From a virus: 35,460 nt of DNA. Every line of letters starts with the position of its first letter. The stretch's first letter is position 1. Position numbers and translations under genes: made by a program. This document shows positions 1 through 35,460 of this stretch, piece after piece. A model generated the notes under the pieces. The model ran no database searches. It was not told the DNA's origin and was given only the letters and a program-made list of their open reading frames with translations. Where the stretch lies: IMG/VR virus record IMGVR_UViG_3300007734_000622, positions 1 to 35,460 of that record; one strand, given 5' to 3'.

Positions 1-95
1 ACATCTCCGTTAGCCATGTAACGCTGTTCAGGTTCGCCCTTGCTGAATGTTCCAATGACATCCACTTCAATCTCAATAGTTAGTGTAATTTTCAT
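1..95 (-). CDS. 5' part of a 78-aa hypothetical protein that crosses the circular junction
   Basis: This is the beginning of the gene whose remainder lies at 35225-35366. The start codon is the reverse complement of CAT at 93-95, and the full product begins MKITLTIEIEVDVIGTFSKG. Only when the two ends are joined does the complete 78-residue frame appear; the right-hand copy of the repeat lacks one base of the start codon. The gene is the sole content of the first cassette-like unit, between the attC-like sites at 113-182 and 35072-35205. Function is unknown. Confidence 0.75.
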   Translation of the reverse strand, partial: MKITLTIEIEVDVIGTFSKGEPEQRYMANGD

Positions 96-112
96 ATTTG
101 ATTAGTTTTAAA

Positions 113-182
113 GTTATAACTCCCATATCAAGTCTGCTAAGACCAATCACGAACTCGCTGAGCTTGATTAGGGAGTTAATCT
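113..182 (-). other. attC-like recombination site (short form)
   Basis: Read on the minus strand, the site runs from ATTAAC (180-175) to GTTATA (120-115). Between them lie arms TCCC-TA-ATCAAG and CTTGAT-AT-GGGA, which pair except for a two-base internal loop, around a central loop of about 30 nt. The AAC...GTT outer boxes, paired inner arms and unpaired spacer match the plan of an integron attC site, though it is shorter than the two at 34429 and 35072. It lies about 40 bases downstream of the resolvase gene and begins the cassette-like array. It could also simply be a terminator-like hairpin after the replication operon. Confidence 0.5.
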
Positions 183-206
183 GTTTTAGTTTCATTGTTC
201 GTGATT
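145..206. repeat. 10-bp perfect inverted repeat overlapping the attC-like site
   Basis: AATCACGAAC (145-154) and GTTCGTGATT (197-206) are exact reverse complements. The left copy lies in the loop of the attC-like palindrome, the right copy between that site and the resolvase stop codon. The two structures are mutually exclusive, because the second pairing would enclose one arm of the first. It may be a transcription-termination or protein-binding feature. Confidence 0.5.
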
Positions 207-221
207 AAGGATATAAAAATA

Positions 222-554
222 TTAATTAATTTTTGAAATAACAAATTTAATATATTCATCTCCTTTTTTTGTTACTAATTTTTTTACGGACATTTCAATT
301 ATATTTTTATCATTAAAAGAATATTTTTTTTGTAAAATATCTAAAAATGGTTTAATTGGATTATCAATATCTGCAAGAGGAGATGAAAAACCAAACTCAA
401 TATCAATTTTTAATTTACCATCGGGTATAATTATTTTGGGTAAGGAATAAAAAACAACTTTTTCATACCATTGATATTTTTTAGTTTTAAATCTTTTTCC
501 TTGCCAACATTGGTTTACGGACAATGGCTTAACTAATACTTTGAATGATACCAT
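222..554 (-). CDS. rusA: RusA-like Holliday junction resolvase
   Basis: The product would cut four-way DNA junctions made during phage recombination and replication. The diagnostic stretch is residues 62-72 (110-aa numbering), DIDNPIKPFLD, followed by ND at 81-82; these give the acidic cluster (D62, D64, D72, D82) and lysine (K68) of the RusA active site. The length fits the family (about 110-130 aa). I prefer the start at 554 (MVSF) over the ATG at 584 because AAAGGAAACTT precedes it directly and less of the upstream gene is overlapped; with it, the gene overlaps the preceding reading frame by 26 nt. It is the last gene of the leftward replication-recombination operon, and the attC-like array begins just downstream. 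Confidence 0.85.
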   Translation of the reverse strand: MVSFKVLVKPLSVNQCWQGKRFKTKKYQWYEKVVFYSLPKIIIPDGKLKIDIEFGFSSPLADIDNPIKPFLDILQKKYSFNDKNIIEMSVKKLVTKKGDEYIKFVISKIN

Positions 555-1308
555 CAAGTTTCCTTTTTTTAATTTCTTTATCAAATATTTCTAATGCCTG
601 AGTGTCATTTAAAAAAAACGACCTTGAATGTAATAATAAATCGGAATCTGCATTTTCAACTTTATATACTATATTTTTTAAAAAAACTTCTCTTTGTTGT
701 TTTCTTTTTAATTCTTTTTCCTCTAATTTAATTTTGTTTTTACTTTTTTCTTCTTCGTTAATTTCCTGTCTAATTTTTTTAAAAGCATTTATAATAGTTG
801 GATGTACTTCAAAAGTTTTTGAATTTGTTTTATGCCTATTCTCCAAGTAATCTAATCTTTCATCACAGGAAGAATAAGACCTTAGCCAATTATGTATTGT
901 TTCAATATCCAATTTATTATAATGACTTCCATATGAACCAGTTTTTCCATTATAAAAAGCAAGTGCAACCTCATCGCAAGTTAAATAATTATAATCCTTT
1001 ATAATGGATTGAATTATCTCAAATGCTTGGAACTGACTTAAACTTGTTTTAATATTTAAACTAAGGGATGTCATTGTAATTAAACTTGCTATTGTTTCAA
1101 TTAAATCATCTCTATAATTATTTTTTAATTTTTGAATAGTTGGTATATTTTCTCTTGCATTTTTACAATTTAATTCGGAAACATGAGAAATTACTTTAAG
1201 AAATTTAATTTCTTGTTCATCCGTATTACTTTTTCCGAGCAATTCTATCAAGTTTTTGCATGAGGTCTGTATTAATATTTGCTTGTCCTTGTTGTCCTTG
1301 TTGTCCAT
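529..1308 (-). CDS. Hypothetical protein of the replication operon
   Basis: I do not recognise a named family. The 259-aa protein has an alpha-helical N-terminal half, a central stretch around residues 110-150 rich in aromatic residues (including VALAFYNGKTGSYGSHYNKL), and a strongly charged coiled-coil-like segment around 180-215 (lysine/glutamate runs). It sits between the replisome-organiser-like gene and the resolvase, so an accessory role in replication (for example helicase loading) is possible but is inference. The ATG at 1308 overlaps the upstream gene by 83 nt and lies inside a 9-bp tandem repeat; the next in-frame Met is around residue 78, so this start is kept. Confidence 0.6.
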   Translation of the reverse strand: MDNKDNKDKQILIQTSCKNLIELLGKSNTDEQEIKFLKVISHVSELNCKNARENIPTIQKLKNNYRDDLIETIASLITMTSLSLNIKTSLSQFQAFEIIQSIIKDYNYLTCDEVALAFYNGKTGSYGSHYNKLDIETIHNWLRSYSSCDERLDYLENRHKTNSKTFEVHPTIINAFKKIRQEINEEEKSKNKIKLEEKELKRKQQREVFLKNIVYKVENADSDLLLHSRSFFLNDTQALEIFDKEIKKRKLDGIIQSIS

Positions 1309-1873
1309 TTGTTTTATGATTAGATTTTATTTTTAATAATTCATCCGTAACCCAATTACGAATTGCTCCATAGTCCGATTTATATTCTTTGCCAGAACTT
1401 AATTTATACCCCGATAGTTTATTAACCATCCAATCCGTATCAATCTTTCCAAATTCGTCAAGGAGTTTATTGTAATCAATTGCTTTAATAGAAACATTAT
1501 CTGCATAATAAATTTTTACCTCCTTTTCTTTTTCTATTTTAATTTTTTTAATTGGTGGAGTTATTGTTTTATTTGTTGGTCTACCACCTCTCAATCCGTT
1601 TTGCCTCCTTGATTGAGAAAATTGTTGCCTACGTTCTATTTCGGTTTCTAATCTTACATTATAAAACAATCCGTTTTCATCAATTTGAAATTTGCTTTTT
1701 AAATGTGGAGTTAATTTGCCAACAAGAACTTCTATTTCTTCTGCTAACATTCTTCCTTTCTGGTGCATAAATGAAAGTATGGTAATGTACTTTCCTCTTT
1801 CTTCAAAACTCATTAATAAACAACCTGTAAGGAAATCCGATGAGTAGAATAAAAATGATGGGTCTTTGCTCAT
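1226..1873 (-). CDS. Replisome-organiser-like replication protein (DUF1376-like N-terminus)
   Basis: The N-terminus (residues 5-45: PSFLFYSSDFLTG, then SFEERGKYITILSFMHQKG) is the winged-helix start typical of phage replication-initiation or replisome-organiser proteins. A basic linker follows (RRQNGLRGGRP and a lysine/glutamate-rich stretch), and the C-terminal part contains YKSDYGAIRNWVTDEL, a pattern I associate with phage primosome proteins. It would bind origin DNA and help load a helicase; no helicase is encoded here, so a host helicase would be recruited. The gene overlaps the preceding one by 4 nt (ATGA). The C-terminal GQQGQQGQ comes from a 9-bp tandem repeat shared with the start of the next gene. 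Confidence 0.7.
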   Translation of the reverse strand: MSKDPSFLFYSSDFLTGCLLMSFEERGKYITILSFMHQKGRMLAEEIEVLVGKLTPHLKSKFQIDENGLFYNVRLETEIERRQQFSQSRRQNGLRGGRPTNKTITPPIKKIKIEKEKEVKIYYADNVSIKAIDYNKLLDEFGKIDTDWMVNKLSGYKLSSGKEYKSDYGAIRNWVTDELLKIKSNHKTNGQQGQQGQANINTDLMQKLDRIARKK

Positions 1874-2253
1874 AATATAAATGGTTTTAATTGTTCCAAT
1901 GATAAAAAAATTTGTAATTCAAATCCTTTTTGTTTAAAGTTAAAATAAGTTCCTTGTTCTAATATAATATGTCTTGGTATTTTCCAGGCAGAGTATTCGT
2001 CATTTAGGAGTATTGTATCAAATAATTTTGTTTTAGACATTAATTCAAAATTAAAACCATATCCATTAACAGAACGCATAAGATGTTTTTCCCTTATTCT
2101 TGATGTTTCAAAATTTCGTTTGTGTAACCAAATAGTGCCAATTTTTTTTGGCTTAAATCCTACAAGACATAGTTCAAGTAGGATTTTTTCTTCATCACGC
2201 ATACCAATCAATGCGTTTCCAAATTTATCATTAAATTTATTTTGCATTAGCAT
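1870..2253 (-). CDS. Hypothetical protein between exonuclease and replication protein genes
   Basis: A 127-aa protein with no motif I can name. It is basic at the N-terminus and mixed alpha/beta by composition, with no membrane segment or signal peptide. It is tightly coupled: its start lies within the end of the exonuclease gene (17-nt overlap) and its stop overlaps the next start (ATGA). An alternative start is the second Met (MQNKF). The context suggests a role in DNA metabolism, but nothing in the sequence proves it. Confidence 0.6.
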   Translation of the reverse strand: MLMQNKFNDKFGNALIGMRDEEKILLELCLVGFKPKKIGTIWLHKRNFETSRIREKHLMRSVNGYGFNFELMSKTKLFDTILLNDEYSAWKIPRHIILEQGTYFNFKQKGFELQIFLSLEQLKPFIL

Positions 2254-2920
2254 ATATTTGTAAAATAGTTTCCCTCATATAATTCTCTGCTTTATTAATA
2301 ATTTTATCAATGTTATCGCAAAAATGGAGGTCTGGGTAAACATCTACCATAGCTAATTGGAGTTTTTCGTTTTTAAAACGAGGGTCATAACTAACAAAAA
2401 GTCCTTTCATTTCTTTTTTTAATTTATTGTTTTCCTTTGCCATTACACACATATTAAATTGAAGTTGGTAGTAGTAGTTTTTATTATACTCCTCTAATTG
2501 TTTTCCACTCTTAATATCTAATGCTAAAAGATGATTGGCAGAATTGTATGGACATTTAATTTCAATTACATGGGTATTAAGAAATTCTCCATCAGGACTT
2601 CCTCCACTAAATTCAGTAAATTTAAAAAACTTTGGGTTTTCCTTGCCATAGTATTTTATTGCATCATAATATTTTCGTAGTTCTTCAATGGCAAGTGGTT
2701 CGTTATCGTTTCCCCACTTCATAGCATTGTTTTCAAAAGAATCTTCTCTTTGTCCTGTAAGCAATTCGCAAATTTTTTCTTGGCAATAATACTCTGCCGT
2801 TGAAGATAATTTATTTGCATCCTTGTCTGCTTTTGTTTTTGGTTCTGTTAATAATTTCCAAATTTCCGATGCAGTAAAGTTGCCCATTCTTTGTGCTAAC
2901 CAATCTTGTTCCGTTTTCAT
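2237..2920 (-). CDS. YqaJ-type viral recombinase (lambda-exonuclease-like nuclease)
   Basis: This is a 5'-3' double-strand exonuclease of the PD-(D/E)XK fold, acting with the annealing protein encoded just upstream. The family motifs appear in order: GNFTAS at 13-18, WG at 69-70, GSPDG at 107-111, EIKCP at 120-124 and YYYQLQFNM at 149-157. D110, E120 and K122 are the expected metal-binding and catalytic residues. The length of 227 aa fits lambda Exo/YqaJ proteins. It overlaps the end of the annealing-protein gene by 4 nt (ATGA), the usual exonuclease-annealase pairing for recombination-dependent replication or end repair. Confidence 0.9.
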   Translation of the reverse strand: MKTEQDWLAQRMGNFTASEIWKLLTEPKTKADKDANKLSSTAEYYCQEKICELLTGQREDSFENNAMKWGNDNEPLAIEELRKYYDAIKYYGKENPKFFKFTEFSGGSPDGEFLNTHVIEIKCPYNSANHLLALDIKSGKQLEEYNKNYYYQLQFNMCVMAKENNKLKKEMKGLFVSYDPRFKNEKLQLAMVDVYPDLHFCDNIDKIINKAENYMRETILQIYANAK

Positions 2921-3684
2921 ATTTTATTTTCATTTAAAAGTGTATCTAATCTACCAGAGGCATCAATCAAGACAGTTTCCTTTTCGTTAATATCATTATC
3001 TACATATTCTACATCCATTGTGTCCACATCCTTTATCACTGATTGGTCGGCTATCACTGCCCTCTGCATATCAATTGACATAGGAGCATATTTACTTAAT
3101 AACCCCTTTAATACTGTTTTCATAGCCATAGCATCAAAGTCCGTTTTCCAAACACCATGAGAAGAATTATAAGTTTTTGAAAATCTTTTCCCATGCTTTT
3201 CAATATTGGCAACACTTGAATAAGTAGTTTTTTCAAATCCATTTATTAGACTAAAATAACCTGCATATCCAATTATAGTATCTGATTCTTTTTTGCTCCA
3301 ATCAAATATAAATCCAGTCAATGGATTCTCGGCTATTAATTGACCCTCATAGACAGGACAAGCACTAATCGTTTTAAATTGCCCTGAACGTAGGCACAAT
3401 TGAATTAACCCTTTATATCCAATTTGAAATTGTGCAGCATCTCCATATGGAATAATGTATGCAAAACCTAAAGATTGATTTATAGGCAAGTCCAATGCTC
3501 CTGCCATCATAGCAGCCATGTATATTGATTCTGGCTTTGCTTTTTTTAAATAAGTATTATTATTTACTACGGACATTAATGATGTTAAAAATTGCGTACT
3601 TCTTGTACCCATTAATTCATTAAATTTTAATTTGACATCCTCTCTTTGAAAGAATCCCTTTACTGCTAATTGATTGTTTTCCAT
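2917..3684 (-). CDS. recT: RecT-family single-strand annealing protein
   Basis: The protein anneals complementary single strands exposed by the partner exonuclease. Diagnostic segments are PESIYMAAMMAGALDLPIN (about 51-69), SLGFAYIIPY (71-80) and QFQIGYKGLIQLCLRSGQF (85-103), which match the conserved core of RecT. The C-terminus is acidic, as often seen in annealases. At 255 aa the length is normal. It starts 10 nt after the end of a possible small gene and is translationally coupled to the exonuclease by ATGA. Confidence 0.9.
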   Translation of the reverse strand: MENNQLAVKGFFQREDVKLKFNELMGTRSTQFLTSLMSVVNNNTYLKKAKPESIYMAAMMAGALDLPINQSLGFAYIIPYGDAAQFQIGYKGLIQLCLRSGQFKTISACPVYEGQLIAENPLTGFIFDWSKKESDTIIGYAGYFSLINGFEKTTYSSVANIEKHGKRFSKTYNSSHGVWKTDFDAMAMKTVLKGLLSKYAPMSIDMQRAVIADQSVIKDVDTMDVEYVDNDINEKETVLIDASGRLDTLLNENKI

Positions 3685-3694
3685 TTTGTTTTTA

Positions 3695-3850
3695 TTAATT
3701 ATTGATTATTGATTTAAGTATTATCCGTTTAATAATTCTAACATGAATTTCATTATTTATATTTAATTTCCAAACTTTTTCAATATAAAAACACGAAATA
3801 TTTAATGCCTTTAATTGAGATACTCTCCTAACTATTTTCTTCTTTGTCAT
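3695..3850 (-). CDS. Possible small basic protein (51 aa)
   Basis: An open frame from ATG (3850-3848) to TAA at 3695 encodes MTKKKIVRRVSQLKALNISC and a further 31 residues, very basic and rich in isoleucine. It overlaps the end of the upstream gene by 23 nt, has AGGA about 7 nt before the start and ends 10 nt before the annealase start, so it fills the only gap in this part of the operon. No family is recognised. It could be a chance frame in AT-rich DNA. Confidence 0.4.
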   Translation of the reverse strand: MTKKKIVRRVSQLKALNISCFYIEKVWKLNINNEIHVRIIKRIILKSIINN

Positions 3851-4115
3851 AATTTAATCCTGTTTTTAAAATTTTATTTAAAAGTAAATGATATTGATGA
3901 ACTTCCTCAAAAAATTCTTTTTCATTTGATTCAATAGTCCAATCTTCAAAGGCAGAGCAATATGCAGTATATCCAATATCCATTATACCATCTCTTGAAA
4001 TTTTTATACCATTTTTTTCATCATTTAATTTCCAATAAAACAAATTACTTTTTCTATAACAAGGGAAGTCTACTTCAACCTCTACCTCTGTAATGATTTT
4101 TTTTAAAATTTTCAT
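3828..4115 (-). CDS. Hypothetical protein upstream of recT
   Basis: A 95-aa protein starting MKILKKIITEVEVEVDFPCY, mostly beta-strand-like at the start and acidic at the C-terminus (ending KEENS). No motif is recognised. It follows a hairpin terminator (4131-4164) and is the first gene of the distal part of the leftward operon, so it may be expressed by read-through or from an unseen promoter. A role in early phage metabolism is only a guess. Confidence 0.6.
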   Translation of the reverse strand: MKILKKIITEVEVEVDFPCYRKSNLFYWKLNDEKNGIKISRDGIMDIGYTAYCSAFEDWTIESNEKEFFEEVHQYHLLLNKILKTGLNYDKEENS

Positions 4116-4130
4116 TGTTTAAAATTTAAA

Positions 4131-4164
4131 AACCACATCCATAATTTTTTTAAGGATGTGGCTT
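4131..4164 (-). terminator. Rho-independent terminator, leftward
   Basis: On the minus strand CCACATCC (4161-4154) pairs perfectly with GGATGTGG (4140-4133) around a 13-nt loop and is followed by a run of five T. It lies directly after the stop codon of the gene at 4174-4542, so it would end or attenuate transcription between that gene and the recombination genes. Confidence 0.65.
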
Positions 4165-4173
4165 GGTTTATAA

Positions 4174-4542
4174 TTATACTGCAAATACTTTTTTACTATT
4201 GTTATTTATGTAATCCATTATTTCGTCAAACGCTACATTCAATTCTAATTTAGGACTTATTAATTCATAACCTTTCTCGCAATCTAATGAACCATCTTTT
4301 TCTTTTTTCCAACCATAACATTTGTTTTCAAAATCGTTTATATTGATACTCAATTTTACATCGGTATCTTCTTTTTCAATTTCGTAACCAATGTAATACT
4401 TAGGAGATTCTGAAAAACTAATAGTCGCACCAGAGGAAACGAACCCTGACAATATTGCTATTGTAACTCTGAATTGTGCGAAAAAATGTAGGAAATCTGT
4501 GTTTGTCTGCTCAAACACTAAACCTCTAAAGACGAATAACAA
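4174..4542 (-). CDS. Hypothetical protein, first large leftward gene
   Basis: The open frame is 122 aa. The C-terminal two thirds (from about SFSESPKYYIGYEIEKED) look like a genuine soluble acidic protein. The first 40 residues (MLFVFRGLVFEQTNTDFLHF...) have a different composition and may be upstream DNA read by chance, so the true start is uncertain. A hairpin terminator lies directly downstream and a TACATTTG box upstream at 4593-4586 (minus strand), which suggests a short independently controlled unit, possibly an early gene. No family is recognised. Confidence 0.5.
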   Translation of the reverse strand: MLFVFRGLVFEQTNTDFLHFFAQFRVTIAILSGFVSSGATISFSESPKYYIGYEIEKEDTDVKLSININDFENKCYGWKKEKDGSLDCEKGYELISPKLELNVAFDEIMDYINNNSKKVFAV

Positions 4543-4620
4543 TATCGGAAATGTTATTTTTTCGTATTACCTTTAGGCAGGTTCTCAAATGTATATTCTT
4601 ATCAGCAATTTCGCCTATAT

Positions 4621-4778
4621 CGTTTCGCAACGAGGAAAAAGACTACTTTTACGTTTGCCCGTATCATCGGGACTTTACATTGTCAGTTTACATTATGTGC
4701 TATAAATTACTAATTAACCTACCATTAGGAATGACCTAACTTTTATACTCTTATTTTTTTGGGATTCGTTTCACAACG
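4621..4778. repeat. Two copies of a CGTTTC(G/A)CAACG mini-palindrome
   Basis: CGTTTCGCAACG (4621-4632) and CGTTTCACAACG (4767-4778) differ in one base; each can form CGTT/AACG around a 4-nt loop and is followed by a purine-rich A tract. They are 146 bp apart in the control region and could be operator sites for one of the small HTH proteins. The evidence is only the repeated sequence. Confidence 0.35.
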
Positions 4779-4938
4779 ATAAAAAATAAAACGAGGGGAT
4801 TTTTAATCTTCACTTAAACACATTTTCAAAGAACTAATGTAAATTTAAACAATATATATACAACTAACTAATAATTTAACATAATAATAGCTAACTGCTT
4901 GATAATCAACCCTATTATTTTTGCATATGGTTATGATT

Positions 4939-5026
4939 TAGCTCTATTTTAGCTCTATTTTAGCTCTATTTTAGCTCTATTTTAACCCTATTTTAGCTCT
5001 ATTTTAACCCTATTTTTAACTATATT
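4939..5026. repeat. 11-bp tandem (iteron-like) array
   Basis: Seven exact-length 11-bp units run head to tail from 4939 to 5015: TAGCTCTATTT at units 1-4 and 6, TAACCCTATTT at units 5 and 7, then a degenerate eighth to 5026. A period of 11 bp is close to one helical turn, so a repeated protein site would face the same side of the DNA. It lies in the non-coding region between divergent gene blocks and near replication genes, so replication iterons or a regulator array are the leading readings. Confidence 0.7.
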
Positions 5027-5030
5027 ATCC

Positions 5031-5070
5031 TTTTCATTTTTATATTCATTTTCATTTTCATTTTCATTTA
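5031..5070. repeat. Hexameric TTTTCA/ATTTTC low-complexity repeat
   Basis: Directly after the 11-bp array, the sequence repeats TTTTCA-type hexamers about six times with small variations. It is simple-sequence DNA, T-rich on the plus strand. It might extend an origin unwinding element or be neutral slippage DNA. Confidence 0.45.
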
Positions 5071-5145
5071 TAAGTAGCTTATGCTTAGGTTAAGCAAAGG
5101 AATTGCACTTGCTAAAAAAAAGTATTGAAAATGAATGAGTTATAA

Positions 5146-5316
5146 TTATATGGAAATCTCTCCCTTATAAACACGAATTAATTGAAGATTCCCAACCCAC
5201 TTAACCTCTAAATTTTTTGTGTTTATACGATATTGAACATTTTGCCTTGATAATCCCCTTAATTTAGCATATTGAGTTACTGTCAACCAACCATCTAAAG
5301 TTTCCTTATCTTTCAT
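5146..5316 (-). CDS. Small helix-turn-helix DNA-binding protein (excisionase/MerR-like)
   Basis: A 56-aa frame from ATG (5316-5314) to TAA at 5146 encodes MKDKETLDGWLTVTQYAKLR, then GLSRQNVQYRINTKNLEVKW and a C-terminal VGNLQLIRVYKGEISI. The pattern LTVTQYAKLRGLSRQNVQYRI is a helix-turn-helix of the excisionase/MerR-like winged type, followed by the usual wing strand. It is shorter than common gene-calling thresholds but has clear amino-acid design. A TAnnTTTG promoter lies just upstream on the same strand and diverges from the promoter of the late genes, so this protein is a candidate regulator of the divergent switch or a binder of the neighbouring 11-bp repeats. Confidence 0.75.
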   Translation of the reverse strand: MKDKETLDGWLTVTQYAKLRGLSRQNVQYRINTKNLEVKWVGNLQLIRVYKGEISI

Positions 5317-5335
5317 TTTAAAAAAAATTATAAAA

Positions 5336-5343
5336 CAAATGTA
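5336..5343 (-). promoter_or_regulatory. Leftward Bacteroidota-type promoter (-7 box TACATTTG)
   Basis: On the minus strand TACATTTG fits the Bacteroidota TAnnTTTG -7 element and lies about 20 nt before the start codon of the small HTH gene. It is divergent from the box at 5376-5383. The -33 element is not clear. Confidence 0.5.
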
Positions 5344-5375
5344 ATAAAAATTTGGTTAATTGACTAAAAATTTAC

Positions 5376-5383
5376 TATATTTG
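5376..5383 (+). promoter_or_regulatory. Rightward Bacteroidota-type promoter (-7 box TATATTTG)
   Basis: TATATTTG matches the TAnnTTTG consensus exactly, with a TTG about 21 nt upstream (5352-5354) as a plausible -33 element. It precedes the first rightward genes and is the best candidate for the promoter of the packaging and structural operon. Confidence 0.6.
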
Positions 5384-5408
5384 TTTCCTATAACTAAAAC
5401 TTAAAAAA

Positions 5409-5453
5409 ATGGCAAAGAAAAAAGGAAAATACATCGTTAAAAAACCTTGTTAA
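5409..5453 (+). CDS. Tiny basic leader ORF (14 aa)
   Basis: MAKKKGKYIVKKPC then stop, beginning about 25 nt after the rightward promoter. It may be a leader peptide or the 5' end of a gene whose remainder was deleted, since the following frame (from 5462) is the tail end of an unrelated larger enzyme. The very short length makes real expression uncertain. Confidence 0.3.
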   Translation: MAKKKGKYIVKKPC

Positions 5454-5461
5454 TTAATTAA

Positions 5462-5851
5462 AGGAAAATTTTATTAGTAGATATAGAAACAAAAGCAAAG
5501 GAAGATTTCAATTGCGAATGGGTAGTATATGGTAGTAAAAAATCCGATGGACTACATAGAAGATTAATGCTAAAAACTTATTTTATGGAGGCAGTTAGTC
5601 TTAATACAAAAAAAATATATCCACTTACAGATTGGAAAAAAGGACATTGTTTACAATATATAAAACAACAAAAATTACCAAACACTATTAATTACGGAAA
5701 TAGCAAATCTAATTCTTCGGGAGTTGGATTTACAAAAGATGTAATGGAATTTTGTAAGAAATATTACCCAGAGGATTATAAAAAAATATTAAATGTATTC
5801 CCTTTTCTTGACATTTTAATCATACAACCTATACAAAATGAACCTAAGTAA
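5462..5851 (+). pseudogene. N-terminally truncated PAPS-reductase-like remnant
   Basis: The frame is open from 5462, but its first ATG is at 5567; the protein-like part begins earlier, with LLVDIETKAKEDFNCEWVVY. The segment around RRLMLKTYFMEAV, then IYPLTDWKKGHCLQYIKQQKLP and YGNSKSNSSGVGF, resembles the C-terminal part of the PAPS reductase (ATP pyrophosphatase) proteins that often sit beside ParB-like genes in phages. The N-terminal SGG-type ATP-binding loop is absent and there is no normal start codon, so the enzyme cannot be complete. It overlaps the ParB-like gene by 14 nt. Translation from 5567 (94 aa) remains possible. Family assignment is by memory of the motif pattern. Confidence 0.5.
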
Positions 5852-6488
5852 ATACCAAAAATTTGAGGCAGTAACAATTGATAGAGGAAAAATAAAAAAT
5901 GCTAAATACAATCCAAGAACAATTGGAGAAGATGAAAAAAAAGCACTTAAAAAATCTCTAAAAACATTCGGATTAGTAGATACGCTTATTTGGAATGTAA
6001 GAACAGGGAATCTTGTTGGTGGACACCAAAGAATTAATCAATTAGACGAACTTGAAAAATCACAGGATTATTTAATAACAGTTTCTCAAATTGATGTGGA
6101 TGAAAAAACTGAAAAAGAACTCAATATTGCTCTTAACAATTCTAATCTTCAAGGACAATTTGATGTTGATATGTTAAAGGAATTGTTTAGCGAAATTAAT
6201 GTAGAAAATACAGGATTTACAGAATACGATATGTCGTTCTTTGGTATTGATGAGGACTTAGCAAAAACAAAAGAAATCAAAGAAATAACTAATACGGAAG
6301 AAAACATAAAAGCAATAAAAGAGGCAAAAGCAAGGGCAAAGGAAAAAACCGAATCAACTGCCGAAAATTATGTTGTCCTAACATTTACAACCACTGCATC
6401 TAAAGGAATATTTATGGAAAAAATTGGATTCCCTGCCGATGATAGATATATTAAGGGAGAGGTTTTAGAAAAAAAGTTAAATTTATAA
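5838..6488 (+). CDS. ParB/sulfiredoxin-fold nuclease-like protein
   Basis: The N-terminal 130 residues carry a ParB-like domain: NPRTIGEDEKKALKKSLKTF (about 25-44), GLVDTLIWN (45-53), then GGHQRI at 61-66, the signature nucleotide/DNA-binding loop of the ParB/Srx fold. A lysine/glutamate-rich helix (about 145-175) and a small C-terminal domain follow. Phage proteins of this type usually lie next to terminase genes, as here, and may nick DNA or modify host processes; the exact role is not known. The start overlaps the preceding truncated frame. Confidence 0.8.
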   Translation: MNLSKYQKFEAVTIDRGKIKNAKYNPRTIGEDEKKALKKSLKTFGLVDTLIWNVRTGNLVGGHQRINQLDELEKSQDYLITVSQIDVDEKTEKELNIALNNSNLQGQFDVDMLKELFSEINVENTGFTEYDMSFFGIDEDLAKTKEIKEITNTEENIKAIKEAKARAKEKTESTAENYVVLTFTTTASKGIFMEKIGFPADDRYIKGEVLEKKLNL

Positions 6489-6514
6489 GGATTCTGTGAA
6501 TTATCTGTGAACAA

Positions 6515-6817
6515 ATGGCAAATAAAAATCCCAAATTATCTAATTTAAAACCCTTTAAAAAGGGGGATGATGAACGTAGAAACATGAAAGGCGCTCCTAA
6601 AAAATTGCCAGAGTTAGATATACTATTAGCCGATTTATTAGGAGAAGAATCGGCAGAGGGTCATACAGCATCGGAACTAATTATTAGGGTAATTAGAGCA
6701 AAGGCGATGAAAGGAGATTTAAAAGCAATAGAAATGATTTTGGATAGGGCATATGGTAGACCTCAACAAAAGTTGGAGGCAAACGAAAACATAGTAATAA
6801 AAGTAGTTAGGGAATGA
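6515..6817 (+). CDS. Probable small terminase subunit (DUF5681-like)
   Basis: A 100-aa basic protein. The pattern RRNMKGAPKKLPELD near 22-36, followed by helices and AMKGDLKAIEMILDRAYGRP (about 63-82), matches the short DUF5681-type proteins found immediately before large terminases. It would recognise the packaging site and recruit the ATPase. Its stop overlaps the large-subunit start (ATGA). The position directly before the large terminase is the strongest support. Confidence 0.7.
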   Translation: MANKNPKLSNLKPFKKGDDERRNMKGAPKKLPELDILLADLLGEESAEGHTASELIIRVIRAKAMKGDLKAIEMILDRAYGRPQQKLEANENIVIKVVRE

Positions 6818-8046
6818 GTGAGTTTGCTATAAAACTTCATTCACTTCATCCTGCCCAAAAGCAAATTATGGCAGAACATAAAAGGTTTAATGTCCTTAAA
6901 TGTGGTAGAAGATTTGGAAAAACGGAACTAACAAAAGAATTAGCAATACAACCTTTATTAGATGGAAAATTTGTAGGTATGTGGAACGCATCTTATAAAG
7001 ATTTAGCTGATGTATGGACAGAGTTATTATTTACCCTACACGATGTTATAAGAAGTAAAAGCGAACAATTAAAAAGTCTTACACTTATAACAGGAGGTAA
7101 ATTAGATATGTGGTCGCTTGATGATTCAAATTCGGGTAGAGGGAGAAAATATCATAGGGCAATTATTGATGAGGCAGAAAAATGTAGGCATTTAAAAGAT
7201 GGGTGGGAGCAAACAATTAGAGCAACATTAGTTGATTATCAAGGAGATGCTTGGTTTATGTCTACACCAAAATTTGGGGAAACTTATTTTAAAAAAATAT
7301 TTAAAAATGAAGAAAAATTTAAAGATTGGAAATCTTGGAGATTTACCTCATACGATAACCCATTCTTAAAAAAAGAGGAAATAGAGCAAACTAAAGCACA
7401 ATTAGATGAACTTGTTTTTAGATGCGAATTTATGGCAGAGGATGTAGATATAAATAATTCTCCTTGGGCATGGGCATTTAATAAAGAAAAACATATTGAA
7501 ATGGTTACTCCCGACCCAAAAAACTATTTATATTTATCTTTTGATTTTAATAGAAATCCAATTACTTGTTCCGTTATTCAGCATATAGATTTAGAGATTA
7601 GAGTTTTGGAACAATTAAAACTTTCAAATTCAAACATATATGAATTATGTAATAGGATTAAAGCACTTTACCCAAACTATCTATATGTTATAACAGGGGA
7701 TGCTACAGGTAGAAGTTCATCGGCATTAGTAAAGGATAGTTTAAATTATTATATTATCATAAAGCAAAGTTTACAATTAATGGATGGACAAATTAGAGTG
7801 CCATCGGTAAACCCACGATTAGAAGAAAATCAAGTCCTTGTTAATAGTCTTTTGTCAAATTATAAAGTTAAGATTCATCCTCAAAAAGCAGAGGCATTAA
7901 TTTATGATTTACAAAACGTAAAAACATTCCCCGATGGTTCAATAATAAAAACGGATAGGTCAGACCCAACTCAACAGGCAGATTCCTTAGATTGTTTTAG
8001 ATATTATTGTAATCAATTTCATAGGCAATTTATAAAGGAAATTTAA
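6814..8046 (+). CDS. terL: Terminase large subunit
   Basis: The DNA-packaging motor ATPase and nuclease. Walker A is GRRFGKT (31-37), Walker B IIDE (117-120) and the coupling motif MSTP (149-152). The RNase-H-like nuclease half shows LSFDFN with D244, GDATG with D296, and an acidic C-terminal motif in QADSLDCFRYY. At 410 aa the length is typical. It is coupled by ATGA to the probable small subunit. With no cohesive ends seen and a circular assembly, headful packaging is plausible but unproven. Confidence 0.93.
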   Translation: MSEFAIKLHSLHPAQKQIMAEHKRFNVLKCGRRFGKTELTKELAIQPLLDGKFVGMWNASYKDLADVWTELLFTLHDVIRSKSEQLKSLTLITGGKLDMWSLDDSNSGRGRKYHRAIIDEAEKCRHLKDGWEQTIRATLVDYQGDAWFMSTPKFGETYFKKIFKNEEKFKDWKSWRFTSYDNPFLKKEEIEQTKAQLDELVFRCEFMAEDVDINNSPWAWAFNKEKHIEMVTPDPKNYLYLSFDFNRNPITCSVIQHIDLEIRVLEQLKLSNSNIYELCNRIKALYPNYLYVITGDATGRSSSALVKDSLNYYIIIKQSLQLMDGQIRVPSVNPRLEENQVLVNSLLSNYKVKIHPQKAEALIYDLQNVKTFPDGSIIKTDRSDPTQQADSLDCFRYYCNQFHRQFIKEI

Positions 8047-8059
8047 TTATATTTACACC

Positions 8060-8425
8060 ATGCTATATCTTATATCTTTAATTTCATTCGTAACAATAGG
8101 ACTTCATTATGCTTTTTGGTATAATTCAAATGATAGTCAAGGAAATAGTGTTCATTGGTTTGCAGGTTATAAACCCAAAAAAGAGGAAAGAGAAATTTTA
8201 TGGTTTGTCAAATTCTATATAGGCACTTGGCTATTTAATATAGGAGCAAAAGATATTTTAAAACCATTATTTACTTGTCCTATGTGTATGCCATCAATAT
8301 ATGGGTCTATAATTTATTGGAGTATGGAAAATGAAATATCAATAAAAACAATTTGTAAATGGGTTGTAGTAGTTGTGGGAACAACAGGGTTAAACAAAAT
8401 AATAACGTCTATATGTCGCCTATAA
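8060..8425 (+). CDS. Small membrane protein with a CPMCM motif
   Basis: A 121-aa protein with an N-terminal hydrophobic helix (LISLISFVTIGLHYAFW), a middle membrane segment after FTCPMCMPSIYGSIIYW, and a C-terminal one (about 100-113). The CxxCMxSxxG pattern recurs in membrane proteins near Bacteroidota phage terminase genes. Function is unknown; a host-envelope role is possible. It overlaps the next gene by 67 nt in a different frame. Confidence 0.6.
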   Translation: MLYLISLISFVTIGLHYAFWYNSNDSQGNSVHWFAGYKPKKEEREILWFVKFYIGTWLFNIGAKDILKPLFTCPMCMPSIYGSIIYWSMENEISIKTICKWVVVVVGTTGLNKIITSICRL

Positions 8426-8646
8426 AATTATTTATAGAGGGATTAGGTTGGAGGTATCTTGGAGATTGTGGTTGTACTCCCAAAAGAGCAATATTTTTTA
8501 ATGCGCTTTACCCAAACAAACAAATGTGGGTAGGAAATGAATTTTTAGAAGTAAGAAAAAAAACAACTGGCTCCACTTATGATGTTATTGGAAAATCATC
8601 CTTTAATAATTACGAAGTGGTTTATGACTATTGGATTAATAAATAA
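8359..8646 (+). CDS. Hypothetical Cys-rich small protein
   Basis: A 95-aa protein beginning MGCSSCGNNRV, with two cysteines set as CxxC and a second pair in GDCGC, which may bind metal. Conserved-looking blocks are KLFIEGLGWRYLGDCGCTP and MWVGNEFLEVRKK. The start overlaps the preceding membrane-protein gene by 67 nt; keeping the N-terminal CxxC favours this start over the internal Met of MSPIKLF. No function can be assigned. Confidence 0.55.
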   Translation: MGCSSCGNNRVKQNNNVYMSPIKLFIEGLGWRYLGDCGCTPKRAIFFNALYPNKQMWVGNEFLEVRKKTTGSTYDVIGKSSFNNYEVVYDYWINK

Positions 8647-8656
8647 ATAACCGACT

Positions 8657-9301
8657 ATGCAAAAAAGAATTGATAATAGACCTATTAAGGATATATTTCC
8701 AGAGGCAAAAGATATTATAGAATACGCATTTACATTAGAGGATAAAGATTATTTTCAATTCTCCGATTTAAACTCAATACCCTGCGCAAGAGGATTCTCT
8801 GCAATAGAATATTATAATGAATTATCAATGAGATGTAATAGGGATTTTCTTTTATCTCATAATAAAGCAGTTGAGGATGTTATAAATAATAATAAAGATG
8901 GTATTAGATTAACGGACATTATAGAACTTCAAAAAATAATGACCGAAAGATTAGAGTTCCTACATGAACCACAAATTGCTGCCAAAATTCTATCCGTTGT
9001 TTTTTTTACTATTGAGGAAAATCCATATAGACATGATTATACTATGGCTGCAAAAAAAGCAGAAATATTTATGAGGGTTCAAATGGATGAAAAAGAATTT
9101 GATTTTTTTTTGTCAATTCCCATCGTAAAATGTCTGCCTTATATCAGTTCTTGGAGTCAAGATTTAACTCAATATTGTCAGACGATAAACCAAATAACAA
9201 GGAAACATATAGAAACCATTTCTACGATGTTATTAGAGGAAAGCAAGAAGATAGAATACTTCAAATCTCTCGTATTGCAAATAATAAAGGATTCGGATTA
9301 A
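8657..9301 (+). CDS. Tail-assembly-chaperone-like protein (frame 0 product)
   Basis: A 214-aa helical, acidic protein located directly before the tape measure, the usual place of the tail assembly chaperone pair. No sequence family is evident. Codons 149-151 (GAT TTT TTT) fall on a run of nine T where a -1 shift would fuse its first 151 residues to the reading frame at 9130-9402. The start codon follows AACCGACT, the same eight bases that precede the start at 25461. Confidence 0.6.
   Translation: MQKRIDNRPIKDIFPEAKDIIEYAFTLEDKDYFQFSDLNSIPCARGFSAIEYYNELSMRCNRDFLLSHNKAVEDVINNNKDGIRLTDIIELQKIMTERLEFLHEPQIAAKILSVVFFTIEENPYRHDYTMAAKKAEIFMRVQMDEKEFDFFLSIPIVKCLPYISSWSQDLTQYCQTINQITRKHIETISTMLLEESKKIEYFKSLVLQIIKDSD
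9103..9111 (+). promoter_or_regulatory. Putative programmed -1 frameshift site (T TTT TTT)
   Basis: Nine T residues contain the heptamer T TTT TTT in the right phase (GAT TTT TTT TTG) for -1 slippage. The -1 frame is open from here straight into the second reading frame (VNSHRKM...), giving a 248-aa fusion. The second frame has no ribosome-binding site before its ATG at 9130. A polymerase slip or a sequencing indel in the T run would look the same. Confidence 0.55.
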
Positions 9302-9402
9302 ACGAAACAAAGGATTTAAGCATTTATGAATATTATTTATATGTAGAGGATATTATAAAAGAAAAAGAAACAAACAATAATTCAACCGAAACTTATGGAT
9401 AA
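9130..9402 (+). CDS. Tail assembly chaperone, frameshifted C-terminal extension
   Basis: A 90-aa frame (MSALYQFLESRFNSIL...) overlapping the upstream gene by 172 nt in the -1 frame. It is probably made only as the C-terminal part of a frameshift fusion, open from 9109, as with lambda gpG/gpGT. It is charged and ends in an asparagine/threonine-rich tail. It ends 8 nt into the tape-measure gene. Independent initiation at 9130 looks unlikely because the preceding bases contain no purine-rich site. Confidence 0.55.
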   Translation: MSALYQFLESRFNSILSDDKPNNKETYRNHFYDVIRGKQEDRILQISRIANNKGFGLNETKDLSIYEYYLYVEDIIKEKETNNNSTETYG

Positions 9403-12262
9403 AATAATGATTTATGTAGGTGTTGATTCGTCAGGAACAAATAAAGTAAATAGTGCTTTAGACGATTTAATTGCTAAAGAAAAAAAATTAGGACAAGAAG
9501 TACGAAATACTAATAAAGATTTTCAAGCGCAAGGAAGTAAGGTAGATGATATAATGAATGGTATTGGAATGAAAATTGCAGGTGCATTTTCAATTGCAGC
9601 AGTGGTAGGATTTACAAAAGCAGTATTTGATACAACTGCTATGTTCCAAAAATTTGAGGCACAATTAACTACAGCATTAGGTTCAAGAGGAGCAGCTGTA
9701 TCTGCTATGGAAAGATTAACAAAATTTGCTGCCGAAACTCCTTTTAGTGTTCAAGAAATAACATCTTCATTTGTAAGATTAGCAAATAGAGGGATTCAAC
9801 CAAGTAATGAATCATTAAAAAAATTAGGAGATATGGCATCGGCTTTAGGAAAGCCATTACAACAAGTTATTGAGGCGATATTGGATATAAACAATACGGA
9901 AAGATGGACAGAATTAGGGGTAAAAGTAAAAACAACTGGTCAAACAATTACAGGAACTTTTAAAGGTATGAAAGTTGAAATGGCAAGAACGGAGGGGGGA
10001 GCTATGGCGATGATTGAAAAGTTTGGAGAAATGAAAAGTGTTGCAGGTGGTATGGAAATGCAAATGGAAACATTAGGAGGCAAGATGTCAAATGTTAATG
10101 ATAATTGGGAAAGACTTTTAAATAATATTGGTAAACAAACAACAGGTATATTTGCAGGAATAATGAATCAAATTAATGAATCTTTAGGAGGTTTAAATTC
10201 TTATCTTGAAGCTGTTGCAAAAATAGAAAAAATGGGAATTAAAGTTCCAACAAAATGGGAACAATGGGTAAGTGATTATGGAGGATTGTTTAACGAAAAA
10301 GGTCTTAGAGAGGAGGCAGGAAATTTACAATATAGAATGGATGAACTATCAGGATTAGTTGCCAAAAAGGAAGAAAATTTATCAAAAAATCAAGTAGATA
10401 AAACTACATTATATACGGAACAAATTAATGCAGAAAAAGATGTTACAAAACAAAATGCACTCCAGGTAAAATATAAAGAAGAACTAAAGGAGAATAGCAA
10501 ATTAGAAATGGTGGCACTAAACAAAGGATTATCAAAACAAGCATTACTTGTTGAACTTAGTTTTAAAGCAGGACAAATTACCGAAAAAGATAAAAATAAA
10601 GAACTATCATTAATACAAAAAGTAAGGGAAGCAGAAATGGCAAAACATAAAGCATCCTTGACAGCGATTGATGAATTAACTTTAAAAGTAAAGCCAATTG
10701 CTCCTAAAACTCCAGAACAAATAAAAGCCGATTCGGATAAGGCAATTGCTCAAATAAAAAAAGAAATTGATATTCTTGATGGATTAATTAAAAAATTAAG
10801 GGATTTAAAAATAACAGAAGAAGAATTAATAGCAGGCGAATTAAAAGGAGAAGAAAAATCGGATGCCCTATTTAAGTTAAAACAAACAAGGATTAATAAT
10901 GATTATTTAGACCAAAAGAAAAAAATAACAGAGGAAATACATAATAAAACAATGCTAAATAAAGCATTGATTCTCCTTGAAAAAATAAAAACACAAGAAA
11001 TTAAAAATTTAACAATTTCACACGACAAGGATATAAAACAAATTAGAGAACAAGAGGCAAGAGAAGAAATAGAGCATAGGAATAGAATAGTTAATATGCA
11101 AATAGAATTAAAAAAACAACAAGGAGAAACCGATAGTGAATTACATAGATATAATATAGAGGAATTAAAAAAATACTACGATGAAAAAATTAAAGTTGAA
11201 ACCGATGCTAAGAAAAAAGAGGAATTAATTTTAGAGCAAAAAATAAAAATAGGTTCGGCAGAGGAAAACAATAAAAAGAGATTAGAGAGTATGAATAAAT
11301 CTCTTGAATCGGAAGAAGAAAGACACACTATTGAAATGCTTAGATTAAATGGAGCAAGTGAAAAAGAAATATTACAACAAGAATATGATTATGCAAAGGA
11401 AAGATTAGATAAATTAAAAGAAGATACACAAACCAAACAAGATGTCCTTTTAAAAGCAACAAATGAAGAAATAGAATTAAGTAGGAAATTAAATGATTTT
11501 AAAATAAAAAGTACGGAAGATGCAAATAGAAAATTGATTGCATCTATGAAAGAATTATTACAAGCATCCTTAGATGCTATGGTAACTAAAATTGAGGCAG
11601 AAATAGCAGGTAATAATGTCCGTATAACAAATGAAGATAAAATTATTGAAACACAAAGAATACTTGCTCAAAAGGGATATGAAAATAATTTAGCATTTGA
11701 GGAAAGACGGAGGGATGATTTAACAAAACAACAAATTGCTCAACAAAAAAAGTTACAAAAAATAAAGGAACTTGAAATATTTTTAAATGCTCTCGCTAAA
11801 TTTGTAGAGGAAAATCCAAAAACAGCATTATCAAAAGCATTAGGATTAATAGCATCTACAAAGGCAGCAGAAACATTATTTGCAGAGGAGGGTGGAATTG
11901 TAGGTCAAAGTATGACAAAAGCAAACGGAAGAACTCACAAATCTGGTAGAGATAGATTAGTTATTGCCGAACAAGGAGAGGGTATTTTAAGTATTGAAGA
12001 TATGAATAGAGTTGGAACTTCTTTTGGTGGATTTAATCAATTTAGAAATTTCTTAAAAAATCCTTTTAAGGAAAAAATGATACCAAATAAAAATATAAAT
12101 TTATTTGATAATTCATTGGTAGTAAAGGAGATTCAAGAATTAAAAGATATTGTTAAAAATAAAAAAGAATTATCGGTAGATTGGGAGGGATTAGATTTAA
12201 GAATGGCATCTATGGAAAACGGAATAAAAGAAACAACAAAAATTAAAAGATTAGGGATATAA
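9395..12262 (+). CDS. Tape measure protein
   Basis: Sets siphovirus tail length. The 955 residues show a classic plan: an N-terminal helical region with a hydrophobic stretch (about 55-80, MKIAGAFSIAAVVGFTKAVF), a tape-measure core about 85-230 (FAAETPFSVQEITSSFVRLA, NDNWERLLNNIG), a long charged coiled-coil region (about 310-800), and a glycine-containing C-terminal segment (about 830-865, EGGIVGQS and VIAEQGEGILS). At the usual 1.5 Å per residue it predicts a tail of about 140 nm (inference). The next tail gene follows with no gap. Confidence 0.9.
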   Translation: MDKIMIYVGVDSSGTNKVNSALDDLIAKEKKLGQEVRNTNKDFQAQGSKVDDIMNGIGMKIAGAFSIAAVVGFTKAVFDTTAMFQKFEAQLTTALGSRGAAVSAMERLTKFAAETPFSVQEITSSFVRLANRGIQPSNESLKKLGDMASALGKPLQQVIEAILDINNTERWTELGVKVKTTGQTITGTFKGMKVEMARTEGGAMAMIEKFGEMKSVAGGMEMQMETLGGKMSNVNDNWERLLNNIGKQTTGIFAGIMNQINESLGGLNSYLEAVAKIEKMGIKVPTKWEQWVSDYGGLFNEKGLREEAGNLQYRMDELSGLVAKKEENLSKNQVDKTTLYTEQINAEKDVTKQNALQVKYKEELKENSKLEMVALNKGLSKQALLVELSFKAGQITEKDKNKELSLIQKVREAEMAKHKASLTAIDELTLKVKPIAPKTPEQIKADSDKAIAQIKKEIDILDGLIKKLRDLKITEEELIAGELKGEEKSDALFKLKQTRINNDYLDQKKKITEEIHNKTMLNKALILLEKIKTQEIKNLTISHDKDIKQIREQEAREEIEHRNRIVNMQIELKKQQGETDSELHRYNIEELKKYYDEKIKVETDAKKKEELILEQKIKIGSAEENNKKRLESMNKSLESEEERHTIEMLRLNGASEKEILQQEYDYAKERLDKLKEDTQTKQDVLLKATNEEIELSRKLNDFKIKSTEDANRKLIASMKELLQASLDAMVTKIEAEIAGNNVRITNEDKIIETQRILAQKGYENNLAFEERRRDDLTKQQIAQQKKLQKIKELEIFLNALAKFVEENPKTALSKALGLIASTKAAETLFAEEGGIVGQSMTKANGRTHKSGRDRLVIAEQGEGILSIEDMNRVGTSFGGFNQFRNFLKNPFKEKMIPNKNINLFDNSLVVKEIQELKDIVKNKKELSVDWEGLDLRMASMENGIKETTKIKRLGI

Positions 12263-14374
12263 ATGCAACAAGTAGAATTTTACATACCTCAAACACCAGG
12301 AACATCAACACCGATGATTAAAGTTCCTGAACCTGATAATTGGCAATCTTTAATGATTGAATTGTCTTTTGAAAGTGGTTCTCAATTAGGAACTCTTAAC
12401 GCATCTAAATTAATTTGGAAAGGAACGAATGCAGAATATCTAAATAATTACATAATTAATGGATTAATTCCAGGTGGTATTGGAATATTTGAGGGTGTTC
12501 CCCTACAAATTAAAGTTTGTAAAACACAAGAAATTGTTTTTAATGGAATTATTGATTTAACCGATTCGGAAACTACTTTTGCTTGTGATATATTACAATG
12601 CAAAATTAGGGATAATCAAATTGATATGGTTTCTCAATTAATGGATTCTATATCATATGGATTTCTTGCTACACCAATTATTAATGGTGGTGGAGGAATA
12701 ATTAATCCAACACCTATTAATAATGGTGGAGATTATGTAGTCATTCCGTATCAAAGAAATGATGTGCCAGATACTATTCAATTTTTTACAACAGGACTTG
12801 CTATTTATAATGTGGCAGAGAAAACATATCAAATAGGAAATACATTAACAGGGATTATTGCCTCTGCTTTTGCAGCATCTGCAAGTTTAAGTGTAGGAGC
12901 AACAATCTCTGCCGTTATTCAATTGGTTTATTATATCCTATATATTGTTTTAATGGTATTAGTAATTATAGCCATGATGAAATCGGCATTTAATTATTTG
13001 TGTTCTCCTTTAATGACAAAATTTGGAATGTATGCACATACATTAATTGAAAAAGCGTGTACTTATTTTAATATAGGATTTAGTTCAACAATTTTTCAAA
13101 ATGCTCCTTATAATAGATTAGTTATAATGCCAACAAAACAAGCATGGATAAATAATCAATCATTTACAAGGACACTTTTTAATAATATTGTTGGTGGTTC
13201 ATCAATTACAAATAGAATGGAATATGATGATTTGTTTAATCAACAAAATGGTGGATTGGCTTATGGCTATTGGGATGGAACTTGTGGAGATTTTATTAGG
13301 GCGATGGAAGATGTGTTTAATGCAAAAGCAAAAATAATTTTAACAGTTACAGGACAAAAAGTTTTACATTTTGAAAGGTGGGATTATATTTATAATTTGG
13401 CAAACTATCAACTTCCTAATATATCGGGAGAAGTTCCATTTAATAGTCATGGCATATTAAATAATACAGGATTTTCTCAATCGGCTTTTAAAACAAATGC
13501 GTGGGAAGTACCAAGTAATTATATGGTAAGATATTCTATGGATGAACAAGATGTAAATACTTATAATTATTATGATGGAACTATGTGTTATTGCACTACA
13601 AGACCAATAAACATAAATGTAAAAAATAATATAGTCCTACAAAATTTAACAGAAAAAAATTTAAGATTTGCACAGGCATTTCGTAAAGACAAATTAACTT
13701 CAACAGAGGAGGCATTAATACCACTTTGGACTGCTGCATCCTTATTAACAAACGCAATAATAACTATTTCAAGTGGAATAAATACTGTTATAAACGCAGT
13801 ATCAGGTTTATGGAACTCGCCACCATTACCAACAATATCAAATGGGGGATATACTTTTATGCCATCACTTCCTGCTTTTTATAATTCAGGGCATTTGTTG
13901 TTAAGTGGAGATGTTACTGGGATTCCAAAAATGTTTATAGCAGGGTATCCTCAAAATTATAATAACTTTTTTGATTTTCATAGCCATTCATTTACAGGAG
14001 TAACCATTGATATAACCAATAAATCAATAATAGGAGCAAGATATTTAATGAAAAACTTTCATTTTTCTAATCTTCCTCAAACAGTTGTTCCAAACTCTCC
14101 ATATAATCAGCCATATGTAGTTGGAGCAAATTATAGTAACCAATGGCTATTGTGTCAAGGTCAAAAGATACCTTTATGTTGTGAGGAATATGATTTAATT
14201 AAGAATAATAATATTATTAAAACTTTTACAGGACAATTCGCAAGGGTAGATTCTTTAAAATGGTCTATTTTTAAGGGAATGGCAGATATTGATTATAGAA
14301 TACAAAAACAATATTCCAAAAATTTAAAAACATCATTTGTAATTGATGGAGTAGAAACCACATCGGTATTATAA
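12263..14374 (+). CDS. Large tail protein (distal tail or baseplate type)
   Basis: A 703-aa protein directly after the tape measure, the position of distal tail and tail-associated proteins. The first 140 residues look like a beta-rich Dit-like or hub-like domain. Residues about 190-250 form a strikingly hydrophobic region (two or three helices, ending in YYILYIVLMVLVIIAMM), which could insert in the host membrane during DNA ejection. The rest is beta-rich with many aromatic residues. Assignment to the tail tip is from position and composition, not from a recognised motif. Confidence 0.65.
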   Translation: MQQVEFYIPQTPGTSTPMIKVPEPDNWQSLMIELSFESGSQLGTLNASKLIWKGTNAEYLNNYIINGLIPGGIGIFEGVPLQIKVCKTQEIVFNGIIDLTDSETTFACDILQCKIRDNQIDMVSQLMDSISYGFLATPIINGGGGIINPTPINNGGDYVVIPYQRNDVPDTIQFFTTGLAIYNVAEKTYQIGNTLTGIIASAFAASASLSVGATISAVIQLVYYILYIVLMVLVIIAMMKSAFNYLCSPLMTKFGMYAHTLIEKACTYFNIGFSSTIFQNAPYNRLVIMPTKQAWINNQSFTRTLFNNIVGGSSITNRMEYDDLFNQQNGGLAYGYWDGTCGDFIRAMEDVFNAKAKIILTVTGQKVLHFERWDYIYNLANYQLPNISGEVPFNSHGILNNTGFSQSAFKTNAWEVPSNYMVRYSMDEQDVNTYNYYDGTMCYCTTRPININVKNNIVLQNLTEKNLRFAQAFRKDKLTSTEEALIPLWTAASLLTNAIITISSGINTVINAVSGLWNSPPLPTISNGGYTFMPSLPAFYNSGHLLLSGDVTGIPKMFIAGYPQNYNNFFDFHSHSFTGVTIDITNKSIIGARYLMKNFHFSNLPQTVVPNSPYNQPYVVGANYSNQWLLCQGQKIPLCCEEYDLIKNNNIIKTFTGQFARVDSLKWSIFKGMADIDYRIQKQYSKNLKTSFVIDGVETTSVL

Positions 14375-14389
14375 TTTAAAACTAAAAAC

Positions 14390-14674
14390 ATGACAGGAAT
14401 AGACGATTTACAAAAAATTACGGATGGTATTAAAAAAACAATGGAAAATTTAATGCCAAACGTAGAGAAGATAATGAATGAAACACAAAAAGTATTATTG
14501 CCTAAATCAAAAAAGGATGTTAAAATTAATGGAATAAATTGTTCAGTTAGTTTAACTACCGATTGTAGAATTATAGTAAATTTACCAACGGAAGATTTAG
14601 CAAAAAATTTATACGATAATATTCACTTAATCCAAACAAAGAAATCTTTTTGGAGTAAATTATTCTTAAAATAA
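14390..14674 (+). CDS. Hypothetical small protein in the tail operon
   Basis: A 94-aa protein starting MTGIDDLQKITDGIKKTMEN, helical at the N-terminus and with short strands later (INGINCSVSLTTDCRIIVNL). It overlaps the next start in a TAATG. No motif is recognised. Its position between two large tail proteins suggests a tail chaperone or minor component. Confidence 0.55.
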   Translation: MTGIDDLQKITDGIKKTMENLMPNVEKIMNETQKVLLPKSKKDVKINGINCSVSLTTDCRIIVNLPTEDLAKNLYDNIHLIQTKKSFWSKLFLK

Positions 14675-17121
14675 TGGCAATAAATATAACCTCCATACTT
14701 TTTCAAGACGATTATACAGGTACTTATACATTAGGAACTGACACTGGTGTGCCATTTTTAATGGGAAATATAGGAGATTTTATGTATGTAACTATTGATG
14801 CCGAAATAGGATGGTCTGTTCTTAATAAGGAAATGACCTTTGTTTCTTCTTCAAGTACAATTACAATTACTAATGGAACATCTTGGATTGATGCAGGGTT
14901 TAAGGTAGGAGATACAATTATAGTAAATGGGACAGCAAATAATAATTCAAGTTTTACTATAATAGCAATATCCTTAAATATACTAACTACTTTAGAATCA
15001 CTTACGGATGAAACTGCATCTTCAACAAATGTTTATGGAATTACTCCAATACAATCAATAGATTTATATTATAATTTAGTAGGAAATAATGACCAAATTA
15101 CTTATATTTCATTAACGGATATTGAATCTTTCCAAAAATATAGTGGGGATATTACAAGTATTTATTCTGGCTCATATACATTACAACAAAACTCCACAAG
15201 TCTTGCATGGCAAACATTAGAGGTTGATGGAATTGATTGTTCTCCTGTTCTTACTACAAGTGGTTATTCCGATGATTATAAACAATTAATTAGTATTGTT
15301 TTTCCTTTTCTTATAACTCCATTTACTCAACCTGGGCAACTTCAATTAATTCAAAATGCTTATGCTCAAAGCATAGGAGTAAATCCAAATAATACAAATT
15401 TAATTCCTCCAAGATATTTTTTCCAACAATGTTTAAAATTTATATATCAAATTGATGCTAAATTTTCTTTAACTAATCCTATTGCAGACCACTCCTCTAA
15501 TCCATTAACAATATTTTCAAACGGAAACTCTGCTTGGTTTAATGGGTTTTTTCCAACAGGAACTATTTTTAATGGTTCGTTAATAACAAAAAAGCAATAT
15601 AATTTTATTTCAATAACTTATTCGGATGCTTTAACTAATGTTATATCTTCATTTGACTATAATCAAGTTAGTTCCGTAGAAATGGTTATTGAAAAAATAA
15701 ACGGAAATTGGAACTCAGAAGATGATTTAATTGTCCTTAATTTTTGTTGGATTCCAAATAATTCTGCAAATATTCAAGGATATTCTCAACAAAATCAAAT
15801 TAATTTTAGACGTTCCTATTTACATGACCGATGTAGAACTGTAGTTAATGCACTCCCTACAAATGGCGACCAATTTGGATTAGATACGCAAGTAATAACT
15901 AATCTTAGCACAACAATAAGTGGAGCAACACTAACTATAAATTTTGATGTTGATTTAGGAAGTTATTGTAAATCGGTTTTTAGTGAAAATAATAAGGATT
16001 TTATGTTTTGGGTTAGTCCAGAAACAATAATTGTTGAGGAAGAATCAATAATAACTACATTAAATACTTGCGATAGGTCGGCACTCCTTTGCGATGTAAA
16101 TGAAACATTTACAAATACGGATGATGATAAATTATTTGAAATAATAACTGCAGGAAGTGATAATGTATTATTCCTAAATGAAACACCCTCTGCTGCACAA
16201 TGTACCGATATTAGAGGAATGATAGGTACTTATAATAGGGCAAAATGTGATTTTAAAGTAAAGGATAATTGCACTATTAATTCTATTAATTTATCCTTTG
16301 AATGTAACGTAAATGGTATGACTTTTCCAATTGAACAATGGAATAATAGAACCTCTGATTTTTGGGATGGAGTAGGAACTCAAATACAAATTAATGAATA
16401 TGCAGGATTTGATATAAAACAAGATTCTCCTTTTCAAATACGTTCTATTAATAGATTACCAGCAAGTGATGGTGGTGGATATATTGCATATCGTTTATAT
16501 TATAGTTTTCAATTAGGGTATAAATTTTGGGATAATATAAATAATTTTCCACCAGAAGTTTTATTTTGGCATAATCAGTATTGGGCAGCATATACACAAG
16601 GACTTATTGGTAAGGCAGGGAATGGAATAGATGGAGATGTATTATTCCCAAAAATTAATATTTCATTTAAAATAGAATGGAATATAACGGATAATACAAC
16701 AGGAATTGAAACTCAATTTATAAGATATTGCGAAACAAATGTTTTTGACCAATACGGAAATATAGGAGATTTTATAAGTGGTTCAAATAAAACATTTGAT
16801 TTAAACGGAAATGATTTAAACGGAACTATTTTAAATAATGGGAAAACATTAGTACAAGCAACATTTAGTACAAGTACAACAATAATTGGAACTAAAGATT
16901 TAGATGGTATTCTTTATTTTTATTATGAAAATGGAGAAATATCAAAATTAGATAGAATTTCTATTAATGATTTAGTTCCCGAAACTATAAATTCGGTATG
17001 GTTACAACCCCCTACAGTTACTTATGGAGATTATGATGTAGTAGTTTATGGAATTATTGATACTTCAATATTACAACTTGCACCAAAAAATATAAGACTT
17101 TATTCAAAATTAAATTATTAA
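14674..17121 (+). CDS. Large tail structural protein
   Basis: An 815-aa, beta-strand-rich protein low in lysine and rich in Asn, Thr, Ser and Ile, typical of phage tail-tip or fibre proteins. No signal peptide or membrane segment is visible. Several cysteine pairs (CDRSALLCD, CDFKVKDNC) stand out. It is in the tail block between the hub-like protein and another Cys-rich structural protein, so a role in host recognition is likely by position. I cannot name a family. Confidence 0.6.
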   Translation: MAINITSILFQDDYTGTYTLGTDTGVPFLMGNIGDFMYVTIDAEIGWSVLNKEMTFVSSSSTITITNGTSWIDAGFKVGDTIIVNGTANNNSSFTIIAISLNILTTLESLTDETASSTNVYGITPIQSIDLYYNLVGNNDQITYISLTDIESFQKYSGDITSIYSGSYTLQQNSTSLAWQTLEVDGIDCSPVLTTSGYSDDYKQLISIVFPFLITPFTQPGQLQLIQNAYAQSIGVNPNNTNLIPPRYFFQQCLKFIYQIDAKFSLTNPIADHSSNPLTIFSNGNSAWFNGFFPTGTIFNGSLITKKQYNFISITYSDALTNVISSFDYNQVSSVEMVIEKINGNWNSEDDLIVLNFCWIPNNSANIQGYSQQNQINFRRSYLHDRCRTVVNALPTNGDQFGLDTQVITNLSTTISGATLTINFDVDLGSYCKSVFSENNKDFMFWVSPETIIVEEESIITTLNTCDRSALLCDVNETFTNTDDDKLFEIITAGSDNVLFLNETPSAAQCTDIRGMIGTYNRAKCDFKVKDNCTINSINLSFECNVNGMTFPIEQWNNRTSDFWDGVGTQIQINEYAGFDIKQDSPFQIRSINRLPASDGGGYIAYRLYYSFQLGYKFWDNINNFPPEVLFWHNQYWAAYTQGLIGKAGNGIDGDVLFPKINISFKIEWNITDNTTGIETQFIRYCETNVFDQYGNIGDFISGSNKTFDLNGNDLNGTILNNGKTLVQATFSTSTTIIGTKDLDGILYFYYENGEISKLDRISINDLVPETINSVWLQPPTVTYGDYDVVVYGIIDTSILQLAPKNIRLYSKLNY

Positions 17122-17124
17122 AAA

Positions 17125-18690
17125 ATGGCTATTATATCCGATAATACTAATACAACACCAATGCCTTTGGATTCATTATTGATGCAAAGTCCTATGTTGC
17201 CTAAATCAATACTTACTTCATCTCCATCAACTCCAGTTACAGATAATATAAATCTTACAAATTCAAGTCCTGTTCCTTATTTTACATCTATACCACCTAA
17301 TCAAATAATAGGATTAGTTCCCGTTTTTCCATGTTGTGATACAGTAAATTCAATTGGTGGATTTGGTTTTTGTGTTAGACCTGGAGGATATACATTTGTT
17401 TATCAATTAGATGTTGGTGGTTATACTTGGGGAACATTCTCGGTAGATTCTACAAGTACAGCAAATTCCGTTCAAGTAGATATTATGGCATTAATACTAC
17501 CTCCAATTAATAATGTAACTGTTATTAAAACAACTTTTTCAGGGATTGATTCATATTTTGTAACTCTTTATAGTTCATCAATTACAAACGGAATAAATGT
17601 TACTTGTAGTGTAATTTCTACAGGAGGATGTGGAGCAGGGTGTTCACATATTATATATAATACAGATATTAACGGAGGATATGAAAATAATTTATGTGGT
17701 TCTCCATGTGATTGTAGAGATGGAACATATATGGCAGATTCTATTCCTAATGACAAAAATTTTGTATTGCCAGTTTTTGCCTCAACAACTTGTAATCAAG
17801 AATTAGGATTTAATGTTCAGTCTAATTATATGAATGATAAAAATTATTGGCTATTTAGTTATCCTATTGGATATGATGCAATAAATAATAACGATTTTTC
17901 ATTGGAAGTATTAATTAACGATGCTTGGACTTTTGTAACATATTTAAACAATAATGATTATGGGATTGCTTATAATAATAATTTTTTCCCTTTTGGAGAT
18001 AATAGTTGTCAAAATGTTAATTATCAAGGATATGGTTTATATTGGCAAACAATATTAAGCACTTTTGGAGAGGGAACATATAGATTTAGTGTTCAAGGGA
18101 GTTATTCTTTTAATGAATTTAATATTTATTGTTTTAAATCTCCTCCATTTTGTTTAAAAGAATGGGATTGTATTCTTGCCAATGGTACTGTAAAATTTGA
18201 AACAGAGTATAGTGGTGGAACATTTGGAAGTGTTACAAAACAAGGAGAATCTTATACAATGTGTTGCGTTAATAAAGATGCTGTCGGAAATATAACCAAA
18301 AATGATACAATTGGAATTGATTGGAATGATTCAATTCGTTTTTATGGATTTTTTGGATATGAGGCAGTAGAATTTACAAGAGATTTTATTAAATACGCAA
18401 CAGGAGTTATAAATAAAGTTAGGGATGAGGCAATAAAAAACTTTACTGTCAAAACAGATAAACTTCCTATGTGGTTACATCAAAGATTTTATGCTTACGG
18501 ATTACAAGCAAATAGATTGTTTGTAAATGACTATAATACAAATAATGCAAATTACAATTATAAACATTTTTGGATAGTTGCAGATTCTTCATACTCCCCA
18601 AAATATACTAATTGGTCAAGATATACTAAAATACTTGATTTAAAATTTAAAGAGGGAATACAATTTACATTTAAAGATAATTGCTGTTAA
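17125..18690 (+). CDS. Cys-rich tail fibre or receptor-binding candidate
   Basis: A 521-aa protein with a low-complexity N-terminus (Ser, Pro, Thr, Leu) followed by Cys clusters: CCDTVNSIGGFGFC, GGCGAGCSH, and NLCGSPCDCRDG. The C-terminal third is aromatic-rich. It is the last gene of the tail block before the glycosyltransferases, which is where receptor-binding proteins usually lie. The cysteines may bind metal or form disulfides outside the cell. The function is inferred from position only. Confidence 0.55.
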   Translation: MAIISDNTNTTPMPLDSLLMQSPMLPKSILTSSPSTPVTDNINLTNSSPVPYFTSIPPNQIIGLVPVFPCCDTVNSIGGFGFCVRPGGYTFVYQLDVGGYTWGTFSVDSTSTANSVQVDIMALILPPINNVTVIKTTFSGIDSYFVTLYSSSITNGINVTCSVISTGGCGAGCSHIIYNTDINGGYENNLCGSPCDCRDGTYMADSIPNDKNFVLPVFASTTCNQELGFNVQSNYMNDKNYWLFSYPIGYDAINNNDFSLEVLINDAWTFVTYLNNNDYGIAYNNNFFPFGDNSCQNVNYQGYGLYWQTILSTFGEGTYRFSVQGSYSFNEFNIYCFKSPPFCLKEWDCILANGTVKFETEYSGGTFGSVTKQGESYTMCCVNKDAVGNITKNDTIGIDWNDSIRFYGFFGYEAVEFTRDFIKYATGVINKVRDEAIKNFTVKTDKLPMWLHQRFYAYGLQANRLFVNDYNTNNANYNYKHFWIVADSSYSPKYTNWSRYTKILDLKFKEGIQFTFKDNCC

Positions 18691-18694
18691 AATT

Positions 18695-18751
18695 ATGAAA
18701 GTAAAAAAACCAAGAATAAAACCTAAACCAATTTATTCCATTAAAAAATAA
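18695..18751 (+). CDS. Tiny Lys/Pro-rich ORF (18 aa)
   Basis: MKVKKPRIKPKPIYSIKK then TAA, whose last base is the first base of the next ATG (TAATG). It fills the gap between the tail block and the first glycosyltransferase and may serve translational coupling, or be a real micro-protein. It is very short and could be chance. Confidence 0.35.
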   Translation: MKVKKPRIKPKPIYSIKK

Positions 18752-19464
18752 TGAAAATACTTGTAAAATTTCCATCAAGGGAACGACCTCATATTTTTAA
18801 TAAAACAATTAGGGAATATATTAGTAATGCTAATAATATTAAAAATATAAAATTCCTTATAACTTTAGATTATGATTGTCCTAATTTAGAACAATATAAA
18901 ATAATATGTCTAAAATTGATTGAGAAAAAAATTGATTTAACATATATTATTGGTGTTTCCACAGGCAAAATTTCGGCAATTAATAGAGATATGGAAAATG
19001 TTAAAGAATGGGATATTTGTGTTCTTGCCTCTGACGATATGATTTGTAAAGAAAAAAATTGGGATAAAATATTAATTAGTGAAATGAAAGATAACTTTCC
19101 CAATCTTAATGGTGTTATTTGGCACTGGGATGGAGCAAAAAACACTAAACCAAATATTGAGAATAATGAATTAATAGGTGGATTAAATACAATGTGTATT
19201 TTTGGATTAGAATGGTATAGGATGTTTAATTTTATTTATCATCCCGATTATGTTTCTTTATTTTGTGATAATGAATTTGATATTTGTTCAAGGATTTTAA
19301 ATAAAGTATTTTATTCCGATTTAATTTTATTTAAACATGAGCATTGGTCAAATGGTACTCAATGGAGTTATACACACGATAATTTAATGAAAAAAGAACA
19401 AAAATTTTACAAACAAGATTCCACAACTTTTAATAAACGAAAACTAATTAATTTTGAATTATGA
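18751..19464 (+). CDS. Glycosyltransferase-like protein (GT-A type)
   Basis: A 237-aa protein with the start pattern of a nucleotide-sugar-binding Rossmann-like half (ILVKFPSRERP, 3-13; FLITLDYD, 35-42) and an acidic DxD-like motif, ASDDM at 93-97, in the place of the metal-binding loop of GT2-type enzymes. WHWDGA follows where a GT-A acceptor region is expected. It is the first of a run of sugar-transfer genes. The donor sugar and target cannot be told from sequence. Confidence 0.65.
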   Translation: MKILVKFPSRERPHIFNKTIREYISNANNIKNIKFLITLDYDCPNLEQYKIICLKLIEKKIDLTYIIGVSTGKISAINRDMENVKEWDICVLASDDMICKEKNWDKILISEMKDNFPNLNGVIWHWDGAKNTKPNIENNELIGGLNTMCIFGLEWYRMFNFIYHPDYVSLFCDNEFDICSRILNKVFYSDLILFKHEHWSNGTQWSYTHDNLMKKEQKFYKQDSTTFNKRKLINFEL

Positions 19465-20159
19465 AAGACTTTATTTTATTACATCACTTAGGAATGGGCG
19501 ACCATATAATTTTAAATGGATTAGTTCGTCATATTTACGAAAGGGAACAAGAAAATTGCGAAAATTTTTGGCTAATATGTTATCCTTATTATGAAGATAA
19601 TTTAAAGGTAATGTATTCCGATTTACCTAAAATGAAATTTTTAATTGTAAAAAGAGATGAAGAAATTTTATATGCTTTAGATTCAAAAAAAGGAGCAAAA
19701 ATTGAAAATCTAAGTTTAGATAAAAAAGGGTTTAATTTATATAATAAAATAGGAGATGATGCTTTTTTTGAAATTTTTGGGTATGACAAAAAATTAATAC
19801 AAAAATTTAAAATAAAAAGGAATAAAGAAATTGAAGAAAATCTATTAATTAAATTAGTAGGAGCAGGAGATACCGATTATATATTTGTGCATGATGATTT
19901 TTCTCGTGGTTATCCTATTGACATTACAAAAATTAATAATAAAGAATCATTACCTATAATAAGAGCAGAAAAGGATGTTCCAATATTTGATTTGTTAGGG
20001 GTAATGGAATATGCTAAGACTATTCATGTTATAAGTTCTGCATTCCTTTGTATTTGTATTGCTAATCCAAAATTAGCAAAGAAAACAACTGCTCATTTAA
20101 CAGTTAGGAATATGTATTTAAAGTCTTATGTAGAATCAAAAGGAATAAAAGTAATATAA
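19461..20159 (+). CDS. GT-B-fold glycosyltransferase-like protein (heptosyltransferase-like)
   Basis: A 232-aa protein with LLHHLGMGDHIILNGLVRHI (about 6-25), the glycine-rich N-terminal loop seen in GT9-type and related GT-B enzymes, and a second Rossmann half including HVISSAFLCICIAN near 189-202. It is shorter than typical heptosyltransferases (about 300-350 aa), so it may be a reduced member. The start overlaps the preceding gene by 4 nt. Confidence 0.55.
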   Translation: MKDFILLHHLGMGDHIILNGLVRHIYEREQENCENFWLICYPYYEDNLKVMYSDLPKMKFLIVKRDEEILYALDSKKGAKIENLSLDKKGFNLYNKIGDDAFFEIFGYDKKLIQKFKIKRNKEIEENLLIKLVGAGDTDYIFVHDDFSRGYPIDITKINNKESLPIIRAEKDVPIFDLLGVMEYAKTIHVISSAFLCICIANPKLAKKTTAHLTVRNMYLKSYVESKGIKVI

Positions 20160-20163
20160 AAAT

Positions 20164-20466
20164 ATGGAAACTCCAGGTAGCTTAATAGATAAATTAATAA
20201 CAGTGGATATGAAAATGTATCATAATCAAGAATTATTATACGAAATTCGTAGAGGAAACTATAAAGATTTTTGTAAAAGATTTAAGATTATATATTTAGA
20301 GGAAGATGAATGTAATCAACTTGAAAATCCATTTGAATTATATAGCATCCTTAAAAAAGCGTGTGATTTTAATGTTCAAAGAAATAAATTAATTGAGGAA
20401 ATTGATGAAAAATTTGAAAAATTAACAGGAGTAAAATTGGTTTTTAAACAACACAAAACATATTAA
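20164..20466 (+). CDS. DUF4254-like helical protein
   Basis: A 100-aa all-helical protein: TPGSLIDKLITVDMKMYHNQ at the start and CDFNVQRNKLIEEIDEKFEK near the end. The pattern 'sLidKL...dlN..RN.lieeID' recurs in small proteins found beside glycosyltransferases. It is sandwiched between sugar-transfer genes with tight spacing (4 nt before; none after), so it probably works with them. Biochemical role unknown. Confidence 0.5.
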   Translation: METPGSLIDKLITVDMKMYHNQELLYEIRRGNYKDFCKRFKIIYLEEDECNQLENPFELYSILKKACDFNVQRNKLIEEIDEKFEKLTGVKLVFKQHKTY

Positions 20467-21069
20467 ATGCAACCATTATTATCATTATGTATTCCTACTG
20501 TTTTTGGTCGTGAAGTCCAATTTAATAAATTATTAAATGAACTACAAAGACAAATGGCAGAAGATACATTACAAGGGATAGTGGAAATAATTGTTAATAA
20601 AGACAATAAAGAAATTTCAATTGGACATAAAAGACAATTAATGTATGAAAAATGTAATGGTATATATTCCGTACAAATTGATGATGATGATATGGTTTCT
20701 GGGGAATACTTAAAAACAATAATTACTGCCTGTCTAAATGACGATGATTGTATAGGATATATTGAAAATTGTAACATAAACGGAATTATAAGTAAATCAT
20801 TAATTGGCTGTCAATATTCTAATTGGATTGAGAATTTAAAAACAAAAGAATTTGGATGCACAAGATTTAGAACTCCTTTTTTTAAAATACCAATTAAAAC
20901 TCAATTTTGCTTAGAAACAAAAGTAAATGATATAAGATTTGGGGAAGATGTTGATTTTGCTACTCGTATTTATCCACTTATAAAAAGTATGACCTTTATT
21001 CCAGAGGAAATGTATTTTTATATATATAAAACTGAAAAAACGCATAATGAAAGATATGGAATTAAATAG
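20467..21069 (+). CDS. Family 2-like glycosyltransferase
   Basis: A 200-aa GT-A enzyme. It opens with LLSLCIPTVFGRE (residues 4-16), a GT2-like start, and has VQIDDDDMVSGEY at about 69-81, where the acidic run gives the metal-binding DxD. GEDVDFATRIYP near 157-168 resembles the GT2 ED catalytic region. The start follows the previous stop directly. It overlaps the next gene by 23 nt. Confidence 0.75.
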   Translation: MQPLLSLCIPTVFGREVQFNKLLNELQRQMAEDTLQGIVEIIVNKDNKEISIGHKRQLMYEKCNGIYSVQIDDDDMVSGEYLKTIITACLNDDDCIGYIENCNINGIISKSLIGCQYSNWIENLKTKEFGCTRFRTPFFKIPIKTQFCLETKVNDIRFGEDVDFATRIYPLIKSMTFIPEEMYFYIYKTEKTHNERYGIK

Positions 21070-21721
21070 TTGCATAATAAATTGTGCTGTTGGTTCTTGG
21101 TATTTAAAAGGACAAAATAGACTTGAAAAAAGTTTAATTAATCATAATTCATTGTGGGAACTATTAAAATGGACTAAATTTCCAAATAAAAATTATGATG
21201 AAAGGAATAACTACAATTTAAAGGCAAGTGCTTTTGAGGAGGCAATTAATAAGGGGTATAAAAAAATTCTTTGGCTTGATTCGTCTATTTATGCAATTAA
21301 TAATCCTCAACCTATTTTTGATATTATTGAAAATGAGGGATTTTTTAGTATTACAAATGGATATAATGCAGCGCAGGAATGTTCGGACAAATGTTTAGAT
21401 TATTTTAATATTAGTAGGGATGATGCCGAAAATATACCAATGTGTTCAAGTGGAATAATAGGAGTAAATTTACAAAATGAAAAAGCAAATATTTTTATTA
21501 ATAATTGGATTATTTCGGCAAAAAACAATGTATTTGATGGGTCAAGATTCCACGATAATCAAAGTCAAGATTCAAGATTTTTACATCATAGGCAAGACCA
21601 ATCCTCTGCATCAATTTTAATAAATACACTTAAATTAAAACTTTATCCAATAAATGAAATGGTTACATATAATAAAGAAAAAAATGATAAAATAATTTTT
21701 ATAATACAAGGAATGGTATGA
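21047..21721 (+). CDS. Glycosyltransferase-like protein
   Basis: A 224-aa protein (or 222 aa if started at the second Met). KKILWLDSSIYAI (about 72-84) resembles the DxD-type metal site of GT-A enzymes with one acidic residue replaced, and SRFHDNQSQDSRFLHHRQDQ looks like a C-terminal acidic/catalytic region. Overlaps on both sides (23 nt and ATGA) tie it to its neighbours. Which sugar is used is unknown. Confidence 0.55.
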   Translation: MKDMELNSCIINCAVGSWYLKGQNRLEKSLINHNSLWELLKWTKFPNKNYDERNNYNLKASAFEEAINKGYKKILWLDSSIYAINNPQPIFDIIENEGFFSITNGYNAAQECSDKCLDYFNISRDDAENIPMCSSGIIGVNLQNEKANIFINNWIISAKNNVFDGSRFHDNQSQDSRFLHHRQDQSSASILINTLKLKLYPINEMVTYNKEKNDKIIFIIQGMV

Positions 21722-22566
21722 GAGGAATAGTATTAATAGCAGGTGGTAACGCAGCGTATGGTGGATGGGCATTAAATCTCGCTATGGGATTAAAGAATGA
21801 AGAACCAGATATTGATATTACTTTGCTTTGGCATGGAAACGCTAAAACATATTTTGAAAAAAACCATTCCTATATTTTTAATTCTATTATTGAAATACCA
21901 ACAGAATTAATAACAAGAAACGGAATAATTAATTATGTAAAAGCAAAAACACTTTTATATGATTTATCTCCTTATGAAGAAACTATATTTATTGATGCCG
22001 ATGTAATTTGGTTTCCTAATAAAAAAATAACCGATTTGTTTGATTCATTAAAAGATATAGATTTTACAATTGGAAATAGAGGAAAATCTGAACTTACAGA
22101 AAATACTCAATTAACTTGGTCTATTGGAAAGGATATGTTAAAATATGGAGATATAGTTTATAATTTATCTTCCGAATTTATTTATTTTAAAAAAACAAAA
22201 AAAGTTTATGATTTATTTAAACTTTCACAGGAGGTTTATGATAATATTGATATAGATTATAAAAGATTTGATGGTGGTGTTCCCGATGAATTGGCATTTC
22301 AAATAGCGATGATGATTGAAAAAATTACACCACATAAATCTCCTTATTTGCCTTTTTATTGGGAGGCATATGAAAAAAAATCTTTAAAAATACCACAACT
22401 TTATAATGGGTTTTGGGGATATTCAATCGGAGGAGCAGGTGTTTCTCCAATGCAAAAACAAATTTATGATGCATTGGTAAAACATTATTCCTCAAATTTC
22501 GGGGTTAAATTCCCATTCCTTGCTAATAGTAAACGAAATTTATTTAAACTCCGACAAAAAATATAA
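21718..22566 (+). CDS. GT8-like glycosyltransferase
   Basis: A 282-aa protein with FIDADVIWF at 91-99, the DxD signature of GT8-like enzymes, and FDGGVPDELAFQIAMM further on, where these enzymes carry a conserved acceptor/donor-binding region. The N-terminal IVLIAGGNAAYGGWALNLA resembles the nucleotide-binding strand-turn. It is the last of the sugar genes, and the portal follows after only 3 nt. Confidence 0.65.
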   Translation: MRGIVLIAGGNAAYGGWALNLAMGLKNEEPDIDITLLWHGNAKTYFEKNHSYIFNSIIEIPTELITRNGIINYVKAKTLLYDLSPYEETIFIDADVIWFPNKKITDLFDSLKDIDFTIGNRGKSELTENTQLTWSIGKDMLKYGDIVYNLSSEFIYFKKTKKVYDLFKLSQEVYDNIDIDYKRFDGGVPDELAFQIAMMIEKITPHKSPYLPFYWEAYEKKSLKIPQLYNGFWGYSIGGAGVSPMQKQIYDALVKHYSSNFGVKFPFLANSKRNLFKLRQKI

Positions 22567-22569
22567 AAA

Positions 22570-24501
22570 ATGGATATAGAAATATTTAACAAAGATTTTA
22601 TTTTTCCTTATTGGTTAAATAAAAAAAAGCATAAAAATTATCATAAAGCAGTGGATGTTGCTCATCATGTTCAATTTCATTTTGATGGATATTTTAAAAA
22701 ACCCTGGATATTGCAACAGGCAAATACTCATAATAATTCTCATAATGATGTAGGACAAATAAATCCTTATTTTACTCGTTTAATTGATGCAAGACGACCT
22801 ACGGAAAGTTTATTAGTGTATGAATATAGGAGAATGAATTATTTACCTATAACAAAAGTTCCTTTACATAAAGTTTTTAATAGTTTAAAGAAAATTGTTA
22901 AATCTTCCGATTGGAAAATTGATTATTCTCATAGTGATACTCCAAATTCAATTCCAAAAGAATTAACCCTTGAAAGATATTGTGAAGAAATTTATCCAAA
23001 AGATGATTCACTTGAAAATTTTACTCGTAAAACATTATTAAGGTGGATGCTTGTAGACCCAAATGCTATTTGTGTTGTAATGCCACTATCCTTTGAGCAA
23101 CCAGAAAATGAATTACCAAGACCATATGCACATATAATTCAATCAAAGGATGTTTTAGATTATGAAGATGAAAAATGGTTTATGTTTATATCTCCTTATG
23201 TATCAACTTATCTTGGTGTAGGAAATAAAGAAAAGCATGGAAAAATAATTATGATTGTTACAGATACGGATTATATTGAGTGCAAACAAACAACTGATAA
23301 AGATTTTGATATTACTATTTATCCTCATAATATAAATAGTTGCCCTGCTTGGTTATTAGGTGGAGAAGAAAAAACTCCTGACATTAAACAACCTTTTTAT
23401 GAATCTTATTTACAACCTATGCTACCATCTTTGGATGCAGCGGCAGGAGATTTTTCGGATTTACAAGCAGAAAAAGTACAGCATATGTTTTCTACTCAAT
23501 GGTATATTCAAACGCAGGAATGTTCTAATTGTAATGGTGTAGGAAAATCAATAAACTCACTTGGTTCTCAAATTATTTGTCCTACTTGTAGTGGTGGTAG
23601 AGGTGGTGCGCCACCATCTCCTTATCGTGCTTGGGAAATTAATATGAATAATACTTTATCTGCTGATAAAAATATTCCTTTCCCACCTGGAGGATATATT
23701 ACAAAACCAACCGAAATGGTTACTTTAATGAGGAATGAAATTAGTCAAGAAATATATGATTCTTTATCTGCAATTAATTTTGAATTTCTTGGGGAAAGTC
23801 CAATTGCTCAATCGGGAATTTCAAAAGCATATGATAGTGATGAATCAAATAATTTTGTTTATGAAATTGCATATAATTTAGTAGTGGAAAATTTAGAAAA
23901 TATTTATTATTTTACAAATGAAATTAGATACCAACAATTAGTTCCTAATGAAATTGAAAGAAATAAAATGTTGCCAAGTATTCCTGTTCCAGAAAATTAT
24001 GATTTTATAATTAGAAAAGATGCTGAAGATACTTTAATAAAAATTTCTGGTTCCCAAGTTTCCGAAAATATAAAAGAACTTGCAGAACAACAATATATCC
24101 ATGCTAAATTTCAAGATTTAACTGAGGAAAGAGATATTTTAATGGCTATTTATTCTCACGACCCATTACCTGGAACAACAAGAGAGGAAACAATTGCTAT
24201 TGTTACGGCAGGACTTGCTACAAAACAAGATGGCATACTTCATATACATATAAAAGCATTTGTAAATCAAATAATGGAAACGCATGAACATTTTTTAAAA
24301 ATGGATTTTGATGAGCAAAAAGAATTACTTAATGCGATGGCAGATAATAAAGCAAACTCCCTTGATTCTCAATATCAAATAAAGGAAATGTCAAATGAAG
24401 AAGAAAATGAAAAAATGCCAATAAGTGATGTTCCAATTAGACAAAAATCTAAAGAATCGGATAAAGTAAAAAAATATAAAGACCCTTTAGAAAATGCCTA
24501 A
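22570..24501 (+). CDS. Portal protein with a four-Cys zinc-ribbon-like insertion
   Basis: A 643-aa protein followed directly by a MuF-like head protein, the standard portal position. It has the size and helical C-terminal half of a portal (helices in the region of ETIAIVTAGLATKQDG and MADNKANSLDSQYQIKEMSN). A DnaJ-like CxxC pair unit is present: C318-xx-C321 (CSNCNGVGK) and C337-xx-C340 (CPTCSGG), which could bind one zinc. I recall similar inserts in Bacteroidota phage portals. It would form the ring through which DNA enters and leaves. Confidence 0.75.
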   Translation: MDIEIFNKDFIFPYWLNKKKHKNYHKAVDVAHHVQFHFDGYFKKPWILQQANTHNNSHNDVGQINPYFTRLIDARRPTESLLVYEYRRMNYLPITKVPLHKVFNSLKKIVKSSDWKIDYSHSDTPNSIPKELTLERYCEEIYPKDDSLENFTRKTLLRWMLVDPNAICVVMPLSFEQPENELPRPYAHIIQSKDVLDYEDEKWFMFISPYVSTYLGVGNKEKHGKIIMIVTDTDYIECKQTTDKDFDITIYPHNINSCPAWLLGGEEKTPDIKQPFYESYLQPMLPSLDAAAGDFSDLQAEKVQHMFSTQWYIQTQECSNCNGVGKSINSLGSQIICPTCSGGRGGAPPSPYRAWEINMNNTLSADKNIPFPPGGYITKPTEMVTLMRNEISQEIYDSLSAINFEFLGESPIAQSGISKAYDSDESNNFVYEIAYNLVVENLENIYYFTNEIRYQQLVPNEIERNKMLPSIPVPENYDFIIRKDAEDTLIKISGSQVSENIKELAEQQYIHAKFQDLTEERDILMAIYSHDPLPGTTREETIAIVTAGLATKQDGILHIHIKAFVNQIMETHEHFLKMDFDEQKELLNAMADNKANSLDSQYQIKEMSNEEENEKMPISDVPIRQKSKESDKVKKYKDPLENA

Positions 24502-25432
24502 TAATGCTAATGAAATAGTTGATGAAATTCAAGGAATGGTAGATTCTTTTACCGATAAAATATTTCCTATTCAAAATGAAATTTATAACAAAGTTCAAAA
24601 AACTTTATTAAAATTAACTTTGGATTCAAATGGTAATATAAAAAGGAATATTTCTAATATAAATAGAATCAATGAAATTAAAGGGATTTTACAAACAATA
24701 GTTCGTAATCCAAATTATCAAAAAAATGTATCAAGCATTAAATCTTCATATAAGGATATAACTAAAATTCAAAAAGATTATTTTAAAAATAATTTTAATG
24801 AATTAAAGGAGCCAGAAATTTTAAATAGTATCATGGAACAATCATTTGAAAATACTATTTCTTCTCTTACCGATTCGGGATTAAATGTTAATGTAGTTAA
24901 TGAGGCGACTAAAATTGTTTCCAATGGTATTATTAGTGGTAGTTCTATTGTAGAAATGAATGATTTAATGCAATTATTTTTAAAAGGAAATACAGAAATT
25001 GATGGAAAATTAGTTTCCTATTCAAAACAAATAGTAAATGATACGCTTCATAGTGTTGCTCGGAATTATAATTCAATAATGGTTGATGAATTAGGATTAC
25101 AATGGTATCAATATGTTGGAGCATTAGTTAAAGGAAAAAAAAATAAAACAAATAATAAAAGGCATGGAGGTTCAAGACCCTGGTGTATTGCTCTTGTAGA
25201 TAAACAATGGATTCACGAATCTGAACTATCTAAAATTTGTAAAGGAAATATAGATGGAAATAAAGTTTCATTACAAGGATTAATGCCAGATACCAATAAA
25301 TCAAATATTGTTTCAAGATGTGGTGGATATAATTGTACGCATCAATTAACACCTGTTCCTGAAGAATTTGTGCCAAAAAATATTAGGAAAGAATTTGCAA
25401 ATAAAAATAATAATAATGATAGTGAGGAATAA
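24494..25432 (+). CDS. MuF-like minor head protein
   Basis: A 312-aa protein. The C-terminal third holds SRPWCIALVDKQWIHESEL, LQGLMPDTNKSNIVSRCGGY and NCTHQLTPVPEEF, the pattern of phage MuF-type head morphogenesis proteins, with Cys and His residues. The N-terminal two thirds are helical. It overlaps the portal gene by 8 nt. Such proteins help head assembly or are injected; the exact role is not shown here. Confidence 0.75.
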   Translation: MPNNANEIVDEIQGMVDSFTDKIFPIQNEIYNKVQKTLLKLTLDSNGNIKRNISNINRINEIKGILQTIVRNPNYQKNVSSIKSSYKDITKIQKDYFKNNFNELKEPEILNSIMEQSFENTISSLTDSGLNVNVVNEATKIVSNGIISGSSIVEMNDLMQLFLKGNTEIDGKLVSYSKQIVNDTLHSVARNYNSIMVDELGLQWYQYVGALVKGKKNKTNNKRHGGSRPWCIALVDKQWIHESELSKICKGNIDGNKVSLQGLMPDTNKSNIVSRCGGYNCTHQLTPVPEEFVPKNIRKEFANKNNNNDSEE

Positions 25433-25437
25433 TTTAA

Positions 25438-25445
25438 TATATTTG
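25438..25445 (+). promoter_or_regulatory. Internal promoter (-7 box TATATTTG) before the capsid block
   Basis: An exact TAnnTTTG box lies 15 nt before the start codon at 25461. A transcript starting shortly after it would have a 5' leader of only about ten bases and begin near AACCGACT. No clear -33 element is visible. Confidence 0.5.
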
Positions 25446-25460
25446 TAATATAAACCGACT

Positions 25461-25664
25461 ATGGAAAAAAGACAGGACAATATTGATACTATTAAAAAAG
25501 CATTATCAATAGCAGATAAAAAATTAAAAAGACAATTCTTAGGGAGTGATAATCCATCAAACACATTTGAAAAAAAAGAATTAAACTCCTATTTAAAAGG
25601 TCAATCCGTATTTACTTATAAAGGACAAAGATTTCAAGTAAGACAAAAATATTATTATTCTTAA
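25461..25664 (+). CDS. Hypothetical small basic protein
   Basis: A 67-aa protein starting MEKRQDNIDTIKKALSIADK, lysine- and glutamine-rich. It lies right after an internal promoter and before the scaffold and capsid genes. The start codon follows AACCGACT. No family is recognised. Confidence 0.5.
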   Translation: MEKRQDNIDTIKKALSIADKKLKRQFLGSDNPSNTFEKKELNSYLKGQSVFTYKGQRFQVRQKYYYS

Positions 25665-25676
25665 AAAACAAAAATT

Positions 25677-25991
25677 ATGGGAAATTTAATGAAAATTATT
25701 TTTAATACGGAAAGACAAAGTTTAATAGTTCCTTATTCCGAATCAAATAGGATTCAATATGAAAAAATATTAAATAATGAAATAAAAGAAATTATTATAA
25801 GCGATGAATTAGGAGAATTTTATGAAAAAAAAGTAGAAAATATAAGGTTTTTTGCTCCAAAACAACCAGTAATTACGGATGAACATTTGATTATTAGGAT
25901 GTTAGAAAAAAATAAAACCCCTAAACAAATAGCAAAAGCATTGGATATTGATATAAATATTGTTAATAAATTTATTAGTGTTCCTAATTAA
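25677..25991 (+). CDS. Hypothetical protein with C-terminal HTH-like region
   Basis: A 104-aa protein whose last 40 residues (LIIRMLEKNKTPKQIAKALD, then IDINIVNKFI) look like a helix-turn-helix of the response-regulator or transposase-linker type. Two starts are possible (MGNLMKII, four residues apart). It ends 17 nt before the hairpin terminator, so it closes a short operon with the gene before it. A regulatory role is possible, not proven. Confidence 0.5.
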   Translation: MGNLMKIIFNTERQSLIVPYSESNRIQYEKILNNEIKEIIISDELGEFYEKKVENIRFFAPKQPVITDEHLIIRMLEKNKTPKQIAKALDIDINIVNKFISVPN

Positions 25992-25996
25992 ATTAC

Positions 25997-26004
25997 TATA
26001 TTTG
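25997..26004 (+). promoter_or_regulatory. Promoter box TATATTTG directly upstream of the hairpin
   Basis: An exact Bacteroidota -7 box ending only 4 nt before the 13-bp hairpin. Transcription started here would begin at the hairpin itself and could yield a very short RNA or read through into the scaffold gene. Confidence 0.45.
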
Positions 26005-26008
26005 CACT

Positions 26009-26050
26009 AACCGACTAAGGAGGAGATAAAATTTCCTTAGTCGGTTTTTT
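26009..26050 (+). terminator. Strong rho-independent terminator with GGAGG in the loop
   Basis: AACCGACTAAGGA (26009-26021) pairs perfectly with TCCTTAGTCGGTT (26034-26046), 13 bp, around a 12-nt loop, followed by further T bases. It ends the preceding two-gene unit. Its start repeats AACCGACT found at two gene starts (8649 and 25453). AAGGAGG (26018-26024) is partly in the loop and could pair with CCCTCC (26056-26061), an alternative fold. Confidence 0.75.
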
Positions 26051-26096
26051 TGTTACCCTCCATAGTTGGTTAAAATTTAACTTTAAAATTAAAAAT

Positions 26097-26972
26097 ATGA
26101 ACGGAAAGGACTTCTTTCAAATGATTGGCGAAAAGTTCGGAATGAACTCGGAGCAAATTTCAACATTTATAAACAATAAATCCATAGAATCAATTTCTAT
26201 TGAGGATGATGTTGTTTCGGCTTTTAAAAGCATTCAGGTTTTTACCGAAGATTCGGCAAAAGCAAACTCCTCAATCAGAGCAGCAATTAGGGCAGAGGCA
26301 CTAAATGGAGTAGACGCAGATATTAAAAGACTTATGGATAAACATGAGTTTTCTGATGATATTAAAGCCGAAATTTCAAAACAGGATAAAACTTCTGCAA
26401 GAATTGAAAAATTTTATGAAAAACTTTCCGAATTAGAAAAAGCAAAAGTAGGAACAACTGGAAAAGAAAAATCCATTCTTGAAAAAGAAATTGAAAAACT
26501 ACATTTTGATTTAAAAAGCGAAAAGGATAGCCGTTTAAATGATGAAATTAAGTTTAAAAATGAACTTGAATCTAATCATACTAATTGGGAATTAAAAAAT
26601 TTATATAGCAGTTTAGATATTGCTATCCCTGATAATTTTGATGCCGATGTAATAAAAAATGGAGCAAAATATAAAATAGAATCTGAATTGGTAAAGAGGG
26701 GAGTATCGTTTAAAATGACTGAAAGTGGTCTTGCTCCGTTCACTAAAGATGGAACTCCATACTTTGAAAATAATGTTAAAATTTCTGCTAATGATTTATT
26801 AAGGAAAGTTGCTACCGAAAATAAGTTGCTAAAGGTTGCTAATACAAAACCTTTAACTCCTCAAAATAAAATGCAAACACAAACACCAATAAATAATAAT
26901 GCAGGATTGTTAATTAATAGTTCAATATTGGATAATAGTTTATCTGAGGGAATAGAGAGAGATTTTAAATAA
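26097..26972 (+). CDS. Capsid scaffold-type protein
   Basis: A 291-aa highly charged, helical protein with a coiled-coil region about 95-165 (lysine/glutamate heptads such as KLSELEKAKV, KSILEKEIEKLHFDLKSEKD). It lies immediately before the major capsid gene, the usual site of scaffold proteins. Composition and position agree; no protease domain is visible. Confidence 0.7.
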   Translation: MNGKDFFQMIGEKFGMNSEQISTFINNKSIESISIEDDVVSAFKSIQVFTEDSAKANSSIRAAIRAEALNGVDADIKRLMDKHEFSDDIKAEISKQDKTSARIEKFYEKLSELEKAKVGTTGKEKSILEKEIEKLHFDLKSEKDSRLNDEIKFKNELESNHTNWELKNLYSSLDIAIPDNFDADVIKNGAKYKIESELVKRGVSFKMTESGLAPFTKDGTPYFENNVKISANDLLRKVATENKLLKVANTKPLTPQNKMQTQTPINNNAGLLINSSILDNSLSEGIERDFK

Positions 26973-27005
26973 AAATTTAAAAATTAACCTCTAAATAAAA
27001 ACAAT

Positions 27006-28142
27006 ATGTCTACACCACAAATGACCTTAGGTCAAGGATGGCAACCCTATATATTAAAGGGTGTCCAAGCAATAGTAGGAACGGATGCGTGTCCTTACAT
27101 GAAAATAGATAATTACGGAACTGTAAATATGTTGCAGTCGCAAAACAAACCAAAGGATATTACTACCCTTAATCGTACCGATTCCCCAGGGCAAGTTAAT
27201 ACAGTTCAATTTAAGTATTTAAAAAGAGCAGTTGAGGCATCCGTTATGAATACAGATACTTGTACTCAAACAAATACTCAATTATGGTCGGAGGGAAGTA
27301 TTACAACTTCTATGTTTTCGGCATATGCACTTTATTTAACCGATGAAATCCTTACTCACTATGCAAATGAGGCAGTGTCAATGATTCAACTTGGTACTCC
27401 TGCTACTTCTATTACTTACGAATTTATACAACAATTATCCGCTGCTTGTAATGCAATTTATTCAAATATGAATAGGAATTTGTCTACTAAATTGTATGCA
27501 AATATTGGAGTAAATAGACTTACAGGGAATAATTCAAGTGTTGCGATTAATATTGAACAAAACACTACTAATTTACCATTAGGAAATGGAGTAACTAAAA
27601 TTTTAACTGATTATGTTGAAAACTTAGGATATGGAAAACCCTGGGTAGTTGGTTCTGGTTTAATGCACAATTATTTTAATCAACAAAGAGCAAAAGGAAT
27701 CGCACAAAATGGATTAATGACTGCAATTGAGGCAGGAGATATGAATTTTTATTACGATTCACAAGCATCAAGTTTATTAGGAGCAAATCAAATTATAGTT
27801 GGACAACCAGATTCAGTTCAAATGATAGAATCTTTTAAATTTAAAGGATTTAGAGCAGGGTATAAAGGAACTTCATATTTCTTTACTTTTATGTTACCAA
27901 TTATGGCAACTCCTAATCGTGTTGAATTTGTTGAGTTTGATGGTCAATTAAAATATTATGATTGTCCTGATAATTCTTTTACAGATTATACATACGGAAC
28001 TCCTATAAATGTAAATCGTGGTTGGAATTTAATTATTTCTAAATCTTATGATTTATTTACTATTCCTGCCGATTCTTATCAGTCAAGCGACCCTCTTTTT
28101 GGGAATAACGGATTACTTCGTTATACAATTGCAAACGTATAA
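27006..28142 (+). CDS. Major capsid protein
   Basis: A 378-aa protein after the scaffold, of typical HK97-fold length. It has few lysines, many aromatics and mixed alpha/beta composition, e.g. GNGVTKILTDYVENLGYGKP and ANQIIVGQPDSVQMIESFKF. The ATG at 27006 begins MSTPQMTLGQ. The fold cannot be confirmed by eye; position, length and composition make this the best candidate for the shell protein. Confidence 0.75.
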   Translation: MSTPQMTLGQGWQPYILKGVQAIVGTDACPYMKIDNYGTVNMLQSQNKPKDITTLNRTDSPGQVNTVQFKYLKRAVEASVMNTDTCTQTNTQLWSEGSITTSMFSAYALYLTDEILTHYANEAVSMIQLGTPATSITYEFIQQLSAACNAIYSNMNRNLSTKLYANIGVNRLTGNNSSVAINIEQNTTNLPLGNGVTKILTDYVENLGYGKPWVVGSGLMHNYFNQQRAKGIAQNGLMTAIEAGDMNFYYDSQASSLLGANQIIVGQPDSVQMIESFKFKGFRAGYKGTSYFFTFMLPIMATPNRVEFVEFDGQLKYYDCPDNSFTDYTYGTPINVNRGWNLIISKSYDLFTIPADSYQSSDPLFGNNGLLRYTIANV

Positions 28143-28169
28143 TTATAAACTTTTTAAAAATAAAAAAAA

Positions 28170-28706
28170 ATGAGTATATATACACCAGGTTGTGGAACAC
28201 CACCACCACCAATTTGTAATGATTGCCCGACTAAAGAACTTGGAGGACTTAGACATTTTTGGGTACAAAAAGCAACATATTCTTTTGTGGATATAACTGA
28301 CCCTACGGAATGGGCAACTGCTATTTGTAATCTTGATGTTTATGTTTTTCCATATTCAAATGGAACTGTTGTACCATCTCCAACTATGACCGATGGTTAT
28401 GGAAATGTTCCACAAACTCTTGATTCATATGATTACACAGCAGAACTTGCAGAACCACAATACGCAAATAATGTTCCTTTCGCAAATTTTATAAAGAACT
28501 CTAATCAATTTCTTTTTGGATATTGCACACAAACACAAGGACATTTATCAAGTGTTGCTGCTATGTATGCGCCACATCCAGAGGTAGCAAAGGATGTTAA
28601 ATCTAAAATTGATATGAAATATACAGTTAAATGGGTACAAGAAGATTTAATTGTTCCTTTTACTTACCCACAGGAAATCTTTATTGTGTGTCAAGATTGT
28701 GTTTAA
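28170..28706 (+). CDS. Structural protein with Cys/Pro-rich N-terminus
   Basis: A 178-aa protein starting MSIYTPGCGTPPPPICNDCP, with a four-proline run and three cysteines in the first 19 residues, then a beta-rich body ending in a CQDC pair. It follows the capsid gene and is closed by a terminator, which suggests high expression. A head decoration or tail-tube role is possible; I cannot decide. Confidence 0.5.
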   Translation: MSIYTPGCGTPPPPICNDCPTKELGGLRHFWVQKATYSFVDITDPTEWATAICNLDVYVFPYSNGTVVPSPTMTDGYGNVPQTLDSYDYTAELAEPQYANNVPFANFIKNSNQFLFGYCTQTQGHLSSVAAMYAPHPEVAKDVKSKIDMKYTVKWVQEDLIVPFTYPQEIFIVCQDCV

Positions 28707-28726
28707 TTAATTATTAATTTACCTTT

Positions 28727-28757
28727 AAAAAGGGGAGAGGTATTTCCTTTCCCTTTT
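28727..28757 (+). terminator. Rho-independent terminator after the capsid block
   Basis: AAAAAGGGGAGAGG (28727-28740), with one bulge, pairs with CCTTTCCCTTTTTT (28746-28759) around a 5-nt loop; the T run follows the stem. It would set the level of the genes downstream relative to the capsid transcript. Confidence 0.6.
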
Positions 28758-28777
28758 TTATTTTAAAAAATATTCAA

Positions 28778-29869
28778 ATGGAATGTATGAAAGATACTGT
28801 TGGAGCATTTCAAGGATGTAATGCGCCAATCCCATTATTTAATATGTGGCTATCACAATTGCCAGGAATTGAATTTTCAAACATAGACCAAATAGCAAAT
28901 GCCGACCAAGTAGATTGGCAAGGAGTTTGGAATGATGTTCAAAATACTGCTGTAGATACCTTTAGAGAAGATATAATTGAGGAGTTTGGTAAAAGATATT
29001 TGCTTAATCAAATAATGCAAACAGTTGATTTAGGTAAGGGAATAGACGAAACAAATACTACTTTACCAATAGCAAATACCTATAATGGAATTTTGGCAGA
29101 AACAATGGAACAATTTAATCAATGTACTTGTTCCAATCTTCAATTAATGTATATTCAATCGGTAAATTTCTTTTGGCAAGGAACTAATATTGCTCCAGAT
29201 TTTACTTTAGTGTTTAAAAATGCAGATACTTTAGAGGTGGAAAAACAAATTATTGTTTCAACTGCAACTCCAGGATGGAATAATATTTTAGTAGATACAA
29301 ATTTTAATGCTAAAAGATTATATGTTTATGCAAGTGGGAATTTTGACACTTATGTTGAGCAGGATATATCTCAATTTTTTTTAAATAATTTTGGTGGTTG
29401 GAATGGGGGATGGTCTGCATCAAATAATTATTTATGGTTTTCATATGGAAATTATGGTTGCCAATCAAGAATAAGAGGATTAGTATATAATGAATTAACA
29501 AATACTGCATCAACAGGAACTAATACTTTTGGATTATCAATTATTTTTTCAACTAAATGTTCTTGGGACACAGTTGTTTGTAACAATAAAAAACATTTTG
29601 CATCTGCTTGGCAACATCGTTTAGCCATAGAATTAATAAATTATAGGAGAAATACAAGTAGAATAAATAGATGGATGACAATTGATGCAAGACAGGCAGA
29701 TAAATTACAAAGATTATTTAATATAAAATTATTTGGAGGAACTGACCCAGACACTGGAACAAAATATCCTGGAAAATTACAAAGTTCCGTAACTTCATTA
29801 GTTCTTGACCCAAATGATGGATGTATTAAATGTAATGATTATTTAATTTGGAGAGAGGCAAGATTATAA
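28778..29869 (+). CDS. Neck or tail structural protein (363 aa)
   Basis: The first 100 residues include a short helical stretch (WQGVWNDVQNTAVDTFREDI), the middle is beta-rich with FGGWNGGW, and the end carries RLAIELINYRRNTSRINRWM and two cysteines (CIKC). It overlaps the next start in a TAATG. It probably connects head and tail, from position. No family is recognised. Confidence 0.5.
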   Translation: MECMKDTVGAFQGCNAPIPLFNMWLSQLPGIEFSNIDQIANADQVDWQGVWNDVQNTAVDTFREDIIEEFGKRYLLNQIMQTVDLGKGIDETNTTLPIANTYNGILAETMEQFNQCTCSNLQLMYIQSVNFFWQGTNIAPDFTLVFKNADTLEVEKQIIVSTATPGWNNILVDTNFNAKRLYVYASGNFDTYVEQDISQFFLNNFGGWNGGWSASNNYLWFSYGNYGCQSRIRGLVYNELTNTASTGTNTFGLSIIFSTKCSWDTVVCNNKKHFASAWQHRLAIELINYRRNTSRINRWMTIDARQADKLQRLFNIKLFGGTDPDTGTKYPGKLQSSVTSLVLDPNDGCIKCNDYLIWREARL

Positions 29870-30414
29870 TGGATGTATATAAATCAAATATGACTACTAT
29901 TGTAGCAAAAATAAAAGGTTTGTTTTCGGAAGAATCAAAGAATAAATTATTGCTTGAATGTGCAGTTGGTATTCGTGCATCTAATATGCGTAGGATTCAT
30001 AATGATGGATTAAATGTTTCTCTTAATAGTATTGGCAATTATTCAACAACTCCTATTTATATTAATCCAAAAAATTCTCCTCGTAAATTTACAGGTCAAG
30101 GAAAAAATGGAGAAATAAAATTTCAAAATGGAATTTCTCATAAAACTAAATACTTTGATAATGGGTATAAGGGATTTCGTAATTATATTGGTAGAACAAG
30201 TAACAAGGTTAATCTTCAATTAAGTGGAAATTTAAAGGCAAATTATCAAATACAAAAAACTACTAATGGATATAATATTGGATTTTTAAGTAATAAATAT
30301 ACTTTAATTTCAAAAGGATTAGAAGAACATTTTAATACAAAAATTTGGGGTGTTTCTCAAAGAGATAGGAAAATAGTAAACATAATTTTAAAAAAATTTA
30401 CGAAAAATGCCTAA
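29869..30414 (+). CDS. Tail completion / neck-type protein
   Basis: The start is taken at 29869 (MDVYKSN), 7 residues inside the longest frame, because it forms TAATG with the previous stop; the product is 181 aa. RASNMRRIHNDGLN (near the start), then SPRKFTGQGKNGEIKF, KTKYFDNGYKGFRNYIG and NLQLSGNLKANYQ form a pattern I associate with HK97-gp10-like or virion-morphogenesis proteins that join head and tail. It overlaps the next gene by 8 nt. Confidence 0.55.
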   Translation: MDVYKSNMTTIVAKIKGLFSEESKNKLLLECAVGIRASNMRRIHNDGLNVSLNSIGNYSTTPIYINPKNSPRKFTGQGKNGEIKFQNGISHKTKYFDNGYKGFRNYIGRTSNKVNLQLSGNLKANYQIQKTTNGYNIGFLSNKYTLISKGLEEHFNTKIWGVSQRDRKIVNIILKKFTKNA

Positions 30415-30985
30415 TATAAATTCAATATGTGATTTAATTAATTTGGAATTAAAAACATTAAGTTTTTCAACTCAAAGGTATCAAGGAGCATTATATAATG
30501 GAATTGCAGATATTATAAAAACAGGAGATAATGAACATTCAGAGTTTTATATTATTGATGATTATGGAGAGGCAAAATCACTTGCTTACAATGATATTTA
30601 CCCATTTCAAATTTATCATCAAAGGAAAGAATTTACTTATAAAGAGGCAGATGAAAATTATGGAAATGCAGGGCAAACAATGGAAGAAACAGCATATATG
30701 AAACTAATATTTATGGGAGGTAGAGGTAGAATGTTAGTTAGACCAGAAAATATTATGGCATCAATAGTTCTTAATTTCCCTAAAGAATTTTTTGATTCAG
30801 TAATAATACCATTACAATTAAGTTCTTGTGTTATAGAAATGGGAGAAATAAATTCTAATCCATTATCCGTTTGGGAAGAAGAATTTAAAGGAACTGATTT
30901 TTCTTTAGATACAGATTCTATTTTAATTTCGGTACATTATAAAATAATTTCCACTTATAATAAAAATTGTTTTTTCCTTTGTTAA
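30407..30985 (+). CDS. Hypothetical protein, probably tail connector
   Basis: A 192-aa soluble protein in the head-tail joining block, beginning MPNINSICDLINLELKTLSF. It ends in a Cys-rich tail (NKNCFFLC). It could be the tail terminator, since this gene position often holds it, but no motif confirms that. It ends 2 nt before the next preferred start. Confidence 0.45.
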   Translation: MPNINSICDLINLELKTLSFSTQRYQGALYNGIADIIKTGDNEHSEFYIIDDYGEAKSLAYNDIYPFQIYHQRKEFTYKEADENYGNAGQTMEETAYMKLIFMGGRGRMLVRPENIMASIVLNFPKEFFDSVIIPLQLSSCVIEMGEINSNPLSVWEEEFKGTDFSLDTDSILISVHYKIISTYNKNCFFLC

Positions 30986-30987
30986 TT

Positions 30988-31341
30988 ATGCCAATAGATA
31001 AAATTTGTTTTGAAATTCCAACATCATGTGATACTTGTTATGTATTACAAATAGGAAATTGTCCACAAGTAGACATTAATATTACAACAGAAAACTTAAT
31101 TCCAGGAAGTTTTATATATGTTTTTATAAGAGATAAAATTAATAATATTTTTCGTTCCTATGTTGAAGTAAAAAATGACCAATCTTTTGATATTGTTTTA
31201 GATGATTTTCCTATATCAATGTTTACTACTATCTTTGGAAGTGTTACTTTAATTATATCAGACGATGAATGGAATGTAAATAGTTTAAATATAGAAAAAA
31301 ATTTAATTCCGTACACTTGTATTAATATAACAGCAATATAA
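30988..31341 (+). CDS. Small beta-rich tail-related protein
   Basis: The start is set at 30988 (MPIDKICFEIP), 7 residues inside the longest frame, because it lies just after the previous gene rather than within it; product 117 aa. Beta-strand-rich, with CFEIPTSCDTCYVLQIGNCP near the start. It is the last gene before the lysis genes. Function unknown. Confidence 0.45.
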   Translation: MPIDKICFEIPTSCDTCYVLQIGNCPQVDINITTENLIPGSFIYVFIRDKINNIFRSYVEVKNDQSFDIVLDDFPISMFTTIFGSVTLIISDDEWNVNSLNIEKNLIPYTCINITAI

Positions 31342-31350
31342 AAATTAATT

Positions 31351-31530
31351 ATGAAAGATTCTTTACATAGCGTATCAGGAGTATTACTCGCACATGGAAC
31401 TGCATTGGCAATCAGTATTACAAACTTTGAAGATTGGCTAAAAATAACATCGTTGTTGTTAGCAATTGGATATACCATCTTCAAGTGGAGGAGTGATTTG
31501 AAGCAAGATAAAACTAAAAAAAAGAAATAA
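31351..31530 (+). CDS. Small holin-like membrane protein (59 aa)
   Basis: A short frame (ATG at 31351 to TAA at 31530) encodes MKDSLHSVSGVLLAHGTALA, then an internal hydrophobic stretch (WLKITSLLLAIGYTIFKW) and a basic C-terminal tail KQDKTKKKK. Two membrane segments and a lysine-rich tail just before an endolysin are the plan of a class II holin. The stop overlaps the lysozyme start (TAATG). It is below most gene-length limits, so it would be missed. Confidence 0.65.
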   Translation: MKDSLHSVSGVLLAHGTALAISITNFEDWLKITSLLLAIGYTIFKWRSDLKQDKTKKKK

Positions 31531-32120
31531 TGTTCGGAATAGATGTAAGCGTATGGCAAGGGATTATAAACTTTGACAAGGTAATACTTGACAAGAAAAA
31601 TCCTGAGTTCATATTCATCAAGGCAACGCAAGGAACTAAACTTGTAGATTCAAAACTTACAAGGAACGCAACAGAATCTAAGCGTGTAGGATTGAAGATA
31701 GGTTATTACCACTTTGTAAACCTAAACACTAAGGATGTCGTTAAATCTGCAACTGAACAAGCATTACACTTCCTTAAAGCCATTCACAACTTACCAATGA
31801 ATGATTTGCCATTAGCAATTGACGTTGAGAAAGAAGAAATAGACTTGAATCCAACGGAGTTCGCATTGTTCCTAACAACATTCATTGACATACTCAAGTC
31901 GGCAGGTAGAACGTATTGCATCTATTCTGGGTACTACTTCCTAAACGCAAACTTACCTGTCAATCACTCGTTTGGTAGCGTTCCATTGTGGCACGCCCAA
32001 TACACAGATGCAACAACTCCACGCATAGCAAAGGGATGGCAAGCAGCATTCTGTTGGCAGTATTCAAGTAAAGGAAGTATTGATGGTATTAGAGGCAACG
32101 TAGACTTAAATAGAATGTAA
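31530..32120 (+). CDS. GH25 lysozyme (endolysin)
   Basis: Cleaves peptidoglycan at the end of infection. Recognised by GIDVSVWQGIINF at 3-15 (Asp5), FIKATQG at 29-35, YYHF at 59-62 and AIDVEKEE at 96-103 with the D98/E100 pair typical of GH25 catalysis. A further conserved HAQY and WQYSSKG lie towards the C-terminus. There is no signal peptide or cell-wall-binding domain, so it depends on a holin. This and the neighbouring region are visibly less AT-rich than the tail genes. Confidence 0.92.
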   Translation: MFGIDVSVWQGIINFDKVILDKKNPEFIFIKATQGTKLVDSKLTRNATESKRVGLKIGYYHFVNLNTKDVVKSATEQALHFLKAIHNLPMNDLPLAIDVEKEEIDLNPTEFALFLTTFIDILKSAGRTYCIYSGYYFLNANLPVNHSFGSVPLWHAQYTDATTPRIAKGWQAAFCWQYSSKGSIDGIRGNVDLNRM

Positions 32121-32121
32121 T

Positions 32122-32610
32122 ATGCCGATAGGAAGTTTTTTAGCAAATATATTCAACAAGGGAGGTGGTGGCATCATTGATGCTATTGGCAACGTAGCCG
32201 ACAAATTTATTACAACACCATCCGAAAAACAAGAGTTTAATCTCAAAGTTCAAATGGAAGTGAACAAGCATATTGAGTTAATGGAGGAACACGCTAACAA
32301 ATCAATTGAGTTATATTTAAAGGATGTTGCCGATGCAAGAGCAATGCAGATGGCTGCTTTAAATCAATCGGATAATTTTAGTAAAAGATTCCTATATTTT
32401 TTCGCACTTGGTATTGTAGTCATGGCATTCTCGTTTGACTTTATATTATGTTTTCATCAAATCCCAACAAAAAATGAAACGATTATTAATGTAATTGTAG
32501 GCACAATTAACGGAACTGCATTGGTTTCCGTTGTATCTTTTTTCTTTGGTTCATCCAAAAGTTCGCAAGATAAATCTAAATTTATTGAGGAACTAAATAA
32601 AAATTCTTAA
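32122..32610 (+). CDS. Second holin-like membrane protein (3TM-holin-like)
   Basis: A 162-aa protein with an amphipathic N-terminus (GSFLANIFNKGGGGIIDAIG), a charged middle ending DARAMQMAALNQSDNFSKRF, then hydrophobic segments about 90-111 and 121-143. This order, with the Ala-rich 'DAR.MQ.AAL.Q.D.FSKRF' before the membrane part, resembles the 3TM phage holin family. Its stop overlaps the opposing gene's stop (TTAA), so two operons meet here with no terminator. Confidence 0.65.
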   Translation: MPIGSFLANIFNKGGGGIIDAIGNVADKFITTPSEKQEFNLKVQMEVNKHIELMEEHANKSIELYLKDVADARAMQMAALNQSDNFSKRFLYFFALGIVVMAFSFDFILCFHQIPTKNETIINVIVGTINGTALVSVVSFFFGSSKSSQDKSKFIEELNKNS

Positions 32611-32792
32611 CTATTTAATAGTTCTTTAGGATTTATGGATAATAAATCTGAAATTTCAAATAAAACTTTTAAACTTGGTTGTTTTTTATTTTGGACATAA
32701 CTATTTACTATGGGATAACTTTTGGATATTTTATTTGATAACCAAACTTGTGTAATTCCTTTTTCTTGTAAAACTTCTTTAATTCTATTCAT
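32607..32792 (-). CDS. XRE-family (Cro/C1-type) small regulator
   Basis: A 61-aa protein, MNRIKEVLQEKGITQVWLSN, then KISKSYPIVNSYVQNKKQPS and KVLFEISDLLSINPKELLNS. It is essentially one helix-turn-helix of the lambda-repressor type (ITQVWLSNKISKSYPIVNSYVQNKKQPS). It ends a run of four small minus-strand genes. A regulator of lysis-lysogeny or of the block itself is possible. The holin gene's stop overlaps its stop. Confidence 0.8.
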   Translation of the reverse strand: MNRIKEVLQEKGITQVWLSNKISKSYPIVNSYVQNKKQPSLKVLFEISDLLSINPKELLNS

Positions 32793-33000
32793 CTGTATTA
32801 TTTTTATGTTTATTTAAAAAGTTCCTAACTAATCTTATTTCATCAAAAATCATTGACCTTATATTATCTCTCCTACGCATTTTAAAATTATTTTTAAAAA
32901 ACTTTTTAATTGTTTCATCCATTGATTTATCACATTCTCCATATTTTACTAATTCGTCATAATATTTTTTTAATATTTCTATTTGTTCTAAGGAGTTCAT
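32785..33000 (-). CDS. Small hypothetical protein
   Basis: A 71-aa helical, charged protein (MNSLEQIEILKKYYDELVKY...). It overlaps both neighbours (8 nt and ATGA), so it is part of a translationally coupled set. No motif is recognised. Confidence 0.55.
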   Translation of the reverse strand: MNSLEQIEILKKYYDELVKYGECDKSMDETIKKFFKNNFKMRRRDNIRSMIFDEIRLVRNFLNKHKNNTDE

Positions 33001-33221
33001 TTCATTAAGTTTTTAGAATATTTATAAATAATTTTAAATGGAACGTAGTCTGGATTGTATGTAGTCTTGCCTCCAGACTTAATCTTAACAACAAGTCCTG
33101 TATCTCCAAACTCTTTCTTGATGAGTTTCTGAGATTGCTCCATGTCAAGCTCCTGTTCAACATTCTTTTGTCCGTTGATGTTGAATGCTGTGAAGTATAT
33201 CCTTGTTGCTTTGAGTATCAT
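32997..33221 (-). CDS. Small hypothetical protein
   Basis: A 74-aa basic protein (MILKATRIYFTAFNINGQKN...), with beta-strands first and a basic C-terminus. It overlaps its neighbours (ATGA on both sides). Base composition is richer in GC than most of the genome. No function recognised. Confidence 0.55.
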   Translation of the reverse strand: MILKATRIYFTAFNINGQKNVEQELDMEQSQKLIKKEFGDTGLVVKIKSGGKTTYNPDYVPFKIIYKYSKNLMK

Positions 33222-33433
33222 TGTTCTTCAATTTTACTTGACAACACTTCCTGTGGTTTGCGTTCAATCATTATGGCATGCGTTATTGTTTTGCCTAATA
33301 TTTGAACGCTGCTTCTTATTTCGCTGAGCATGTTATCTTGTTTCATTAATTGCTTCAACACCTCAGTTTCCATGTCGTTTTCTGGATGTATTACCAATTT
33401 AATCTGTCCGTTAATTAAACAATCTATTTTCAT
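33218..33433 (-). CDS. Small hypothetical protein, first of the four-gene unit
   Basis: A 71-aa protein (MKIDCLINGQIKLVIHPEND...), acidic then charged. It begins just downstream of the truncated attC-like half site and the stop of the DNA methyltransferase, and might be transcribed with the cassettes. Function unknown. Confidence 0.5.
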   Translation of the reverse strand: MKIDCLINGQIKLVIHPENDMETEVLKQLMKQDNMLSEIRSSVQILGKTITHAIMIERKPQEVLSSKIEEQ

Positions 33434-33459
33434 TTTTTTAGAGTTTATAATTTATACTT

Positions 33460-33494
33460 CAAGTCAAACCTTCGCAAAGCCGAGAGTTACAGGC
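33460..33494 (-). other. Half attC-like site (truncated)
   Basis: On the minus strand GCCTGTAAC (33494-33486) is followed by an arm CTTTGCGAAGGTTTGACTTG, resembling the left arms of the full sites. No matching right arm follows before the gene at 33433. It closes the cassette-like unit of the DNA methyltransferase: its GCCTGTAAC is the exact complement of the GTTACAGGC that opens the same unit (34437-34429). Confidence 0.55.
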
Positions 33495-33498
33495 AATA

Positions 33499-34506
33499 CT
33501 ACGACTGTGCATAATTTGAACATTCTACTTCTATGAATGAAAAAATATGTGCAATAGTATCAACTGTCCAACCATCACCCAATAAACAAGCTGCTTCATT
33601 TCTTTTAAGTGTGCTTGTATATCCATTAGGTACTGTTTGTAATCGTTCCATTTCGTTTTGATTAAGTTTTCTAATATCGCCATCAATAAAATTTTCTTTC
33701 ATTTCATCTTCGGTCATTTTAGAATACTTTTCAAATGTTTCTTTGTCTTTGAAAATTACATTTATAAATCCTTGTATCATATATCTTCTTAATGATGAAA
33801 ATGTACTTCCCGGATTTCTGCTTTCACTTTCAAGTAAGCACCTTGCTTTTAATCTATCTGTATAACCATTATCCAATAAATCTTGAAATTTTATTTTTTT
33901 GTTTCTCGGTTGTGGTATCATTGAATATCTATTACCAAACAAATCAAAACTTTCTGGACCTATATTAGTCCAATAGCTTCTTTGTCTTAATTGTCCTGAT
34001 ACTAATTCACTATTTATGTTTGTTGGATAAGTTCCAAGCATTTCGCTTATTGCTGCATAACTATAATCATCCATTGCCACATTTTCAAGTAAAAAGTATT
34101 TTGGCTCACATTCTTTTAAAAGTCTTAAATACTCGTAAAATAAACCTGATTTTTCGCCTTGTAATCCTAATTTTTCTTTATTAGCTGAACTAAAATCTTG
34201 ACAAGGACTTCCACCAATCAATAAATCAATTTTAGGCAAATCACTTGCTTTTACATCTAATACGCTACCTAATTGAATTATATTAGGGAAATTGTGTTGC
34301 GTTACTTTTATTGCGTGTGGTTTTATTTCACTTGCAAAATATTGATTAACTTTTATTCCTGCCTTTTGTAAAGCAATTTGACCACAAGACATACCATCGA
34401 AAAGAGATAGTACATTTAAACCCGTACTGCCTGTAACACGTGTTTGGCAAAAGCTGGGCTTCTGTGGTTCAATCAAGTTCTGTAATTCTATTGAGCTTCT
34501 GTGCAT
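33499..34506 (-). CDS. C5-cytosine DNA methyltransferase
   Basis: Methylates cytosine in DNA. Motifs in order (335-aa numbering): I, VLSLFDGMSCGQIAL from 32; IV, GGSPCQDFS at 98-106 with the catalytic Cys102; VI, ENVA at 141-144; VIII, QLRQRSYW at 172-179; IX-X, LNQNEMERLQTVPNGY and LLGDGWTVD. No restriction enzyme is nearby, so anti-restriction protection is the likely role (inference). The only upstream ATG lies inside the loop of the attC-like site at 34429-34562, so the first 30 or so residues come from that site and a non-ATG start nearer motif I may be used. It would be the third cassette. Confidence 0.9.
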   Translation of the reverse strand: MHRSSIELQNLIEPQKPSFCQTRVTGSTGLNVLSLFDGMSCGQIALQKAGIKVNQYFASEIKPHAIKVTQHNFPNIIQLGSVLDVKASDLPKIDLLIGGSPCQDFSSANKEKLGLQGEKSGLFYEYLRLLKECEPKYFLLENVAMDDYSYAAISEMLGTYPTNINSELVSGQLRQRSYWTNIGPESFDLFGNRYSMIPQPRNKKIKFQDLLDNGYTDRLKARCLLESESRNPGSTFSSLRRYMIQGFINVIFKDKETFEKYSKMTEDEMKENFIDGDIRKLNQNEMERLQTVPNGYTSTLKRNEAACLLGDGWTVDTIAHIFSFIEVECSNYAQS

Positions 34507-34562
34507 AATTTAAAGTTTTGTAATTCTAATCCCAGCCTTCGCCAAGCACCATACGTTAGCTG
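34429..34562 (-). other. attC-like recombination site, 134 bp
   Basis: Minus strand: CAGCTAAC at the left, GTTACAGGC at the right. The 19-nt arms on the plus strand (34440-34458 and 34531-34549) are reverse complements with 16 of 19 matches, mainly G-T wobble differences, and enclose a 72-nt variable loop. The outer boxes AAC and GTT, spacers and wobble-rich arms follow the attC plan. TGTAATTCTATTGAGC in the loop (34481-34496) matches the site at 35072 in 15 of 16 bases. Confidence 0.72.
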
Positions 34563-35024
34563 TCATTGCAAAGACACCACCGACATAACAGACTTTAAGT
34601 ATCTATCATACATAATTATACTTCCTGAATTTGCTACATTATAATTGCCTTTTGGAAGTTCAACTAATTGATGACACTTATTTCTTGCATCGGAAGTAAT
34701 CCCATTATCTTCTGCCCCTAACAAATAAATACATTTATCAAGGTGTTGGTACTCTTCAACTTTTACGCTTCTTTCGTCAAGTTCAACACCAACTAATCGA
34801 CAATCGTATGGCATTGATTTATAAAACTCGTCAAAAGTTTCATAATAGTAAAATGGTATTGATTCGCAAGTTTTCATTGTATCACTTGCTTGTTTTGGTA
34901 TTCTTTTACCAATTGTGAATATAAAACTTGCACCTAATATATTTGCCGAACGCCACAAACTACCGACATTCATTTCTGTTTTTGGGTTCATAATTCCTAT
35001 ACCGAAATATCCTTTATTTTTCAT
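34563..35024 (-). CDS. SpoU/TrmH-family RNA 2'-O-methyltransferase
   Basis: Transfers methyl groups to ribose in tRNA or rRNA through a knotted SAM-binding fold. Family motifs: NVGSLWRSA at 19-27, LLGAEDNGI at 101-109, and VELPKGNYNV followed by ANSGSIIMYDR at 121-141. The start is set at 35024 (MKNKGYFGIG, 153 aa), because the longest frame reaches into the attC-like site at 35072-35205. The length is normal for small SpoU proteins. It is the second cassette. The target RNA cannot be told. Confidence 0.88.
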   Translation of the reverse strand: MKNKGYFGIGIMNPKTEMNVGSLWRSANILGASFIFTIGKRIPKQASDTMKTCESIPFYYYETFDEFYKSMPYDCRLVGVELDERSVKVEEYQHLDKCIYLLGAEDNGITSDARNKCHQLVELPKGNYNVANSGSIIMYDRYLKSVMSVVSLQ

Positions 35025-35071
35025 TTTCTTATTATTTATAAGTTTAAAATATGACCGAGAAAAGCAACGAA

Positions 35072-35205
35072 CAGCTAACATTGCATTGGCAAAAGCAGGG
35101 CTGACGTACTAATTTTGAACATTTGTAATCCTATTGAGCATTGATAAGTAATTGAACAGTAGTGCTACTATTCCCTGCCTTCGCCAATGCTTCAACGTTA
35201 TACGC
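35072..35205 (-). other. attC-like recombination site, 134 bp
   Basis: Minus strand: GCGTATAAC at the left, GTTAGCTG at the right. The 18-nt arms on the plus strand (35083-35100 and 35173-35190) are reverse complements with 16 of 18 matches; the two differences give G-T wobble pairs on the minus strand. They enclose a 72-nt loop. The arms carry the block shared with the site at 34429 (GGCAAAAGC on one side, CCTTCGCCAA on the other). The outer AAC and GTT boxes fit an attC. Confidence 0.72.
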
Positions 35206-35224
35206 AACCTTACAAAGACAGCAA

Positions 35225-35460
35225 TCATTCCTCTTTAATTTTAGTAAGCATCTCCAAACTTAGTTCATAGAAATCAAAGTTATCTTTGTTCAATAACGGA
35301 TAGATGTCCGTATCGTGCCAGATAATCTTATTGATTTCAAGTTCATCTGGCGAGCCATCGTGTCCTACATCTCCGTTAGCCATGTAACGCTGTTCAGGTT
35401 CGCCCTTGCTGAATGTTCCAATGACATCCACTTCAATCTCAATAGTTAGTGTAATTTTCA
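35225..35460 (-). CDS. Hypothetical 78-aa protein (cassette 1), crosses the circular junction
   Basis: Full product starts MKITLTIEIEVDVIGTFSKG, continues with PEQRYMANGDVGHDGSPDEL and ends LSLEMLTKIKEE. The start codon lies at 95-93 of the left end, and the right copy lacks one base of it. Mostly beta-strand at the start, helical at the end, acidic overall. GSPDEL and the hydrophilic loop recall small proteins of unknown function. It is less AT-rich than its neighbours. Function is not known. Confidence 0.75.
   Translation of the reverse strand, partial: KITLTIEIEVDVIGTFSKGEPEQRYMANGDVGHDGSPDELEINKIIWHDTDIYPLLNKDNFDFYELSLEMLTKIKEE
35367..35460. repeat. 94-bp direct terminal repeat (identical to 1-94)
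   Basis: The last 94 bases equal the first 94 with no difference seen. Because one gene reads across the junction, this most simply reflects a circular molecule cut open by assembly (unique length 35,366). A physical terminal repeat is also possible; read depth over the repeat would separate the two. Confidence 0.9.

Follow-up and report, generated by a model that had tools for sequence, protein, structure and literature searches.

Integron-like gene cassettes in a phage genome and a family of related arrays in Bacteroidota linked to a recombinase without the IntI-specific domain

In the pdif modules of Acinetobacter plasmids, Xer-like tyrosine recombinases swap genes that are flanked by short sites; these Xer/dif sites are 28 bp long and double-stranded, and have no long hairpin, no dedicated enzyme with an attI and no complementary cassette ends. 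In integrons, an additional IntI-specific domain near patch III is treated as the criterion of the integrase (PMC9668308), and the I2 helix is said to be unique to IntI and to give it single-strand activity, with intermediates noted as missing (PMC7790495). Smyshlyaev et al. (2021) described an integron-like subgroup of simple tyrosine recombinases and called the insertion essential for integron function; their passages on insertion-free members draw no link to cassette arrays (PMC8138268). In Bacteroidetes, IntegronFinder yielded nothing but integrase-only elements and then a single complete integron, in Salinibacter (PMC9024848). Integrons in phages are already known: Qi et al. (2023) reported integrons and CALINs found with integron/attC detection tools in NCBI phage genomes, among them a CALIN of Polaribacter phage P12002L (PMC9892861).

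The window analysed here is a whole virus record of 35,460 nucleotides (IMG/VR IMGVR_UViG_3300007734_000622). It is a complete phage genome of about 35,366 bp whose first and last 94 bases are identical; given this direct terminal repeat, the genome is circular or terminally redundant. Profile matches identified terminase, tape measure and GH25 lysin genes, and a check of the whole genome found no PF00589 tyrosine recombinase. Four to five consecutive glycosyltransferase-like ORFs seem to lie amid structural genes at 18751-22566, an impression from sequence only, and a strong intergenic hairpin followed by T-rich sequence at 26009-26071 is probably an ordinary terminator.

The array of interest consists of three minus-strand cassettes carrying a 78-aa gene, a SpoU/TrmH-family RNA methyltransferase gene and a C5 cytosine DNA methyltransferase gene, parted by palindromes with AAC and GTT boxes, as an earlier sequence-only reading had described. 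Two intact attC-like sites, both on the minus strand, lie 5′ of the DNA methyltransferase gene (site 1, 34428-34564, AAC..GTT at 34435-34557) and 5′ of the TrmH gene (site 2, 35070-35206, AAC..GTT at 35077-35199), and score 120.3 and 141.8 bits, respectively, with the covariance model R1 introduced below. The length of 134 bp first given to each site holds approximately when flanking R-box bases are counted, but AAC..GTT itself spans 123 bp. In the arms TTGGCGAAGGCNGGG pairs with CCCNGCTTTTGCCAA, two G.T wobbles included, and the two loops have GCTCAATAGRATTACA in common (15 of 16 bases); wobbles and loop block had been read correctly. The DNA methyltransferase gene (33499-34506, minus strand; PF00145, E=1e-34) has its start codon inside the loop of site 1 and its first ~23-26 codons within the site; hairpin excepted, ATG, GTG and TTG are absent ahead of the first motif. 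The TrmH gene (34563-35024, minus strand; PF00588, E=1e-17) likely starts at 35024, with the longest ORF running from 35081.

The first bases of each unit are the complement of its last ones, and the extents of nine, eight and six bases reported before stand. Read from the sequence, the DNA methyltransferase cassette opens with GTTACAGGC (34429-34437) and closes with GCCTGTAAC (33486-33494), while the TrmH cassette opens with GTTAGCTG (35072-35079), as does a TrmH cassette of Arcicella, and closes with CAGCTAAC (34555-34562). The 78-aa cassette opens with GTTATA (115-120), the complement of TATAAC at 35197-35202; all of these are on the minus strand. The three cassettes had thus been recognised, but the array extends further than first drawn, crossing the contig ends to reach position 177. 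The upstream bound of the 78-aa cassette is a previously unlisted 60-bp hairpin (118-177, minus strand, AACTCCC...GGGAGTT), a probable short and divergent attC-like site: its closing GTT is the exact start of the first cassette, GTTATA, and model R1 gives no match to it. The 78-aa gene likewise spans the ends. Its 5′ part occupies 1-95 on the minus strand, with the start codon at 93-95 within the terminal repeat, and it continues at 35366-35225 (as an uninterrupted stretch it is seen at 35225-35460, minus strand, where 35367-35460 repeats 1-94); it has no family match in Pfam or PHROGs. At its other end, after GCCTGTAAC, the array stops in a remnant half hairpin (TCTCGGCTTTGCGAAGG..., 33460-33485, minus strand), which read from 33485 to 33460 resembles the 5′ arm TTGGCGAAGG of the intact sites; the partner arm is missing, and R1 gives no match here either. 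With two intact attC-like sites and no integrase in a phage genome, the array has the features of a phage CALIN.

The cassettes of the window are found elsewhere. The TrmH cassette has ~90% DNA identity to a cassette in an array of Arcicella aurantiaca, and the DNA methyltransferase cassette recurs in a phage contig (L003) with 94-96% DNA identity and different flanks. Both cassettes recur with other neighbours. One may still suppose that the cassettes were captured by the cassette route in the past and that the window array is now static and inherited as a gene block, as its half hairpin at one end, divergent site at the other and the absence of a recombinase from the phage would allow. We consider this possible but on balance doubtful, given the two intact, high-scoring sites that remain, the same two methyltransferase cassettes between other flanks, and isolated phages with such arrays that differ by whole cassettes. 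The nearest relatives found via the terminase of the window phage are only ~52% identical, too distant for an array-free relative to be found among them, so no empty site is demonstrable for this array. In another contig (L124), a cassette matches the window's DNA methyltransferase cassette (34437-34270) only over its first ~169 bases, possibly a mosaic gene, unless the contig piece ends there.

An exact pattern derived from the two window sites matched 34 IMG/VR contigs. Model R1 was built from 32 aligned sites, both window sites included, and since it was trained on phage sites and one Arcicella site, its matches in bacteria are largely independent of the training set. Six pairs of the alignment changed on both sides, and none of 500 shuffles reached the observed covariation score; all but one of the 32 aligned sites contain the pattern used for the search, which leaves most pattern columns invariant and lets the flanking pairs and the free position vary. 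Applied to the window, R1 found only sites 1 and 2, everything else staying at or below ~10 bits except the same sites read backwards. The comparison with Bacteroidota genomes and phages that had been proposed from the sequence was productive: R1, searched on these two groups, found many sites in phage contigs, and of 396 genomes of Bacteroidota, the phylum of Arcicella, 134 have sites, often in long arrays. In the arrays read, all R1 sites of an array lie on one strand, as do the attC hairpins of an integron array. Folding had also been proposed as a check, and does not by itself set the sites apart: the two window sites have thermodynamic z-scores of -1.7 and -2.4, and most of the palindromes have modest z-scores. 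The evidence for the sites is therefore the pattern together with the covariation. The site strand gives the more stable fold in 196 of 262 sites. Nearly all R boxes begin with GTTR (260/262), and the GTTRRRY consensus, which characterises the R′ box of IntI-based integrons, occurs in 22 of 262. The presumed bottom strand has its extra unpaired bases in the 5′ arm, a departure from textbook attC sites that, like the R boxes, counts against the integron reading. Rfam gives no match to the window sites. A plain palindrome scan with AAC/GTT anchors was dropped as unspecific, shuffled sequence scoring equally high, and a regular-expression scan for sites at methyltransferase loci found nothing; R1 performed better there.

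Matching cassette ends are a general property of these arrays. In loci other than the window, 99 of 143 units have six of six complementary end bases beyond GTT/AAC, compared with 6 of 207 when the two ends of one site are paired and with 0.8% for pairs drawn at random. The last unit in six phage arrays closes with a 9/9 match, mostly ahead of unrelated sequence. When a cassette is present in two places, the hairpin of one side is common to both and that of the other side is not: for units 99.9% identical between two genomes (G061 and G004), left hairpins are 91% and right hairpins 53% alike, and for a cassette repeated within genome G378 the values are 99% and 64%. Among isolated Flavobacterium phages that are otherwise 99.9% identical in the stretch aligned, stinky9-1 lacks two cassettes of hemulen6-1, one of them with a methyltransferase (1181 bp in all; junction TTAAC|G), and lillamy9-6 has an additional 434-bp unit at CATAAC|G. 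Since near-identical phages differ by whole cassettes exactly at AAC|G, phage cassettes do move. Integrons cut the bottom strand at the AA|C of the 5′ box, and the phage breakpoints agree with this. The proposal of an integrase-less, integron-like array in the window is borne out by these gains and losses, by the same hallmark in relatives, by the return of the two methyltransferase cassettes beside other neighbours and by the lack of a PF00589 protein.

Two readings that dispense with a site-specific enzyme were weighed against these data. Transcription terminators or 5′ regulatory structures, with incidental end complementarity, would suit palindromes that are intergenic, reach into start regions and mostly have modest folding z-scores, but the excess of matching ends over random pairs and the cassette boundaries in near-identical phages make this explanation hardly credible. 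The hairpins could instead be conserved repeats between which ordinary or phage-encoded homologous recombination swaps cassettes. From phage to phage the hairpin arms indeed hardly differ, although gene identity falls to ~66%, and the hemulen and stinky junctions have a 16-bp imperfect overlap in common. At the lillamy insertion, however, the overlap is only ~6 bp (ATAACG); exchange inside hairpins leaves the six complementary bases beyond the core unexplained, and the linkage to attI-like sites and an enzyme described below speaks against it as well. We regard it as very improbable. Several phage contigs (L111, L112, L114, L118, L133 and L138) carry methyltransferase cassettes ~66-73% alike under hairpins 90-99% alike; in these sequences it looks as if hairpins had been homogenised or gene bodies exchanged beneath them.

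A tyrosine recombinase gene precedes the array at 23 bacterial loci, and its other side is free of sites save in one contig-edge case. Most bacterial loci read have an attI-like start at a distance of 70-255 bp past the enzyme gene, with a 9/9 match to the first site; in the main clade of enzymes it has the common motif ATATAAnCGA|GTT. In five loci (L186, L220, L223, L225 and L227) the best attI-like match is 0.8-5 kb away, which makes the first cassette uncertain. An attI beside the integrase that matches the first cassette, as in IntI integrons, is thus present in most of the bacterial loci read and absent from the window. In genome G061 (locus L192), for example, the enzyme is followed by the GTTAGCGGT start, a nucleotidyltransferase-like cassette, ACCGCTAAC, a hairpin and the next cassette, and in Arcicella aurantiaca DSM 22214 a single contig bears both the array and the enzyme. 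Across the 396 genomes, enzyme and sites co-occur strongly (both in 81, enzyme only in 43, sites only in 53, neither in 219; P=1e-18). Of the 134 site-bearing genomes, 53 show no close enzyme relative at the chosen threshold and call for a separate account, be it array decay, genome incompleteness or a different enzyme. Among the longest arrays read is one (G378:C2:150809-184000) that follows an enzyme gene interrupted by several stops and so persists without an intact local enzyme. A cassette of the G061 array encodes a dihydropteroate synthase (L192:8743-9561, minus strand) with Sul3, Sul2 and Sul1 as the nearest models (351 bits to Sul3, under its cut-off of 475), which may be relevant to how sul genes arose.

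The enzyme linked to the arrays is not of the IntI type. Its best NCBIfam model is the XerA-like NF040815, and the IntI model TIGR02249 matches it in two pieces, below the cut-off, with the IntI-specific part missing. In an alignment with IntI4, a stretch of ~64 residues of IntI4 is matched by only ~22 in the enzyme; a true IntI from Bacteroidota can be aligned over the full length. The spacing from KGxxDR to LRH is 49-55 aa in the enzyme, 60-62 aa in Xer and 94-96 aa in true IntI; the IntI-specific domain of ~40 residues is absent, which places the enzyme outside integron integrases as defined by IntI. The array-linked enzymes group with three phage copies in a single clade of the tree (support 99/98), apart from IntI (100/99) and Xer; one subgroup, the main clade, is transcribed with the cassettes and another against them. 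Some enzymes (L140:1210-2880, minus strand; L207; L216) carry the motif HKGxxRI...WS...WHxP repeated one to three times at the N terminus; in one protein Pfam gives a weak and partial match to HARP (PF07443, E=0.003) there. Such repeats possibly replace I2 in handling single strands. An AlphaFold model of a phage-borne enzyme, made with a two-row alignment, had a pLDDT of 60 and was left out of the evidence. Annotated integrases also occur in Cellulophaga phage Ingeline and in Polaribacter phage Leef (identity 32-39%), with no convincing site array.

The sequence-only reading had supposed that a host integron integrase acts in trans. A host IntI moving the cassettes, with the arrays being ordinary CALINs and the neighbouring recombinase unrelated, has in its favour that IntI1 recombined P12002L_attC2 with attI1 in E. 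coli (PMC9892861), and that an IntI scores over the cut-off in three of 30 array-rich genomes. The other 27 have none, however, the three IntI genes are on contigs other than those of the listed sites, attI-like sites adjoin the I2-less enzyme, and GTTRRRY is rare in the site family. We therefore rejected IntI in trans as the main explanation and judge it improbable; the enzyme likely to act from the host is the separate recombinase without the IntI domain, which we infer recombines the sites.

Carriage by phages is less unusual than first thought: besides the 34 IMG/VR contigs and the phages treated by Qi et al. (PMC9892861), isolated Flavobacterium phages carry such arrays. The P12002L CALIN is similar to the window array in having attC-like sites, two DNA methyltransferases and no integrase in a Bacteroidota phage (PMC9892861); R1 gives two weak matches only in P12002L (24 bits), and the two systems are possibly related. 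Two phage contigs (L131:138-8585 and L114:1248-5016) encode their own I2-less enzyme beside the array, in L131 directly before terminase and portal genes. Phage cassettes differ from bacterial ones in gene orientation. When ORFs of 100 aa or more are counted, gene and site share a strand in 43 of 45 phage units and in 7 of 107 bacterial units (P=6e-28), and the first start codon lies within the 5′ site in 27 and 14 of them, respectively (P=1e-8); the phage contigs of this count are narrow-pattern picks, some of them related, and the ORFs are uncurated. Hemulen, found by another route, has the same reversed arrangement. Because the hairpin that travels with a phage gene is its 5′ one, phage genes are reversed relative to bacterial cassettes. 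We had considered a site at the 5′ end of the gene for bacterial units too, and rejected this, bacterial genes facing the opposite way.

We consider it likely that the three cassettes of the window phage belong to an integron-like system of Bacteroidota driven by the I2-less recombinase. A cassette would consist of a hairpin site and the gene that follows. Of the site, one strand would fold in vivo, and a tyrosine recombinase, presumably the I2-less one that adjoins bacterial arrays and for the window phage probably the host's, would cut the AA|C of the 5′ box; the excised cassette would then be joined to another attC-like site or to attI. Such cutting and joining would make the two ends of a cassette always complementary. 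With the phage gene facing the opposite way from bacterial cassettes, its own site lies at its 5′ end, where it often provides the start codon together with an N-terminal tail, and the reversed gene can be read along with the phage operon. Capture of cassettes through a host enzyme in trans is plausible.

The system has much in common with IntI integrons and CALINs: an integrase gene with an adjoining attI, one-directional arrays with folded attC-like hairpins, complementary cassette ends and a G|TT-type boundary. It differs from them in an integrase without the IntI-specific domain, in R boxes that are mostly not GTTRRRY, in sites that are long hairpins of one family, in a main-clade enzyme transcribed in the direction of the cassettes and in reversed phage genes. 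The window array works like an integron cassette array but falls outside integrons as defined by IntI. A second kind of integron in Bacteroidota and their phages, with an I2-less clade that represents either a solution to folded-single-strand cassette recombination reached separately from IntI or the state before I2 and with reversed phage cassettes whose attC supplies the start, is likely. The available part of Qi et al. mentions neither an enzyme without I2 nor the wider family of sites, and neither reversed genes nor phages that encode such an enzyme (PMC9892861). Our search of the open-access literature gave no description of a widespread integron-like platform with an I2-less integrase or of reversed phage cassettes, and both appear undescribed within the papers it covered.

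Attachment of attC-like hairpins, attI and cassettes to an I2-less enzyme makes the I2 explanation of integrons directly testable. The presence of the sites in a third of the sampled Bacteroidota genomes fills an apparent gap in the distribution of integrons in Bacteroidetes (compare PMC9024848). For the phages, the DNA methyltransferase and RNA methylase cassettes, by their predicted functions, probably help against host defence, and the arrays show concretely how genes, those for methyltransferases among them, can be swapped singly, for which isolated phage-host pairs exist.
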